The notes under the pieces are model-generated. The model saw only the letters and a program-made list of their open reading frames with translations, was not told where the DNA came from and ran no database searches. Shown here piece by piece: positions 1 through 64,000 of a stretch of 64,000 nucleotides of DNA (the stretch's first letter is position 1; each line of letters begins with the position of its first letter). Source of the stretch: Allostella vacuolata. GTDB taxonomy: Bacteria; Pseudomonadota; Alphaproteobacteria; ATCC43930; Allostellaceae. The translations under genes and the position numbers were made by a program. Location: contig AP019702.1 of the NCBI GenBank assembly GCA_006739055.1, positions 682,501 to 746,500 on the forward strand. The letters are read 5' to 3'.

Positions 1-147
1 CAGGATTTCGGCAACACAATCCTGCTGGCCCAGGACCGAGGCCACGGCGGCACCGACCATGGTCTCCGTGTTGCGCACCGGCATCAGGACCGACAGTTCG
101 GCCGGCCGGTCGCCCGGCCGCTGCACCAGAGGCTCCAGCAGGTTCAT
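1..147 (-). CDS. Glycosyltransferase family 2, N-terminal fragment (cut by window edge)
   Basis: Only the first 49 codons are visible; the rest lies left of the window. The stretch LSVLMPVRNTE followed by VGAAVASVLGQQ is the typical opening beta strand and first helix of a GT-A fold family-2 glycosyltransferase, which transfers sugars from nucleotide-sugar donors, usually onto surface glycans. The start ATG (147-145) overlaps the stop of the upstream GNAT-like gene by one base (TGATG), so the two are translationally coupled. The acceptor and donor sugars cannot be judged from this fragment. Confidence 0.75.
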   Translation of the reverse strand, partial: MNLLEPLVQRPGDRPAELSVLMPVRNTETMVGAAVASVLGQQDCVAEIL

Positions 148-1052
148 CAGGCTTTGCTCACTTCCTGAGTGGCGGGCATAGCCGCCCGGTAGGCGGGAAA
201 GTAGCTTCCGGCCGCGCCTTGTTCCGATGCAAGGCCGGCATAGAGGTCGGGGCGGACGATCGCGGTCAGCAGGAAGGTCGGGCGGGTATGGCTCGCCCAG
301 CGGGCCTTGAAGTGCCCGATGCCGGGCCCGTCGGGCCCGTCCGGCGCGCCCCCCATGTAGACCGGCCCGTCGGCGGCCCAGTGCCGCGCGACATGGTCCA
401 TGAGCAGGTATGCCGGCCCGGTCGCGATGGTGTCCTCGTCGACCAGGAGATGTAGAAGATGGGTCTCGCCGGCGTCGCGGGCGGCGACGATCAGGGCGCC
501 GATCGTGCCCTGGGCGCGGGCCGCCAGGGCGCGCATGCCGGGAAGGGCGAGGACGGCCGGGAAATGCCCGGGCGCCATCCGGGTCATGGGGCTCATCCGG
601 CGGCGCGCCTGCAGGCGCTGGTGCAGGCGCGTGGCCACCGCCGCGGCCTCGGTCGGATCGGGCGCCGTGTCGATGTCCCAGTGGCGTGTCGCGACGGAGA
701 GATTGCGCCGGGAGCGGGCGCCCAGCCCGGGGACATGGCCCGGGGCGATCACGAAATGGGGCTTGAGCGGCACCACCAGGAAGTCGCCGGCTGCCGCGGC
801 GAGGGGGGCGACATCCGCGTCGGGCCGGATCACGCCGGTGAAGCTGACGGCTCCCAGCGCCAGCAGCTCGGCCATGGCATTGGGCAGCCGCCGCGGGTCG
901 GGTGCGCTGGCATAGGGCCATGGGCCCAGCGCGTCGTGGTGCTGCGTGCCGGGAATGGGGCGCACGAATATGCCGTGCGGCAAGGATTCGAGGCGCCGCG
1001 CATGCCCGAGATGCGCCAGGGTTTTGAGATAGCGGATGTCGTCGAAGACCAT
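147..1052 (-). CDS. GNAT/FemAB-like acyltransferase, 301 aa
   Basis: The protein resembles the FemAB-like branch of the GNAT fold. A basic segment SRRNLSVA lies near residues 113-120. The C-terminal part near residues 230-253 reads YMGGAPDG...GIGHFKARWAS, which recalls the 'gg..G...FK.rfg' signature of acetyltransferases that modify glycans or peptidoglycan. I chose the ATG at 1052 because residues before it do not look like protein and because it follows the soxG stop by 13 bases. It is directly coupled to a glycosyltransferase, so a role in decorating a surface polymer is a reasonable inference. The acyl donor and substrate are unknown. Confidence 0.6.
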   Translation of the reverse strand: MVFDDIRYLKTLAHLGHARRLESLPHGIFVRPIPGTQHHDALGPWPYASAPDPRRLPNAMAELLALGAVSFTGVIRPDADVAPLAAAAGDFLVVPLKPHFVIAPGHVPGLGARSRRNLSVATRHWDIDTAPDPTEAAAVATRLHQRLQARRRMSPMTRMAPGHFPAVLALPGMRALAARAQGTIGALIVAARDAGETHLLHLLVDEDTIATGPAYLLMDHVARHWAADGPVYMGGAPDGPDGPGIGHFKARWASHTRPTFLLTAIVRPDLYAGLASEQGAAGSYFPAYRAAMPATQEVSKA

Positions 1053-1065
1053 CGCCGACCATACA

Positions 1066-1593
1066 TCAGAGATCGAGGCCCCGCGCGGCCGCCAGCAGCC
1101 AGTCCGCGAGCCACGGGCCGGCCGCGCGGTCCACATGCAGGTGGAAGAGCGGCGCGTCCAGCAGCGGCCCGGCATCGGCCAGGTAGAGCGCGGCGTCGAC
1201 CCGGCCGAACAGCGTGCGCACCACCCGGCCGGCCGGGAAGACTGCGGGATGCAGGTCGATGCCGGTGCCGACCGCGAGTAGCTCGCGGGCACGGCGGCCC
1301 TCGACCGCCAGCACGAGGCGGGCGTCGGTCACCTCCAGGGCGGGCAGGCGCTCCAGGGCCAGGTCGGCCTCGCGGTCCCCCGATTCGGCGAGCCAGGTGG
1401 TGGGGCCGAGCCACAGGCAGCGGGCGGCGTCGCTCTCGGTCGAACTGCAGGGCCGCGCCGGCAGGCGGGTGCCGAAGGTCCAGCGCACCTCGTCGGCGAA
1501 GACGGCGTCGTCGGCCCGTCCGCGCAGGAGGAGGCGCCGGCAGGCGGGTGCCTCGTCGACATGCAGGTCGGGCAGGGCGATCCGCAGCGTCAT
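1066..1593 (-). CDS. soxG: Sarcosine oxidase gamma subunit, 175 aa
   Basis: This is the small, poorly conserved gamma subunit of the cytoplasmic heterotetrameric sarcosine oxidase, which demethylates sarcosine to glycine and hands the one-carbon unit to tetrahydrofolate. Identification rests on position (last in soxBDAG order), length, and the GcvT-like pattern 'CLWLGPTTWLAE' and 'FGRVDAALYLADAG' seen in SoxG proteins. The ATG at 1593 overlaps the soxA stop by 4 bases (ATGA), which fixes the start. Confidence 0.87.
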   Translation of the reverse strand: MTLRIALPDLHVDEAPACRRLLLRGRADDAVFADEVRWTFGTRLPARPCSSTESDAARCLWLGPTTWLAESGDREADLALERLPALEVTDARLVLAVEGRRARELLAVGTGIDLHPAVFPAGRVVRTLFGRVDAALYLADAGPLLDAPLFHLHVDRAAGPWLADWLLAAARGLDL

Positions 1594-4469
1594 CGCAGGC
1601 GGCTTCCGTCGGGGTCGACGAAGACGGGCGGGACGATGCGGGCGCTGAGCCGGCGTCCGAGGTCGTCGACCGTCACCGTCTCGTCCATGCGGCTCCGCCC
1701 GTCGCGCACCATGGCGAGGCCGATCGCGCGGCCCAGCGCCGGGCTCCAGCAGGCCGACGAGACATGGCCGTCGCTGCCCTCGCCGGTCGCGACGACATGG
1801 GCGCCGGCGGCCAGGACGGCGTCGGCGGCCTCCGGCAGCAGGCCGACCAGCTGCAGGCGGCCGCGGCGCACCGCATCCGGCCGCTGCATCGACCGCCGCC
1901 CGACGAAGTCGTCGCCGCGCCGTCCGGCCGCGTCGAAGCCGATGTCGGCCGGATAGGTCGTGCCGTCGGTGTCGGCGCCGACATGCAGGTAGCCCTTCTC
2001 GATCCGCAGCGTCATCAGCGCCTCGACCCCGAAGGGCACCGGCGGCGGGATGCCGGCCGTGACCGATGCTGCCGCCAGCGCGTCCCACAGTTCGGCCGTG
2101 CGGCGCGCCGGCACCGCCACCTCGTAGGACAGCTCGCCCGTGAAGCTGACCCGGGCGACGCGCGCCGGAATGCCGGCCACGGTGCCCTCGCGGAAGGTCA
2201 TGTGGGGGAAGGCGGCAGGGTCGAGGTCGATGTCGGTGCCTGCCGCGCCGAGCAGGGTGCGGGCCTGCGGGCCGGCCAGGTTGACCACCCCCCATTGCTG
2301 GGTGACCGGCGTCACGAAGACGTCGAGGTCGACCCATTCGCACTGCAGCCACTCCTCGAACGCCTCCGCCATCCGCGCCGCGCCGCCGCTGGTGGTGCCG
2401 ACCAGGAAGCGGTCCGGGCCGAGCCGGGCGATGACCCCGTCGTCCTGGACGATGCCGTGCTCGTTGGCGGCCAGGCTGTAGCGCAGGCGGCCGGGCTTCA
2501 GGCTGGACAGGCGGTGGATGTACATGCGGTCGAGGAAGCGCCCGGCATCGGGCCCGCGCACGTCGATCTTGCCGAGCGGCGAGGCGTCGAACAGCCCGGC
2601 ATGGGCGCGCACGGCGGCCGCCTCGCGCCGGATCGCCGCCTGGCGCGTCTCCGCCCCTTGCGGATAGGCGGCGGGCCGCATCCAGCCGCCATACTCCTCC
2701 ATGGCGGCACCCCGCGACAGGTGTTGGTCATGGGCCGGCAGATGCAGGACCGGGCGCAGGCGGCGGCCGCGGTCGGCCCCGGCCAACGCCGCGATCGGCA
2801 CCGGGTCCCAGGGCGGGCGGAAGCGGGTGGTGCCGACCGCGGCCGGCGCCCGCCCGGTGGCGCGCCCCAGCAGCGACAGGGCGACGACGCCGCTCGCCTT
2901 GCCCTGGTCGGGCGACATGCCGCTGGTGGTGTAGCGCTTGTAGTGCTCGACCGAGACATAGCCCTCGCGCGCGGCCAGCCCGACGTCGGCGACGGTGACG
3001 TCGCTCGCCCGGTCGACCCAGCTCAGCGCCGGGTCGCCGCCGGCGTGCCACAGCGGCAGCATCGTGCCCGTGGTCACGTCGGCCGCCAGCGGCGGGTCGC
3101 CCGGCGCGGCGCCGGCAACCGCAGCCCCGGCCGCATGGCCGTGGGCGAGCGCGCTGCCCAGGCCGAACAGGCCGGTCGCGGCACCGGTCGCCACCGTGTA
3201 TCCGCCGTCTCCCGGCACGAAGGCGGCGATCGCGTCCTGCCAGGCCAGCCGCCCGCCGGCCTGGACGAACAGCGCGACCGCCGGGTCGCGGCCGCCGGAC
3301 ACGGCGATCGTGTCGCAGGCGATCCGGCGCAGGCGGCGATTGCCGTCGCGCACGACGACGCCGCGGACATGGCGCCGGCCCAGCGCGCGCAGAAGGGTGG
3401 CGTTGGTCGCGACCGGGATTCCGGCGGCGCGGGCCGCGTCGGGCAGAGGCCCGTCCGCGCTGCGCCGCGCGTCGATCACGGCCGCCACCTGCAGGCCGTT
3501 GCCGTGCCAGACCAGGGCGGTGCGATAGGCGTCGTCGTTGTTGGTGAAGAGGACGAGGCGCCGCCCGGCCGCCGTCGCCCAGCGCGTGACGTAGGCGCGG
3601 ACGGCACCCGCCAGCATCACCCCCGGCCGGTCGTCGTCCTGGAAGGCGATCGGCCGCTCGATGGCGCCGGTGGCGACGATGACGCGGGCCGCGCGGATCT
3701 TCCAGACGATGCGCTCGCGCTCGACCGCGGCGACCAGCCCATGATCGTAGCAGCCGAAGACGGTGGTCCGGCGCAGGATGCGGGTCTCCGGCCGGGCCGC
3801 CAGCTCCGCCTCGGCGCGCGCGAGCCACAGGTCGGACGGCATGCCGTCGACCTCGCCCTGGTCGACCAGCAGCGACCCGCCCAGGAGCCGGTCCTGCTCG
3901 ACCAGCACGACCCGCCGGCCGCCGGCCCCGGCGGCCAGCGCGGCGGCGATGCCGGCTGGCCCGGCGCCGACCACCAGGACGTCGCAATGCAGGTGGCGGC
4001 GCTGCCCCTCGGGCGCGGTCGCCGCCGGGTCGACCCGGCCGAGGCCGGCCGCGCGCCGCACCAGCGGCTCCCACCAGTTCCAGTCCGGCCATTTGAAGGT
4101 CTTGTAGTAGAAGCCGGCCGGCAGGAACCGCCGCGCCAGGCCCATCGCCGCGCCGGCATCGAACCGCGTGCCGGGCCAGCAGTTGACCGGCCCCGCCTCC
4201 AGCCCGTTCACCAGCGGTACCTGCGTCGCCTTCAGGTCGGGCCTGGGGCCGACCTGGACGATGGCGTTCGGTTCCTCCGGCCCGGCCGAGAAGAGGCCGC
4301 GCGGCCGGTGGTACTTGAAGCTCCGCCCGACGATGGTGACGCCCGCCGCCAGCAGGGCGGACGCCAGCGTGTCGCCGTCATAGCCCTGGTAGGGGCGGCC
4401 CTCGAAGCGGAAGGCGACCGGCCGGCCGCGGTCGATGCGCCCGCCGCCCGGCAGCCGGAACCCGGTCAT
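1590..4469 (-). CDS. soxA: Sarcosine oxidase alpha subunit, 959 aa
   Basis: The large subunit binds NAD+ and carries the folate-dependent half of heterotetrameric sarcosine oxidase. Domains in order: a ferredoxin-like N-terminal segment (about residues 25-100, with YDGDTLASALLAAGV), a dinucleotide-binding Rossmann motif VVGAGPAG (about 166-173), and a C-terminal aminomethyltransferase (GcvT) domain from about 590 to the end, with LRIEKGYLHVGADTDG near its close. Length matches the family (about 950-1000 aa). It overlaps soxD and soxG by 4 bases each, consistent with one operon and coupled translation. Confidence 0.95.
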   Translation of the reverse strand: MTGFRLPGGGRIDRGRPVAFRFEGRPYQGYDGDTLASALLAAGVTIVGRSFKYHRPRGLFSAGPEEPNAIVQVGPRPDLKATQVPLVNGLEAGPVNCWPGTRFDAGAAMGLARRFLPAGFYYKTFKWPDWNWWEPLVRRAAGLGRVDPAATAPEGQRRHLHCDVLVVGAGPAGIAAALAAGAGGRRVVLVEQDRLLGGSLLVDQGEVDGMPSDLWLARAEAELAARPETRILRRTTVFGCYDHGLVAAVERERIVWKIRAARVIVATGAIERPIAFQDDDRPGVMLAGAVRAYVTRWATAAGRRLVLFTNNDDAYRTALVWHGNGLQVAAVIDARRSADGPLPDAARAAGIPVATNATLLRALGRRHVRGVVVRDGNRRLRRIACDTIAVSGGRDPAVALFVQAGGRLAWQDAIAAFVPGDGGYTVATGAATGLFGLGSALAHGHAAGAAVAGAAPGDPPLAADVTTGTMLPLWHAGGDPALSWVDRASDVTVADVGLAAREGYVSVEHYKRYTTSGMSPDQGKASGVVALSLLGRATGRAPAAVGTTRFRPPWDPVPIAALAGADRGRRLRPVLHLPAHDQHLSRGAAMEEYGGWMRPAAYPQGAETRQAAIRREAAAVRAHAGLFDASPLGKIDVRGPDAGRFLDRMYIHRLSSLKPGRLRYSLAANEHGIVQDDGVIARLGPDRFLVGTTSGGAARMAEAFEEWLQCEWVDLDVFVTPVTQQWGVVNLAGPQARTLLGAAGTDIDLDPAAFPHMTFREGTVAGIPARVARVSFTGELSYEVAVPARRTAELWDALAAASVTAGIPPPVPFGVEALMTLRIEKGYLHVGADTDGTTYPADIGFDAAGRRGDDFVGRRSMQRPDAVRRGRLQLVGLLPEAADAVLAAGAHVVATGEGSDGHVSSACWSPALGRAIGLAMVRDGRSRMDETVTVDDLGRRLSARIVPPVFVDPDGSRLR

Positions 4470-4744
4470 GGATCCCGTTCCGGCCTGGGATCCGTCATCG
4501 CATAGACCGTGCGGATCTCATGGGTGACGGTGTCGCGGACGAGGTTGAACCAGCGCCCGCAGCCGTGGCGGTGCAGCCAGCGCTCGGACCCCGCGCCCCG
4601 CACGTTGTGCCGGTCGAAGAGATAGGCCGCCCAGGCGTCGTCGTCGGCGCGATCGGGGTCGGGCCGGGCGATGTGGCTCTCGCCGCCGCAGCGGAACTCT
4701 ACCTCGTCGCGGGGGCCGCACCAGGGGCAGGGGATCCGCATCAT
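4466..4744 (-). CDS. soxD: Sarcosine oxidase delta subunit, 92 aa
   Basis: The delta subunit is a small zinc-binding component of the heterotetramer. The N-terminal CPWCG motif (Cys6, Cys9) and the downstream HRHGCGRWF segment (His58/His60, Cys62) are the expected metal ligands of the family. The stop of soxB and the ATG at 4744 share one base in TGATG. A second in-frame ATG follows immediately, so the protein may start one residue later. The gene lies between soxB and soxA as usual. Confidence 0.93.
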   Translation of the reverse strand: MMRIPCPWCGPRDEVEFRCGGESHIARPDPDRADDDAWAAYLFDRHNVRGAGSERWLHRHGCGRWFNLVRDTVTHEIRTVYAMTDPRPERDP

Positions 4745-6000
4745 CAGTGGGGTATCCCCGAGGCGGCGGCCTCGTCGACGAGCGCGCCGTCACGGAAGCG
4801 CTCGAGCCCGAAGGGCCGGGCGATCGGGTGCTGCTCGCCCGTCGCCATGACATGGGCCAGCAGGGTGCCGCCGGCCGGGATCGCCTTGAAGCCGCCGGTC
4901 CCCCAGCCGCAGTTGAGATAGAGGCCGTAGGCCGGCGCCGGCCCGATGATCGGGCTCGAATCGACGACCACGTCGACGATGCCGGCCCAGCTGCGCATCA
5001 GGCGCAGGTTGGCGAAGCAGGGGAACATGCCGACCAGCCCGGACAGCACGTTCTCGGCCACCGGCAGGTTGCCCCGCTGCGAGTAGGACGGGTGCAGGTC
5101 GAGCCCGCCGCCCACCACCAGCTCGCCCTTGTCCGACTGGCTGACATAGACGCCGGTTGCAGGCGACAGCACCACCTCGTCCAGGATCGGCTTCACCGGC
5201 TCGGACACGAAGGCCTGGAGCGCGTGGCTGGTGATCGGCAGGCGGAAGCCGGCCTTGGCCGCCAGCACCCCCGAATGGCCGGCTGCGGCGAGCCCGACCC
5301 GGTCGGCGCGGATGGGGCCGCGGCTCGTCTCGACCCCGACGATGCGCCCGGCCTCGACGATGAAGCCGCCGACCTCGCAGTTCTGGATGATGTCGACCCC
5401 CAGCCGGTCGGCGGCCCGCGCGTAGCCCCAGGCGACCGCGTCGTGCCGGGCGACGCCGCCGCGCGCCTGGCGGTAGCCGCCCAGGACCGGGAAGCGGGCA
5501 TCGGCCGAGATGTCGAGGATCGGCACCCGCCGGGCGACCGCCGCCTGGTCCAGCAGCTGGCAGTCGATGCCGTTGCGCCGGATGGCGTTGGCGGTGCGCC
5601 GCGCGAACTCCATGTCGTGGTGGCTGTGGGCCAGCATCAGCATGCCGCGCTGCGACAGCATGACGTTGAAATCGAGCTCGCGCGACAGGCCCTCGTAGAG
5701 GCGCAGGGCCAGGTCGTAGAGCTGGCCGCTCGCCGGGAAGTAGTAGTTGGAGCGCACCACGGTGGTGTTGCGCCCGGTGTTGCCGCCGCCGATCCAGCCC
5801 TTCTCCAGCACCGCCACGTCGGTAAGGCCGTGGGTGCGGGCGAGGTAGTAGGCGGTCGCCAGCCCGTGCCCGCCGCCGCCGACGACGATCGCCGCGTAAT
5901 GCGGCTTCGGGTCCGGCATGCGCCAGGCCGGCCGCCAGCGGCGATGGCCCGTCAGGCCATGGCGCAGCAGGGAGAAGGCGGAATAGGCGAAGCGGGGCAA
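4744..6000 (-). CDS. soxB: Sarcosine oxidase beta subunit, 418 aa, probable TTG start
   Basis: The beta subunit contains the FAD that oxidises sarcosine and a covalently bound FMN. The FAD-binding Rossmann motif is VVGGGGHG (about residues 39-46). The stretch GGVARHDAVAWGYA includes His186, at the position of the FMN-linking histidine known in the family. The N-terminal YSAFSLLRHGLTGHRRW is conserved in SoxB, but no ATG or GTG precedes it. A TTG at 6000 with GGAAA a few bases upstream gives the usual length, so I take TTG as the start; the next ATG would cut off this conserved part. First gene of soxBDAG, 57 bases from the divergent TetR gene. Confidence 0.92.
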   Translation of the reverse strand: MPRFAYSAFSLLRHGLTGHRRWRPAWRMPDPKPHYAAIVVGGGGHGLATAYYLARTHGLTDVAVLEKGWIGGGNTGRNTTVVRSNYYFPASGQLYDLALRLYEGLSRELDFNVMLSQRGMLMLAHSHHDMEFARRTANAIRRNGIDCQLLDQAAVARRVPILDISADARFPVLGGYRQARGGVARHDAVAWGYARAADRLGVDIIQNCEVGGFIVEAGRIVGVETSRGPIRADRVGLAAAGHSGVLAAKAGFRLPITSHALQAFVSEPVKPILDEVVLSPATGVYVSQSDKGELVVGGGLDLHPSYSQRGNLPVAENVLSGLVGMFPCFANLRLMRSWAGIVDVVVDSSPIIGPAPAYGLYLNCGWGTGGFKAIPAGGTLLAHVMATGEQHPIARPFGLERFRDGALVDEAAASGIPH

Positions 6001-6057
6001 GGGCGTTTCCGTTTTCGCGGCGGAGTCTATGGTAGCGGCGGCACGAAGGGAACGAGG

Positions 6058-6774
6058 ATGGTCCGCAAGGCCCCGCCGCAGCAAGGCGAGACCGCCGACG
6101 ATGGCGCCGGACGGGCAGGCTCGCTCGCCCGCTGCGACTGGGTCGACGTTGCGCGCCGTGCCCTGGTCCGCGGCGGCATCGCCTCGGTCAAGGTCGACCG
6201 GCTGGCCGCCGACCTGGGCGTCACCCGCGGCAGCTTCTACTGGCATTTCGCCGACCGGGCCGAGCTGCTGGCGGCGCTGCTCGCCCATTGGGAGGCGACC
6301 AACACCGCCCCCATGGAGCAGGCGGTCGCTCAGGCGGGGGCGGACGGCCATGCCAAGCTGGCGGCGCTCATCCGGCTGTGGATCGACGAGGTCGCGTTCA
6401 GCCCGGCCTACGACGCCGCGGTGCGCGACTGGGCGCGCCACGACCCGGCGGCGGCTGCTGCCGTCGGCCGCATCGACGAGCGGCGCATCGGGCTACTGGC
6501 GGGCATCTTCGCGGACCTCGGCTATCTCGGCACCGACGCCTTCGTCCGCGCCCGCGTCGCCTACTTCCACCAGGTCGGCTACTACGCGCTGGCGATCCGC
6601 GAGCCGCGCGCGCTGCGCCTCGACCTGCTGCCGCACTATTACCGGGTGCTGACCGGGTTCGAGATGCCCGATCATGTCCGCGGCACCACCGGCAGCTCCA
6701 GGGACGATGGCCGCCCCGGCTCGCGCAGGATGGTGAGCAGGGGCGACCTGCCGAAGGGTAGCCGCGCCAGGTGA
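6058..6774 (+). CDS. TetR/AcrR-family regulator, 238 aa
   Basis: An N-terminal helix-turn-helix is clear in VDRLAADLGVTRGSFYWHF (about residues 47-65), followed by a variable ligand-binding domain. The ATG at 6058 has GAGG-type pairing just upstream. It is divergent from soxB with only 57 bases between starts, so control of sarcosine catabolism is a natural inference, although no convincing palindrome is visible in that gap. The last ~34 codons run past the end of the convergent hydrolase, giving a 103-base tail-to-tail overlap of coding regions. Confidence 0.88.
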   Translation: MVRKAPPQQGETADDGAGRAGSLARCDWVDVARRALVRGGIASVKVDRLAADLGVTRGSFYWHFADRAELLAALLAHWEATNTAPMEQAVAQAGADGHAKLAALIRLWIDEVAFSPAYDAAVRDWARHDPAAAAAVGRIDERRIGLLAGIFADLGYLGTDAFVRARVAYFHQVGYYALAIREPRALRLDLLPHYYRVLTGFEMPDHVRGTTGSSRDDGRPGSRRMVSRGDLPKGSRAR

Positions 6775-8510
6775 TCGCGGTCGGCCGCCGCCAGCGCCAG
6801 GCGGATGCGGTGGCCGGCGCCAAACAGCCACGAGGTCGGCATCAGCTGGATCTCCAGCAGGGCCGGCTCGCCCGGGCGCAGCAGCTCGGCATCGGCCACG
6901 CCCATCGGATGCCAGGGGCCGACATGGGGATAATCGGCCGGCGGCGGCGCCGTCCGGCGGAAGAGGGCGCGCAGGCACCCCTCGGTGACGTAGCGGGTGT
7001 GCCCGTCCGGCCCGACATCCTCCAGATAGAGGATGATGCCGGCGTCCTCCGCCTCCGACGCCAGCCAGATGCGGGCGACCGGGTGCCCGGTCACCTCGGT
7101 CGCCTGGTCGAGCGGCGGGCTGGTCCAGGTCGCCATGCGCCGGTCGCGGCCGTGCCAGTCGCCGTAATATTCCTCGACCGGCTGCCCGGCGATGCGCTCG
7201 TAGCGGGTATTGCGGCCGGTGCCGATGCCCTGGTCGGTGCGATAGCGGTCGGCGCCGGCGGCGGCGGGCGGCCGGGACGCCAGCGCCATTCCCTCCGCCA
7301 GGTACCAGGTCTGCGGCGCGGCTTCCGTCGGCGGCCACTGGTCGGCGGCCTTCCACGTCTCCTCGATCATGGTGAAGTAGTGGACCGGCTTTTCCGCCGG
7401 CAGGCCGGTGTCGCGGCCGGCCAGGTGCTGGTCGAAGAAGCGCAGCGTCTCGGCATGCATCTCGAAGCGCGGGCGGGCACCCGCGCGAGCCGGGCTGACG
7501 TTGGTCCGTGCGCCATGGTCCCAGGGGCCGAGCAGCAGGCGCTTGTCGGGGTTGGGCAGGGCGTTGAAGCGTCCGGCAGCACCATTGGTGTAGGCGGCCC
7601 CGTCCATCCAGCCGGAGACGCCATAGTGGGGCAGCGTCGCCGGGATGCCGTCCAGGTAGGTCCGCGGCGCCACCGTCGTCGCCCGGAAGGCCGGGTCGTG
7701 GGCGAAGGCGGCGTCGCGCGCGGTCAGCTGGGTGACGAAGGCGGTGGTGTCGAAGTTGGCGGCGTGCTCGGCGACCGCGGCCGCCACCTCGTGCCCGTCC
7801 GGGTCGTCGTCGACCGGCGCCGGACCGGCGAAATGGGGACCGGCGAAATAGGGGAACTCCTGCAGCACGTCGCGGCGGTCGAGGTCGAGCGCCTCGATCA
7901 TCCGGCCGTAGCCGCCCAGCATGCCGGTGTAGAGCAGGCCGCCCGGATAGAACATGTCGCCCCAGGTGTCCCAGACCGAGAAGGTCGGCATCACCGCACG
8001 GATCGCCGGGTGGCCGGTGGAGGCCGCGAAGTCGGCCGCCGCCCCGACATAGGAGATGCCGGTGATGCCGACCCGGCCGTCGCTCCAGGGCTGCCGGGCG
8101 ATCCAGTCGACCACGTCGTGATAGTCGAGCCGCTCGGCCGGCGAGCGGAAGCCCTCGCGCGCGCCGAACGACGCGCCGGTGCCGCGCACGTCGACGATCG
8201 CGACCGCGTAGCCGTAGGGCACGAAGAAGTCGCGATAGACGGCGTAGCTGGGGCTCGCCTCGGTCTGCGCCGGGGCGCCGTCGTTCAGGCGGAAGCGGCG
8301 GTAGTAGGGCGTGAAGAGGACGATCGCCGGCCGCGGCGTCGCCTCGCCGCCCGCCGGAAGATGGACATCGACCGCCAGCCGGACACCGTCGCGGGCGGCG
8401 ACGTAGAGTGAGCGCCGGGCGATGCCGCCCGTCTCGGTCTTCGGCCGCGCGGCCAGGTAGTCGGCCGGGCTGACGGTCCAGGCGGGCGATCCCTTGGTGC
8501 TGTCCGACAT
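6672..8510 (-). CDS. CocE/NonD-family serine hydrolase, 612 aa
   Basis: This is an alpha/beta hydrolase of the X-Pro dipeptidyl-peptidase/cocaine esterase type. The nucleophile elbow GISYVG places the catalytic Ser near residue 153. VDVRGTGASFG (about 107-116) is the conserved strand before it, and the C-terminal half is the jelly-roll domain typical of the family, with RIRLALAAADRDH near the end. Such enzymes cleave acyl esters or X-Pro peptides; the substrate is unknown. The ATG at 8510 is preceded by GGAGG. The gene is divergent from a dipeptidase and a peptide-binding protein, which hints at peptide or amide use. Confidence 0.88.
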   Translation of the reverse strand: MSDSTKGSPAWTVSPADYLAARPKTETGGIARRSLYVAARDGVRLAVDVHLPAGGEATPRPAIVLFTPYYRRFRLNDGAPAQTEASPSYAVYRDFFVPYGYAVAIVDVRGTGASFGAREGFRSPAERLDYHDVVDWIARQPWSDGRVGITGISYVGAAADFAASTGHPAIRAVMPTFSVWDTWGDMFYPGGLLYTGMLGGYGRMIEALDLDRRDVLQEFPYFAGPHFAGPAPVDDDPDGHEVAAAVAEHAANFDTTAFVTQLTARDAAFAHDPAFRATTVAPRTYLDGIPATLPHYGVSGWMDGAAYTNGAAGRFNALPNPDKRLLLGPWDHGARTNVSPARAGARPRFEMHAETLRFFDQHLAGRDTGLPAEKPVHYFTMIEETWKAADQWPPTEAAPQTWYLAEGMALASRPPAAAGADRYRTDQGIGTGRNTRYERIAGQPVEEYYGDWHGRDRRMATWTSPPLDQATEVTGHPVARIWLASEAEDAGIILYLEDVGPDGHTRYVTEGCLRALFRRTAPPPADYPHVGPWHPMGVADAELLRPGEPALLEIQLMPTSWLFGAGHRIRLALAAADRDHLARLPFGRSPLLTILREPGRPSSLELPVVPRT

Positions 8511-8546
8511 CGCTGGAAATCCTCCGAAAGCGGCCTTGCCGGGCTT

Positions 8547-8564
8547 CCATACAGTACTGTACGG
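8547..8564. promoter_or_regulatory. Near-perfect palindrome between divergent hydrolase and dipeptidase genes
   Basis: The 18-bp stretch CCATACAGTACTGTACGG pairs at 8 of 9 positions; its 12-bp core TACAGTACTGTA (8550-8561) is a perfect palindrome. It lies in the 77-bp gap between the starts at 8510 and 8588, where it could control both promoters. The binding protein is not known; the nearest regulator is the TetR gene at 6058. Confidence 0.6.
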
Positions 8565-8587
8565 TCGAAGCATAACGAGGAGCGGCC

Positions 8588-9640
8588 ATGAGCGCCATCG
8601 CATCCGCCTCACCCGGAACCCTGCCCCATTCCAGGCTCCATCGGGAGGCGGTCGTGGTCGACATGACCATGCCCTGGGGCGACTACGCCCAGCGCGCCGA
8701 ACTGAAGCCCGGCACCCTCGATCGCCTGATCGCCTGCGGCTACACCATGGTCTCGCTGACCATCGCCCAGGACCGCACCCCCTTCGCCGAGGCGATGGCC
8801 TCGCTGGCCAAGGAGCGGCGCTTCTTCCTGGAGCGGCCGGACCGGTTCGTCCTGGTCGACACCGCCGACGACATCGACCGGGCCAAGGCCGATGGACGGC
8901 TCGCCGTCGCCTTCCATTTCCAGGGCTGCAACCCGCTCGAAGGCAGGCTCGAGAATGTCGAGCTGTTCTACGACCTCGGCATCCGCCACATGCTGCTCGC
9001 CTACAACATGCGCAACCTGGCGGCCGACGGCTGCCACGAGCGCACCGACGCCGGCCTCAGCCGCTTCGGCATGGCTCTGGTGGCGGAGATGAACCGGGTC
9101 GGCATGCTGGTCGACGTGACCCATGTCGGCTATCGCAGCTCGATGGACGCGATCGAGGCGTCGTCGGCGCCGGTCGTCTTCTCCCACTCCAATCCGCGGG
9201 CGATGTTCGACCACGAGCGCAACATCCGCGACGACCAGATCCGCGCCTGCGCCGCCTCGGGCGGGGTGGTCGGGATCAACGGGCTCGACCTGTTCCTGGG
9301 CGGGCCGCCGACCGTGGACCTGTTCCTGCGCCACCTGCGCTACTGCCTCGATCTGGTCGGGCCGGCGCATGTCGGCCTCGGGCTCGATTTCGTCTACGAC
9401 CCCGAGACGCTGACCAACGTCCTGATCCGCGGCACCGCCCAGCGCTACCCGACCGGCAGCGGCTACGACCGCGCCCGGGTGCCCCAGTTCTTCCAGCCCG
9501 AGCAGGTGCCGGCCCTGACCGACGCCCTGTCCCAGGCCGGCTATGGCGACGACGATGTCCGCCGCGTGCTCGGCGGCAACTGGATGCGGGTGGCCCGCCA
9601 GGTGTGGCGGCCGGCGAACCGGGGGAGGGCAATGGCATGA
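8588..9640 (+). CDS. Membrane dipeptidase family (M19) metallohydrolase, 350 aa
   Basis: The protein matches renal-dipeptidase-like amidohydrolases with a binuclear zinc TIM barrel. Visible family segments are the N-terminal VVVDMTMPWG (replacing the usual DGHxD, so the first metal-ligand motif is atypical), LLAYNMRNLAADG, MLVDVTHVG, FSHSNPRAM and HVGLGLDFVYD. Family members hydrolyse dipeptides, often with D-residues. No signal peptide is evident, so it is probably cytoplasmic. It overlaps the downstream binding-protein gene by 4 bases (ATGA), suggesting that imported peptides are its substrates. Confidence 0.87.
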   Translation: MSAIASASPGTLPHSRLHREAVVVDMTMPWGDYAQRAELKPGTLDRLIACGYTMVSLTIAQDRTPFAEAMASLAKERRFFLERPDRFVLVDTADDIDRAKADGRLAVAFHFQGCNPLEGRLENVELFYDLGIRHMLLAYNMRNLAADGCHERTDAGLSRFGMALVAEMNRVGMLVDVTHVGYRSSMDAIEASSAPVVFSHSNPRAMFDHERNIRDDQIRACAASGGVVGINGLDLFLGGPPTVDLFLRHLRYCLDLVGPAHVGLGLDFVYDPETLTNVLIRGTAQRYPTGSGYDRARVPQFFQPEQVPALTDALSQAGYGDDDVRRVLGGNWMRVARQVWRPANRGRAMA

Positions 9641-11214
9641 GAAAATTCCTGTCGGCGGTCGCGATCGTCGCCGGCCTGGCGGCGGCATCGGGGCCGGCCA
9701 CGGCCGCGGACCTGACCGTCGGGGCGCGCTTCGACCCGACGCTCGATCCGCACTTCCTCTACCTCTCGACCAACATGGCCTACGCCCAGCACCTGTTCGA
9801 GCCGCTGGTCGCGCGCGACGTCAACTCGCAGCCGGTCCCGGGCCTGGCGGAGAGCTGGCGGGTGGTGGACGACACCACCTGGGAGTTCAAGCTGCGCCGC
9901 GGCGTGCGCTTCCATGACGGGCAGGAGTTCACCGCCGCCGACGTGCTGTTCACGGTCGCCCGGGTGCCGGCGCTGGCGAACAATCCCAGCGCCTACACCG
10001 GCGCCATCCGCTCGATCGTCAAGACCGAGGCGCCCGACCCCTACACGGTGATCTTCCGCACCGACAGGCCGAACCCGATCCTGCCCAGCCAGTTCACCAT
10101 CCTGTCGATCGTCTCGCACAAGGCCGCGGCCGGCGCGACCCCGGCCGACTTCGCCTCCGGCAAGGCCGCGATCGGCACCGGCCCCTACCGCTTCGTGCGC
10201 TATGCCCGCGGCGACCGGCTGGAACTGGCGCGCAACCGCGACTATCGCGGCCCGGCGCCGGCCTGGGACAACGTCACCTTCCGCTTCATCCCCAACCCGG
10301 CGGCGCGGGTGGCGGCCCTGCTGGCGGGCGACGTCGACATGATCGACTATGTGCCGACCGCCGACCTGCCGCGGCTGCGCACCGATGCGCGCTCGGCCGT
10401 GTTCGGCCGCGCCTCCGACCGCGTCATCTACCTCGTGCCCAACGTCGGGGCGGACACCCTGCCGGCCCTCACCACCAAGGCTGGCGAGCCGCTCGACCGC
10501 AACCCGCTCCGCGACCAGCGGGTGCGCCGCGCGCTGTCGATGGCGCTCAACCGCCCAGCCCTGGTCGAGCGGGTGATGGAAGGCTTCGCCGCCCCCGCCG
10601 GCCAGCTCGTGCCGGAAGGGTTCTTCGGCTACGACCCGGGCATCCCGGTGCCGGCCTACGACGCGGCCCGGGCCAAGGCGCTGCTGGCCGAGGCGGGCTG
10701 GCCCGACGGCTTCGGGATGACCGTCGCCTGCACCACCGACCGCTACCTCAACGATGCGGCGATCTGCCAGGCGGTGGCGCAGATGTGGTCGCGCATCGGG
10801 CTCGCCATGAAGGTCGAGACCTACCCCTCCAACGTCTTCTTCACCAAGGTGCGCAAGGGGGCGTCGGAGCTGCCGATGATGCTGCTGGGTTGGGGCAGCT
10901 CCTCGACCGGCGATTCCTCGGGCGCGCTGACGGGTCTCCTCCATTCGATCGACGCCGCGCGCGGCTACGGCGCCTACAATTTCGGGGCCTACGCGTCGGC
11001 CGACGTCGACGCGAAGGTGGAGGCGGCGACCACCACCATGGACGCCAAGGCGCGGCTGTCGCTGATGCAAGGGGCGATGCGCGCGGCGATCGAGGACGGC
11101 GCGGTGTTCCCGAGCCATACCCAGATGACGGCCGTGGCTGCCCGCAAGGGCATCGTCTATGCCCCGCGGGCCGACGAATGGACCATGGCGATGCAGGCGA
11201 CGCCCGCGCGATAG
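9637..11214 (+). CDS. Dipeptide/oligopeptide ABC transporter substrate-binding protein, 525 aa
   Basis: This is a periplasmic binding protein of SBP_bac_5 type. A signal peptide occupies about residues 1-24 (KFLSAVAIVAGLAAASGPATA). Family features are PGLAESWRVVDDTTWEFKLR, VRFHDGQEFTAADV, and VRRALSMALNRPALV in the second lobe. No permease or ATPase gene follows, so it must use a transporter encoded elsewhere, or the operon has been reduced. It is coupled to the dipeptidase by an ATGA overlap, which supports peptide as ligand. Confidence 0.92.
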   Translation: MRKFLSAVAIVAGLAAASGPATAADLTVGARFDPTLDPHFLYLSTNMAYAQHLFEPLVARDVNSQPVPGLAESWRVVDDTTWEFKLRRGVRFHDGQEFTAADVLFTVARVPALANNPSAYTGAIRSIVKTEAPDPYTVIFRTDRPNPILPSQFTILSIVSHKAAAGATPADFASGKAAIGTGPYRFVRYARGDRLELARNRDYRGPAPAWDNVTFRFIPNPAARVAALLAGDVDMIDYVPTADLPRLRTDARSAVFGRASDRVIYLVPNVGADTLPALTTKAGEPLDRNPLRDQRVRRALSMALNRPALVERVMEGFAAPAGQLVPEGFFGYDPGIPVPAYDAARAKALLAEAGWPDGFGMTVACTTDRYLNDAAICQAVAQMWSRIGLAMKVETYPSNVFFTKVRKGASELPMMLLGWGSSSTGDSSGALTGLLHSIDAARGYGAYNFGAYASADVDAKVEAATTTMDAKARLSLMQGAMRAAIEDGAVFPSHTQMTAVAARKGIVYAPRADEWTMAMQATPAR

Positions 11215-11220
11215 GAAGCG

Positions 11221-11249
11221 GCCGCGGCCCCGCCGGGCGGGGCCGCGGC
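11221..11249 (+). terminator. Candidate stem-loop terminator after the peptide-binding protein
   Basis: An 11-bp perfect GC stem (GCCGCGGCCCC with its complement) closes a 7-base loop 6 bases after the stop codon. No T-run follows, so termination would have to be of the non-canonical kind common in high-GC genomes, or the hairpin protects the 3' end. The rest of the gap to 11330 shows nothing else clear. Confidence 0.5.
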
Positions 11250-11329
11250 GCGCACGGCACGGATGATGCACGGCCGAATCCGCAATTTCCGGTAGGGCCG
11301 ATGCCGTCCACGTCCCATACTGCGCGGCC

Positions 11330-14674
<3,345 letters not shown>

Positions 14675-14783
14675 ACTGGCCCAGGATCGACCATGACCAT
14701 GCCCCCAGCCGATCCGCAGACGGCACCCCGCCGCGGGCCCACCGTGACGTTGCCGCGCGCCCGGGGCCGCGGGGCGCGGCCGG

Positions 14784-17336
14784 ATGGCCGTTGATCCGCC
14801 GCTGACGGCCGCGGGCCCGGCCCGGCAGGGCTCCTACCCGCGCCCGGTCGGGCGCTACGACGCCATGGTCGGCGCGGACGGCGTGGTCCGGTCCCATTGG
14901 CGTCCGCTGCTGGCCGAGCTGGCGCGGATCGACGGGGCGGAGATCATCCGGCGCCACCAGGCGGTCCGCCGGATGATCCGGGACAACGGCGTCACCTACA
15001 ACGTCTATGACGATGCGGGCGGCGAGGCGCGACCGTGGGACCTCGACATCCTGCCCTTCATCCTGGATGGCGCCGAGTGGGAGCGGATCGAGGCCGGGGT
15101 GGTGCAGCGCGCCCGCCTGGCCGACGCCCTGCTGGCCGACATCTACGGCCCCCGCCGGCTGGCGGCCGAAGGGCTGCTGCCGCCGCACCTGCCGGCCGGC
15201 CATCCCCAGTTCCTGCGGCCGCTGGTCGGCATCGACCCGCCGGGCGGGGTCCATGTGCATATCTACGCGGCCGACCTCACCTGCGGCCCGGACGGCCGAT
15301 GGACCGTGCTGGCCGACCGGGTCGAGGCGCCGAGCGGCATGGGCTATGCGCTCGAGAACCGGATCGTCGTCAGCCAGACCTTTGCCGAATCCTTCGGCGA
15401 CGCCCATGTCCTGCGGCTCGCCTCCTTCTTCCAGTCGATGAAGGACGGGCTGGCGGCGCTGGCCGCGACCGACCGGCCGCGCGGCGTGCTGATGTCGCCC
15501 GGCCCGCACAACGAGGCCTATTTCGAGCACGCCTTCCTCGCCCACTATCTGGGCCTGGCGCTGGTCGAGGGCGACGACCTGACCGTCCATGACGGCCACG
15601 TCTACCTGAAGACGCTGCGCGGCCTGCAGCGCGTCGACATCGTCATGCGCCGGGTCGATTCGCTGTTCTGCGACCCGCTGGAGCTGAAGGCGGATTCCTC
15701 GCTGGGCGTGCCGGGACTGGTGGAGGCGGCGCGCGCCGGCCGGGTGGTGCTGACCAACCCGCTGGGCGGCGCGGTCGCCGAGAGCCCGGCCATGGCCGCC
15801 TTCCAGCCCGGCATCTGCCGCGCCGTGCTGGGCGAGGAGCTGAAGCTGCCGGGCGTTCCCACCCACTGGTGCGGCACGGCCGCCGGCCGCCGGGCGGCGA
15901 TGGGCGCGCTCGACCGTTCCGTCGTCCGCGATGCCTTCGACGCCTATCCGCTCTTCGCCCGCGGCTCGACCGCGCGCCTCGGCGCCGGGCTCGACCGCGC
16001 CGCCCGGGTGCGCCTGGGGGAGGAGATGGAGCGGCGCGGCCATAGCCTGGTGGTGCAGGAGGTGATGCCGCCCTGCCTGGCCCCGACGCTGCAGGGCACC
16101 CGGCTGGTTCCGCGGCCGGTGGCGCTGCGCGTCTTCGCCGCCTGGACCCCGGCCGGATACGTCGTGCTGCCGGGCGGGCTCGCCCGGGTCGGCCAGGGCG
16201 ACGGCGAGCGCGCCACCCTGTCCATGCAGTCGGGCGCCGCCAGCAAGGACATCTGGGTCGTCTCCGACCGCCCGGCCGACCGCTTCAGCCTGCTGCGGCC
16301 GGCGGCCGAGCCGCTGCCGATCCGCCGTGTCGGCGACGAGGCGCCCAGCCGGGCAATGGACAACCTGCTCTGGCTCGGACGCTACGCCGAGCGGGCCGAG
16401 GGCATGATGCGGTCGGTGCGTGCGGTGGTCGCCCGGCTCGGCGACGATGCCGGGCCGGCCGCGGGCGGCGCGCCCGACCTCGCCCGCCGGCTGCTGGTGC
16501 CCTATGCCCAGGCGAGCGAGGCCGCGGTCGCGGCCGCCGAGGCCGACGACGGGGCGGTGCTGACCCGCGAGCTGCTGGCGCTGGTCGGCGACAAGGCCCA
16601 TCCCTTCGGGCTGGTGCGCGCGCTCCTGGGGGTGCGGCGCACGGCCTGGTCGGTGCGCGACCGCCTGTCGCGGGATACCTGGCGCAGCATCCTGGCCCTC
16701 ACCTCCGACGAGACGCCGGCCCCGGGCGATCTCGCCGAGCTGGTCGGCCATCTCGACATGCTGATCCGCCGTTCGGCCGCCCTGGCCGGCCTGTCGGCCG
16801 AGAACATGACGCGGGGCCCCAACTGGATCTTCCTCGACCTCGGCCGACGCATCGAGCGCGGCATCGCCGCGTCCTGGATCGCCCGTCAGCTGCTGGGCGC
16901 GCCCGGGGAGCGCGAGGCGGAGCGGATGCAGATGGCGCTCGAGATCGCCGACAGCGCCATGACCTACCGCTACCGCTATCTGGGCGTGTTCCAGGCGGCG
17001 CCGGTGCTGGACCTGCTGCTGCTGGACGAATCCAACCCGCGCTCGGCCGGCTTCCAGATCGCCACGCTGGCCCGCCACATGGCCGAGCTGCAGGACAGGA
17101 CGGCGGGCGGCGAGGCGGGCGAGGATCCGATCGGGCCGCTGCTCGCCTCCCTGCGCGGGATCGATCCCCTGTCCCTGGTCGACCGCGCGGCCGACGGCGG
17201 CCGCCCGGCGGTGGGGGCGCTGGCCGGCGCCATCAGCGCCGGCCTGCAGGGTCTCTCCGACGTGCTGGCCGATCGCTATTTCCGGCCCTCGCCGCGGCGA
17301 CGGACGGGCTCCGCGCCGCGCGGGGAGGCGGCATGA
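14784..17336 (+). CDS. Circularly permuted ATP-grasp protein fused to an alpha-E domain, 850 aa
   Basis: The first ~480 residues match circularly permuted ATP-grasp type 2 (DUF404/DUF407): IIRRHQAVRRMIRDNGVTYNVYDD near the start, GPHNEAYFEHAFLAHYLG, and LKTLRGLQRVDIVMRRVDSLFCDPLEL. The last ~330 are an alpha-helical alpha-E (DUF403) domain beginning SRAMDNLLWLGRYAERAEGM. In many bacteria these are two genes; here they are one. ATP-grasp enzymes form amide bonds through acyl phosphates, so this is the probable amidoligase of the cluster. The start at 14784 is the best in-frame ATG, but its ribosome site is weak. The stop overlaps the next ATG by 4 bases. Confidence 0.9.
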   Translation: MAVDPPLTAAGPARQGSYPRPVGRYDAMVGADGVVRSHWRPLLAELARIDGAEIIRRHQAVRRMIRDNGVTYNVYDDAGGEARPWDLDILPFILDGAEWERIEAGVVQRARLADALLADIYGPRRLAAEGLLPPHLPAGHPQFLRPLVGIDPPGGVHVHIYAADLTCGPDGRWTVLADRVEAPSGMGYALENRIVVSQTFAESFGDAHVLRLASFFQSMKDGLAALAATDRPRGVLMSPGPHNEAYFEHAFLAHYLGLALVEGDDLTVHDGHVYLKTLRGLQRVDIVMRRVDSLFCDPLELKADSSLGVPGLVEAARAGRVVLTNPLGGAVAESPAMAAFQPGICRAVLGEELKLPGVPTHWCGTAAGRRAAMGALDRSVVRDAFDAYPLFARGSTARLGAGLDRAARVRLGEEMERRGHSLVVQEVMPPCLAPTLQGTRLVPRPVALRVFAAWTPAGYVVLPGGLARVGQGDGERATLSMQSGAASKDIWVVSDRPADRFSLLRPAAEPLPIRRVGDEAPSRAMDNLLWLGRYAERAEGMMRSVRAVVARLGDDAGPAAGGAPDLARRLLVPYAQASEAAVAAAEADDGAVLTRELLALVGDKAHPFGLVRALLGVRRTAWSVRDRLSRDTWRSILALTSDETPAPGDLAELVGHLDMLIRRSAALAGLSAENMTRGPNWIFLDLGRRIERGIAASWIARQLLGAPGEREAERMQMALEIADSAMTYRYRYLGVFQAAPVLDLLLLDESNPRSAGFQIATLARHMAELQDRTAGGEAGEDPIGPLLASLRGIDPLSLVDRAADGGRPAVGALAGAISAGLQGLSDVLADRYFRPSPRRRTGSAPRGEAA

Positions 17337-18253
17337 TCGAATACCGGGTCCGCCATCGCACCACCTATCGCTACCTGCAGCCGGTGGCGCAGTCGCAGCA
17401 CCTGCTGCACCTGGTGCCGCGCCCGACCGCCCGCCAGGCGGTGCTGGAGAGCCGGGTGACGGTCGACCCGGCGCCGACCCACCGCACCGGCCGGCTGGAC
17501 GCGTTCGGCAACGCGGTGGAATGGCTGACGCTGGAGGATCCGCACACGACGCTGGAGATCCTGGCCGAAAGCCGGGTGACGGAGGCGGACCTGCCGCCGC
17601 CCGAGCCGGCGGCGAGCTGGGCGTGGGAGCGGGTGCGCGAGGCGCTGGAGGTGCCGGCCGACCCGGAGACGGCGGCCGCGGTCGACTTCCTGTTCGACTC
17701 GCCCCTGGTCCGGCCCGCCCGCGACCTGTCGCCCTACGCCCAGCCGAGCTTCCCCGACGGGCGGCCGGTGCTGGCCGGCGCCATCGACCTGATGCGGCGG
17801 ATCCACAAGGATTTCCGCTACGACACCACGGTCACCGATGCCACCACTCCGGTCGACCGGGTGTTCGAGATCCGCGCCGGGGTCTGCCAGGACCTGGCCC
17901 ATGTCGGCATCGCCTGCCTGCGCGCGCTCGGCCTGCCGGCGCGCTATGTCAGCGGCTACCTCCTGACCATGCCGCCGCCCGGCGTGCCGCGGCTGGTGGG
18001 GGCGGATGCCAGCCATGCCTGGTTCGCCGCCTGGTGCCCGCCGCTCGGCTGGGTCGACCTCGACCCGACCAACGACGTGCTGCCGGGGGTGGGCCATGTC
18101 ACGCTCGGCTGGGGCCGCGACTATGGCGACGTCGCGCCGATCAACGGGGTGGTGGTCGGCGGCCGCGACCACACGATCGAGGTCGGCGTGGACGTGGCGC
18201 CCATCGATGAGCCGCCCGGCGACGACCTCGCGGTGCCGCCGACGAAGATGTGA
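17333..18253 (+). CDS. Transglutaminase-like cysteine protease/ligase, 306 aa
   Basis: This is a compact transglutaminase-like protein with the complete triad: Cys in GVCQDLAHVGIACLRALGLP (about residue 183), His in ASHAWFAAW, and Asp in WVDLDPTND. The N-terminal beta domain (YRVRHRTTYRYLQPVAQS) is typical for the bacterial family. It is coupled to the ATP-grasp/alpha-E gene by an ATGA overlap. No signal peptide is visible, so it probably works in the cytoplasm alongside the ligase. Such proteins are usually called peptidases by homology, but the direction of reaction is unknown. Confidence 0.92.
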   Translation: MIEYRVRHRTTYRYLQPVAQSQHLLHLVPRPTARQAVLESRVTVDPAPTHRTGRLDAFGNAVEWLTLEDPHTTLEILAESRVTEADLPPPEPAASWAWERVREALEVPADPETAAAVDFLFDSPLVRPARDLSPYAQPSFPDGRPVLAGAIDLMRRIHKDFRYDTTVTDATTPVDRVFEIRAGVCQDLAHVGIACLRALGLPARYVSGYLLTMPPPGVPRLVGADASHAWFAAWCPPLGWVDLDPTNDVLPGVGHVTLGWGRDYGDVAPINGVVVGGRDHTIEVGVDVAPIDEPPGDDLAVPPTKM

Positions 18254-18300
18254 TCGGGCGTGTAATGCGGAAGGCGCGGCCCGCGAATAGAACGGCAGCC

Positions 18301-19224
18301 ATGACGAGCCGCACTTCCGCCCGGGCGACAGCCGCCCCCCGCTTCGCCCTGCGCCTGCCGGCCGCCCCCTGGCGCGACCGCGCCGGCCGCTTCTCCACCT
18401 TCAAGGCGCTGGTGCTGCTGGCCATGATCCTGCCGGGCGCGTGGATCCTGGCGCGCCTGGCGCTCGGCCACTACTCGGCGCTGGCGACCGAGTACCTGAT
18501 CGAGGAGACCGGGGCCTGGGCGATCCGCATCCTGGTGCTGTCGCTGGCGATCACGCCCCTGCGCCGGGTCGTCGACTGGGCGCCGATCATGCTGGTCCGC
18601 CGCATGGTCGGCGTGTCCGCCTTCGTCTATGTCGCCCTGCATCTTTGCGCCTACATCCTGGACCAGAAGTTCGACCTGGTCCGGGTGGCGTCGGAGATCG
18701 TGCTGCGCACCTACCTGACCATCGGCTTCGTGGCACTCGCCCTGCTGACAGCGCTGGCGGTCACCTCCACCGACGCCATGGTCAAGCGCCTGGGCGGGCG
18801 GCGCTGGCGGCTGCTGCACAAGGCGGCCTATGTCGCGGGCGCGTTGGCGATCCTGCACCAGTCGATGCAGTTCAAGCTGCCGGAGGTCGAGCCGACCCTG
18901 CTCGCGTCCTTCTTCGTCTGGCTGATGGCCTATCGCGCCCTGTCGGTGCGCCTGGACATCGGCCGCTCGCCCATCCGCCTGGCGCTGCTGTCGGTCGCCG
19001 TCGCCCTGCTGGCGGCGCTGGGCGAGGCCGCCTGGATCGGGCTCGCCACCGGCGCCGACCCGCGCATGGTGCTGGCCGCCAACCTCGACTTCGAATACGA
19101 GTTCCGCCCCGCCTGGTACGTCCTGGCGGCGGGGCTGGGGATGACGGCGGTCGCGGTGATGCGCGCCATCGTTCGCCGGATGCAGCCCGCCCGGCCCTCC
19201 CGGCGGGCCGCCGCCGGCCGATAG
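18301..19224 (+). CDS. msrQ: MsrQ/YedZ-like ferric-reductase-fold membrane protein, 307 aa
   Basis: A multi-helix membrane protein of the ferric reductase-like family: helices at FKALVLLAMILPGAWIL, IRILVLSLAITPLRRVV, FVYVALHLCAYI, and further. The YVALHLCAY and LLHKAAYVAGALAILHQSM stretches provide histidines positioned like the heme ligands of MsrQ, which feeds electrons to the periplasmic methionine sulfoxide reductase MsrP. MsrP is absent here, so the partner is elsewhere or different. At 307 aa it is longer than E. coli MsrQ (about 210) owing to extra C-terminal helices. GTG at 18250 and ATG at 18265 are alternative starts. Confidence 0.75.
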   Translation: MTSRTSARATAAPRFALRLPAAPWRDRAGRFSTFKALVLLAMILPGAWILARLALGHYSALATEYLIEETGAWAIRILVLSLAITPLRRVVDWAPIMLVRRMVGVSAFVYVALHLCAYILDQKFDLVRVASEIVLRTYLTIGFVALALLTALAVTSTDAMVKRLGGRRWRLLHKAAYVAGALAILHQSMQFKLPEVEPTLLASFFVWLMAYRALSVRLDIGRSPIRLALLSVAVALLAALGEAAWIGLATGADPRMVLAANLDFEYEFRPAWYVLAAGLGMTAVAVMRAIVRRMQPARPSRRAAAGR

Positions 19225-19307
19225 ACGACGGCCGGCCGACCATTCGCATGGTGCCGCCCGCCGCTCTCCACTAACATCCCGCGCCGGCGATCAGCGCAGG
19301 CAGGGGA

Positions 19308-20699
19308 ATGGCGGATATCCTGAAGACGATCAGCCCGGTCGACGGCCGGGTCTATTGCGAACGCCCGCTCGGCGGGGCGGCGGAGATGGAGCGCGCGCTG
19401 GCCGCCGCGGCCTCGGCCGCGGCGGGGTGGCGGGCGACGCCGCTCGAGCGCCGGCAGGCGTTGCTGCTGGCCGCGGTCGAGGCCCTGGTCGCCGACAGCG
19501 CCGCCGCGGCCGAGGAGCTGACCTGGCAGATGGGCCGGCCGATCGGCCAGGCGCCGGGCGAGCTGCGCGGCTTCGAGGAGCGGGCGCGCTACATGATCGG
19601 GGCGGCCCCGGCCGCCTTGGCCGACATCCGCCCGCCGGAGAAGGCCGGCTTCGATCGCTGGATCCGGCGCGAGGCGCTGGGCGTGGTCTTCGTCGTGGCG
19701 CCCTGGAACTACCCGTTCCTGACCTCGGTCAACGCCGTCATCCCGGCGCTCGCGGCCGGCAACACCGTCATCCTCAAGCATTCCCACCAGACCCCGCTGG
19801 TCGCCGAGCGCTATGCCCGGGCGATGCAGGCGGCGGGGCTGCCGGACGGGGTCTTCCAGCACATCCACCTGAGCCACGCCGACACCGAGCGGATGATCCG
19901 CGACCCGCGCGTCGCCTTCGTCTGCTTCACCGGCTCGGTCGCGGGCGGCGCTGCCGTGCAGCAGGCGCTCGCCGGCCGCTTCGTCGGCGCCGGGCTGGAG
20001 CTGGGCGGCAAGGACCCGGCCTATGTCCGCGCCGATGCCGACCTCGACCAGGCGGTCGAGACCCTGGTCGACGGCGCCTTCTTCAACTCCGGCCAGTCCT
20101 GCTGCGGTATCGAGCGCATCTATGTCGCCGCACCGGTCTACGACCGTTTCGTCGAGGCGGCCGTCACGCTCACCCGGCAGTACCGGCTGGGCGACCCGAC
20201 CGCAGCCGACACCAACCTCGGCCCGATGGTACGCACGGCCGCGGCCGACTTCGTGCGGGCGCAGACCGCCGAGGCGCTGGCCCAGGGCGCCCGCGCCCTG
20301 ATCGACCCGGCCACATTCGCCGCCGACCGCGCCGGCAGCCCCTATCTCGCGCCGCAGGTCCTGGTCGATGTCGACCATTCCATGCGGGTGATGAGCGAGG
20401 AGACGTTCGGCCCGGTGGTCGGCATCATGAAGGTGGCCGGCGACGCCGAGGCGCTGCGGCTCATGAACGACAGCCGCTACGGGCTGACCGCCGCCATCTT
20501 CAGCCGCGACGCCGAGGCCGCCGCCCGCATCGGCCTGGAGCTCGAGACCGGCACCGTCTTCCTCAACCGCTGCGACTATCTCGACCCGGCGCTGGCCTGG
20601 ACCGGGGTCAAGGATTCCGGTCGCGGCTGCACGCTCTCGGTCGTCGGGTACGAGCACCTGACCCGGCCGAAATCCTTCCACTTCAGGCTGCCCGCCTGA
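19308..20699 (+). CDS. NAD(P)-dependent aldehyde dehydrogenase, 463 aa
   Basis: A complete aldehyde dehydrogenase. VAPWNYPFLTSVNAVIPALAAGN is the conserved nucleotide-binding region (write-up of its core: PWNYPF), LELGGKDPAYV holds the general-base Glu, and NSGQSCCG holds the catalytic Cys (Cys265). EETFGPV is the conserved C-terminal motif. Family members oxidise aldehydes to acids; the substrate cannot be read. The ATG at 19308 follows an AGGGGA ribosome site. A gamma-glutamyltransferase gene starts 27 bases downstream, so a gamma-glutamylated-aldehyde or polyamine-type route is possible but unproven. Confidence 0.93.
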   Translation: MADILKTISPVDGRVYCERPLGGAAEMERALAAAASAAAGWRATPLERRQALLLAAVEALVADSAAAAEELTWQMGRPIGQAPGELRGFEERARYMIGAAPAALADIRPPEKAGFDRWIRREALGVVFVVAPWNYPFLTSVNAVIPALAAGNTVILKHSHQTPLVAERYARAMQAAGLPDGVFQHIHLSHADTERMIRDPRVAFVCFTGSVAGGAAVQQALAGRFVGAGLELGGKDPAYVRADADLDQAVETLVDGAFFNSGQSCCGIERIYVAAPVYDRFVEAAVTLTRQYRLGDPTAADTNLGPMVRTAAADFVRAQTAEALAQGARALIDPATFAADRAGSPYLAPQVLVDVDHSMRVMSEETFGPVVGIMKVAGDAEALRLMNDSRYGLTAAIFSRDAEAAARIGLELETGTVFLNRCDYLDPALAWTGVKDSGRGCTLSVVGYEHLTRPKSFHFRLPA

Positions 20700-20726
20700 T
20701 CGTCGACCCGAGAACGGAGACCTCCC

Positions 20727-22418
20727 ATGAGTGACGGTTGGCGCGCCCGCGCCGGGACCAGCTTTGCCTGCGAGAAGCGCCCGGGCGTCGGCACGCGGGG
20801 CATGGTCGTGACCAATCACCCGCTCGCCTCGGCGGCCGGCGCGGAGATGCTGGCGGCCGGCGGCAACGCCATCGACGCGGCGATCGCGTCGTTCTTCACC
20901 CTGACGGTGGTGGAGCCGATGATGGTCGGCATCCTCGGCGGCGGCATGGCGCATATCCGCCTCGCCGACGGCACCCACCGGGTGATCGACGGCCAGGCCT
21001 ATGCCCCCGCCGCGGCCACGCCCGACCTCTACCGCCCGGTGTCCGACACGCTGCCCAACTACCTCGACACCGAAGGGCGCGAGAACGCCGTCGGCCCCAG
21101 GTCCGTCTGCGTGCCGGGCAACCTCAAGGCCTGGTGCGAGACGCTGGCGCGGTTCGGCACGATGCCGCTGGCCGACGTCATGGAGCCGGCGATCCGCCAC
21201 GCCTCGCGCGGCTTCCGCACCACCCCCTATCTGTGGGAATGCGCCTCGGACGCGGCCCCCGACCTGGCCCGGGATCCGGGCATCGCCGCGCTCTTCCTGC
21301 CGGGCGGCCTGCCGATCACGGCCGGCTCGCGCCTCGTCATGGGCGACTATGCCGAGACGCTGCGGACCATCGCCCAGGAGGGGCCGGGCGCGGTCTATGG
21401 CGGGGCGATCGGCCAGGTCATCGCCGACCATTTCGCGAAGGCCGGCGGCATCCTCTCCATGGCCGACCTCGCGGGCTATGGGACGATCGAGCGGGCACCC
21501 GTGCGCGGCACCTATCGCGGGTTCGAGATCGTCGGCCCGCCGCCGCCCTCCTCGGGCGGCGTGCACATCGTCCAGATGCTGAACATCCTGGAAGGGTTCG
21601 ATATCGGCCAGCTCGGCTTCGGCACGGCCGAGACGCTGCACCTCCTGGCCGAGGCGCTGAAGATCGCCTTCGCCGACCGCAAGGCCGCCACCGCCGACCC
21701 GGCCTTCACCCCGGTGCCGGTCGACCGGCTGATCGACAAGGGCTACGCCGCCGAGCGGCGCGGCCGCATCGACCCGGCCCGCGCCCAGGTCTGGGGGCCG
21801 GGGGTGGTCTCGTCGGAATCCGCCAACACCACCCACCTGACGGTGGCCGACGCGGCCGGCAACGTCGTCGCCTCGACCCAGACCATCAACAGCCTGTTCG
21901 GCGCCCGCTTTGTCGTGCCCGGCACCGGCATCATCCCCAACAACTACATGTACCTGTTCGACCCGCATCCCGGCTTCACCCAGTCGATCGCGCCGGGCAA
22001 GCGGGTGACCAGCTCCATGTCGCCCCTGATCGTGCTGAAGGACGGCCAGCCCGCCTTCGCGCTCGGCCTGCCGGGCGGCCTGCGCATCTTCGGCTCGGCC
22101 ATGCAGGCGGTGGTCAACCTGATCGACCACGGCATGGCGCTGCAGGAGGCGGTCGAGGCGCCGCGCCTGTGGACCCAGGGCGGCCCGGTCGAGGTCGAGG
22201 ACGCGGTGCCCGAGGCGGTGCGCGACCAGCTCGCCGCCAAGGGCCACGAGGTCGCCGCCATGCCGCATGTGGCGGGCGGCATGAACGCGATCGCCTTCGG
22301 CCCCGACGGAACGCTGACCGGGGCGGCCTGCTGGCGCGCCGACGGCACCCCGATCGGGGTTGCGGGCGGCCTGGCCCGTGCCAAAGTGCGCTTCTGGCCC
22401 GACCGCCCCAAGAGCTGA
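20727..22418 (+). CDS. ggt: Gamma-glutamyltransferase family protein, 563 aa
   Basis: An Ntn-hydrolase precursor that would cut itself into two subunits. The new N-terminal Thr of the small subunit is Thr368 in SANTTHLTVAD. The start of the large subunit has VVTNHPLASAAGAEMLAAGG, and GILGGGMAHIRL and SSMSPLIVLKDG are also conserved. No signal peptide is seen, unlike periplasmic E. coli GGT. Enzymes of this family move or hydrolyse gamma-glutamyl groups or act as acylases. It is downstream of the aldehyde dehydrogenase and 13 bases before the DUF3297 gene, so the three are probably co-transcribed. Confidence 0.9.
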   Translation: MSDGWRARAGTSFACEKRPGVGTRGMVVTNHPLASAAGAEMLAAGGNAIDAAIASFFTLTVVEPMMVGILGGGMAHIRLADGTHRVIDGQAYAPAAATPDLYRPVSDTLPNYLDTEGRENAVGPRSVCVPGNLKAWCETLARFGTMPLADVMEPAIRHASRGFRTTPYLWECASDAAPDLARDPGIAALFLPGGLPITAGSRLVMGDYAETLRTIAQEGPGAVYGGAIGQVIADHFAKAGGILSMADLAGYGTIERAPVRGTYRGFEIVGPPPPSSGGVHIVQMLNILEGFDIGQLGFGTAETLHLLAEALKIAFADRKAATADPAFTPVPVDRLIDKGYAAERRGRIDPARAQVWGPGVVSSESANTTHLTVADAAGNVVASTQTINSLFGARFVVPGTGIIPNNYMYLFDPHPGFTQSIAPGKRVTSSMSPLIVLKDGQPAFALGLPGGLRIFGSAMQAVVNLIDHGMALQEAVEAPRLWTQGGPVEVEDAVPEAVRDQLAAKGHEVAAMPHVAGGMNAIAFGPDGTLTGAACWRADGTPIGVAGGLARAKVRFWPDRPKS

Positions 22419-22431
22419 GGAACCAAGACCC

Positions 22432-22668
22432 ATGACCGAGACGCCCCCCGACCGGCTGTCGAACAACCCGACCAGCCCCCATCACGACCCGGCGCTCCTG
22501 GAGCGCGGCATCGGCATCCGCTTCAACGGCACCGAGAAGACCAACGTCGAGGAGTATTGCGTCAGCGAGGGCTGGATCCGCGTCGCCGTCGGCAAGACCG
22601 TCGACCGCCGCGGCCACCCGCTGACGATGAAGCTGAAGGGGACGGTGGAGCCCTATTTCCGCACCTGA
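22432..22668 (+). CDS. DUF3297 family protein, 78 aa
   Basis: A small conserved protein recognised by PDRLSNNPTSPHHD at the start and GIGIRFNGTEKTNVEEYC (about residues 24-41), ending KLKGTVEPYFRT. This matches the DUF3297 family of proteobacteria, whose function is unknown. The ATG at 22432 follows GAGGAAC. It ends the plus-strand run; the convergent MFS gene ends 28 bases on. Confidence 0.88.
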   Translation: MTETPPDRLSNNPTSPHHDPALLERGIGIRFNGTEKTNVEEYCVSEGWIRVAVGKTVDRRGHPLTMKLKGTVEPYFRT

Positions 22669-22696
22669 ACGACGGGGCAGCGGGGCGGGGCGGGAC

Positions 22697-23914
22697 CTAT
22701 CTCCGGGTCCCGGCCGCCCCGGTCGGGTCGAGGCGGCGCAGCAACCAGAGGCCGGCCAGCGTGACGGGCGCCAGGTGGCCGAAGGCCAACGCCCATCCGA
22801 GCCCGGTCTCCGGCGCCGCGAGGTCGAGGGCGAGGCCGACGCCGAGCGGCCCGATGAACCCGCCCGCATAGCCGCACATGCTGTGCAGCCCCATCGTCGC
22901 GCCGCGGCGTGACGGCTCGGCCGCCTGGACAGTGCCCGCCGTGAGGGCCGAGCTGTCCAGGTAGATGGCCGCGTTCCAGGCCAGGACGCAGGCGACGGCC
23001 AGCGGGGCCGACACCGACAGCGAGCATCCGGTCGCCAGGGCGAGCACGGCCCCGCCGCCCATGGCGGCCGCGACGACGCGCCGACGGCCGAAATACTGTG
23101 CGGTCTCGTTGCCGGAGATCGAGACGAGGATGCCGAGCAGGCCCGCCGCGGTGAACAACAGGCTGGGCGCGGGCAGCCAGGCGGGGGCGCCGTGCAGGGC
23201 GATGGCGGCAGCCATGAAGGTAACCCCCCAGGCGCGAAGTGCCGCGAGCTCCCAGGTATGCACGGTGTACCCGACGATCCAGGCCATGGCGGCGCGGTTG
23301 CGCAGCACCGGGCGGAAGTCGAGCAGGCGTCCGGGCGTGCCCGTGCCGTGTCGTGGCGGGATCGCGCCCGGCATGGCGATCAGGCCGAGCAGGAAGGCGA
23401 TGGCGGCCGCCGCCGCGCCGAACAGGAACGCCGCCCGGGGGCCGGCGGCCGCATCGAGTGCGCCGGCGATCGAGAAGGAGGCGGCGCCGGCGATGCCGAT
23501 CCCCGCCGCATGCCAGGTGACGGCACGCGATTGCGCCGGTCCCGCCAGCTGGTCCGCGATCGCCTTCAGGCCCGGCATGTAGCAGCCAGCCCAGCCGACC
23601 CCGGCCACAGCGCGCAGGGCGAGCGCGCTCCAGAAACTGTCCGCGACGAGCGCGAAGCCGAGATGGGACAGGGCCGTCAGTCCCGTCCCCACCAGGTAGA
23701 CGCGGCGCGCCGGAACACGGTCGGTCAGCGCGACCAGCACCGGCACGGTCACCACATAGGCGGCGAAGAAGGCACCGACCAGCCAGCCGGCCTCCGTCGC
23801 CGTCAGCGACCAGCGCGCGATGAATTGTGGCAGCAGCGCCGGCAGGGTGAACGCGCCGATCTGCGCCAGGACCTGGGCCGCGACGATGGCGGCCGCACGA
23901 CGGATCCCGGTCAA
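22697..23914 (-). CDS. Major facilitator superfamily transporter, 405 aa, probable TTG start
   Basis: About twelve hydrophobic helices with the MFS layout: first helix AAAIVAAQVLAQIGAFTLPALL, the loop-2 motif VALTDRVPARRVYL, and a central cytoplasmic loop near residue 200 (GTGTPGRLLDFRP). No ATG fits the N-terminus; a TTG at 23914 is preceded by AGAAGG at good spacing and overlaps the upstream flavoprotein stop as TTGA. Substrate unknown. Being coupled to an ArsO-like flavoprotein and a cupin, it may export the product of that enzyme. Confidence 0.88.
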   Translation of the reverse strand: MTGIRRAAAIVAAQVLAQIGAFTLPALLPQFIARWSLTATEAGWLVGAFFAAYVVTVPVLVALTDRVPARRVYLVGTGLTALSHLGFALVADSFWSALALRAVAGVGWAGCYMPGLKAIADQLAGPAQSRAVTWHAAGIGIAGAASFSIAGALDAAAGPRAAFLFGAAAAAIAFLLGLIAMPGAIPPRHGTGTPGRLLDFRPVLRNRAAMAWIVGYTVHTWELAALRAWGVTFMAAAIALHGAPAWLPAPSLLFTAAGLLGILVSISGNETAQYFGRRRVVAAAMGGGAVLALATGCSLSVSAPLAVACVLAWNAAIYLDSSALTAGTVQAAEPSRRGATMGLHSMCGYAGGFIGPLGVGLALDLAAPETGLGWALAFGHLAPVTLAGLWLLRRLDPTGAAGTRR

Positions 23915-24999
23915 GGAATTGCCTTCTGGCCTGCAGCCCGATCCGCTCCGACCATTCCCGCGATCTCCTGCACCGCCTGGCGGGCCGCCCGGGTGATGCC
24001 GGCCAGCGTCGCCGAGGCCGGACCGGTCCAGTCGCCATACCCGACCAGCCAGAGCCGAGGTTCCCCAAGGCACCGGCTGCCCGCAACCTCGACCGTTCCG
24101 TCGGCCTGCACCACGCCGAGCGGGGCCAGGTGGTCGAGGTCCGGCCGGAAGCCGGTGCACCAGATGATGGCATCGACCGGGCTGCGCGTGCCGTCCGGCC
24201 AGACCACCCCGTCGGGCTCCAGGGCGACGAAGGGACGCCGGCTGGAGAGTACGCCCCGATCCCGGGCCGCCCGGACGGGCGGAACCATGACGATGTCCCC
24301 GAGCCCTCCGGCGGGCGCGTCGGGCGTCCGGCCGTCGAGGACCGCCCGGACCCGGGCCGAGGCGCGCTCGAACAGGATCCTGCCGTCCACCTCGTCCGGC
24401 AGGAAGCGGGGGGCGTCCGGGGTGACCCAGGTCGCGTCCGCGCACGCCGACAGCTCGGCCAGGATCTGCGCCCCGGAATTGCCGCCGCCGACCACCAGGA
24501 CCCGTTGCCCGGCAAACGCGTCCGGCGCGCGATACTGCGAGGAATGGATCTGGCGGCCGCGAAAGCGCTCCGATCCGGGATGGCGGGGCACGAAGGGCCG
24601 TCCCGCCCCGCCGGTGGCGCTGACCACGGCGTCCGCCGTCCAGCGGCCGGCGGTCGTCTCGATCGCCAAGCCGCCGTCCTGCCGGGTCACTGCCAGGACA
24701 CGGACGGGGCGGCGGATCGGGAGCCGGTATCGCTCCTCGTATGCGGCCAGGTACCGGACGACGTCGTCGCGGCCGGGGTAGCCGCCGGCGGCATGGGGCA
24801 TGGCCCAGCCGGGCAGCGAGCTCCATTGCGCCGGCGAGAAGAGCCGGAGCGAGTCCCACATGTCCGGCCATGCGCCGCCCGGGCGGTCATGGGCATCGAG
24901 GATCTCGAAGTCGAGGTCGAGCCGGCGGAGAAAGTAGCCGACCGCCAGGCCGGACTGGCCCCCGCCGATGACGACGACCGGGCGTGCGGCATCCGTCAT
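23911..24999 (-). CDS. ArsO-like flavin-dependent monooxygenase, 362 aa
   Basis: A two-dinucleotide-domain flavoprotein: FAD site VVIGGGQSGLAVGYFLRR (about residues 8-25) and NAD(P)H site VLVVGGGNSGAQ (about 160-171). SLRLFSPAQWSSLPGW and IIWCTGFRPDLDHL are strongly like the ArsO proteins of arsenic-resistance operons. No arsR, arsC or arsenite pump is present, so a role in arsenic is not supported here. Start ATG at 24999 overlaps the cupin stop by 4 bases; the stop overlaps the MFS start by 4 bases. Confidence 0.85.
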   Translation of the reverse strand: MTDAARPVVVIGGGQSGLAVGYFLRRLDLDFEILDAHDRPGGAWPDMWDSLRLFSPAQWSSLPGWAMPHAAGGYPGRDDVVRYLAAYEERYRLPIRRPVRVLAVTRQDGGLAIETTAGRWTADAVVSATGGAGRPFVPRHPGSERFRGRQIHSSQYRAPDAFAGQRVLVVGGGNSGAQILAELSACADATWVTPDAPRFLPDEVDGRILFERASARVRAVLDGRTPDAPAGGLGDIVMVPPVRAARDRGVLSSRRPFVALEPDGVVWPDGTRSPVDAIIWCTGFRPDLDHLAPLGVVQADGTVEVAGSRCLGEPRLWLVGYGDWTGPASATLAGITRAARQAVQEIAGMVGADRAAGQKAIP

Positions 25000-25397
25000 G
25001 GCAGCTCCGGGCTGGGCAGGGCGGATTGCTCGATCATCGGCTCTCCGGCCGGTGCGGGCGCCAGCGCCGGGTCGATGAAGAGCGCCAGCCAGACGGTGGG
25101 CTGCCCGGGGTCGGTCCAGGCGACGCGGTGGCGGCAGCCGGCCGGCAGGAAGACCGCGTCCCCGGGGCCGAGGTCGCGGTCGGCCGGCTCGCCTGCCACG
25201 GTGAGGCGGGCGCGGCCGGCCAGCACGGCCACCCACTCCGCCTCGGCCTGCTCGTACCAGAAGCCCTCGGGCGAGGCCTGACCCAGGGACAGGATGCGCT
25301 CCAGCCGGACGCCCTGGGCGTTGAGCAATGGTTCCATGCGCTCGGCCTGGCGGGTGGCGGTGTTTGTGACGAGCAGGTTGCAGGTGGGCGGCGGCAT
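24996..25397 (-). CDS. Cupin-domain protein, 133 aa
   Basis: A single-cupin protein with AEWVAVLAGRARLTVAG and LGPGDAVFLPAGCRHRVAWT, the two conserved cupin stretches; the His in CRHRV is one metal-ligand candidate. The protein could be a small metal enzyme or a sensor. First gene of a minus-strand operon (cupin, flavoprotein, MFS). Its start is 96 bases from the divergent ThDP enzyme; that gap shows no obvious operator. Confidence 0.85.
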   Translation of the reverse strand: MPPPTCNLLVTNTATRQAERMEPLLNAQGVRLERILSLGQASPEGFWYEQAEAEWVAVLAGRARLTVAGEPADRDLGPGDAVFLPAGCRHRVAWTDPGQPTVWLALFIDPALAPAPAGEPMIEQSALPSPELP

Positions 25398-25493
25398 CGG
25401 CGATCTTCTTTCCGCGGATTTCGCTGTAGGCTGGCGATCGGGCCCGGTTCCAGGGCCGCTGGCAACCCCGCAAGAAACGGACGCTATCCGGCG

Positions 25494-27098
25494 ATGACGC
25501 CCCTCGATGCCCTGATCTCTTCCCTATCCCGCCGCGGCGTGCGGCGCATCTTCGGCGTGCCCGGCGGGGAAACCAGCCTGGACGCGATCGCGGCGGCCGC
25601 CGCCCGCGGCATCGACTTCGTGCTGGCCCGGCACGAGACGGGTGCCGCCCTGATGGCGCTCGCCACCGCCGAGGTGACGGGGGCGCCCGGCGTGGTGCTG
25701 ACGACGCGGGGCCCCGGCCTCGCCAATGCGGTCAACGGCATCGCCTGCGCGGCGCTGGAGCGGGCCCCGCTCTGCGTCGTCTCCGACGGGTTCACGGCCG
25801 ACCATCGCCGCTTCGTCAGCCACCAGTTCTTCGAGCACGCGGCCATGCTGGCGCCGATCGCCAAGGGGTCGAGCCGGCTCGACGAGGCCGATGCGGGCGC
25901 CGCGGTGGAGCGGCTGCTCGACCGGGCGATGGCCGCCCCGGCGGGGGTGGTCCATTTCGACGTGACCGGCGATGCCGCGCGCCGCCAGGTGCCGCCGGCC
26001 GAGCCAGCCGCGCCCGAGCGCGCCGCGCTGGACCACGAGGCCGTGGCGACCGCGCGCGACCTCCTGGCGCGTTCGGTGCGGCCGATCGTGCTGTGCGGGT
26101 TGGAGGCGGCGGGCGACCCGGCGCTCGCCCGGGCCGTGCGCCGGTTCGTGGAGCGGACCGGCTGTCCGGCGCTCGTCACCTACAAGGCCAAGGGCGTCGT
26201 CGCCGACGACGACCCGGCCTATGTCGGGCTCTTCACCGGCGGCTCGCTGGAGGCGGCCGTGGTCGCCGCCGCCGACCTCGTCCTCGCGGTCGGGCTCGAC
26301 CCGGTCGAGCTGATCCCGCAGCCCTGGCGCTATGCGGCGCCGGTGGTCGAGATCGCCCGGCGCGCCTTCCCGCTGCGCTACGTCGAGCCGGCCGCCGGCC
26401 TCCACGGCGACCCCGCCGCCGCCCTGGCGGAACTGGCCGGCGCCGCCGGCCGGTCGGCCTGGACCGTGGCGGAGATCGCGGGATTCCGGCAGGCGATGCG
26501 GGCCCGGCTGGCCTGGACCGGCGACGGCGCGCTCACCCCGCCCGCCATCGTCGAGACGGCCCAGGCGGTGGCCGACGAACTCGGGCTCGATGCCCGCGCG
26601 ACGGTCGATGCCGGGGCGCACATGTTCTCCGCCACCGCCCTGTGGCGGGCCCGCCGGCCGCGCGACCTGCTGATCTCCAACGGACTGTCGACCATGGGCT
26701 TCGCGCTGCCGGCCGCGATCGGCGCCGCCCTGGCCGAGCCGGACCGGCCGGTCGTCGCCTTCACCGGCGATGGCGGGCTGGCGATGGGGCTGGGCGAGCT
26801 GGCGACGGCGGTCCAGGCGGGCGCGCGCATCGTCGTGGTCGTCTTCAACGATGCCTCCCTGTCGCTCATCGACATCAAGCAGCGCCACCGCCAGATGCGG
26901 CGCGACGGGGTGGCGCTGGGCCGCGCCGACTTCGCGGCCGTGGCCGCGGGGCTGGGGATGCGCGCCTGGCGTGCGGCCGGGCCGGACGAGTACCGCGCCG
27001 CCCTCGGCGCGGCGTTCCAGGGCGAGGGGCCGGCCCTGATCGACGTCGCGGTTTCGCCCGACGGCTATCTCGACCAGATGCTGGCGCTGCGCGGGTGA
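25494..27098 (+). CDS. Acetolactate synthase-like ThDP-dependent enzyme, 534 aa
   Basis: The three-domain layout of the acetolactate synthase/benzoylformate decarboxylase family: an N-terminal pyrimidine domain with the catalytic Glu48 in LARHETGAAL, a central domain, and a C-terminal pyrophosphate domain with GDGGLAMGLGELATAVQAG and VVFNDASLSLID, the ThDP/Mg motif. Family members act on 2-keto acids by decarboxylation or carboligation. It is not a biosynthetic IlvB by context, since no small subunit is nearby. The ATG at 25494 was chosen because the FGVPGG motif follows at the normal distance. Its stop overlaps the GNAT start as GTGA. Confidence 0.9.
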   Translation: MTPLDALISSLSRRGVRRIFGVPGGETSLDAIAAAAARGIDFVLARHETGAALMALATAEVTGAPGVVLTTRGPGLANAVNGIACAALERAPLCVVSDGFTADHRRFVSHQFFEHAAMLAPIAKGSSRLDEADAGAAVERLLDRAMAAPAGVVHFDVTGDAARRQVPPAEPAAPERAALDHEAVATARDLLARSVRPIVLCGLEAAGDPALARAVRRFVERTGCPALVTYKAKGVVADDDPAYVGLFTGGSLEAAVVAAADLVLAVGLDPVELIPQPWRYAAPVVEIARRAFPLRYVEPAAGLHGDPAAALAELAGAAGRSAWTVAEIAGFRQAMRARLAWTGDGALTPPAIVETAQAVADELGLDARATVDAGAHMFSATALWRARRPRDLLISNGLSTMGFALPAAIGAALAEPDRPVVAFTGDGGLAMGLGELATAVQAGARIVVVVFNDASLSLIDIKQRHRQMRRDGVALGRADFAAVAAGLGMRAWRAAGPDEYRAALGAAFQGEGPALIDVAVSPDGYLDQMLALRG

Positions 27099-27547
27099 GG
27101 CGCCCCCCGACGATCGTGCTGGAGGCGATCGGCCGCGACAATCTGGACGACGTCCTGGCCCTGCGCACGGCGCGCGACCAGCGCCGCTTCGTCGCCGACA
27201 ACGCCACCTCGCTGGCGCTGGCCTATGCCCTGCCGGAGTGCGTGCCGCGCGCGGTGCGCTCCGCGCCGGGGCTGGTCGGCTTCGTCATGTGGGCGCTCGA
27301 CCGCGACGATTCCTGCCCGTGGATCTACCGGCTGATGATCGATCGCCGGCGCCAGGGCCGGGGCTATGGCCGGGCGACCGTCCAGGCGGCACTGGCCGCG
27401 ATCGCCGCCAGCTGGCCCGACCGGCCGCGGGTGCGGATCGGCGTCCATCCGGAGAACGCCGACGCGATCAATCTCTACCGCTCCACCGGCTTCGTCGATC
27501 GCGGCATGCTCGGCCGCGAGATCCTGATGGAGCGGCTGCTGCCCTGA
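27095..27547 (+). CDS. GNAT-family N-acetyltransferase, 150 aa, GTG start
   Basis: A short GNAT with the acetyl-CoA-binding loop RRRQGRGYGRATVQAALAA (about residues 81-99) and the late motif NLYRSTGFV. The sequence pattern (VGFVMWAL, MIDRRRQGRGYG) resembles spermidine-type acetyltransferases, but the substrate is not certain. The GTG start at 27095 overlaps the previous stop by 4 bases (GTGA). The gene ends one base before the convergent FAD-monooxygenase. Confidence 0.85.
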   Translation: MRRPPTIVLEAIGRDNLDDVLALRTARDQRRFVADNATSLALAYALPECVPRAVRSAPGLVGFVMWALDRDDSCPWIYRLMIDRRRQGRGYGRATVQAALAAIAASWPDRPRVRIGVHPENADAINLYRSTGFVDRGMLGREILMERLLP

Positions 27548-27548
27548 G

Positions 27549-28793
27549 CTACCAGCGCTCCAGGCCGGTCGACACTGCGGTCTCGGTCATCACCGCCTCG
27601 GGCGAGCGGTGGCGCTCGGCCTGGGCGCGTTCGTCGTCCGACAGGACCTGGGCCTGCATGTAGGCGCCGAGATGGCGGGCGCGGCGGATGACGCGGGCGC
27701 CGTATTCCCGGCGCTCCGCATCGTACGCGGCGAGGGCGGCGTCGATGTCCGGAGCGGTGCCGAGCGCGCGGACCAGGGCCATGGCGTCGCCCGCGGCCTT
27801 GGTCACGCCCATGCCGACATGGGGCCGGGCGACGAAGGCGGCGTCGCCCAGAAGGGCGACCCGGCCGACCGCCATCGCCGGCGTCTCCAGGTCGAAGATC
27901 GCCTGCAGGAACGGGCTGCGGGTGCGGCGCACCGCCTCGGCGAACTCCGGCGCCAGCAACTGGTCGGCGTCGGCCCGCATCCCGGCGATGACATCCTCCC
28001 GGATACGGTGCGGCGGGATGGCGGTGCCGTAGTCGCGCCCGTCGGCGCTGGTGAAGAGGTGGCGCAGGCCGGTCTCGCGGTCGACCGGCCGGTACCAGAC
28101 GAAGTTGAAGCGCCGGTGGCCGGGGCGGATATCCTCGTTGGCGCCGGCGACCGGGTAGCCCAGCATCTGTTCCCGCGGCGGCAGGCAGAAGGCGACATGG
28201 CGCAGCAGCCGGTCGTGGGCGGCGGGCGACAGCTCGTCCTCGTCGACCAGCCCGCGCCAGGCGCAATAGCCGGCATAGGCCGGCTCGGCTGACGGCAGGA
28301 GCTGGCGGCGCGCCGTCGACAGGATGCCGTCGGCGGCCACCAGCAGGTCGCCCGTCTCCGCCGTGCCGTCGGCGAAATGCGCGGTCACCCGGCCCGGCGC
28401 CTGGTCGATCCGCGCCAGCGCCTTGCCGTGGCGGTAGATGCCGTCGGGACAGGCGGCCCGCAGGAAGCGGTAGGCCCGCCCCCAGGATGTCAGGATCTGC
28501 GGCAGTTCCATCCGGCAGAGGGCGGTGCCGTCGCGGTCGAGCACGATCCGCCCCTCGACCTCGACCCCCAGCGCGTCGCCCGGGTCGGCGCCGGCCGCCA
28601 CCATCGCCTCGTGCAGCTCCGGGTGGGTGACGATCCCCGCCCCGCGTGAGGCCAGCGCCTCGCCGGCGCGCTCGCAGATCACCACCTCCCAGCCGGCCCG
28701 GCGCAGCAGCAGCCCGGCGAAGAGCCCACCCATGGAACCGCCGACGACGATCGCGCGGCGCCCCCCTGCCTCGGTCCCCCCTGCCTCGGTCAT
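27549..28793 (-). CDS. FAD-dependent aromatic hydroxylase, 414 aa (2,6-dihydroxypyridine 3-hydroxylase-like)
   Basis: A group A flavoprotein monooxygenase. VVGGSMGGLFAGLLLRRAGW (about residues 15-34) binds FAD, LLVAADGILSTAR is the DG motif that contacts FAD and NAD(P)H, and VALLGDAAFVARPHVGMGVT is the GD motif. The SRGAGIVTHPEL and GYPVAGANE segments recall 2,6-dihydroxypyridine 3-hydroxylase-type enzymes, so a hydroxylated N-heteroaromatic is a possible substrate. It is five bases downstream of the VOC gene and appears co-transcribed with it, under the operator at 29250-29269. Confidence 0.85.
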   Translation of the reverse strand: MTEAGGTEAGGRRAIVVGGSMGGLFAGLLLRRAGWEVVICERAGEALASRGAGIVTHPELHEAMVAAGADPGDALGVEVEGRIVLDRDGTALCRMELPQILTSWGRAYRFLRAACPDGIYRHGKALARIDQAPGRVTAHFADGTAETGDLLVAADGILSTARRQLLPSAEPAYAGYCAWRGLVDEDELSPAAHDRLLRHVAFCLPPREQMLGYPVAGANEDIRPGHRRFNFVWYRPVDRETGLRHLFTSADGRDYGTAIPPHRIREDVIAGMRADADQLLAPEFAEAVRRTRSPFLQAIFDLETPAMAVGRVALLGDAAFVARPHVGMGVTKAAGDAMALVRALGTAPDIDAALAAYDAERREYGARVIRRARHLGAYMQAQVLSDDERAQAERHRSPEAVMTETAVSTGLERW

Positions 28794-28798
28794 GCCGG

Positions 28799-29233
28799 TC
28801 ACTCCGCCGCGGCCGGGGCCTCGGCGGCGGCGAAGTTCAGCTCGATGGTGATGCCGTTCGGGTCGTCGACGAAGATCTGGTAGAGGCCGAGCGAGGGCAC
28901 CCGGCGGTGACGGGCCTCGAGGCCGCTCTTCTCCAGCCGGGCGACCATCGCCGGCAGGTCGTCGGCGGTGAAGGCGACATGGTCGATCGCGCCGCCGCCC
29001 GACAGGCCGGCCGCATCCTTGGCGCCGAGATAGGCGTCGAGCCCGTCCTTGGCGTCGGTCTCCACGCCGACCAGGTGCAGCACGTCGCGCTCGCCGCAAT
29101 AGAGCCAGTGGCCGGGGAAGTCGAACGGCGGCCGATAGCCGTCGGTCAGGCCGAGCACGTCGCAATAGAAGTCCCGCGTCTCGGCGAGGCGGGTGGTGCG
29201 GACGTTGTAGTGGGCCAGCAGGGTCAGTCCCAT
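28799..29233 (-). CDS. VOC-family (glyoxalase/bleomycin resistance/dioxygenase) protein, 144 aa
   Basis: Two beta-alpha-beta-beta-beta modules of the vicinal oxygen chelate fold: AHYNVRTTRLAETRDFYCDVLGL at the start and AIDHVAFTADDLPAMVARL (about residues 82-100), closing with YQIFVDDPNGITIELNF. The metal ligands would be His8, His85 and Glu131, positions that fit extradiol-type or isomerase members. The ATG at 29233 was preferred over the one at 29245 because GGAGGAG lies six bases before it. First gene of the minus-strand operon with the FAD hydroxylase. Confidence 0.85.
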   Translation of the reverse strand: MGLTLLAHYNVRTTRLAETRDFYCDVLGLTDGYRPPFDFPGHWLYCGERDVLHLVGVETDAKDGLDAYLGAKDAAGLSGGGAIDHVAFTADDLPAMVARLEKSGLEARHRRVPSLGLYQIFVDDPNGITIELNFAAAEAPAAAE

Positions 29234-29249
29234 CGTCTCCTCCATCTCA

Positions 29250-29269
29250 TTGTTTATCGAGCGATAATT
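29250..29269 (-). promoter_or_regulatory. Predicted TetR operator, copy 1
   Basis: Read on the minus strand the site is AATTATCGCTCGATAAACAA. Its core TTATCG-N2-CGATAA (29254-29267) is a perfect palindrome. It sits 17 bases before the VOC start and overlaps the last codons and stop of the tetR gene. It matches copy 2 (30021-30040) at 18 of 20 bases, which is strong evidence for a shared repressor. Confidence 0.8.
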
Positions 29270-29994
29270 CTTGGCCGCGGCGCTGCTCCCGCCAGGGCGG
29301 CGCGCTGCACCGCCTCGGCTTCGGCCACCAGCCGGCGCAGCACCGCCGGCATGCCGGGCAGGAAGGCGTCCAGGGTCGCGTCCATCCCGGCCTCCAGGTC
29401 GTCCGGCACCGCCATCGCGTAGACGTAGCGGCGGATGCCGGCATAGACGAGGGCGCCGTGCAGCGCGAACAGCAGCTCGTACTCGCCCGGCGAGAGTGGC
29501 AGGTCGTCCGGCGCCGGCAGCTTCATCTCGCGCCGCAGCTCGGTCAGCACCGGGGTGAAGATCCATTCCTTGACCCGGGCCAGGTAGCGGGTCGGGAAGG
29601 CGTAGCCCTGCAGGCCCGAGGACACGAAGATGCGCAGCCAGTCATGGGTCAGGATGGTGCGCTGGTAGTCCTTCTCGAAGCGGCGGAAGCGCTCCATCAC
29701 CGGCAGCGAGCGGTCGGCCATCAGGGCTTCCCATTCCGGCTTCCAGCGGCGGATGTACAACTCCTCGTAGATCCGCTCCAGCAGCTGCTCCTTGCTCGGG
29801 AAGTAGCGGTAGAGCAGCGGCTGGGTGATGCCGATGCGGCGCGCCAGCTCGCGCGTGTTCCCGTCGAGCCCGACCTCCGCGAAGAAGGCGATGGCGGCTT
29901 CGATGATCTGCCGCTCGCGTTCCCCGGCGCCGAGGCGGCGGCGCGGGGCGGCAGCTGGGGTCTTCGACAATGCTCGATCCTCTCCGGAGGCCAT
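29254..29994 (-). CDS. TetR-family regulator of the catabolic region, 246 aa
   Basis: The HTH domain is clear: RQIIEAAIAFFAEVGLDGNT followed by ARRIGITQPLLYRYFPSKEQLL (about residues 28-70). The C-terminal part is a helical ligand-binding domain. The gene is flanked by two near-identical operator-like sites, one over its own 3' end and VOC promoter region, one in front of its own start and the divergent molybdenum hydroxylase genes, so it probably represses both operons and itself. The ATG at 29994 lacks a good ribosome site; a TTG at 29970 with GGAGAGG eight bases upstream is a strong alternative start. Confidence 0.9.
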   Translation of the reverse strand: MASGEDRALSKTPAAAPRRRLGAGERERQIIEAAIAFFAEVGLDGNTRELARRIGITQPLLYRYFPSKEQLLERIYEELYIRRWKPEWEALMADRSLPVMERFRRFEKDYQRTILTHDWLRIFVSSGLQGYAFPTRYLARVKEWIFTPVLTELRREMKLPAPDDLPLSPGEYELLFALHGALVYAGIRRYVYAMAVPDDLEAGMDATLDAFLPGMPAVLRRLVAEAEAVQRAALAGAAPRPRIIAR

Positions 29995-30020
29995 TGACGG
30001 GCGGCGATCGGCAGGTATTT

Positions 30021-30040
30021 AATAATCGCACGATAAACAA
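30021..30040 (+). promoter_or_regulatory. Predicted TetR operator, copy 2
   Basis: The site AATAATCGCACGATAAACAA lies between the divergent tetR and molybdenum hydroxylase starts. Core TAATCG-N2-CGATAA has one mismatch from a perfect palindrome. Together with copy 1 it gives the consensus AATWATCGCWCGATAAACAA. Confidence 0.8.
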
Positions 30041-30098
30041 GAACGCGGCGCCGCTCAATGGCGACCGCGCCCGAATCCAGGGGGAGGATACACGCAAG

Positions 30099-30947
30099 GT
30101 GAAGGCACCCGACTTCGCCTATGAGCGGCCGGAATCGCTGGACCAGGTGTTCGACCTGCTCGAACGCCATGGCGACGAGGCGCGCATCCTGGCCGGCGGC
30201 CAGAGCCTGCTGGCGACGCTCAACATGCGCCTGTCGAGCCCCGGCCTGCTGGTCGACATCGGCCGCGTGCCCGGCCTGGCCGGCGTCGCCCGGGCCGGCC
30301 AGACGATCCGCATCGGCGCCATGACCCGCCACTGCGACCTGGCGGCCGCCCCGCCGGTGCAGGCGCACCTGCCGTTGCTGGCCCGGGCCGTGCCGCACAT
30401 CGCCCATCCCGCGATCCGCAACCGCGGCACCATCGGCGGCTCCGTGGCACTGGCCGACCCGGCCGCCGAGCTGCCCGCCTGTTGCCTGGCGATGGGGGCG
30501 ACCATGGTGCTGGCGTCGCGCGGCGGCGAGCGGCGGGTGGCAGCAGCGGATTTCTTCCAGGGCCTGTTCCGCACCGTGCTGGAGCCACACGAGCTCTTGG
30601 CCGCGATCGAGGTGCCGGTGCCGCCCGCGGGCTCCGTCGCCGGCTTCGACGAGCTGGCGCGGCGCCATGGCGACTATGCGATCGTCGGCCTGGCCGCCCA
30701 GGGGGTGCCGGCCGGTGCAGGCTGGCAGGGTCTGGCGCTCGCCTTCTTCGGCGCCGACGATCGCCCGGTGCTGGCGACCGCCGCCGCCGCGGTGCTGGCC
30801 GAAGGCGGCGGGATCGCCGCGGCGCAGGCCGCGCTCGACCGCGACCTCGACCCGCCGGGCGACCTCAACGGCGACCCGGCGACCAAGCGGCACCTGGCGC
30901 GCGTCCTGCTCGGCCGCGTCGTCGGCGCGATGGCGGAGGGGCGCTGA
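30099..30947 (+). CDS. Molybdenum hydroxylase FAD-binding subunit (CoxM type), 282 aa, GTG start
   Basis: The medium subunit of a xanthine dehydrogenase-family enzyme; it carries the FAD that takes electrons from the iron-sulfur clusters. ILAGGQSLLATLNMRL (about residues 33-48) and IRNRGTIGGSVALADPAAELP (core RNRGTIGGS) are the FAD-binding signatures. The GTG at 30099 has GGGGGAGGA upstream at workable spacing and gives the normal length (about 280). Stop and next ATG share one base (TGATG). Confidence 0.93.
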   Translation: MKAPDFAYERPESLDQVFDLLERHGDEARILAGGQSLLATLNMRLSSPGLLVDIGRVPGLAGVARAGQTIRIGAMTRHCDLAAAPPVQAHLPLLARAVPHIAHPAIRNRGTIGGSVALADPAAELPACCLAMGATMVLASRGGERRVAAADFFQGLFRTVLEPHELLAAIEVPVPPAGSVAGFDELARRHGDYAIVGLAAQGVPAGAGWQGLALAFFGADDRPVLATAAAAVLAEGGGIAAAQAALDRDLDPPGDLNGDPATKRHLARVLLGRVVGAMAEGR

Positions 30948-31453
30948 TGGACGGGGCTTCGATGGACCGGGTCCGCGACGTGACCCTGTGGGTCAATGGC
31001 GAGCGGGTGTCGCGGCGGGTCGCCGTGCGCACCCATCTGGTGGATTTCCTGCGCGTCGAGCTGGAGCTGACCGGCTCGCACCTTGGCTGCGAGCAGGGGG
31101 TGTGCGGCGCCTGCACCGTCCGCGTCGACGGGGTGGCGGTGCGCGGCTGCCTGATGCTGGCGGTGCAGGCCGACGGCGCCCGGGTCGAGACGATCGAGGG
31201 CCTGTCGGATTCGGGCGCCATCGCCGACCTGCAGGCTGCCTTCCACGCCCGCAACGCGCTGCAATGCGGCTACTGCACGCCGGGGATGCTGGTGAGCGCG
31301 GCCGAGCTGCTGGCGGCGAACCCGGCGCCGACCCGGGACGAGATCCGCGCCCACATCTCCGGCAACTACTGCCGCTGCACCGGCTACCACGCCATCGTCG
31401 ACGCGATCGAGACCACGGCCGCGGCGCGCCGGGGCGAGGGGGGGGCCGCATGA
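30947..31453 (+). CDS. Molybdenum hydroxylase [2Fe-2S] subunit (CoxS type), 168 aa
   Basis: The small subunit with two [2Fe-2S] clusters. The plant-type ferredoxin cluster is bound by CEQGVCGACTVRVDG with a further Cys in RGCLML. The second cluster is bound by CGYCTPGM and by NYCRCTGY. An ATG at 30962 is an alternative start. Electron flow would be Mo to these clusters to FAD. The stop overlaps the large-subunit ATG by 4 bases. Confidence 0.95.
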   Translation: MDGASMDRVRDVTLWVNGERVSRRVAVRTHLVDFLRVELELTGSHLGCEQGVCGACTVRVDGVAVRGCLMLAVQADGARVETIEGLSDSGAIADLQAAFHARNALQCGYCTPGMLVSAAELLAANPAPTRDEIRAHISGNYCRCTGYHAIVDAIETTAAARRGEGGAA

Positions 31454-33834
31454 GCGCGGACGAGACCGGCCTCACCTTCCTCGACCGGCCGAACAGCTAT
31501 ATCGGCCGCTCGGTCCCGCGGCCCAACGCCAGGCGCCTGCTGCAGGGGCGGGGCATCTATGTCGACGACCTGAAGCTGCCGCGCATGGCCCATGTCGCCT
31601 TCCTGCGCAGCCCCTATCCCCATGCCCGCATCCGCGGCATCGACACCGCCGCGGCCAAGGCGGCACCCGGCGTCTTCGCCGTCGTCACCGGCGCGGAGAT
31701 GGCGCGGGTCTGCACCCCGTGGGTCGGCGTGCTGGGGCATTTCAAGGGCCTGAAGTCGGCCCCGCAATATCCGCTCGCCATCGACCGCGCCTGCTGGGCG
31801 GGCGAGGCGATCTGCGCGGTGGTCGCCGCCTCGCGGGCCGAGGCCGAGGACGCGGTCGCCCTGCTGGCGGCCGACCTGGAGGAGCTGCCGGCGGCGGTCG
31901 AGATGGAGCGCGCCCTCGATCCGGACGAGACGGTGATCCACCCGGACCTCGGCGACAACCTCGCCTTCGAGCGGCTGCTCGACGTGGGCGAGGTCGATGC
32001 CGCCTTCCGCGACGCGGCCGTGGTGGTGGAGGAGACGTTCCAGGTCGGCCGGCATACCGGCGTCTGCCTGGAGCCGCGGGCGATCCTGGCCGACTGGGAC
32101 GCGGGCGAGGAGAAGCTGACCGTCCACCACTCGTTCCAGGCGCCGCACATGATGCAGGACATCCTGTGCAAGCATCTGGGCCTGCCGGAAGCCAGCGTGC
32201 GCGTCGTCTGCAAGGACGTCGGCGGCTCGTTCGGCATCAAGGTGCATATCTACCCGGACGAGATGGCGACGGTCGCCCTGTCGCTGATGCTGAAGCGGCC
32301 GGTCAAGTTCGTGGCCGACCGGCTGGAATCCTTCACCTCCGACATCCATGCCCGCGACCACCGGGTGAAGGGGCGGATGGCGTTCGCCGCCGACGGCACC
32401 ATCCTGGCGGCCGAGATCGACGACCTGACCGGCATCGGCCCCTATTCGGTCTATCCGCGCACCAGTGCGGTCGAGGCGAACCAGGTGGTCAACCTGGTGG
32501 GCGGGCCCTACCGCCACCGCAACTACCGGGCGCGGGCCCGCGTCGTGTTCCAGAACAAGACGCCGATGTGCCAGTACCGCGCCGTCGGCCACCCGATCGC
32601 GGTGATGGTGACCGAGGGGCTGGTCGACCTGGGCGCGGCGCGCCTGGATATCGACCCGGTCGAGATCCGCCGCCGCAACGTCATCCCCGACGATGCCCAC
32701 CCCTCGACCGCGGCGTCGGGCATCCGCTTCGAGCAGCTGTCGCACCAGGCCGCGCTCGCCCGCCTGGTGGAGATGATGGACTATCCGGCCCTGCGCGCCG
32801 AGCAGGCGGCGCTGCGGGCCCGGGGCATCCATCGCGGCATCGGCCTGGCGACCTTCGTCGAGATCACCAACCCGTCGGCGGCCTTCTACGGCGTCGGCGG
32901 CGCCCGCATCTCGTCCCAGGACGGCTGCACCTTGCGGCTCAACCCGCAGGGCGGGGTGGTGGCGGCGATCGGCGTGACCGAGCAGGGGCAGGGGACCGAG
33001 GCGATCGTGGCCCAGGTGGTGGCGACCGCGGTCGGCGTGCCGATGGAGCAGGTCCGGGTCGTGACCGGCGACACCGACGCCACCCCCTATGGCGGCGGCA
33101 CCTGGGCGTCGCGCGGCGCCGGCATCGGCGGCGAGGCCGCCTGGCAGGCCGGCAAGGCCCTGCGGCAGAACGTGCTGGTGGTGGCGGGCGCCATCCTCCA
33201 GGCGGACCCGGCCAGCCTCGACCTGCGCGGCGGGCGGGTCGTCGACGCGGCCACGGGCACCGAGCGGATGCCGCTCGCCGAGCTCGGCCGCATCGCCTAT
33301 TTCCGCCCCGACACGCTGCCGCCCGGCCTGCAGCCGGAATTCGTCGTCACCCGGCACTATGTGCCCAAGGACTACCCTTTCGCCTTCACCAACGGCGTCC
33401 AGGCGGCCTGGGTCGAGGTCGACCCCGACACCGGCTTCGTGCGCCTGCTGCGCCACTGGTGCGTGGAGGATTGCGGCACGGTGCTGAACCCGCAGCTGGT
33501 CGATGAGCAGATCAGGGGCGGCATCGTCCAGGGCATCGGTGCCGCCCTGTTCGAGGAATGCCGCTACGACCGGACCGGCCAGTTCCTCAACGCCACCATG
33601 GCCGACTACCTGGTGCCGATGGCGGCCGAGATGCCGGACATCGCGGTCGCCCACGTCGTCTCGCCCACCCTCTCGTCGGAGATCGGCGCCAAGGGCGCGG
33701 GCGAGGCGGGCACGGCCGGCGCACCGGCCGCCGTCATCAACGCCATCAACGACGCCCTGCGCCCGCTCGGCGCCCGGGTGACGAGCCAGCCGGCCAGCCC
33801 CGAGGTGATCCTGCGGGCGCTCGGCCGGGTCTGA
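31450..33834 (+). CDS. Molybdenum hydroxylase Mo-cofactor subunit (CoxL type), 794 aa
   Basis: The large catalytic subunit that hydroxylates a carbon next to a heteroatom using water. Family features: GRGIYVDDLKLPRMAHVAFLRSPYPHARI (core YVDDLKLP...SPYPHA) near the start, GGSFGIKVH, GVTEQGQGTEAIVAQV, and GAGEAGTAG near the C-terminus with the catalytic Glu. The AYxCSFR loop of true CO dehydrogenase is absent, so CO is not the substrate. With FAD and FeS subunits in M-S-L order it forms a complete enzyme. An ABC importer follows directly, suggesting the imported molecule is the substrate. Confidence 0.94.
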   Translation: MSADETGLTFLDRPNSYIGRSVPRPNARRLLQGRGIYVDDLKLPRMAHVAFLRSPYPHARIRGIDTAAAKAAPGVFAVVTGAEMARVCTPWVGVLGHFKGLKSAPQYPLAIDRACWAGEAICAVVAASRAEAEDAVALLAADLEELPAAVEMERALDPDETVIHPDLGDNLAFERLLDVGEVDAAFRDAAVVVEETFQVGRHTGVCLEPRAILADWDAGEEKLTVHHSFQAPHMMQDILCKHLGLPEASVRVVCKDVGGSFGIKVHIYPDEMATVALSLMLKRPVKFVADRLESFTSDIHARDHRVKGRMAFAADGTILAAEIDDLTGIGPYSVYPRTSAVEANQVVNLVGGPYRHRNYRARARVVFQNKTPMCQYRAVGHPIAVMVTEGLVDLGAARLDIDPVEIRRRNVIPDDAHPSTAASGIRFEQLSHQAALARLVEMMDYPALRAEQAALRARGIHRGIGLATFVEITNPSAAFYGVGGARISSQDGCTLRLNPQGGVVAAIGVTEQGQGTEAIVAQVVATAVGVPMEQVRVVTGDTDATPYGGGTWASRGAGIGGEAAWQAGKALRQNVLVVAGAILQADPASLDLRGGRVVDAATGTERMPLAELGRIAYFRPDTLPPGLQPEFVVTRHYVPKDYPFAFTNGVQAAWVEVDPDTGFVRLLRHWCVEDCGTVLNPQLVDEQIRGGIVQGIGAALFEECRYDRTGQFLNATMADYLVPMAAEMPDIAVAHVVSPTLSSEIGAKGAGEAGTAGAPAAVINAINDALRPLGARVTSQPASPEVILRALGRV

Positions 33835-33865
33835 ACGAAGAAACCATGCGGGAGGAGGACGGGAC

Positions 33866-35110
33866 ATGATCCAGAAGGCAATGCCCACCAGCCGGCGCAC
33901 CATCCTGAAGACCCTGGGCGGGGCGGCCGCCGTCGCGGCGGCGGGCCCCTCGCTCTTCAATGTCGCGCGCGCCCAGGCCGCGCCGATCAAGATCGGCTTC
34001 CCGGTGCCGCTGACCGGCCCGTTCGGAACCGAGGCGAACGACCAGGTGAAGGCGGCCCAGATCGCCGTCAAGCAGTTCAACGATGCCGGCGGCTTCGAGG
34101 GCCGCATGGCCGAGCTGCTGGTCCGCGACGACCGCCTCAACCCCGGCGAGGCCGCGACCCGGACGCTGGAGCTGATCGAGAAGGACAAGGTCAACTTCCT
34201 GGTCGGCTCGCTGTCGGCCGCGGTCCAGCTGTCGATCAACAACGTCGCCAAGGAGCGCGGCGTCATCTTCAACTCGATCAGCCAGTCGGACGCGATCAAC
34301 GAGGCCAAGGACTGGTCGAAATACACCTTCCACGAGGCCCTCAACCCGCACATCACGGCCGGTGCCGTCGGCCGCTACGCCTTCTCGAAGTTCGGCAAGA
34401 AGGTCGCCTTCCTCACCGCCGACTATGCCTATGGGCACGAGATGGTGCGCGGCTTCAAGCGCGCGGGCGAGGGGATGGGCATCGAGGTGCTGGCCGACGT
34501 CCGCCACCCGATCGGCGCGTCGGACTACTCGGCCTTCCTGCCGCGCATCCAGGCGCTGAAGCCGGACGTGCTGGTGCTGTGCAACTTCGGCCGCGACCAG
34601 GTGGTGTCGATCAAGCAGGCGACGGAGTTCGGCCTGAAGCGCACGACCAAGCTGGTGGCCCCGGTGCTGCTGTTCACCGCGCGCAAGGCGGGCGGCGACA
34701 GCTTCGAGGGCGTGGTCGGCGGCAGCTCCTACTACTGGCGCCTGGAGGACAAGGTCGCCTCGGCCAAGGCCTTCAACGACGCCTTCCGCGCGGCCAACGG
34801 CGGCGCGGTGCCGTCCGACTATGGTGCGCTCGGCTATGCCGGTGTCCGCTCGGTGCTGGCCGCGGTCGCCGCCGCCCGGTCGACCGACACCGACCGGGTG
34901 ATCGAGGCGATGCGCGCCCTGAAGTACGACTGGTACAAGGGCCCGCAATACTACCGCGGCTGCGACCACCAGTCGGTGCAGTCGGTGCTGATCCTGGAGA
35001 GCAAGCACAAGGACATGAAGAACGCCGACGACGTCTTCTCGATCGCCGCGGTCGAGGAGCCGGACGAGGCGAAGCTGCGCACCTGCGCGGAAATGGGCCA
35101 CAAGGCCTGA
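33866..35110 (+). CDS. Branched-chain-type ABC transporter substrate-binding protein, 414 aa
   Basis: A periplasmic type-I binding protein of the LivJ/amide family. A twin-arginine-like leader SRRTILKTLGGAAAVAAAGP precedes a cleavage site near AQA (about residue 36), so export may be through Tat. IKIGFPVPLTGPFG, AVQLSINNVAKERGV and DYAYGHEMVRGFKR are typical. These proteins often bind aromatic acids, amides or urea as well as amino acids. It is 31 bases after the hydroxylase and starts the importer genes. Confidence 0.93.
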   Translation: MIQKAMPTSRRTILKTLGGAAAVAAAGPSLFNVARAQAAPIKIGFPVPLTGPFGTEANDQVKAAQIAVKQFNDAGGFEGRMAELLVRDDRLNPGEAATRTLELIEKDKVNFLVGSLSAAVQLSINNVAKERGVIFNSISQSDAINEAKDWSKYTFHEALNPHITAGAVGRYAFSKFGKKVAFLTADYAYGHEMVRGFKRAGEGMGIEVLADVRHPIGASDYSAFLPRIQALKPDVLVLCNFGRDQVVSIKQATEFGLKRTTKLVAPVLLFTARKAGGDSFEGVVGGSSYYWRLEDKVASAKAFNDAFRAANGGAVPSDYGALGYAGVRSVLAAVAAARSTDTDRVIEAMRALKYDWYKGPQYYRGCDHQSVQSVLILESKHKDMKNADDVFSIAAVEEPDEAKLRTCAEMGHKA

Positions 35111-35144
35111 GGCGGGACGGGGACGTGGGACAGCGGTCCGATCG

Positions 35145-36029
35145 ATGATGGCCTTCCCGCCGGAGCTGCTGGCGATGCAGCTCGTCACCGGGCTGGCGCT
35201 GGGGGCCGTCTATGTGCTGCTGGCGATCGGGCTGTCGCTCATCTTCGGCATGCTGACGGTGGTCAACTTCGCCCATGGCGCCTTCTTCATGGTCGGGGCC
35301 TACATGGGCGTGTTCCTCTACGGGCTGACCGGGAATTTCCTGGTCAGCCTCGTGGTGGTGCCGCTGGCGGTGGGCGGCATCGGGCTCGTCGTCGAGCGCT
35401 TCCTGGTGCGGCCGCTCTATGGCCGCGGCATCGACTACCCTCTGCTGCTGACCTTCGGCCTGTCCTACGTGTTCATCGAGGTGGTGCGCATCCTGTTCGG
35501 GCTGAACGGCCTGCCTTTCTCGCCGCCGGAGATGCTGCAGGGCGCGGTCGACATCGGCATCGGCTACTTCCCGCTCTACCGCCTGTTCCTGATCGCGGCG
35601 ACCGCGGTCGTGGTGCTGGCGCTGTGGCTGTTCATCGAGCGCACCGCCTTCGGCCTGGTCATCCGGGCCGGCGCCCGCGACCCGGAGATCGTGCGGGTGC
35701 TGGGCATCGACGTGTCGAAGATCTGGCTGGTGGTGTTCGGCATCGGCACCGGCATCGCCGGCCTGTCCGGGGTGCTGGCGGCCCCGCTGCAGGGGGTGGC
35801 GCCCGAGATGGGGGTGCCGATCCTGGCGGAGGCGTTCGTCGTCACCGTGGTCGGCGGCATGGGCTCGCTGGTGGGGGCGGTGATCGCCGGCCTGCTGGTC
35901 GGGGTCGTGGTGGCGATGACCTCGCTCTTCGCGCCGGAGATGGCCAAGGTCTCGATCTTCGCCCTGATGGCGCTGGTCCTGCTGGTCCGGCCGCGCGGCC
36001 TGATGGGCCGCGCCGGGCTGATGGGCTGA
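35145..36029 (+). CDS. livH: ABC transporter permease, LivH type, 294 aa
   Basis: An inner-membrane permease with about eight helices: GLALGAVYVLLAIGLSLIFG at the N-terminus, NFAHGAFFMVGAYMGV, and the conserved GGMGSLVGAVIAGLLVG near the C-terminus. These are typical LivH sequences. It would pair with the LivM-type permease encoded next. Two adjacent ATGs (35145, 35148) are possible starts. Confidence 0.95.
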   Translation: MMAFPPELLAMQLVTGLALGAVYVLLAIGLSLIFGMLTVVNFAHGAFFMVGAYMGVFLYGLTGNFLVSLVVVPLAVGGIGLVVERFLVRPLYGRGIDYPLLLTFGLSYVFIEVVRILFGLNGLPFSPPEMLQGAVDIGIGYFPLYRLFLIAATAVVVLALWLFIERTAFGLVIRAGARDPEIVRVLGIDVSKIWLVVFGIGTGIAGLSGVLAAPLQGVAPEMGVPILAEAFVVTVVGGMGSLVGAVIAGLLVGVVVAMTSLFAPEMAKVSIFALMALVLLVRPRGLMGRAGLMG

Positions 36030-36039
36030 GGGAAGGGCA

Positions 36040-37017
36040 ATGACCGTCCTCGATCCCCCGCAATCGACCGCCCGGCGCTGGCTCGGCCATGTCGCCCGGC
36101 ACCGCGTCGCGGCGACGCTCGGCTTCCTCGTCCTCTTCCCGCTGATCGTGCCCTACGAGGCGCTGGCGGCGAACATCCTGGTGCTGGGCCTCTATGCGCT
36201 CGGCTTCAACCTGCTGTTCGGCTACACGGGCCTGCTCTCCTTCGGGCACGCGGCCTTCCTCGGCAGCGGCGCCTATGGCTGCGGTATCGCGCTCGTGCAT
36301 TTCGGGGTCGGCTGGTTCGGCGCGATCCTGATCGGCACGGCGCTGGCGACGCTGGTCGCCGCGGTGATCGGCTTCCTCGCCATCCGCACCCGCGGCATCT
36401 ACTTCGCGATGGTGACGCTGGCCTTGTCGATGTGCGTCTACTACGCCTTCTACCAGATGGAGCCGCTGACCGGCGGCGAGAACGGGCTGCGCGGGGTCAA
36501 CCTGCAGACCATCGGCGTCTTCGGCTTCCAGCTCTCGTTCCTGAACCCGACCGTCAAGTACTACGTCCTGCTGGCCTTCGTCGGCGTCGCCATCTGGCTC
36601 TTCTCGCGCCTGCTCGCCTCGCCCTTCGGCGCGGTGCTGGAGGCGGTGCGCGAGAACGAGAACCGGGCGCGCGCCTGCGGCTACGACGTGGCCGCGACCA
36701 AGCTGGTCGCCTTCGTCATCTCCGGCGCCTTCTGCGGCCTGGCCGGCGCGCTGAACGCGCTGCACCTGTCGATCGTGCCGATCGAGACCTTGCACTACAC
36801 CACCTCGGGCCAGGTGGTGATGATGGCGCTGCTGGGCGGCATGGGTACCTTCTTCGGCCCCTTCGTGGGCGCGGCCACCTTCCTGCTGCTGCAGGACGTG
36901 CTGTCGGTGCTGACCCAGCACTGGCAGCTCTATGTCGGCATCGTCTTCATCCTGTTCGTGCTGTTCTTCCCGCGTGGCATCTGGGGCTCGCTGCTCGACC
37001 GGTTCGGCCCGCGATGA
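36040..37017 (+). CDS. livM: ABC transporter permease, LivM type, 325 aa
   Basis: The second permease. GYTGLLSFGHAAFLGSGAY (about residues 65-83) and AVRENENRARACGYDV, the cytoplasmic coupling-loop motif, identify it as LivM. GGMGTFFGPFVGAATFLLLQ follows toward the C-terminus. The start is 11 bases after livH, and its stop overlaps livG by 4 bases. Confidence 0.95.
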   Translation: MTVLDPPQSTARRWLGHVARHRVAATLGFLVLFPLIVPYEALAANILVLGLYALGFNLLFGYTGLLSFGHAAFLGSGAYGCGIALVHFGVGWFGAILIGTALATLVAAVIGFLAIRTRGIYFAMVTLALSMCVYYAFYQMEPLTGGENGLRGVNLQTIGVFGFQLSFLNPTVKYYVLLAFVGVAIWLFSRLLASPFGAVLEAVRENENRARACGYDVAATKLVAFVISGAFCGLAGALNALHLSIVPIETLHYTTSGQVVMMALLGGMGTFFGPFVGAATFLLLQDVLSVLTQHWQLYVGIVFILFVLFFPRGIWGSLLDRFGPR

Positions 37018-37771
37018 CCGCCGCATCGGACGTGATCCTGGCGACCGAGGGGGTCGGCAAGAATTTCGGCGGCTTCCAGGCGCTGCGCGACGTCAGCGTG
37101 GAGTTCCGGCGTGGCAAGCTGACAGCCATCATCGGCCCCAACGGTGCCGGCAAGAGCACCTATTTCAACGTGCTGTCCGGCGCCTTCCCGCCGTCGACCG
37201 GCCGCATCCTGTTCGAGGGGCGGGACCTGTCGCGGGCCCGGCCGCACAGCTTCGCGCGGGCCGGCATCGCCAAGTCGTTCCAGATCACCAACGTCTTCCC
37301 CGAGCTGACCGCGCAGGAGAACGTGCGGGTGGCGATCCAGGCGGTGCACCGCCGGTTCGAGCTCTTCCGCCACCGGCGCGCCTTCCCGGAGCTCTACGAC
37401 GAGGCGGACCGGCTGCTGGCGTCGGTCGGCCTCGGCGATCGCCGCCTGCGCCGGGCGCGCGAGCTGGCCCATGGCGAGCAGCGCAGCCTGGAGGTGGCGA
37501 TGGCGCTCGCCTGCCGGCCGAAGCTGCTGTTGCTCGACGAGCCGACCGCCGGCATGAGCCCGGAGGAGACGCGCGAGATGATGGGCCTGATCGAGCGGCT
37601 GGCGGCGGAGCGCACGGTGATCCTGGTCGAGCACAAGATGAAGCTGGTGATGGGGCTCTGCCAGCGCCTGATCGTCCTCCACCATGGCGAGCTGCTGGCC
37701 GAGGGCACGCCCGACGACATCCGCGCCAACGACGAGGTGCGGCGCGTCTATCTCGGGCAAGGTGCCCATTG

Positions 37772-37772
<1 letters not shown>
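37014..37772 (+). CDS. livG: ABC transporter ATP-binding protein, LivG type, 252 aa
   Basis: Walker A is GPNGAGKST (about residues 39-47), the signature region is LAHGEQRSLEVAMAL, and Walker B is LLLLDEPTAGMSPEE. The Q-loop reads FQITNVFPELTAQENV, and the switch histidine is in LVEHKMKLVM. The C-terminal extension is of LivG type. Paired with LivF it powers the importer. Confidence 0.95.
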
Positions 37773-38476
<704 letters not shown>

Positions 38477-38548
38477 ACGATTCCGCGGTAGACGCCGGGG
38501 CCGTTCGCGGCGACTTTCCCGACCTTGGGCCAGAGGAAGGGGAACGGC

Positions 38549-39412
38549 ATGATCGAGATCGTCATCGACCAGCGGCGCCGCGACATCGGCGGCGGCTTCG
38601 AGGTCGGCCGGGTGCTGCCGTTCGCCAGGCGGCGCATGGTCGGGCCGTTCGTGTTCTTCGACCAGATGGGCCCGGCCGACTTCGCCCCCGGGGTGCCGCG
38701 CAGCATGGACGTGCGCCCGCACCCGCATATCGGCCTGTCGACGGTGACCTACCTGTTCGAGGGCGAGATCATGCACCGCGACAGCGTCGGCTCCGAGGAG
38801 GCGATCCGTCCGGGCGAGGTCAACTGGATGACCGCCGGCCGCGGCATCACCCATTCCGAGCGCTTCGAGAAGGCGCGCGCCGAGGGCGGGCCGCTGCACG
38901 GCATCCAGGCCTGGGTGGCGCTGCCGCGGGAGGACGAGGAGACCGATCCCGGCTTCTTCCACTACGACCAGGAGGCGCTGCCGACCTTCGCCGAGGGCGG
39001 GGTGCGCGGCCGCCTGATCGCGGGCGAGGCGCTCGGCCTGCGCTCGGCCGTGAAGACCAACTCGCCGCTCTTCTACATCCACTGGACGCTCGATGCCGGC
39101 GCCACCGCCGCGCTGCCGACCGACCATGCCGAGCGCGCGGTCTATGTCGTCTCGGGCGAGGTGGAGGTCGGCGGACAGGCGGTCCAGGCCGGCCAGATGG
39201 CGGTGCTGACCCCCGGCGTCGCCGCCACCGTCACCGCGACCCGGCCTGCCGTCGTCATGGCGATCGGCGGCGCCCCGGTCGGCGAGCGCTTCATCGAATG
39301 GAACTTCGTCTCCTCGTCCAAGGAGCGGATCGAGCAGGCCAAGGCCGACTGGCGCGCCGGCCGCATGAAGCTGCCGGACCTGGACGACCAGGAGTTCATC
39401 CCGCTGCCGTGA
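38549..39412 (+). CDS. Pirin-family protein, 287 aa
   Basis: A bicupin of the pirin family. The N-terminal metal site is VRPHPHIGLSTVTYLFEGE (about residues 56-74) and GRGITHSERF, giving the conserved His, His, His and Glu ligands of pirins. Some pirins oxidise flavonols such as quercetin; others act in regulation. The ATG at 38549 has GAGGAAGGGGA in front. It follows the importer and ends the plus-strand run just before the transposon. Confidence 0.92.
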   Translation: MIEIVIDQRRRDIGGGFEVGRVLPFARRRMVGPFVFFDQMGPADFAPGVPRSMDVRPHPHIGLSTVTYLFEGEIMHRDSVGSEEAIRPGEVNWMTAGRGITHSERFEKARAEGGPLHGIQAWVALPREDEETDPGFFHYDQEALPTFAEGGVRGRLIAGEALGLRSAVKTNSPLFYIHWTLDAGATAALPTDHAERAVYVVSGEVEVGGQAVQAGQMAVLTPGVAATVTATRPAVVMAIGGAPVGERFIEWNFVSSSKERIEQAKADWRAGRMKLPDLDDQEFIPLP

Positions 39413-39443
39413 GGGGGCCGGCACACCGGTCATAGCGTCCCTC

Positions 39444-39466
39444 CGGCCTTATGGAGCAAACACACC
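39444..39466 (+). repeat. Left terminal inverted repeat of the IS1595-family element
   Basis: A 23-bp sequence beginning CGGCCTTATGGAGCAAACAC that is repeated exactly, inverted, at 44057-44079. The stop codon of the first passenger gene (TAA, 39451-39449) falls inside it. Preceded by the target repeat CGTCCCTC. Confidence 0.95.
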
Positions 39467-40513
39467 AACGGCCGGGATCACGGGGTTAGCGGGCGGCTCG
39501 GCCGATGGCGCCAGCCCATAGCAATGCTGGTTACCATAGGGGCATACGTCGGCCTCGCCATCGGCGCGCCGCAAGCAATCGCGCGTGAACATGAACCGCT
39601 GTTCGACGGTGTTGCGGGTTCCGAATATGTCGCGGTAGCGCAAGTCGACATGGATATAGAAGGCCATGTTGCCGGCTCTAAGTTGCCGCTCCTCGTCCAA
39701 GTCGATCCGCGGCAGTCGCGGCCCGCCGACCCCGTGCAGGGCGCCGTCCTTGATTTCGACCTCTTGCGAGGGCCCCAGGCTGATACTCGTTTCGCGTCCG
39801 GGCGCGCGGATGATCACATCGCCGTAGTGCGGGGGATGCGGCCGGAAGTAGATGTGACACATAACAGTGATGCTTTGCGCCGGGGTGCTTCCAGCATTTC
39901 GGAACGTGAGCATCGCATATGGTTCAGTCCCAGCAGTGAAATCGACAAGGCGCGCCTTGGTGCACGAGACGTAGGCGCGGAGCTGGCGTTCAGCAGTGTC
40001 CCTTGCGATCGAAACGGCATCGATGGCAGCAGCGGCCGCGCGTTCGCTAGCCTCGGCAGAGACACCAGCCTTCTCTACGGAATCCCGAGTGAGCCGCAGC
40101 GTGCGGAACAAGGCAAACAGGCCGACGCCTCCAATGATTACCTGGAAGGCGGTGAACACGGCCATCCATATGGCCGCACAACCCATGACCTGCTGGGCGA
40201 CAAGGTCCGCTATTTGCCGCCGTTCCTCGCGGCCTTTTGCCTGGCGGGCTTCGTCGGGTGCCTCTACGTCGCCGGATATCATGGCCTGGGAATGGCCTGG
40301 GACGACCGCGGCACTACCGAGCGGAGGCTGTTCGGCTACGGCCTCCTCTGGTGCGGACTTAGCTGGGCGGCCTTCTTTCTGCTGTTCGGGCTCGGGAACA
40401 TGCAGTTGGCAATGTTTGGCCTCCAGGCCGCGCAGCCATGAGTCTGCCCAGACAACAGCGGGTGCGGCGACCAAGGCCACCAGCCCGAGAGCTATCCACC
40501 ATCGTCGCGTCAT
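39449..40513 (-). CDS. Transposon passenger: uncharacterised membrane protein, 354 aa
   Basis: I do not recognise a named family. An N-terminal membrane helix (WWIALGLVALVAAPAVVWA, residues 4-22) is followed by an acidic, proline-rich linker, a second helix near 110-135 (IWMAVFTAFQVIIGGVGLFA), a coiled-coil-like stretch (KAGVSAEASERAAAAAIDAV), and a C-terminal beta-rich domain beginning RQLRAYVSCTKARL with LTFRNAGSTPAQSI. The latter pattern occurs in many small bacterial membrane proteins of unknown role. The start at 40513 was chosen because the upstream residues look non-coding. The last residues and the stop are supplied by the terminal repeat. Confidence 0.7.
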   Translation of the reverse strand: MTRRWWIALGLVALVAAPAVVWADSWLRGLEAKHCQLHVPEPEQQKEGRPAKSAPEEAVAEQPPLGSAAVVPGHSQAMISGDVEAPDEARQAKGREERRQIADLVAQQVMGCAAIWMAVFTAFQVIIGGVGLFALFRTLRLTRDSVEKAGVSAEASERAAAAAIDAVSIARDTAERQLRAYVSCTKARLVDFTAGTEPYAMLTFRNAGSTPAQSITVMCHIYFRPHPPHYGDVIIRAPGRETSISLGPSQEVEIKDGALHGVGGPRLPRIDLDEERQLRAGNMAFYIHVDLRYRDIFGTRNTVEQRFMFTRDCLRRADGEADVCPYGNQHCYGLAPSAEPPANPVIPAVGVFAP

Positions 40514-40580
40514 CCCGCGACGGTAGCAGCCACGCAACCGGCGCGCGACTCCCGCGAGGAGTCGTGGCTATGATCGGGGG

Positions 40581-41396
40581 ATGGGATGGTTCAAGCGGTT
40601 GCCGGTCGTCGACTGGCTCGTCACGCGCCTGGAGATGTGGAACTCGCTCGAAGTCCAATATCCCCAGCTTCAGCGATGGCGCGAATTGGTGACCACAGCG
40701 CTAATCAGCGGATGGTCCTGGCTTGACGGCCTGTCGCTGCCCGTCGCGCTCGTCATCGGGCTTGTGGCGGCCGCGGCGGTTCGCACCCTTCTGTTTTTCC
40801 GCCGACAGGCGGCGACCGTTGCGTCTCCCTCAGCGCCCCCTGCGGCTGCCGGCACACCGGACGTCCTGGATCAGATTGAGCGCGCGATGTCGGCCAACGC
40901 TTCGTTACGTCAAGATATGACGAACGACGCCATCAATAAGCAGGCGAAGATAACCAATTTTGGGCGAGCTATGCTCATCATGCAGGAGGCAGTTATCGAT
41001 CTTGCAATTATCCGCACGATAGATGCGCTTCTATCTATCGCTCCCCATAGCGATAGCGAGCATGATGGAAATGTTCCTATAGCCGACCTGCGGTCAAAAG
41101 CCATCGAGTGTGATAAATTTGTCCGGATCTGCTTTTCTCGCCTAAGTAATTGCGCTGCTATGCCTGAGATAAAATCGAGCATTAACTTTCATCAGGCCGC
41201 GGCTGAGGCAAGCGTTAGAAATCTGGCAGCAGGCGGAGCACTGTCGTCCGACGTCATTTTTGCTCTAAATGACTACAGAAAGGCGCGATCAGCAGCTAAT
41301 ACCATGGTCTCCAGCATCACGGAGATTCGGTACGAGAAAATATCTAGGCTGCCGGAACGGCATTCCAAACTAAAAGACTTTGCGGATATTATCTAA
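40581..41396 (+). CDS. Transposon passenger: uncharacterised membrane-anchored protein, 271 aa
   Basis: No family recognised. One clear membrane helix (PVALVIGLVAAAAVRTLLFF, about residues 54-73) is followed by a linker and a soluble helical domain of ~180 residues (SLRQDMTNDAINKQAKITNF, then LIMQEAVIDLAIIRTIDALL). The 3' half is much richer in A/T than its neighbours, with codons such as ATA, TTA and AAA that are rare elsewhere in the window, a sign of foreign origin. The gene ends tail-to-tail with the DUF6471 gene, sharing 4 bases. Confidence 0.7.
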   Translation: MGWFKRLPVVDWLVTRLEMWNSLEVQYPQLQRWRELVTTALISGWSWLDGLSLPVALVIGLVAAAAVRTLLFFRRQAATVASPSAPPAAAGTPDVLDQIERAMSANASLRQDMTNDAINKQAKITNFGRAMLIMQEAVIDLAIIRTIDALLSIAPHSDSEHDGNVPIADLRSKAIECDKFVRICFSRLSNCAAMPEIKSSINFHQAAAEASVRNLAAGGALSSDVIFALNDYRKARSAANTMVSSITEIRYEKISRLPERHSKLKDFADII

Positions 41397-41620
41397 TCCC
41401 CGTCAAATCTGACGACTTGGGCGCCGATCGCCACAAGACACTGCACGAAGAACACTGCCGAGAAGCCGCCCCGGCTGATCTTGTTTGCGATGTTCCGCTC
41501 GGACTCCTGGACGCCGAGCGCGGCCAACTTCTCGGCCAACTCGCGATACCCCATGTTCCGGCGCTTCAGCTCCGCCTTCAGGATGCCCTTCACGCGGGCG
41601 CCCCACTCGTCGTCGGCCAT
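41393..41620 (-). CDS. Transposon passenger: DUF6471-domain protein, 75 aa
   Basis: A small helical protein matching the DUF6471 pattern: EWGARVKGILKAELKRRNMG, then YRELAEKLAALGVQESERNI, then NKISRGGFSAVFFVQCLVAI. The middle is helix-turn-helix-like, so DNA binding is plausible. Genes of this family often lie beside IS1595 transposases. The ATG at 41620 was chosen because GGGGA is correctly spaced; longer in-frame starts up to 41677 run into the repeat region. It is divergent from the transposase with a repeat-containing 111-bp gap, so it may regulate transposition. Confidence 0.78.
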   Translation of the reverse strand: MADDEWGARVKGILKAELKRRNMGYRELAEKLAALGVQESERNIANKISRGGFSAVFFVQCLVAIGAQVVRFDGD

Positions 41621-41646
41621 GATGATCCCCGTTTCTGCGGTGAAGG

Positions 41647-41707
41647 TCATCATATTCGATGTAAATGCCACTGACAACGAGGCCGATAATCATCATATTC
41701 GATGTAA
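41647..41707. repeat. Two 18-bp direct repeats between DUF6471 and transposase genes
   Basis: TCATCATATTCGATGTAA occurs at 41647-41664 and again at 41690-41707, 43 bp apart (about four helical turns). A weaker third copy may follow (ACATCGTATTT, 41710-41720). The AT-rich block lies in the divergent promoter region and looks like a pair of binding sites, perhaps for the DUF6471 protein. Confidence 0.8.
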
Positions 41708-41731
41708 CAACATCGTATTTGGTGATTACCA

Positions 41732-42694
41732 ATGCCCCAGCACTTCCTCCTCTCTGCCAAGGCCCGGACGCTCAGCGTCACGAAGGTCGCGCGGATGAGC
41801 CACGAGGAAGCCGCCCAGACCTTCCGGGCGCTGCGCTGGGCCAACAATGACGGCAACCCGGTGTGCCCGTCCTGCGGCTGCACGACCTGCTACGAGTACG
41901 CGACGCGGCCGATCTTCAAGTGCAAGGGCTGCGGCAAGCAGTTCTCCGTGACCTCGGGCACGCTGTTCGCCTCGCGCAAGCTGCCGATCCGGGATTACCT
42001 GCTCGCCATCGCGATCTTCGTGAACGCGGTCAAGGGTATCTCCGCCCTCCAGCTAGGCCGGGATCTCGACGTCTCCTACAAGTCGGCGTTTGTCCTGGCG
42101 CACAAGCTGCGCGAGGCGATGATGGCCGAGCAGGACGAGCTGATGCTGTCTGGGGTTGTGGAGGTCGATGGCGCCTACTTCGGCGGCACCGTCCGCCAGG
42201 AGAACCGGAAGGCCGATCGCAAGGACCGCCGGCTGCTGGTGAACCAGACCGGCAAGCGCCGCGTCGTCGTCGTGATGCGCGAGCGCGGCGGCCGGACCAT
42301 CACTGGCGTCTACCGCCACGAGGGCCAGGCCGTCCCGACGATCCTGGACCGCGTCGCCCGTGGCTCGACCATCATGGCCGACGAGGCGTCGTCCTGGGAT
42401 GACCTCCACGCCGTCTATGCGGCGAAGCGGATCAACCACTCGGTCGCGTTCTCCGATGATGGCGCCTGCACCAATCAGGCGGAAAGCTACTTCTCCCGGC
42501 TGCGCCGCGCCGAGTGGGGCCAGCACCACCACCTCAGCAGCCAGTATCTGGCCTGCTATGCCGGCGAAATGGCGTGGCGCGAAGACTACAGCCGTCGCTC
42601 GAACGGCGAGCAGTTCACGATGATCGCCGCCGGGGCGCTCAATCGGCCGGTGTCGCGGGTTTGGGCGGGGTACTGGCAGCGGGCGGTGCGGTGA
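41732..42694 (+). CDS. IS1595-family transposase, 320 aa
   Basis: An N-terminal zinc ribbon (CPSCGCTTCYEY and FKCKGCGKQF, about residues 45-73) precedes the DDE catalytic domain. Catalytic candidates are the Asp in VVEVDGAYFGG, the Asp in IMADEASSWDDL and the Glu in TNQAESYFSRLRR, matching the IS1595 arrangement. Length is usual for the family and the frame is intact. It recognises the 23-bp ends at 39444-39466 and 44057-44079. It ends immediately next to the convergent small membrane protein gene. Confidence 0.95.
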   Translation: MPQHFLLSAKARTLSVTKVARMSHEEAAQTFRALRWANNDGNPVCPSCGCTTCYEYATRPIFKCKGCGKQFSVTSGTLFASRKLPIRDYLLAIAIFVNAVKGISALQLGRDLDVSYKSAFVLAHKLREAMMAEQDELMLSGVVEVDGAYFGGTVRQENRKADRKDRRLLVNQTGKRRVVVVMRERGGRTITGVYRHEGQAVPTILDRVARGSTIMADEASSWDDLHAVYAAKRINHSVAFSDDGACTNQAESYFSRLRRAEWGQHHHLSSQYLACYAGEMAWREDYSRRSNGEQFTMIAAGALNRPVSRVWAGYWQRAVR

Positions 42695-43036
42695 CTATTT
42701 GGACCGCCGCCTCCTCGAGAAGACGAGGGCTACTGCGGAACTAAAGGCGGCAACCAAGACCGTCCATGCGGGCCTTTTCCACTCCGGGTCGCTCAATAGC
42801 ATCATAAGTACCAAACCAAAGAACCCACCGACGACCACGACTATCGCCGCGACATTTTGCATCTCTTCTATGGTCCCGAAACGCCCAAGCAAGGTCGGCA
42901 CTTCTTGGGCGGCGACCAGACCGTCCTTCCGTGCCGCGTCCTTCTCTTGATCAGATATTCGTTTGTCGTCGGGAGTCGGCGCCTGCGCGCCGGCCTTCGT
43001 CTTCCCAATGACAGACGGGTCCTTACGAGGTGCCAT
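42695..43036 (-). CDS. Transposon passenger: small two-helix membrane protein, candidate toxin, 113 aa
   Basis: An N-terminal soluble, charged segment (residues 1-60) is followed by two membrane helices, VAAIVVVVGGFFGLVLMMLL and WTVLVAAFSSAVALVF, with a basic tail RRRRSK. No family is recognised. Its start lies 14 bases inside the end of the SocA-domain gene, so the two are translationally coupled. SocA/Panacea proteins are known antitoxins for varied partners, including membrane-active ones, so this protein is a reasonable toxin candidate. That is inference from context only. Confidence 0.65.
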   Translation of the reverse strand: MAPRKDPSVIGKTKAGAQAPTPDDKRISDQEKDAARKDGLVAAQEVPTLLGRFGTIEEMQNVAAIVVVVGGFFGLVLMMLLSDPEWKRPAWTVLVAAFSSAVALVFSRRRRSK

Positions 43037-43541
43037 TGCCGTCGTTTACACCGCGAGCACGTTCCGCCTCGCCATCGAACCACGCCAACATATCTAGCGT
43101 CGCTATCCGGGCGTTTTCCTCGTCTCTACTGGCGCGCCGCGCCTTATCCCATGGCGCGCCCCTCTCGTGCGTCAGCCGCACCAACTGCGGGCCGGACATA
43201 CCGCCGTAGGCGCCCCAAACGTTCTTAATGACTTCCTTGAGATAGTCATCAAATTGGTACGAGGCGGGTACAACGTCCCCACGCTCTTCGTCGAATGTAA
43301 CCAGCGGCTTCTTTATTGGACGGTCGCCGTAGTGCTTCAGCGCGTGATAAATTTCAGGGACAACAGGGCCATACTGCCACGCCTCGATCGACTCGCGGAA
43401 CAGCTTTTCTCCGGTCAAACCGAGGCACCAACCTTGCGCCAGGTAGAGAAGCTTCTGCATCTGCAGTGGGTCTATGCCCTGCCCGGCCTCACTGGCTAGG
43501 CGCAAGAACTCATTAGCTACAGCCTTAGCGTGGGCGACCAT
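43023..43541 (-). CDS. Transposon passenger: SocA/Panacea (DUF4065) domain protein, 172 aa
   Basis: The N-terminal ~110 residues fit the SocA/Panacea domain: DPLQMQKLLYLAQGWCLGL (about residues 24-42) and EAWQYGPVVPEIYHAL (about 53-68) are the family hallmarks. The domain serves as antitoxin in many toxin-antitoxin systems and as the ClpXP adaptor SocA in Caulobacter. ATG at 43541 with AGGAGG seven bases upstream. Upstream gene of an overlapping pair with the small membrane protein, the usual antitoxin-first order. Confidence 0.85.
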   Translation of the reverse strand: MVAHAKAVANEFLRLASEAGQGIDPLQMQKLLYLAQGWCLGLTGEKLFRESIEAWQYGPVVPEIYHALKHYGDRPIKKPLVTFDEERGDVVPASYQFDDYLKEVIKNVWGAYGGMSGPQLVRLTHERGAPWDKARRASRDEENARIATLDMLAWFDGEAERARGVNDGNGTS

Positions 43542-43624
43542 GACCCGCCCTCCTGTTGGCGACCAACCGAATCATATACACTAACTGTGAATGTTCTGCA
43601 AACGTTCCCTTGTGGTTGGTAGTC

Positions 43625-44011
43625 CTATCCCGCCAGCCGCTTGCGCACCATCCGCATGATCCGCCCCACGCTCTTGCGGACGAGATAGATGGCCACCCGG
43701 TCGGTCGAGCCAACGCCGCGCTGCTCCATGACGATCCGCGCAACGACAATCGGCGCTGCGCCAGGGTTGAGGCGCATCGCCTCCATGACAAGCCGGGACA
43801 GCTCGCCCCGCTGGAAGTAGCGGGCATCGGGCCGGCCCAGCACTGGTTCCGTGCCGGGTGCATCCCGCTCGCGATCGAACAGACCGACTACCGCGTCCAG
43901 GTGGATGAGGCTGGCGCGCAGGAACTCCAGCCGCGTCTCCGCCTCGTCGATCGCCCGCGCGATCTCGTTCCGCTTCCGGTCCAGCGCGCTCAGCGCAAAG
44001 GTATCTCCCAT
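43625..44011 (-). CDS. Transposon passenger: uncharacterised coiled-coil protein, 128 aa
   Basis: Residues 8-48 form a predicted coiled coil (LDRKRNEIARAIDEAETRLE, then FLRASLIHLDAVVGLFD). The region from about 68, GELSRLVMEAMRLNPGAAPI, through VGRIMRMVRKRL resembles a winged-helix-like module. Similar proteins, usually longer at the C-terminus, occur next to transposases in alphaproteobacteria; their role is unknown to me. It is the outermost gene at the right end; 84 bases separate it from the SocA-domain gene. Confidence 0.65.
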   Translation of the reverse strand: MGDTFALSALDRKRNEIARAIDEAETRLEFLRASLIHLDAVVGLFDRERDAPGTEPVLGRPDARYFQRGELSRLVMEAMRLNPGAAPIVVARIVMEQRGVGSTDRVAIYLVRKSVGRIMRMVRKRLAG

Positions 44012-44056
44012 GCCCGGAGTCTAGCTAACTCCCTGGCGCAGAACGATATGGGGGAA

Positions 44057-44079
44057 GGTGTGTTTGCTCCATAAGGCCG
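44057..44079 (-). repeat. Right terminal inverted repeat of the IS1595-family element
   Basis: Exact inverted copy of 39444-39466. It is followed by the second target repeat CGTCCCTC (44080-44087). Confidence 0.95.
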
Positions 44080-44176
44080 CGTCCCTCGACTTCGCTCGGG
44101 ATGAGGGGCCTCTCCATTTGCAGACGCGCTGGTGGCAGAAAGAAAATACCTCACCCCGAGCCTGGTCGAGGGGCGC
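44079..44176. repeat. REP-like inverted pair flanking the transposon insertion
   Basis: GTCCCTCGACTTCGCTCGGG (from 44081) and its imperfect inverse CCCCGAGCCTGGTCGAGGGG (about 44153-44172) face each other around a ~45-bp spacer. This CCTCGA...CTCGGGATGAGG arrangement is like dispersed REP-type repeats of alphaproteobacteria. The transposon target sequence CGTCCCTC is part of the left arm. Confidence 0.65.
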
Positions 44177-44426
44177 TTTTGCCGATGTCCCGGCCTCGAC
44201 CTAGCCCAGCGCCACCAGCGCCCCGCGCAGGGCATCGGGGTCGGCCGGCGCGATCCCGTGCTCGGGATGAGGGGGCCTCTCCATTTGCAGACGCGCTGGT
44301 GGCAGAAGGAAAATACCTCACCCCGAGCCTGGTCGAGGGGCGCTTTTGCCGATGTCCCGGCTCCGACCTAGCCCAGCGCCACCAGCGCCGCGCGCAGGGC
44401 GTCGGGGTCGGCCGGGGCGATCCCGC
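44094..44426. repeat. 166-bp tandem duplication including the marR 3' end
   Basis: Copy A (44094-44259) and copy B (44260-44426) are about 95% identical, with a handful of substitutions and one extra G in B. Copy B contains the true 3' end of marR; copy A carries a non-functional duplicate of its last ~18 codons plus stop (from 44201 on). Each copy also has part of the REP-like pair. No other coding sequence is visible between 44080 and 44367. Confidence 0.9.
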
Positions 44427-44814
44427 GCTCGACCTCGGCATGGGTCGCCCGCCAGATCGGCAGGGCCCGGGCCAGGAGGGCGCGGCCGTCGTCGGTCAGC
44501 GTCATGCGGCGGCTGCGCCGGTCGGTCTCGTCGACGGACAGCGCCACCAGGCCGCGGCGCTCCAGCGGCTTCAGGTTGGCGGTCAAGGTCGTGCGGTCCA
44601 TCGCCAGCAGGCGGGAGATCCGGGCCATCGTCCCCGGCTCCGGCCGGTTCAGGGCCATCAGCAGCGAGAACTGCCCGTGCGTCAGCCCGACCGGCCGGAA
44701 CGCCTCGTCGAAGCGCCGGGCGAGCGCGCGGGCCGCGCGCTGCACATGCAGGCACAGGCAGGCGTCGCGCACCTCCAGGGCGACCGAGTGGGACAGGGCA
44801 TCGGAGTTTGACAT
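44368..44814 (-). CDS. MarR-family regulator, 148 aa
   Basis: A winged-helix regulator: helix 1 region CLCLHVQRAARALARRFDEA, recognition region ISRLLAMDRTTLTANLKPLE (about residues 66-85), and wing with DETDRRSRRMTLTDDGRAL. Its final ~20 codons lie in the tandem-duplicated segment. The start is 6 bases from a 24-bp perfect palindrome shared with the divergent MoaD-like gene, so it most likely represses itself and that operon. The inducer is unknown. Confidence 0.92.
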   Translation of the reverse strand: MSNSDALSHSVALEVRDACLCLHVQRAARALARRFDEAFRPVGLTHGQFSLLMALNRPEPGTMARISRLLAMDRTTLTANLKPLERRGLVALSVDETDRRSRRMTLTDDGRALLARALPIWRATHAEVERGIAPADPDALRAALVALG

Positions 44815-44819
44815 GGCCC

Positions 44820-44843
44820 ATTTACGTTGATATCAACGTAAAT
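44820..44843. promoter_or_regulatory. MarR operator: 24-bp perfect palindrome
   Basis: The half-site ATTTACGTTGAT is followed directly by its exact reverse complement. It fills most of the 46-bp gap between marR (start 44814) and the MoaD-like gene (start 44861), and by position and length it fits a MarR dimer site. Confidence 0.85.
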
Positions 44844-44860
44844 AGCAACAGGACAGCCGC

Positions 44861-45130
44861 ATGCCGACCGTATCCTTCACCCGCGCGCTCGAACGCTTCC
44901 TGGCCGCCCCGACGGTGGCGGTCGAGGGGGCGACGCTGGGTGCCGCGCTGGACGCGGTCTTCGCCGAGCGGCCGGCCCTGCGCGGCTATGTCCTGGATGA
45001 CCAGGGCGCGCTGCGCCGTCACGTCGCCGTCTTCGTGAACGGCCAGCTGGTGCGGGACCGCGACCGCCTGACCGACCCGGTCGCGGCCGACGACGAGATC
45101 CATGTCTTTCAGGCCCTGTCAGGTGGCTGA
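44861..45130 (+). CDS. MoaD/ThiS-like ubiquitin-fold sulfur-carrier protein, 89 aa
   Basis: A small beta-grasp protein: TLGAALDAVFAERPALRGYV (about residues 25-44), VAVFVNGQLVRD, and the C-terminal VFQALSGG ending in Gly-Gly, the group that is adenylated and thiocarboxylated in sulfur carriers. No activating E1-like or MoCo gene is adjacent. The next gene encodes a BNR-repeat protein; such MoaD-BNR pairs recur in bacteria but their job is not known. Under likely MarR control. Confidence 0.88.
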   Translation: MPTVSFTRALERFLAAPTVAVEGATLGAALDAVFAERPALRGYVLDDQGALRRHVAVFVNGQLVRDRDRLTDPVAADDEIHVFQALSGG

Positions 45131-45155
45131 CGGCGGGTGGCGGATGGAGGAACCC

Positions 45156-46244
45156 ATGAGCGATCGCCTGCATGTCGGGACCCGCAAGGGCCTGTTCGAG
45201 CTGGAGCGGGGGCCCGGCGGCTGGGACATCGTCTCGACCCATTTCCTGGGCGACCCGGTGTCGGCGGTGCTGCAATCGGCCGACGGCGCGCTGCTGGCCG
45301 CGCTCGACCTCGGCCATTTCGGGGCCAAGCTGTGGCGGCGGTCGCCCGCGGGCGAATGGCGGGAGCTGGCCGCGCCGGCCTTCCCGCCCAAGCCCGAGGA
45401 CGCGGCCGACGATCCCCATCCCTGGTCGCTCGGCCGCATCTGGGCCCTGCAGCCGGGCGGGGTGCCGGGCCGCATCTGGGCCGGGACCATGCCGGGCGGC
45501 CTGTTCCGCTCCGACGACGACGGCGAGACCTGGCAGCTCAACGAGCCCCTGTGGCGGATGCCCGACCGGCGCCGTTGGATGGGGGTCGCGGGCGGCGAGC
45601 AGCCGGGCATCAGCGCCGTGCTGGTCGACCCGCGCAACCCGGCCGACATCCGGCTCGGCGTGTCGACCGCCGGCATCTGGGCCACCACCGACACCGGGGC
45701 GACCTGGAGCCTGATCAACCAGGGCATGTACAACGAGTACATGCCGCCCGGGCAGGAGGGCGACCCGATCTCCCAGGACATCCACCAGATCGCCCATTGC
45801 GCCGCCCGGCCCGAGGTCATGTGGTGCCAGCACCACAACGGCGTCTTCCGCTCCGAGGATGCCGGCGCCAACTGGCGCGAGCTGGCGGCGATCCGCCCGT
45901 CCAAGTTCGGCTTCGCCGTCGCAGCCCACCCGCACGACCCGGACACCGCCTGGTTCGTGCCCTCGGCCAAGGACGAGCGGCGCTTCCCGGTCGACGGCCA
46001 GGTGGTGGTCGCCCGCACCCGGGATGGCGGCCGCAGCTTCGAGATCCTGCGCCAGGGCCTGCCGCAGCGCCACGCCTACGACCTGGTGTGGCGCCATGGC
46101 CTGTCGGTCGACCCGGACGGCCGGCGGCTCGCCTTCGGCTCCACCTCGGGCGGCCTGTGGGTCTCCGAGGATGGCGGCGAATCCTGGGCCGCCCCGGATG
46201 CCCGCCTGCCGCCGGTCGCCTGCGTGCGCTTCGCCGGGGCGTAG
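45156..46244 (+). CDS. BNR/sialidase-like beta-propeller protein, 362 aa
   Basis: A repeat protein of the exo-alpha-sialidase/WD40-like glycosyl hydrolase superfamily. Asp-box-type repeats are visible: SDDDGETWQL, TDTGATWSL, SEDAGANWREL, TRDGGRSFEI and SEDGGESWAA, spaced as blades of a propeller. No signal peptide is seen. Sialidase activity is not implied, because the catalytic Arg triad cannot be assigned. ATG at 45156 follows GGAGGAA. It starts 25 bases after the MoaD-like gene. Confidence 0.85.
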   Translation: MSDRLHVGTRKGLFELERGPGGWDIVSTHFLGDPVSAVLQSADGALLAALDLGHFGAKLWRRSPAGEWRELAAPAFPPKPEDAADDPHPWSLGRIWALQPGGVPGRIWAGTMPGGLFRSDDDGETWQLNEPLWRMPDRRRWMGVAGGEQPGISAVLVDPRNPADIRLGVSTAGIWATTDTGATWSLINQGMYNEYMPPGQEGDPISQDIHQIAHCAARPEVMWCQHHNGVFRSEDAGANWRELAAIRPSKFGFAVAAHPHDPDTAWFVPSAKDERRFPVDGQVVVARTRDGGRSFEILRQGLPQRHAYDLVWRHGLSVDPDGRRLAFGSTSGGLWVSEDGGESWAAPDARLPPVACVRFAGA

Positions 46245-46264
46245 GGACGGGGAGCCGGACCGAC

Positions 46265-47119
46265 CTACCGGAACAGCATGATCGGGATCCGGCAGGACCG
46301 GATCATCTCGGTGGTCGTCGAGCCGATGATCAGGTTGCGGATCCGGGAATGGCCGTAGGCGCCCATGACCAGCAGATCCACCCCCGCGGCCTCGACCCTG
46401 CGGGCGATGACCCGGTCCGCCTGGCCGGGCTCGATCTCCGCTTTCACGACATGGCCGCCGGCGCGCAGGAGCATCGCCGCATCGTCCAGGCGCTTGCGGC
46501 TCTCCGCGGTATCGGCGCCCACGGTCACCAGATCGCATTCGAGGCCCGAGAAGAGCGGGCTGCGGGCGATGTGGTCGACCGCCTTCATGGCGCTGACGCC
46601 ACCGTCGAAGGCGACGAGGAATCGCCGTATCGGGGCAAAGGCGCGGGAGGCGACCAGCACCGGCTTGCGGCTGGATCGGACGACGCGCTCGAGGTTCGAG
46701 CCGAGATGGAGCTTCGCGAAGTCGGCCGCCTCGCCCCGCTTTCCGAGGACCACGAGGCTCGCATCCGCCTCGCACTCAAGCACCGTGTCGACGAGGTCGC
46801 CATGGCGCAGCTTCGTCGCCACGCCGTCCAGGCCGGCCGCCGCGAGCCGGGCCCTCGCCTGGTCGAGGATCAGGCGCCCGCGCTTCTGCGCCAGCTTCGC
46901 CTTCTGCTCGTCCAGGTCGGCCAGTTCGGCCAGCAGCGTGTTCCGGCCTTCGACGTCGAGGGTGCCGCTGAGGTCGACGGGCGTGCTCGAGACATCGCGG
47001 CGGCCGAGCACGTGCAGCAGAGAGACGCCGGCATTGAGCCGCCGCGCGGCCCACGCCGCATGGTCGCAGACGCTCTGCGAATAGATCGACCCGTCGATCA
47101 GCGCGAGGATTCCGGTCAT
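46265..47119 (-). CDS. Universal stress protein, two UspA domains, 284 aa
   Basis: Two Usp domains in tandem: residues 1-145 and about 155-284. The second has the nucleotide-binding pattern VMGAYGHSRIRNLIIGSTT (G-2x-G-9x-G-S/T type), and the first has VVLGKRGEAADFAKLHLGSN. It likely senses ATP in the cytoplasm. It lies 14 bases after the SulP gene, so the two form an operon, a common pairing for SulP anion transporters. Confidence 0.9.
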   Translation of the reverse strand: MTGILALIDGSIYSQSVCDHAAWAARRLNAGVSLLHVLGRRDVSSTPVDLSGTLDVEGRNTLLAELADLDEQKAKLAQKRGRLILDQARARLAAAGLDGVATKLRHGDLVDTVLECEADASLVVLGKRGEAADFAKLHLGSNLERVVRSSRKPVLVASRAFAPIRRFLVAFDGGVSAMKAVDHIARSPLFSGLECDLVTVGADTAESRKRLDDAAMLLRAGGHVVKAEIEPGQADRVIARRVEAAGVDLLVMGAYGHSRIRNLIIGSTTTEMIRSCRIPIMLFR

Positions 47120-47133
47120 GGCGCGCTCCCCCG

Positions 47134-48618
47134 CTAGTGGCCCAGGAGGCGATCGAGCGCCCCGGGCTTGTCGTGGACGGCAAGGCGATCGACGATGGTC
47201 TCGCTCGCCTGGTTGAGGCCGACGATGGTGACCGCGGCGCCCTCGCGCCGGAACTTGAGCACCACGGTGTCGAGCGCGGCAACGCTCGATATATCCCAGA
47301 TATGGGCGCGCGACACGTCGATCGTGACGCGTTCCAGGGCCTCCTTGAAGTCGAAGGCCGCCAGGAAGTCGTCGGCCGAGGCGAAGAAGAGCTGTCCTTC
47401 GACGAGGTAGTCGCGGGCCGTTCCATCCGGCGAGACGGTCGAGCTGACCTTGAAGATCTGCGCGATCTTCCAGGCGAAGAAGATGCCGGACAGCAGGACG
47501 CCCGCCAGCACCCCGATCGCCAGGTTGTGGGTGGCGACGACCACGATGACGGTCGTCAGCATGACGATCGACGAGCTGCGCGGATGGGTCGCCAGGTTGC
47601 GGACAGAGGTCCAGCTGAAGGTGCCGATGGAGACCATGATCATGATGGCGACGAGCGCGGCCATCGGGATCAGCTTGACCCATTCGCCCAGTACGACGCA
47701 GAGGATGAGGAGGAAGATGCCGGCCGCGAAGGTCGATAGCCGGCCGCGGCCGCCGGACTTCACGTTGATCACCGACTGGCCGATCATGGCGCAGCCGGCC
47801 ATGCCGCCGATGAAGCCGGTGGCGAAGTTGGCGACGCCCTGGCCGACGCATTCGCGGTTCTTGTCGCTGGGCGTGTCCGTCAGCTCGTCGACGATCGATG
47901 CCGTCATCAGCGATTCGAGCAGCCCGACCACGGCGATCGCGGCCGAATAGGGCAGGACGATCAGCAGCGTCTCCAGGGTGAAGGGCACGTCCGGCAGCAG
48001 GAAGACCGGCAGGGTCGACGGCAGTTGCCCCATGTCGCCGACCGTCCGCAGGTCGAAATCGAATGTCAGCGCGATCGCCGTCAGCACCACGATGCAGATC
48101 AGCGGCGAGGGGACCGCCGTGGTCAGCCGCGGCATCAGGTAGATGATGACGAGCCCGCCCGCGACCATGACGTAGGTCAGCCAGGGCACGCCGATCAGCT
48201 CCGGCAGCTGGGCCATGAAGATCAGGATGGCCAGCGCGTTGACGAAGCCGGTCATGACCGAGCGCGAGACGAAGCGCATGACGTAGCCGAGGCGCAGCAG
48301 CCCGCAGCCGACCTGGATCACGCCCGCGACGATGGTCGCCGCCAGCAGGTACTGCAGCCCGTGGTCGCGCACCAGCGTCACCATCAGCACCGCGGTGGCG
48401 GCGGTCGCGGCCGAGATCATGCCCGGCCGGCCGCCGACGATCGCCGTGATGACCGCGATCGAGAAGGAAGCATAGAGGCCGACCTTCGGGTCGACGCCGG
48501 CGATGATCGAGAAGGCGATCGCCTCCGGGATCAGCGCCAGCGCGACCACCAGGCCGGCCAGCAGATCAGCGCGGATATTGCCGAGCCATTCGGCCCGGAG
48601 CGTCGAGAAAGCGAACAT
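47134..48618 (-). CDS. SulP-family anion transporter with STAS domain, 494 aa
   Basis: A SLC26/SulP transporter for sulfate, bicarbonate or similar anions. The membrane part begins [20 protein letters not shown], with many helices to about residue 385; a short STAS domain (about 400-494) follows, containing [20 protein letters not shown]. The length is on the short side for the family because the STAS domain is compact. The 191-bp region upstream (48619-48809) has no gene and may be a leader. Confidence 0.92.
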
Positions 48619-48809
48619 GGAAGGCAGGACTCCGCGCCCGTGCGGGCCCGAGGGACGGCCGCCGGCGCTTCAGGGGCCGATGGGAAGGACGGACCGGCGG
48701 CCCGCGATCAGGGCGGAGTCACGGAGGACCAGGATCGATGCTGCATTGCAACAGAACGGTATCGGCCATGCGCCCGCCGCGCAAGGCCGAACCGGGTATA
48801 GCGGAGCCG

Positions 48810-49397
48810 TCAATCCTGCGGTAGCGGGAACTCCTCCAGGTACTTCAGGTAGCCCTCCTCGACGCCGATCTGCATCGTTTCCAGGATGCGGACGACGGCG
48901 TTGTAGAAGCCGATGATGATGACGAGGTCGGTCAGGTGCTCGGTCGGCAGCGCGGCCGCCAGTTCGGCGAAGGTGGCGTCGGACGCCGCCAGGTCGGTCG
49001 TCATCTCGCGCGCCGCCCGCAGCACGGTGCGGGCCAGCGGCTCCAGCCCGGACGGGCGGCCCTCGGTCTCGGCGATCATGCCGCGGATGTCGTCGTCGGA
49101 GACGCCGAAGTCGCGGCCGATCTTGATGTGGTGGGAATATTCGTAGCGCGAGCGGGTGAGGTAGCCGACCTGGAGGATCGCCAGCTCGCGCAGGCGCGGG
49201 TCGAGCTTGCTGTCGAAGCGGATGTACTGGCCGAGCCCGCTGAACTTGCGCAGGCCGTTCGGGCTGTGCGCCAGGGTGCGGTAGAGGTTGATGTTGCGCT
49301 TCAGCAGGTCCTGGTTCTCGGGCGCCAGGTCGGCGCGGTCGAGGTAGGGGACGCGCGCCAGTTCGGGCTTCAGGGCGGTGTCGGTCTCGTCGGTCAT
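48810..49397 (-). CDS. Carboxymuconolactone decarboxylase-like protein, 195 aa
   Basis: An all-helical AhpD/CMD-fold protein: [20 protein letters not shown] (about residues 74-93) and [15 protein letters not shown] contain the conserved E and H positions, but the CxxC of redox-active AhpD members is absent. [20 protein letters not shown] is the second conserved helix pair. Function in this group is uncertain. It is the downstream partner of PPK2, with a 4-base overlap. Confidence 0.87.
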
Positions 49398-50284
49398 GGG
49401 GGGGCTCGCTCCTGTTCGAGCGCAATGCGCGCTTCTTCGTAGGCCTTGCGGGTGGTGTCGCTGACGGTCGGATAGGTCATCTTCAGGCTCTCCAGCCCGT
49501 CGACCACGGCGGCCATGACGACGAGGCGGGTGAACCATTTCTGGTCGGCCGGGACGACGAACCAGGGCGCGTGCGGGGCCGCCGTCTCGCGGATCGCGTC
49601 CTCGTAGGCATCCTGGTAGGCGTCCCAGTGCTTGCGCTCCTCGACGTCGCCGAGGGAGAACTTCCACAGTTTCTCGGGGTCGGAGAGGCGGGCCAGGAAG
49701 CGCCGGCGCTGCTCTTCCCGGGACAGGTGCAGGAAGAATTTGAGCACGAGATAGCCGCTCTCCGCCAGATGCGTCTCGTGCGCGCGGATGGCGGCGAAGC
49801 GATGGCCCCAGATCCGCATGCTGACCAGGTCGGGCGGCAGTTGCTGGCGCTGCAGCAGCTCGGGATGCACCCGCACGACCAGCACCTCCTCGTAGTAGGA
49901 GCGGTTGAAGATGCCGATGCGGCCGCGCTCGGGCAGGGCGCGGGTGGTGCGCCACAGGAAGTCGTGGTCCAGCTCTTCCGGGTTCGGTGCCTTGAAGGCG
50001 TGGACCTGGCAGCCCTGCGGGTTGATGCCGGACAGGACGTGCTTGATGGCGCTGTCCTTGCCGGCCGCGTCCATCGCCTGGAAGATCGTCAGCACCGACC
50101 AGCGGTCCTGGGCGTAGAGCACCTCCTGCAGCTTCGACAGCCGCTCCACCCCCTCGGCCAGCATGCGCTTGGCCTCGGCCTTCTCGATCGACAGGCCGGC
50201 GCAGTCGCCCGGGTCGCGCTCGGCCAGGCGGAAGCGCTTGCCGTCGTCGACGCGGTAGCGGTCGAGCAGGGTGTGGAACTTCAT
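49394..50284 (-). CDS. ppk2: Polyphosphate kinase 2 family protein, 296 aa
   Basis: A polyphosphate:nucleotide phosphotransferase with Walker A AMDAAGKDSAIKHV (about residues 70-83), Walker B/lid GRIGIFNRSYYEEVLVVRVH (about 120-139) and the lid helix VSMRIWGHRFAAIRAHE. It fits the short one-domain PPK2 type that phosphorylates nucleotides from polyphosphate. The ATG at 50284 follows the domain start MKFHTLLDRYRV. First gene of a two-gene unit. Confidence 0.92.
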   Translation of the reverse strand: MKFHTLLDRYRVDDGKRFRLAERDPGDCAGLSIEKAEAKRMLAEGVERLSKLQEVLYAQDRWSVLTIFQAMDAAGKDSAIKHVLSGINPQGCQVHAFKAPNPEELDHDFLWRTTRALPERGRIGIFNRSYYEEVLVVRVHPELLQRQQLPPDLVSMRIWGHRFAAIRAHETHLAESGYLVLKFFLHLSREEQRRRFLARLSDPEKLWKFSLGDVEERKHWDAYQDAYEDAIRETAAPHAPWFVVPADQKWFTRLVVMAAVVDGLESLKMTYPTVSDTTRKAYEEARIALEQERAPP

Positions 50285-50436
50285 CGGCAGGCTCCCTTCG
50301 CCGCCGACCCTAGACGGGTCGGGGTCGGGCTTCAAAGGCCGGTATCGCCCGCCCCTAGGCTTTCTCGGCTTGCCGGGCGATCCATGCCGGCCGATATCGC
50401 GAGGAAGGGAACGGGGATTCCCGCCAGGAGGATGCC

Positions 50437-51297
50437 ATGACGGCAGAGACTGAGATCGACCGGCTGAGCCAGGTTACCGCAGCGTTGTCCTACCTCGCTC
50501 ACGGGTCGGAGCGGCCGGTGCGTTATAATTTCGCCCCGCCGCCCGGCGTGCCGGTGCACAGCGGAACCTATCTCGACCGGCCGGTGGCGATCGCCGATGC
50601 CCGCCCGATCGCCGACCGCTTCGGGCTCGACCGCCAGGGCTTCGCGCTGCTGCGCCAGCCGAGCGCGGTCGCCGCCTTCGACGACCCGGCGCGGGTGCGG
50701 GCCGAATATTATCCCGAGGTCGAGGCGGCGCTGCGCGCGGCGACCGGCGCGGAGCGGGTGATCGCCTTCGATCACAATGTCCGTTCGCGCGCCCGCGCGG
50801 CGGTCGATGCCCAGGTCAAGGAGCCGGTCAAGCGCGTCCACAACGACTTCACCGAGCGCTCGGGGCCGGAGCGCGCCCGCGCCGAGCTGGCGGCGGCCGG
50901 CATCGACCCGGCGGTGCTGGACGGGCAGCGCTTCGCGCTCGTCAACCTGTGGCGGCCGATCCGCGCCGCGGTCGAGGAATCGCCGCTCGCCTTCTGCGAC
51001 GCGCGCTCGCTCGCGGCCGAGGATTTCGTCACGGCCGACCTCGTCTATCCGGACCGGGTCGGCGAGATCTACCATTTTCGCCACCGGCCGGAGCACCGCT
51101 GGTACTACTTCCCGCGGCTGGCGCCCGACGAGGCGCTGCTGATCAAGTGCTACGATTCGGCGACCGGCGGCCCGGCGCGCTTCACCGCCCACACCGCCTT
51201 CGAAGACCCGACCAGCCCGCCCGACGCCCGCCCGCGCGAGAGCATCGAGGTGCGGGCGATCGTGCTGTACGGGCCGGGAACGGCGGCCCGGGCCTGA
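50437..51297 (+). CDS. CmcJ/NvfI-family oxidoreductase, 286 aa
   Basis: A protein of the CmcJ/AsaB/gibberellin-desaturase-like family, thought to be non-heme iron oxygenases. VHNDFTERSG (about residues 132-141) supplies the His-x-Asp pair, and ARFTAHTAFEDPTSP near the C-terminus supplies the distal His. YYFPRLAPDEALLIKCYDS is the usual conserved core. Substrate unknown. It stands alone on the plus strand between PPK2 and a TonB receptor; the 152-bp gap before it has no clear element. Confidence 0.85.
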   Translation: MTAETEIDRLSQVTAALSYLAHGSERPVRYNFAPPPGVPVHSGTYLDRPVAIADARPIADRFGLDRQGFALLRQPSAVAAFDDPARVRAEYYPEVEAALRAATGAERVIAFDHNVRSRARAAVDAQVKEPVKRVHNDFTERSGPERARAELAAAGIDPAVLDGQRFALVNLWRPIRAAVEESPLAFCDARSLAAEDFVTADLVYPDRVGEIYHFRHRPEHRWYYFPRLAPDEALLIKCYDSATGGPARFTAHTAFEDPTSPPDARPRESIEVRAIVLYGPGTAARA

Positions 51298-51340
51298 GGC
51301 GGAGCCGGGGGGCGGCTGCGGGCCGCCCCCCGTCCCGCGG

Positions 51341-53803
51341 TCAGAAGCTGAAGGCGGTCGACAGCAGGAAGGTGCGCGGCGCCCCCGGCGAGGCGCTGTA
51401 GCCGTCCGAGGTCTCCCAGTAGCTGCGGTCGAACACGTTCTCGACGTTGAAGCGGATGGTGACCGGCACGCTGGCGGTCTCGATGCTGTAGCGCGCGCCG
51501 AGGTCGAGGCGCGTCCAGGCGGGGATGCTCTGGGTGTTGGCGTTGTCGACATACTGCGAGCGGGTGTGGATCACCCGGCCGGACAGGGTCAGCCCCTGGA
51601 GGAAGGGGATGTCCCACTCGCCGCCCAGGACGATCCGCGCCTCCGGCACGCCGGGGATGGTGTTGCCGTCATAGGTGCCGCCCGCGGTCCGGGTCTGCTC
51701 GCCGTCGATCAGCATGAGGCCGCCCAGCAGGCGGACGCCGGGCATCACCTCGCCGAAGGCATTCAGCTCCAGCCCACGGCTGCGGCGCTCGCCGTCGGCG
51801 GAATAGACCCCGGTCGGGCTGGGCGCCGAGCCGCTCGGCTGGGTGATCTGGAAGGCGCTGAGTGTGGTCGTGACCGAGCCCCAGTCCACCTTCACCCCGA
51901 CCTCCGCCTGCTTGGAGACGAACGGCGCCAGGACCTGGCCGGCATTGGCGTAGGTCGGGCCGACGACCGTGCCGCGCTGCAGCCCCTCGATGTAGTTGCC
52001 GTACAGCGATACGTCCTGCCAGGGCTTGACGAGGATGCCGACCGCCGGGGTGACGGCCGACTTGTCGTAGCGCGAGGTCAGGGCGCCGGTCGTGGTGCTG
52101 AAATTGTCGGTCTCGACCTGCTGCCGGCGCAGCCCGAGCGTCAGCTGCACCCGCCCGTCCAGCGCCGACAGGACGTCGGCGACCGCCAGGCTCATCAGGT
52201 CGTTCTCGCTGGTCTTGCGGCGGTCGAGGCTGCGCGTGACGGGCCGCGGGACCACGGCCGGCTGATAGATGCTCGACGCGAACCCGCTGCCGGGATTGGT
52301 GAAGGCCGAATCGATCCCTTCGTGGAAGCGTCCGGCGGTCGCGACCACGGCATGTTCGACGAAGCCGGTGGTGAAGCGGCCGCGCACGCCCAGTTCCTGC
52401 GTATTGGTGCGGTACTTGTAGTCGTACTGCACCGGGGTCGCGGTGAAGCCGCCGCTGGAATCGGTGCTGAAGGGATAGGCGATCAGCGTCTGGTAGTAGG
52501 ATTCCCGGGCGCCGGCGGACGCGAACAGCGTCCAGTCGGGTGACAGGTCGAACTCGCCCTTCACGACGCCGAACGTGTCCTGGTTGTCCGTCCAGCTCCA
52601 GGGCTGGAACCAGTTCGCCTTGTTGTCCGGCGCCTTTGGAATCGACGCCCCGGCGGCGAAGTAGGTCGGCAGCGTCGGCGCGTTGATGCGCCGCGTCTGA
52701 TGCGCGAGGTCGGCGGACAGCCGGACGCGTTCGCCGCGATAGTCCAGCCCGGCGATCACCGCCCCCTCCTGCTTCGACTGGTCGTCGACCGCGGTGTCGC
52801 CGTCGCGATGGAAGGCGTTCACGCGGACCCCGAACGCCTGCTCCGGCCCGAAGCGACGGCCCAGGTCGACGTTGACGCCGAAGAGGCCGTCCGAGATGTA
52901 GCTCGTCGTGAGCCTGGTGATCGGATGGTCCTCCGCCCGCTTCGGCACGATGTTGATGGTGCCGCCGACGCTGCCGTAAGGCGCCATGCCCGACAGAAGG
53001 GCGTTGGGGCCCTTGAGGACCTCGACCCGCTCCGCCAGTTCGGCACTGACGGAGTAGGCCGGAGCCACGCCGAACAGCCCCCCGAACGAGATGTCGTGGT
53101 TGCCGACGTTGAAGCCCCGGATCGAGAACTGCTCGGCATGGCCGGTCGCGGGGTTGGTCGGCCGCACCGACGGGTCGTTGAGGACGACGTCGGCCAGGCT
53201 GCGCGCCTGCTGGTCCTCGATCAGCCTCGCGGTGTAGCTCGACTGGTTGAAGGGCGTGTCCATCAGGTCGCGGCTGCCCAGCAGCCCGACCGTTCCGCCG
53301 CGCGCCACCTGGCCGCCGGGGTGCTCCGGCGGAAGGTTGCCGATGGCGGCGGTCGCGGGGGGGCCGAGCCGCCCCTGGATGGTGACCGGGTCGAGCGTGA
53401 CCGCGCCGGTCGCCGCCGGCAGCCGCTCCAGCGTGGCGCTGTTCGGCCCGGTCCGCCGATAGGTCAGGCCCGTCCCGGCAAGCAGGCGCTGGAGCCCCTC
53501 GTCGGTTCGGGCGCGCCCGGCGAGGCCGGGGCTGCGCAGACCGCGGGTCATGTCCGGGTCGTAGGCCAGCACCAGCCCGGTTTCCGCCGCGAACCGCCGC
53601 AGCGCGTCGCCCAGCGGTCCGGCCGGAATGGCGAAGTCGGCCGCCACCAGCGGCGCCTGCGCGCCCTGGGCCGTCGACTGCGCGCGCCCGGCCGGCGCGG
53701 GTTGCGCTTGCGCGGCCCCGGTACCGGCCGCGACGGCGAGAATGGCCGCGCCCAGCAACGCTCCCTGCCGCCCCGCGCCGGGGCCGCCGTTTCGAACCTG
53801 CAT
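51341..53803 (-). CDS. TonB-dependent siderophore receptor with N-terminal signalling domain, 820 aa
   Basis: An outer-membrane receptor of FecA type. A signal peptide (ALLGAAILAVAAGTGAAQAQ, about residues 14-33) is followed by a STN signalling domain (FAIPAGPLGDALRRFAAETG), a plug domain (FSIRGFNVGNHDISFGG) and a 22-strand barrel ending in LLSTAFSF, with the terminal Phe. The STN domain contacts FecR. A GTG at 53821 is an alternative start. Siderophore not predicted. Confidence 0.93.
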   Translation of the reverse strand: MQVRNGGPGAGRQGALLGAAILAVAAGTGAAQAQPAPAGRAQSTAQGAQAPLVAADFAIPAGPLGDALRRFAAETGLVLAYDPDMTRGLRSPGLAGRARTDEGLQRLLAGTGLTYRRTGPNSATLERLPAATGAVTLDPVTIQGRLGPPATAAIGNLPPEHPGGQVARGGTVGLLGSRDLMDTPFNQSSYTARLIEDQQARSLADVVLNDPSVRPTNPATGHAEQFSIRGFNVGNHDISFGGLFGVAPAYSVSAELAERVEVLKGPNALLSGMAPYGSVGGTINIVPKRAEDHPITRLTTSYISDGLFGVNVDLGRRFGPEQAFGVRVNAFHRDGDTAVDDQSKQEGAVIAGLDYRGERVRLSADLAHQTRRINAPTLPTYFAAGASIPKAPDNKANWFQPWSWTDNQDTFGVVKGEFDLSPDWTLFASAGARESYYQTLIAYPFSTDSSGGFTATPVQYDYKYRTNTQELGVRGRFTTGFVEHAVVATAGRFHEGIDSAFTNPGSGFASSIYQPAVVPRPVTRSLDRRKTSENDLMSLAVADVLSALDGRVQLTLGLRRQQVETDNFSTTTGALTSRYDKSAVTPAVGILVKPWQDVSLYGNYIEGLQRGTVVGPTYANAGQVLAPFVSKQAEVGVKVDWGSVTTTLSAFQITQPSGSAPSPTGVYSADGERRSRGLELNAFGEVMPGVRLLGGLMLIDGEQTRTAGGTYDGNTIPGVPEARIVLGGEWDIPFLQGLTLSGRVIHTRSQYVDNANTQSIPAWTRLDLGARYSIETASVPVTIRFNVENVFDRSYWETSDGYSASPGAPRTFLLSTAFSF

Positions 53804-53897
53804 CCGCTCTTGCTCCCCCACCGGCGCGTCGTCTCTTCGAGGCGCCCCTCAGGAGATGACGGGTGGGGTATCGGAATCCGGACATCGCCGCCGACGG

Positions 53898-54830
53898 TCA
53901 GCCGTGCAGGATGGTGACGAGGCGGGTGAGGCGGGTCGCCGTCAGGCCGAATGCGCGTTCGAGCACGGGGATCGCGCTCAGGGGGTCGTCGATGTCGAAC
54001 ACCCCCTCGACCCGGCGGCCGCTGCCGGCGCCGCTGCGCAGGAAGATGCGGCCATGATGGTAGCGGTCGAGCTCGGCGACGAGGCGCTCCAGCGGCCAGT
54101 CCTGGACGACGAGGCGCCCCCGGCGCCACGCGGTCGCCGTCTCGGCTGCGACCGGCCGGGCGGAGGAGAAGGCGCCGGCGACGACATCCACCTGCTGCCC
54201 GGCGCCCAGCATCCGCTCGGCCCTGGACGGCGCGGGGACCCAGGCCGCGATGCGCCCGGCGGTGGCGGTCACCGTCGCGTCGGCCGCACCGCCCAGTCGC
54301 AGAGCGACCGCGCCCCCGGCCACCGCCGCCGACACGGCCGGCGAGCGCAGCTGCAGCGGGTGGCGGCTGTCGGTCGCCTCGGCCAGCACCTCGCCCCGGA
54401 GCAGGTCGACGCGCAGCACCTCGCCCTCGGCCAGGGCGATGGCGGTATCGGTGTTGAGGTGCAGCGTGTGGCCGTTGGCCAGGGCGAGGCTGCGGCGCTC
54501 GCCGATTGCGGTGCGATGGTCGCTGCGCAGCGTGACCGGCAGGTCGAGGCCGACGGCCAGGGCGGCCGCGCTCGCGGCCGCGGCCGCGCCCAGCACGACC
54601 CGGCGGCGACCGACGGCGCGCGGCGCGGGGCGGACCGACCCGCCCAGTGCCCAGGCCTCGGCCGCCAGCCGCCATGCCGCGTCATGGCGCGGGTCGGCCC
54701 GTCGCCACGCCTGCAGGCCGGCCAGGACCGCCGGGTCGTCGCCCGACGCGCCGACGCGGGCGGCCCAGGCGGCGGCGGCCTCCAGCGCCTGCTGGTCCGG
54801 CCGTGCGTCCCGCGGACGGTCGACCCCCAT
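53898..54830 (-). CDS. fecR: FecR-type anti-sigma/regulator protein, 310 aa
   Basis: An inner-membrane FecR protein: an N-terminal DUF4880-like part (QALEAAAAWAARVGASGDDP) that binds FecI, a hydrophobic segment (VVLGAAAAASAAALAVGL, about residues 78-95), and a periplasmic FecR domain (ERRSLALANGHTLHLNTDTA) that senses the receptor. The ATG at 54830 was chosen for its GAGGGAAA site; ATG 54836 or 54845 are possible. Between fecI and fecA, as usual. Confidence 0.9.
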   Translation of the reverse strand: MGVDRPRDARPDQQALEAAAAWAARVGASGDDPAVLAGLQAWRRADPRHDAAWRLAAEAWALGGSVRPAPRAVGRRRVVLGAAAAASAAALAVGLDLPVTLRSDHRTAIGERRSLALANGHTLHLNTDTAIALAEGEVLRVDLLRGEVLAEATDSRHPLQLRSPAVSAAVAGGAVALRLGGAADATVTATAGRIAAWVPAPSRAERMLGAGQQVDVVAGAFSSARPVAAETATAWRRGRLVVQDWPLERLVAELDRYHHGRIFLRSGAGSGRRVEGVFDIDDPLSAIPVLERAFGLTATRLTRLVTILHG

Positions 54831-54897
54831 GCGCATTTCCCTCATCCAGGACGGAACGGCTCTACTCGTAGACGAGCAGTCGCCGCCGGGCCAGGGA

Positions 54898-55404
54898 TCA
54901 CCGCTCGAGGTCCGCCAGCCGGTTCATCAGGTGCAGCATCGCCCGTGTCATCGCCTTCTCCGTGGCGGATGGCGAGATGCCCAGCCGGGCCGCGGTGTCC
55001 GCCTGGCTGCACCCTTCGATCCGCCGCAGCCAGAACACCTGCCGGACCCGCGGCGACATCTCGTCGAACGCCTGCTGCACCGCGGCCAGGCGCTGGCGCG
55101 CAGACAGGATGCGCTCGGGGTCGGCAGGGTCGGCCGCCGTCTCGGGCAGGCCGTCGCGATCGAACAGGCGCGCTTCCACGGCGCGGCGGCGGTGGCCGTC
55201 GGCGGCGAAGTTCCGCAGCATCTTCCACAGGAAGCCGCCGGGGTTCTCGACCCGGGCCGGCGGCCGCTCGGCGCTGGCCAGCTTGACGAACATGTCGTGC
55301 AGCAGCTCGATCGCGGCATCGCGCTCGCCCGCGTTTCGCCGCTCCATCGCACCGGCGAGCGCCTGGTAGTCGTTCAGCAGCGTCCGCAGCAGGGCGTCGG
55401 TCAT
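54898..55404 (-). CDS. fecI: FecI-like ECF sigma factor, 168 aa
   Basis: An ECF sigma-70 factor: region 2 around AAIELLHDMFVKLAS and VENPGGFLWKMLRNFAADGH, region 4 in VRQVFWLRRIEGCSQADTAARLGIS (core FWLRRIEGCSQADTAARLG) with helix-turn-helix. It starts the fecI-fecR-fecA iron-uptake genes, activated when the receptor binds its ligand. A Fur-like box lies upstream at 55451-55465. Confidence 0.93.
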   Translation of the reverse strand: MTDALLRTLLNDYQALAGAMERRNAGERDAAIELLHDMFVKLASAERPPARVENPGGFLWKMLRNFAADGHRRRAVEARLFDRDGLPETAADPADPERILSARQRLAAVQQAFDEMSPRVRQVFWLRRIEGCSQADTAARLGISPSATEKAMTRAMLHLMNRLADLER

Positions 55405-55450
55405 CGGGCGCGGGGCGCGGCGTGCGGCATCCCGGTTGCTTAGTTCATTG

Positions 55451-55465
55451 TGCGATTAAGTCGCA
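55451..55465. promoter_or_regulatory. Fur-like operator upstream of fecI
   Basis: TGCGATTAAGTCGCA is a 15-bp near palindrome (one mismatched pair). It resembles the TGCAA-N5-TTGCA pattern reported for alphaproteobacterial Fur/Mur boxes, and it sits 47 bases from the fecI start in an AT-richer stretch, fitting iron repression. The match is by eye only. Confidence 0.45.
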
Positions 55466-55554
55466 ATGCCAATATTCTGCCGCGGCGGGCCCGGACAGGG
55501 GCGCCGGCATGGGCGATTGCGTGGCCGGCGAGCCCTGCCTTGCCTCGTCCGCCC

Positions 55555-56562
55555 TTATTCCACGGGGCAGCTGCCCGTCTTGCGGTAGTCGACGACTTCC
55601 AGGCGGCCGGCGACGATATCGTCGGTCGCCTTCTTCATGGCGGCTTCCAGGGCCGGGGTGATGAGCTGGCGGTTGTGCTCGTCGATGACGACGCCGACCC
55701 CGCCTTCCTTCAGGCCGAGCACGGTGGTGCCGGCGGCCCAGGTGCCGTCGGCGGCACTGCGCAGCGCCTGGTGGACGGCGACGTCGACCCGCTTGACCAT
55801 GGAGGTCAGGACGGCGCCCGGATGCAGGTGGTTCTGGTTGCTGTCGACGCCGATGCCGAGCGCGCGCCGCCCCGCCAGCTCCTGCAGCACGCCGAAACCG
55901 GTCGCCCCGGCGGCGGCGAAGACGACGTCGGCGCCGGCCTCCATCTGCTCGCGGGCGATCTCCGCGCCGCGCGCCGGGTCCAGCCAGGCGGCCGGCGTGG
56001 CGCCGACCATCGTCTGCAGGACCTTGATCGGCGGCACCGCGTGCCGCGCCCCCTGGACGTAGCCGCAGGCGAAGGTGCGGATCACCGGCACGTCCATGCC
56101 GCCGACGAAGCCGATGGTGCCGGTCTTGCTGGCCATGGCCGCCAGGACCCCGGCCAGGAACGAGCCCTCCTCCTCCTTGAAGCGGAAGGAGCGCACGTTC
56201 GGCGCCTCGACCGTGCCGTCGATGATGGCGAAGCGCACGTTGGGGAAGGCGCGGGCGGCGGCCGTCACCGCTTCCACCTGGGCGAAGCCCATGCTGACGA
56301 CCAGGGTCGCCCCCTCCTCGACCAGCTGGCGCAGCACCTGGGCGCGGTCGGATTCGAGCGTCAGCTCGACCTCGCGATAGGCGGTGCCGGTCGCCCGGCG
56401 ATAGCGCTCCGCCCCCTGCAGCCCGGCCTCGTTGAAGCCCTTGTCGTGCTTGCCGCCGATGTCGAAGACGATGGCCGGGGCGAAACGGGCGGGCGGGGGG
56501 TTCTGTGCCGAAGCTGAACCGGCCAGGATCATTGCCAGGAGGGCCGGCAGGAGACGGAACAT
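55555..56562 (-). CDS. BMP-family ABC transporter substrate-binding protein, 335 aa
   Basis: A periplasmic BMP/Med-type binding protein: signal peptide MFRLLPALLAMILAGSASAQ, then IVFDIGGKHDKGFNEAGLQG (about residues 31-50), KEEEGSFLAGVLAAMASKTG and GADVVFAAAGATGFGVLQE. Family members bind nucleosides or similar molecules. No permease or ATPase is beside it, so it is an orphan or uses a distant system. The gap to fecI (55405-55554) holds the Fur-like site. Confidence 0.9.
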   Translation of the reverse strand: MFRLLPALLAMILAGSASAQNPPPARFAPAIVFDIGGKHDKGFNEAGLQGAERYRRATGTAYREVELTLESDRAQVLRQLVEEGATLVVSMGFAQVEAVTAAARAFPNVRFAIIDGTVEAPNVRSFRFKEEEGSFLAGVLAAMASKTGTIGFVGGMDVPVIRTFACGYVQGARHAVPPIKVLQTMVGATPAAWLDPARGAEIAREQMEAGADVVFAAAGATGFGVLQELAGRRALGIGVDSNQNHLHPGAVLTSMVKRVDVAVHQALRSAADGTWAAGTTVLGLKEGGVGVVIDEHNRQLITPALEAAMKKATDDIVAGRLEVVDYRKTGSCPVE

Positions 56563-56679
56563 GGATGGGCTCGCGGGATGGCAGGATGGGACGGGGTTCA
56601 GATATACAGCCTATCGCGTGGCGGTGACGCATCCAATCGGCGCGTCCATCGCGACGCGACAGCAGGAGGCCAGACCCGC

Positions 56680-57750
56680 ATGAACCATCCCGATCCGGCC
56701 CCGGCCGCTGCCCGCGACCTGCCGCCGCCGCAGGCGGGTGCCGCCGCCTGGTACGGGCCCGACCAGGCCCGCCGGGCCGACTGGCTGGTGACGCTCGACC
56801 CGTCGGAGGTGGACGAGGTCGAGGCCGCCGTCCGCCGCCTGGCCGACGCCGACATCGCCGCCATCGGCCGCGAGGATTTCCCGCTGCCCGGGCTCGGGCC
56901 GCGCCTGGCCGTGGTCCTGGCCGACGTGCTGCACGGCCGCGGCTTCGCCCTGCTGCGCGGCCTGCCGGTCGACCGCTGGTCGCTGCGCGAGGCCGCCGTC
57001 GCCTTCTTCGGCATCGGCGCCCATCTCGGCCGCGCCCGCTCGCAGAACGCCCGCGGCCATGTGCTGGGCCATGTCCGCGACCTCGGCCTGAAGAGCGACG
57101 ATCCCAACGTGCGCATCTACCAGACCAGCGAGCGCCAGACCTACCACACCGATTCGTGCGACGTGGTGGCGCTGCTGTGCCTGAAGACGGCGCGCGCGGG
57201 CGGGCTGTCGACGCTGGTCAGCTCGTCCACCATCTGGAACGAGATGCGCCGGCGCCGGCCCGACCTCTTGCGCCTGCTGCTGGAGCCGATCGCCACCGAC
57301 CGCCGGGGCGAGGTGCCGGCCGGCATGAAGCCCTATTTCTCGATCCCCGTCTTCTCCTGGCACGAGGGCCACCTGACCGCGATCTACCAGCGCCAGTACA
57401 TCGATTCGGCCCAGCGCTTCCCCGATGCGCCGCGCCTGACCCAGGCCCATGTCGAAGCCCTCGACCTGTTCGACGCCCTGGCCAACGACCCGGCCCTTCA
57501 CCTGCACATGGAGTTCCGCCCGGGCGACGTGCAGCTCGTCCACAACCACACGCTGCTGCACGACCGCACCGCCTTCGACGACTGGCCGGAGCCGGAGCGC
57601 CGGCGCCACCTGCTGCGCCTGTGGCTCGCCTGCCCGGGCGCGCGGCCGTTGCCGCCCGCCTTCGCCGAGCGCTACGGCTCGGTCGAGATCGGCGACCGCG
57701 GCGGGGTGCTGGTGCCCGGCACGCGGCTGCACGCACCCCTGGAGGCCTGA
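56680..57750 (+). CDS. TauD/TfdA-family dioxygenase, 356 aa
   Basis: A 2-oxoglutarate/Fe(II)-dependent dioxygenase. The metal triad is His-x-Asp in TYHTDSCDVV (about residues 154-163) and the distal His in QLVHNHTLLHDR (about 287-298); the following Arg region RRRHLLRLWL binds 2-oxoglutarate. The ATG at 56680 follows AGGAGG. Substrate unknown. A LOG-family gene starts 13 bases downstream. Confidence 0.9.
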   Translation: MNHPDPAPAAARDLPPPQAGAAAWYGPDQARRADWLVTLDPSEVDEVEAAVRRLADADIAAIGREDFPLPGLGPRLAVVLADVLHGRGFALLRGLPVDRWSLREAAVAFFGIGAHLGRARSQNARGHVLGHVRDLGLKSDDPNVRIYQTSERQTYHTDSCDVVALLCLKTARAGGLSTLVSSSTIWNEMRRRRPDLLRLLLEPIATDRRGEVPAGMKPYFSIPVFSWHEGHLTAIYQRQYIDSAQRFPDAPRLTQAHVEALDLFDALANDPALHLHMEFRPGDVQLVHNHTLLHDRTAFDDWPEPERRRHLLRLWLACPGARPLPPAFAERYGSVEIGDRGGVLVPGTRLHAPLEA

Positions 57751-57763
57751 CCGGCCCGGAAAC

Positions 57764-58633
57764 ATGACGGATATGGACCCGAAGACGCCGCCGCCCTATG
57801 CCCGCAGCTTCCTGCCGGCGCTGGAGGATCGCGAGTTCCTGCTGCGCGAGGAACTGCGCGGCCTGCGCTTCGCCATGGAGTACTACAAGGCCGACCTGCT
57901 GCTGCGCGAATGGGGCGTGCGGTCGACCGTGGTCGTCTTCGGCAGCGCCCGCATCCCCGCGCCGGAGGCGGTCGAGGGGCTGCTGGCCGCCGCCCCCGAC
58001 GCGGCCGCCCGGGCGATGGTCGAGCGCCACGCCCGCCTGTCGGTGTGGTACGAGCGCGCCCGCGCCTTCGCCCGGCTGCTGTCGGTGCGCGGCGGCGCGC
58101 TCACCCACCGCGCCGACGGCATCCGCGACAATGTGGTGGCGACCGGCGGCGGCCCCGGCATCATGGAGGCGGCCAACCGCGGCGCCGCCGACGTCGGCGC
58201 GCCCTCGATCGGCTTCAACATCGGCCTGCCGCACGAGCAGGAGCCGAACCGCTGGTCGACGCCCTCGCTGACCTTCTCGTTCCACTATTTCGCCATGCGC
58301 AAGATGCACCTGGCGATGCGCGCCAACGCGCTGGCCGTCTTCCCCGGCGGCTTCGGCACGCTGGACGAGATGTTCGAGATCCTGACCCTGCAGCAGACCG
58401 GCAAGGCCCCGCCGATGCCGGTCGTGCTGTTCGGCCGCGACTACTGGACCAGCATCATCCGCTTCGAGGCGCTGGTCGAGCAGGGGATGATCGCCGAGGC
58501 CGACCTGGGGCTGTTCGAGATCGTCGACACGCCCGAGGAGGGCTGGGAATCGATCCGCCGCCGCGGCCTCGTCGCGCACACCCCGTTCCAGGACGTGCCG
58601 GGCCGCGCGACGGACCCGGTGGACGCGGAGTAG
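57764..58633 (+). CDS. LOG-family protein (cytokinin riboside phosphoribohydrolase-like), 289 aa
   Basis: A Rossmann-like protein with STVVVFGSARIP at the start of the domain, GGGPGIMEAANRG (about residues 128-140) and PGGFGTLDEMFEILTLQQTG (about 195-214), the PGGxGTxxE signature of LOG phosphoribohydrolases. It cleaves nucleoside monophosphates to base and ribose phosphate by homology. An extra N-terminal ~55 residues puts it in the larger LOG subgroup. ATG 57773 is an alternative start. Confidence 0.9.
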   Translation: MTDMDPKTPPPYARSFLPALEDREFLLREELRGLRFAMEYYKADLLLREWGVRSTVVVFGSARIPAPEAVEGLLAAAPDAAARAMVERHARLSVWYERARAFARLLSVRGGALTHRADGIRDNVVATGGGPGIMEAANRGAADVGAPSIGFNIGLPHEQEPNRWSTPSLTFSFHYFAMRKMHLAMRANALAVFPGGFGTLDEMFEILTLQQTGKAPPMPVVLFGRDYWTSIIRFEALVEQGMIAEADLGLFEIVDTPEEGWESIRRRGLVAHTPFQDVPGRATDPVDAE

Positions 58634-58820
58634 GGGGCTGGACGGCCCGTCATCGCCGGTATGAGGCAGGGTCCGCGACCATGTCCGCGAACGTTATCGG
58701 GCCGGCCTCCATGGCGGCCGAAAATCCAGCCGAGAAGCGCGTCGTGAGGCTGCAGGGTCGGCAGGGCCGGGCGGGCGTGTGAGGGGATCGTCGCGGTCGG
58801 CGGGCGGTGAGCTCGCCCGT

Positions 58821-59417
58821 TCATGGTGTATAGCCCCGTCGGCGGCGCAGCGTGATCCCCAGTCGGGTGATCTCGGCCGGCAGCAATGCAGCCTGCAGCA
58901 GGCCGATCGGGGTTGTCGCCGACAACGCGGAAAAGGCGCGATCGTAGATGGCGACGCAGGCGCCGGTGGTCAGGCGCGAGTCGAACAGGATGGCGTCGAT
59001 GTCCACCATCTGATCGTAGACAGCCTGGGAGAAGGTCTGGCCGACGGTGTGGTCGCGAGCACGACTTGCGTCGGTGTCGACGCCCAGTTCGTAGGCCGCC
59101 GCTCCCCGCAGATCGAGCAGCGTTAGGTCACGGCTGGAACTGATGGCAGTCAGGCACACCTGCTCCAGGTGAGGCCGGTAGAGATAGCGCAGCGACTTGC
59201 CCTCGAAACGGTCCCGCACGACGGCCTCTGCAAACGCCGTGGAGAAGTTGTCCGCCGCATAGAGCACGCGGAAGGAGTCGGCCGGACTGGAGTAACGGCT
59301 CGAGCCGAAACCGGCACCGATCGGCGTCGATCGGTGCTTCGTGGGCAGGATGCGCGGCCAGTCCGAGAGATGCGCAGTGATCACCCGGCCACGAAGTTTG
59401 GACGCAATGAGCTTCAC
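58821..59417 (-). CDS. RES-domain toxin, 198 aa
   Basis: The RES domain is marked by an Arg-bearing start (SSRYSSPADSFRVLYAADN, about residues 39-57), the Glu in TAFAEAVVRDRFEG and a Ser in the C-terminal half. RES toxins degrade NAD+. The gene overlaps the antitoxin stop by 4 bases (ATGA). The 187 bp to the LOG gene hold no supported gene; a 33-codon frame at 58681 looks fortuitous. Confidence 0.88.
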   Translation of the reverse strand: MKLIASKLRGRVITAHLSDWPRILPTKHRSTPIGAGFGSSRYSSPADSFRVLYAADNFSTAFAEAVVRDRFEGKSLRYLYRPHLEQVCLTAISSSRDLTLLDLRGAAAYELGVDTDASRARDHTVGQTFSQAVYDQMVDIDAILFDSRLTTGACVAIYDRAFSALSATTPIGLLQAALLPAEITRLGITLRRRRGYTP

Positions 59418-60034
59418 GCGTAATCAAAGGCGCTCGCCGCCGCATTCACGACGCCACGAACATCGCCGGCATGCAGCGCGTCGATCGGGGCCTTGCCGTC
59501 CGTCATCCGATTGGGTGCGACCAACCATTCCCACGCCTCTTCGGCGGAGGAGAAGTGCTTGGCCACCTCATCGAGGCCTTCTACAGGCCGGCGCCGATCG
59601 AACTGCCGGACGGGATATACGAAGTTCCGCAACCCCTTTCGCAAGGCGATGACCTTTCCGGCCTTGCGCCAGTTGTCGAGGGTGCCCCGCGCGATGCCGA
59701 GCCGCTGGACCAAAGTTCCCGCCCCGACGAGTTCGCTCTCGGCCCAGTCGGCCGCTTCATGATCGACGGTGATCGCATCCAGAAGCCTGCCGCCCTCCGC
59801 CGCCGGGACGACCGGGCCGACCCCATCGCCCAGCAGCACGCGGCTTTCGGAAGAGGCCGACGACGACACTGGCTTCGGCTCTCGCCGAGGGATCGCCCTC
59901 GCGACAGCCGGCACGACCACCTTCAGCGTCGAAGCCAGTTCGACGAGGTCCTGCAAGGGCATGCGCTCGACCTTGCTTTCGATCGCCCTGGTCAGAGCCG
60001 CCCGCCGAAGAAGGGATCGCTTCAATGCGCTCAT
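59414..60034 (-). CDS. Xre/MbcA/ParS-type (DUF2384) antitoxin, 206 aa
   Basis: Antitoxin partner of the RES toxin. A helix-turn-helix-like region TLVQRLGIARGTLDNWRKAG (about residues 107-126) precedes the toxin-binding part with EGLDEVAKHFSSAEEAWEWL (about 152-171). Antitoxin-first order and 4-base overlap are typical. The ATG at 60034 has AGGGAGAA seven bases upstream, and a clear promoter with repeated operator-like motifs lies at 60053-60081, fitting autorepression. Confidence 0.87.
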   Translation of the reverse strand: MSALKRSLLRRAALTRAIESKVERMPLQDLVELASTLKVVVPAVARAIPRREPKPVSSSASSESRVLLGDGVGPVVPAAEGGRLLDAITVDHEAADWAESELVGAGTLVQRLGIARGTLDNWRKAGKVIALRKGLRNFVYPVRQFDRRRPVEGLDEVAKHFSSAEEAWEWLVAPNRMTDGKAPIDALHAGDVRGVVNAAASAFDYA

Positions 60035-60052
60035 GACTCGTTCTCCCTGGGT

Positions 60053-60081
60053 AATATAGGCAAATTAGGTATAATAGGCAA
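60053..60081 (-). promoter_or_regulatory. Sigma-70-type promoter of the RES/Xre pair with repeated motif
   Basis: Read on the minus strand: TTGCCT (60081-60076), a 17-bp spacer, then TATATT (60058-60053), 18 bases before the start codon. The sequence TAGGCAA occurs twice (plus strand, 60057-60063 and 60075-60081), an apparent pair of half-sites for antitoxin binding. Confidence 0.7.
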
Positions 60082-60195
60082 CTCCTGTGCTGCAGGATGG
60101 TTGCGCGGAGGGCCGATGACTGGCGGGGCTGTCGGTGATCAGCACCCGTCGTGTCCTATGGCTGTGGACGTCCGATTTCTGGCTGACTCCGGGAG

Positions 60196-60375
60196 TCAGC
60201 TCCTGGCCCAACCACAACCTCCGGCGCCTTTCACGCGCGACATCGTTGCCACGGCGAGGGCGGCCTGCCGGTATTCGGCGGCACGGACCAACTTGCGTTC
60301 TTCCAGAAGCGCAAGGACGCGACGGACCTGCGGATCGCCGGCAGATTCACGGGAATTGCCGGCACTATGCAACAT
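60196..60375 (-). CDS. Possible small protein, 59 aa (uncertain)
   Basis: A short frame with a protein-like middle (DPQVRRVLALLEERKLVRAA) that would be helical. Ribosome site is weak and no family is recognised. It lies in a 397-bp gap (60035-60431) otherwise occupied only by the antitoxin promoter, and may be a remnant of a lost gene. Confidence 0.25.
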   Translation of the reverse strand: MLHSAGNSRESAGDPQVRRVLALLEERKLVRAAEYRQAALAVATMSRVKGAGGCGWARS

Positions 60376-60431
60376 CACCCGCCGGGCAGGCCGGCGCCCG
60401 GACGAACCAGACGCCGTCCACCCCAGCCGTA

Positions 60432-61700
60432 TCAATCCACAATCGCCTGGTTGACCAGCGTCGTCATCAGCTTGCGGTAGTGCAGCCGGGTCGGGCCGGG
60501 GGCGTGGGCCATGAAGACGGCTGTCAGGTCCTCGCTGGGGTCGACCCAGAACCAGGTGCCGTAGGCGCCGCCCCAGTTGTAGTCGCCGGGGGAGCCGGTC
60601 GTGCCGGCGACGCCGGTGCCGCGCCGGACGGCGAAGCCGAGGCCGAAGCCGTAGCCGGGCGCGCCGTTGTTCTGGATCGACGGGCCGAGATGGTCGGCGG
60701 TCATGAACTCGATCGTCTTCGGCGCCACGATCTGCCGCTCGCCGAGGCGGCCGCGGTCGAGCAGCATCTGGGCGAAGCGGATATAGTCGCCGGCGGTGGA
60801 GGCGGCGCAGCCGCCGCCGCATTCCATCTTCAGCGGCTTCGTCAGGTCGAGGACCGACTGCGGGCGCCCGGTGTCTGGGTCGTTGGGCAGGGCCTTGGCG
60901 AAGCGGGCATGCTTGTCGGCCGGGATGGTGAAGCTGGTGTCGGCCATGCCGAGCGGGTTCCAGATCCGCTCCGCCAGGAAGCCGCCGAGGCTCTTGCCGG
61001 CGATCTTCTCGACCACCGCCCCCAGCACGTCGACCGACAGGCTGTAGTCCCACACCGTGCCCGGCTGGTGGAGCAGCGGCAGGGTGCCGAGCTTGTCGAC
61101 GAACTCGGCGGTGGTGAAGTTGGCGGACGAGTAGCCGGACGAGGCCGGGTAGAGCTTGTGGACCGGGGTGGTGCCGCGGCCGCCATAGGTGATGCCCGAG
61201 GTATGGCGCAGCAGGTCCTGCAGGGTCATGGCCCGTCGGGCGGGCTCGGTCTCGATGGTGACCTGGCCGTCGGCCCCCTTCTTCTGGACCGCGACCGGCA
61301 TCTTGCCCAGCGGCGGCAGGTGGCGGCCGATCGGGTCGTTGACGAAGAGCTTGCCCTCCTCGTTCAGCATCATGACGGCGAGCGACGTCATCGGCTTGGT
61401 CATCGAGGCGATGGCGAAGATGGTGTCCCTGGTCATCGCCGTGCCGGCTTCCTTGTCGCGGAAGCCGAACGCCTCGTAGTAGGCGAGCTTGCCATGGCGG
61501 GCGATGGCGACGACGGCACCCGGGATGCGGCCGGCGGCGATGTCGGCCTGCAGGATCGGGGCGATGCGCGCCAGGCGCTCGGACGACAGGCCGACCGCTT
61601 CCGGCACCGCGACCGGCAAGGGCGGGTCGGCCGCCACGGCCGGGTGCGGCAGGGCGGCCGCCAGCAGCAGGGCCGCGACGCTTCCGTAGAGCTTCTTCAT
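60432..61700 (-). CDS. Serine hydrolase (class C beta-lactamase-like), paralogue 1, 422 aa
   Basis: A periplasmic penicillin-binding-protein-like hydrolase. Signal peptide SVAALLLAAALPHPAVAA, then the catalytic Ser-x-x-Lys in FAIASMTKPMTS, the Tyr motif in WDYSLSVDVLG, and a late GGAYGTWFWVDP segment in place of the KTG. KMECGGGCAASTAGDYIRF is a subgroup feature. Likely an esterase or peptidase rather than an antibiotic enzyme. It is about 80% like the next gene over long stretches, so the two arose by tandem duplication. Confidence 0.9.
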   Translation of the reverse strand: MKKLYGSVAALLLAAALPHPAVAADPPLPVAVPEAVGLSSERLARIAPILQADIAAGRIPGAVVAIARHGKLAYYEAFGFRDKEAGTAMTRDTIFAIASMTKPMTSLAVMMLNEEGKLFVNDPIGRHLPPLGKMPVAVQKKGADGQVTIETEPARRAMTLQDLLRHTSGITYGGRGTTPVHKLYPASSGYSSANFTTAEFVDKLGTLPLLHQPGTVWDYSLSVDVLGAVVEKIAGKSLGGFLAERIWNPLGMADTSFTIPADKHARFAKALPNDPDTGRPQSVLDLTKPLKMECGGGCAASTAGDYIRFAQMLLDRGRLGERQIVAPKTIEFMTADHLGPSIQNNGAPGYGFGLGFAVRRGTGVAGTTGSPGDYNWGGAYGTWFWVDPSEDLTAVFMAHAPGPTRLHYRKLMTTLVNQAIVD

Positions 61701-61784
61701 GGTCGGAGTGTCCTCCCGGGGACGTTTTTCGCGTCTCCAGTCAAGCACTCCGACCGGGGGAAATCCACCGGCGCCTTGGCGGCG

Positions 61785-63047
61785 TCAGTCGACGATCGCC
61801 TGGTTGACCAGGGTCGGCAGCAGCTTCCGGTAATGGAGGCGGGCCGGGCCCGGAGTGTGCGCCATGAAGACCACCGCCAGGTCCTCGGCCGGGTCGATCC
61901 AGAACAGGGTGCCGTAGGCGCCGTTCCAGTAGTAGTCGCCGACCGAGCCGGTCAGGCCGGCCACCCCCTGGCTGCGGCGCACCGCGAAGCCGAGCCCGAA
62001 GCCGTAGCCGGCCGACAGCCGGCCGGTGGAGATCTCGCCCAGCTGGTCGGCCGCCATGTACTCGACCGTCTTCGGCGACAGGATCTGCCGTCCGTCGAGC
62101 GTGCCGCGGTTCAGCAGCATCTGCACGAAGCGCACATAGTCGCCGGCGGTGGAGGCGGCACAGCCGCCGCCGCATTCCATCTTGAGGGGTTTGGTCAGGT
62201 CGAGGGTGATCGGTGGGCGGCCGGTGTCCGGGTCCGTCGCCAGGGGCTGGGCGATCCGGCCATGCTTGTCGGCCGGCACGGTGAAGCTGGTGTCGGCCAT
62301 GCCGAGCGGCGCCCAGACGCGCTCGGCCAGGAAGCCGCCCAGGCTCTTGCCCGACACGCCCTCGACCAGCGCGCCCAGCACGTCGACCGACAGGCTGTAT
62401 TCCCAGACCGTGCCGGGCTGGTGGACGAGCGGCAGGCCGCCCAGCTTGTCGACGAACTCCGCCGTCGTCATGGTCCGGCCGGAGAAGCCCGAGGACAGGG
62501 GATAGAGCTTATGCACGGGCGTGGTGGCGGCCCCGCCATAGACGATGCCCGAGGTGTGGCGCAGCAGGTCCTGGACCGTCACCGGCCGGCGCGCCGGCAC
62601 CGTCTCGACCACGTCCTGGCCGTCCGCGCCCTTCTTCTGGACCGCGACCTGCATCCGGCCGAGCGGCGGCAGGTAGCGGCCGATCGGGTCGCTGGCGAAC
62701 AGCCGGCCTTCCTCGCTCAGCATCATCACCGCGACCGAGGTCATTGGCTTGGTCATCGACGCGATCGGGAAGATGGCGTCCTTGCCCATCGGCGCCCCGG
62801 CCGCCTTGTCGCGGAAGCCGAACGCCTCGTAGTAGGCGAGCTTGCCGCGCCGGGCGACGGCGACCACCGCGCCCGGGATGCGGCCGGCGTCGATGTCGGC
62901 CTGGACGGCGGCGCCGACCCGCGCCAGCCGCTCGGACGACAGGCCGACCGCCTCCGGCACGGCCATGGGCAGGGGCGGCTCGGCCGCCAGGACGGGCGAG
63001 AGGGCGGCCAGCAACGAAGCGGCCGCCGCGGCAGCAAGGCTTCTCAT
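61785..63047 (-). CDS. Serine hydrolase (class C beta-lactamase-like), paralogue 2, 420 aa
   Basis: Same layout as paralogue 1: signal peptide (SLAAAAAASLLAALSPVLAA), PIASMTKPMTSVAV with the catalytic Ser and Lys, WEYSLSVDVLGALV, and YWNGAYGTLFWIDP. Both end in the same LVNQAIVD. Its upstream region shares motifs with that of paralogue 1 (GGTGGATTTCCC and TTGACTGG), so the duplication included the promoter. Confidence 0.9.
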   Translation of the reverse strand: MRSLAAAAAASLLAALSPVLAAEPPLPMAVPEAVGLSSERLARVGAAVQADIDAGRIPGAVVAVARRGKLAYYEAFGFRDKAAGAPMGKDAIFPIASMTKPMTSVAVMMLSEEGRLFASDPIGRYLPPLGRMQVAVQKKGADGQDVVETVPARRPVTVQDLLRHTSGIVYGGAATTPVHKLYPLSSGFSGRTMTTAEFVDKLGGLPLVHQPGTVWEYSLSVDVLGALVEGVSGKSLGGFLAERVWAPLGMADTSFTVPADKHGRIAQPLATDPDTGRPPITLDLTKPLKMECGGGCAASTAGDYVRFVQMLLNRGTLDGRQILSPKTVEYMAADQLGEISTGRLSAGYGFGLGFAVRRSQGVAGLTGSVGDYYWNGAYGTLFWIDPAEDLAVVFMAHTPGPARLHYRKLLPTLVNQAIVD

Positions 63048-63132
63048 GTTCGGGGGTGTCCTTCCGAGGACGGCCGAGGGCGTGGGGCGCCCCCAGTCAA
63101 TCACCCCCCGATCGGGAAATCCACCGTGGGGC

Positions 63133-64000
63133 TCAGCCCGAGCGCAGCAGATGCACGCTGAAGAGGTTGTCCGGGTCGGTCCAGACCTCCGCCGGCAGCC
63201 AGCCGCTGCGCCCGGCCAGCGCCCGGAACTCCGGCACGGCGTACTTGTAGGAGTTCTCGGTATGGATGGTCTCGCCGCGCGCCAGGGGGAAGCGGGCGGG
63301 GCCGATCACGATCTCCTGCCGCGCCAGGCTCACCAGGTGCATTTCCACCCGCCGCCGTTCCGCGCACCAGCGGGCCTCGTGGCGGAATCCGTCGAGGTCG
63401 AGCCGGGCGCCCAGCTCGCGCTGCATGCGCACCAGCAGGTTGCGGTTGAAGGCGGCGGTGACGCCGGCCGCGTCGTCGTAGGCGGCCTCCAGGATGTGCG
63501 GGTCCTTCGGCACGTCGACGCCGACCAGCATCATCGACCCGGGGCCGAGCAGGCGCCGGGCGCGGGCCAGGAACGCCACCGCCTCGGTCGGGGTGAAATT
63601 GCCGATGGTCGAGCCGGGGAAGAAGCCGACCGTCGCCCGGCTGGTGACGCCGCGGATGGACGGCAGCCCGAACGGCTGGGTGTAGTCGGCGCAGACCGGC
63701 GCGATGCGCAGGCGGGGGAAGTCGGCCGCAAGGCCGGCCGCGGCCGCCATCATGTGTTCGCGCGAGATGTCGACGGGCACATAGGCCGCCGGCCGTTCCA
63801 GCGCCTCCAGCAGCAGGCGGATCTTGATGCCGGCGCCGGAGCCGAACTCCACGATGCGGGCCTCGGGCCCGATGGCCTCGGCCATGGCGCCGGCATTCCG
63901 GCGCAGGATCGCCAGCTCGGTGCGGGTCGGATAGTACTCCGGCAGCTCGCAGATGGCGTCGAACAGCCGCGACCCTTCGGCGTCGTAGAAGAACTTGCAG
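63133..64000 (-). CDS. egtD: L-histidine N-alpha-methyltransferase, 5' end outside window
   Basis: A SAM-dependent methyltransferase that makes hergothioneine's precursor hercynine by trimethylating histidine. About 288 residues of the usual ~320 are visible; the frame runs open to the right edge with CKFFYDAEGSRLFDAICELP. The SAM motif is VEFGSGAGIKIRLLL; GFFPGSTIGNFTPTEA and HTENSYKYAVPEF are hallmark EgtD segments. EgtB probably lies upstream, beyond the window. Confidence 0.93.
   Translation of the reverse strand, partial: CKFFYDAEGSRLFDAICELPEYYPTRTELAILRRNAGAMAEAIGPEARIVEFGSGAGIKIRLLLEALERPAAYVPVDISREHMMAAAAGLAADFPRLRIAPVCADYTQPFGLPSIRGVTSRATVGFFPGSTIGNFTPTEAVAFLARARRLLGPGSMMLVGVDVPKDPHILEAAYDDAAGVTAAFNRNLLVRMQRELGARLDLDGFRHEARWCAERRRVEMHLVSLARQEIVIGPARFPLARGETIHTENSYKYAVPEFRALAGRSGWLPAEVWTDPDNLFSVHLLRSG

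Follow-up and report, generated by a model that had tools for sequence, protein, structure and literature searches.

Introduction

Can a ubiquitin-like sulfur carrier, or a protein tag, be dedicated to a beta-propeller protein? A handful of partner folds is known for ubiquitin-like sulfur carriers, and a propeller would be an unusual addition. The question is raised by a locus in the window, i.e. the whole 64-kb stretch of DNA that was analysed (C1:682501-746500 of the genome), in which a gene for a small ubiquitin-fold protein is followed by a gene for a BNR-repeat propeller, both lying divergently from a marR gene. The answer that we favour, and that we hold to be evenly poised between right and wrong, is that the two proteins form a dedicated module in which a CysO-type thiocarboxylate carrier would serve a propeller enzyme, the transfer of sulfur being inferred.

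Organization of the locus

The order marR, palindrome, Gly-Gly protein and BNR propeller that the earlier note had described is borne out, with its coordinates, by the sequence and the open reading frames (Table 1), and all three proteins pass the respective Pfam cut-offs (MarR_2 PF12802, ThiS PF02597 and BNR PF02012). The element between the divergent genes is indeed a perfect palindrome of 24 bp, i.e. two arms of 12 + 12 nt (44820-44831 and 44832-44843) with a gap of 0 and 100% complementarity. It is separated by 5 bp from marR and by 17 bp from the carrier gene, which in turn is followed after 25 bp by the propeller gene. According to the ORF list a start at the ATG of position 45102 would make the propeller gene run into the MoaD-like one, and the start given in Table 1 is the likely one. 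With one mismatch allowed the 64-kb window has a single copy of the core GTTGATATCAAC versus 0.01 copies expected from shuffles; the core also has a single occurrence, i.e. no second site, in the 5.8-Mb genome, and a search with the inner 22 bp of the palindrome, in which three mismatches were tolerated, matches this place only.

Table 1. Features of the locus; positions refer to the window.
Feature	Position	Strand	Basis
MarR-family regulator, 148 aa, N-terminal CxC (C19, C21)	44368-44814	-	Pfam MarR_2
Perfect 24-bp palindrome, probable MarR operator between divergent genes; core GTTGATATCAAC at 44826-44837	44820-44843		Inverted-repeat search
ThiS/MoaD-superfamily (CysO/SAMP1-like) ubiquitin-fold protein, 89 aa, C-terminus FQALSGG	44861-45130	+	Pfam, NCBIfam and PDB searches
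Seven-bladed Asp-box (BNR) beta-propeller, 362 aa, near PDB 3b7f	45156-46244	+	Pfam, predicted model

Two further features lie close by. A 160-bp direct repeat (44105-44264 and 44272-44431, 96%) copies the 3' end of marR plus a dispersed element, and a 241-bp query over this repeat has 54 matches in the genome, many covering only about 80-90 bp. The ORF at 41732-42694, near the pair, presumably resembles an IS1595-type transposase.

A ubiquitin-fold protein with a conserved Gly-Gly end

By its sequence the carrier belongs to the ThiS/MoaD superfamily (PF02597, 42.2 bits at a cut-off of 22.5, E 1.2e-10). Its predicted model (pLDDT 89.9) matches 1v8c, CysO and SAMP1 with Z scores of 12-14, Moco MoaD subunits with 9-10 and ThiS with 5.5, the entries 1v8c, 4n6e and 3po0 being tied (Z 13.1-13.7). 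A profile search of the PDB is led by CysO-type carriers (4n6e_B, 2.7e-13, followed by 3dwg_C, 6.1e-12), single-sequence and Foldseek searches of the PDB are led by SAMP1 (3po0), and SAMP1 (NF041918) is also the best NCBIfam match, at 59.1 bits and thus below the cut-off of 60. The SAMP1 matches would suit a SAMP/Urm1-like conjugated tag that has the propeller as its substrate receptor or sole target, and propellers are common substrate receptors. However, four other carriers reach just 36-47 bits on the SAMP1 model, and we regard a tag as rather improbable. Unlike SAMP1 the window carrier is bacterial and paired with a propeller.

The earlier note had let its reading stand or fall with the Gly-Gly end, and this end is conserved: the window protein ends in SGG, 122 of the 127 paired carriers have an exact C-terminal Gly-Gly, and 126 contain the motif. 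Four have residues after it (two in L055, 17 each in L172 and L174, 24 in L188) and, if the frames are right, would need trimming of the tail before activation. Across 18 aligned rows the residues L10, D46, R52, H54 and the final GG are invariant; in the dereplicated set of 80 carriers H54 is present in 96% of the rows in which the carrier gene comes first versus 83% of those in which the propeller gene does. The last residue is missing from the non-window rows of one alignment (A1) and the last Gly is trimmed from most rows of the profile used for searching (A2), and it is restored in a third alignment (A3).

These numbers bear on another explanation, in which the small protein serves as a structural or regulatory subunit and its unsulfurated Gly-Gly tail is plugged into the propeller; the propeller would then be a hydrolase, lactonase or isomerase of the ordinary kind that belongs to a stress regulon. 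The paired carrier L158 (Nonomuraea), which lacks GG, would fit such a subunit, whereas it is not obvious why a mere plug should have the motif that the other 126 carriers contain, and the top rank of the CysO sulfur carrier in the PDB profile search also speaks against it. We consider a subunit of this kind a serious but clearly less than even possibility.

Carrier and propeller form a gene pair

The pairing claimed for the window holds far beyond it. When the propeller alone was used as query against 289 genomes of the class, 48 were positive at E 1e-20, and at 41 of these 48 loci, as seen in widened flanks, a carrier gene adjoins on the same strand. A wide scan that covered 84,980 species with a single genome each yielded at least 549 confirmed propeller relatives, and the best 80 of these, picked by the propeller alone, have the carrier in 80 cases; judged by record titles and tree labels, these 80 span Pseudomonadota, Planctomycetota, Acidobacteriota, Verrucomicrobiota, Actinomycetota and Myxococcota. 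All sets combined, including nine records of a plasmid collection, a carrier lies within 1.5 kb on the same strand at 127 of 137 propeller loci, at least one genome being counted in two sets (L045, L169) and some rows being close relatives; the widest gap between the two genes is 770 bp (L117).

The reverse test starts from the carrier. Profile A2 matches 43 of the 289 class genomes at E 1e-5, and 42 of these 43 have the carrier beside a propeller, i.e. on the basis of this search the carrier subfamily occurs almost only with a propeller. All but two of the 43 fall within the 48 propeller genomes, which corresponds to a Fisher p of 5e-40 (41/7 vs 2/239), an optimistic value that is uncorrected for kinship. 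In one of the two remaining genomes (G227) the carrier also adjoins a propeller, albeit a more divergent one (L253). The other (G051) encodes what looks like an ordinary CysO-type protein, which ends in VALAGG and adjoins a rhodanese-E1, a single protein with a rhodanese and a ThiF domain (L252, 2067-3604), with no propeller in the 7 kb examined.

Ten propeller loci are carrier-less. Seven of them have flanks on both sides (L036, L037, L160, L166, L199, L203 and L204), among them L166, whose propeller is 75% identical to that of the window, and at three class loci (L201, L210 and L211) the contig stops on the side on which the carrier could be. A search of the ten genomes or records with profile A2 was empty; the 289-genome search serves as positive control for the seven class genomes, and for L036, L037 and L160 the plasmid-collection record itself is the whole search space. 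Five of these loci (L037, L160, L199, L203 and L204, including Rhodobacter and Marivivens) form a branch of carrier-less propellers, and the key residues are unchanged in the four of them that were compared.

Among the 137 loci no open frame joins carrier and propeller into a fusion, which counts against the sulfur-carrier reading. The pair has no PADLOC match that would indicate a role in defence. Clustering of the neighbours at 80 loci gives three largest clusters that overlap the pair region (247/259, 300/317 and 87/95 frames) and are thus the pair or its shadow frames. The next cluster (11/40 groups, 18 loci) consists, by eye, of ABC-transporter ATPases at scattered positions, and that this clustering of 80 loci brought out no other conserved outside neighbour is a second point against a conjugated tag. 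Distances between carriers correlate with those between propellers (r 0.82 for all rows, 0.42 for carrier-first and 0.85 for propeller-first rows), values that are inflated by shared ancestry. Taken together, we are close to certain, judging from these sequence comparisons, that carrier and propeller constitute a dedicated two-protein module.

The pair appears to be widespread in bacteria and unstudied. Literature searches, in the part of the result lists that was available, returned no published account that we recognised of the pair or the operator core. Text searches for the pair in the accessible portions of PMC1779556 and PMC2948915 gave no match, and in the portion of PMC1949818 at hand a propeller domain appears as an abbreviation in a figure legend among domain architectures.

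The propeller

The propeller matches the Asp-box repeat PF02012 in two stretches (33.7 bits, cut-off 27) and Sortilin-Vps10 (33.7 bits, cut-off 33), and its predicted model (pLDDT 92.4) has seven blades by strand count. The only close solved relative is the same kind of seven-bladed Asp-box propeller, Reut_B4987 from Ralstonia eutropha (3b7f; Z 47, rmsd 2.0 over 345 residues, 31% identity). The next structure has a Z of 27, and the matches below 3b7f include propellers of the 6-phosphogluconolactonase type, in line with an ordinary enzyme that has the small protein as subunit, and, among the more distant ones, family 74 glycoside hydrolases.

Some relatives are named 'exo-alpha-sialidase' in public records, and together with the Asp-box repeats and the family 74 matches this might be taken to mean that the propeller is a sialidase or another exo-glycosidase, as annotated, and that its neighbour is incidental. 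Yet the sialidase-like BNR_2 domain scores 16.6 bits, under its cut-off of 31.4, the protein starts with MSDRLHVGTRKGLF and has no signal peptide visible by eye, glycosidases reach at most Z 27 versus 47 for 3b7f, and the co-occurrence with the carrier, by the Fisher test above, is not incidental. Moreover, the function of 3b7f is listed as not known in the portion of PMC2716378 that was available. The label 'sialidase' is thus, on sequence grounds, unsupported and an exo-glycosidase very improbable.

For residue conservation 68 carrier-first, 12 propeller-first and five carrier-less rows were compared, L210 being omitted as outlier and fragments being dropped. In all three groups K11, G12, G56, H210, Q225, H227, G252, F253, P269, R276, G301-P303 and R313 are kept at 100%. 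From the strand order of the predicted model, used without coordinates, most of these residues appear to sit in loops of one side; the loop face on one side is the usual binding face of propellers. The carrier-less propellers compared (L036, L037, L160, L199 and L204) keep identical key residues, so the chemistry of the propeller may not need this carrier. This would fit a subunit, and it is the main weakness of the sulfur-carrier reading, implying that either another carrier can serve these propellers or the carrier only assists.

Activating enzyme and molybdenum cofactor

A sulfur carrier would have to be activated by an E1-like enzyme. The earlier note had pointed out that none is encoded near the pair, which is true: the search for a partner found a single PF00899 protein in the genome (C1:5811327-5812043, 267 aa, without rhodanese domain), far from the pair. 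Likewise, with this E1 as seed and E 1e-5, none was found beside the carrier in the flanks, some of them short, of the 137 loci. PF00899 is found in 48 of 48 propeller genomes, in 47 of them over the cut-off, the weak match being in a genome that is 70% complete (G226), and the activating E1 of CysO systems can be shared, as MoeZR serves MoaD1, MoaD2 and CysO (PMC3227635, available part). Given this sharing and the match in every propeller genome, the absence of a nearby E1 is unremarkable. Sharing is not automatic, since in the same part of PMC3227635 CysO is not sulfurated by MoeBR. Proteins of the E1 type are widespread, with PF00899 matches in 12 of 14 control genomes, so that their presence permits activation of the carrier and is no proof of it.

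A role of the pair in the synthesis of molybdenum cofactor or of a variant cofactor might be considered, as MoaE is encoded in 46 of the 48 propeller genomes, a count that covers propeller genomes alone. However, the genome has its own Moco moaD (C1:4889975-4890214) directly upstream of moaE (at 4890241), its product shares only 32% identity with the window carrier over 50 residues, and MoaE is absent, at E 1e-5, from the flanks of all 137 loci; we judge such a role highly unlikely. The candidate identity of the carrier with the Moco MoaD itself was rejected in view of the other moaD directly before moaE. A function in MoCo synthesis was, besides loss of the Gly-Gly end, the outcome that the earlier note had named as refuting its reading, which at the level of sequence withstands both.

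Gene orders, MarR regulators and the operator core

The 86 dereplicated rows have the carrier upstream of the propeller (68), downstream (12) or not at all (6). In a quick tree of the propellers the carrier-first rows lie on one side of a branch (support 95), with the propeller-first and carrier-less rows on the opposite side. A divergent marR together with GTTGATATCAAC recurs in both gene orders. The association of marR and palindrome noticed in the window is found again in 8 of 8 intergenic stretches of marR operons compared, i.e. two carrier-first ones (the window and its sister) and six propeller-first ones, all of which have the core. The palindrome is thus the probable, sequence-predicted operator of the MarR protein.

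In 147 stretches, comprising class, named and operator-site loci and including the window, there are 17 MarR matches, 16 of which, that of the window among them, contain the CxC motif. In 14 of the 17 the exact 12-mer lies within 160 bp of the end of the MarR frame, and the 10-bp core alone is found in one more. L195 has no 12-mer, and in L191 it lies at position 7108 and was missed by the distance count because the open frame is long. MarR is confined to part of the family, 75 of the 80 named loci having no MarR match. The conserved N-terminal cysteines suggest that the regulator belongs with the cysteine-sensing MarR proteins, and it may have a redox role. It is like OhrR-type regulators in fold and in conserved cysteines near the N-terminus, and the OhrR layout has one cysteine. 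In contrast to OhrR, it has a CxC, the core GTTGATATCAAC and other neighbour genes, and on the OhrR NCBIfam model it scores 46 bits, far under the cut-off of 200.

The 12-mer is found in 17 of 23 propeller genomes searched, and a backwards control pattern in none. Of the 32 sites counted, 11 are at the pair and 21 elsewhere, 20 of which were examined. Thirteen of these 20 lie within 4 kb of a VOC, DUF1428, SnoaL, YCII or ArsR gene, and seven have none of these families; 40 arbitrary 13-kb windows from the same genomes contain none either. If the sites that supplied the seeds (L142, L143, L145 and L146) are left out, 9 of 16 remain (one-sided Fisher p 1.5e-6). VOC, YCII, DUF1428 or SnoaL genes also occur in the flanks of the pair itself, at 5 of 48 class and 12 of 80 named loci versus 0 of 40 controls (one-sided Fisher p 0.007, or 0.010 without L039, the source of two seeds; the loci are not independent). 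At L039 the core precedes VOC and YCII genes that themselves stand before carrier and propeller. With these families at its sites, the operator core seems to mark a stress or detoxification regulon. None of the gene families recognised at these sites is known for sulfur transfer, again in keeping with a mere subunit, and detoxification that involves no sulfur chemistry would explain the regulon equally well as the sulfur-carrier reading.

Discussion

Based on these findings we speculate on how a thiocarboxylate carrier and a propeller might work together. The single MoeB/ThiF-like E1 of the genome would adenylate the C-terminal Gly-Gly of the carrier, which would lead to a thiocarboxylate, and the carrier would dock on the loop-rich face of the propeller. 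There, K11, H210, Q225, H227, R276 and R313 may line a polar pocket for a small substrate, probably an anion or an electrophile, which the sulfur of the carrier could then attack. The MarR protein would be a repressor that occupies the palindrome, responds through its CxC to redox changes or electrophiles, and releases the pair under chemical stress; in relatives the same operator core marks VOC, DUF1428, SnoaL-type and ArsR genes, too. In its widest form the proposal is tentative, i.e. we think it somewhat less likely to be right than wrong: the propeller would be the enzyme to which a ubiquitin-like carrier delivers its sulfur and represent a fold class new to thiocarboxylate-dependent sulfur transfer, present in several bacterial phyla, in part induced by stress, and making or detoxifying some compound.

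The closest parallels are the CysO-CysM-MoeZR system of Mycobacterium and the CysO/BexX pair, as both, like the window pair, bring together a ubiquitin-fold protein of some 90 aa that ends in GG and an acceptor enzyme of its own; the title of PDB entry 4n6e describes CysO in complex with the acceptor enzyme BexX, which we take to be a thiosugar synthase. In contrast to these systems the window carrier has a beta-propeller as its neighbour in place of a cysteine synthase or thiosugar synthase, its genome's E1 is located elsewhere and has no rhodanese domain, and the carrier family has its own signature, D46-R52-H54, to which QALSGG is added in the carrier-first group.

A large carrier-propeller family that crosses phyla would add a new partner for ubiquitin-like sulfur carriers and correct the 'sialidase' mislabel in some records, and it offers a clean two-gene system for asking which other functions Gly-Gly proteins have in bacteria. 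In addition, the operator core provides a testable regulon for the little-known small families DUF1428, YCII and VOC. A short conserved ORF, MEGPMN[YF]AGKAFSLVCNSEKMVGG..., of which a 40-aa piece matches no Pfam family, lies near the core in two genomes of one genus (L147, site 2073; L148, site 2090).
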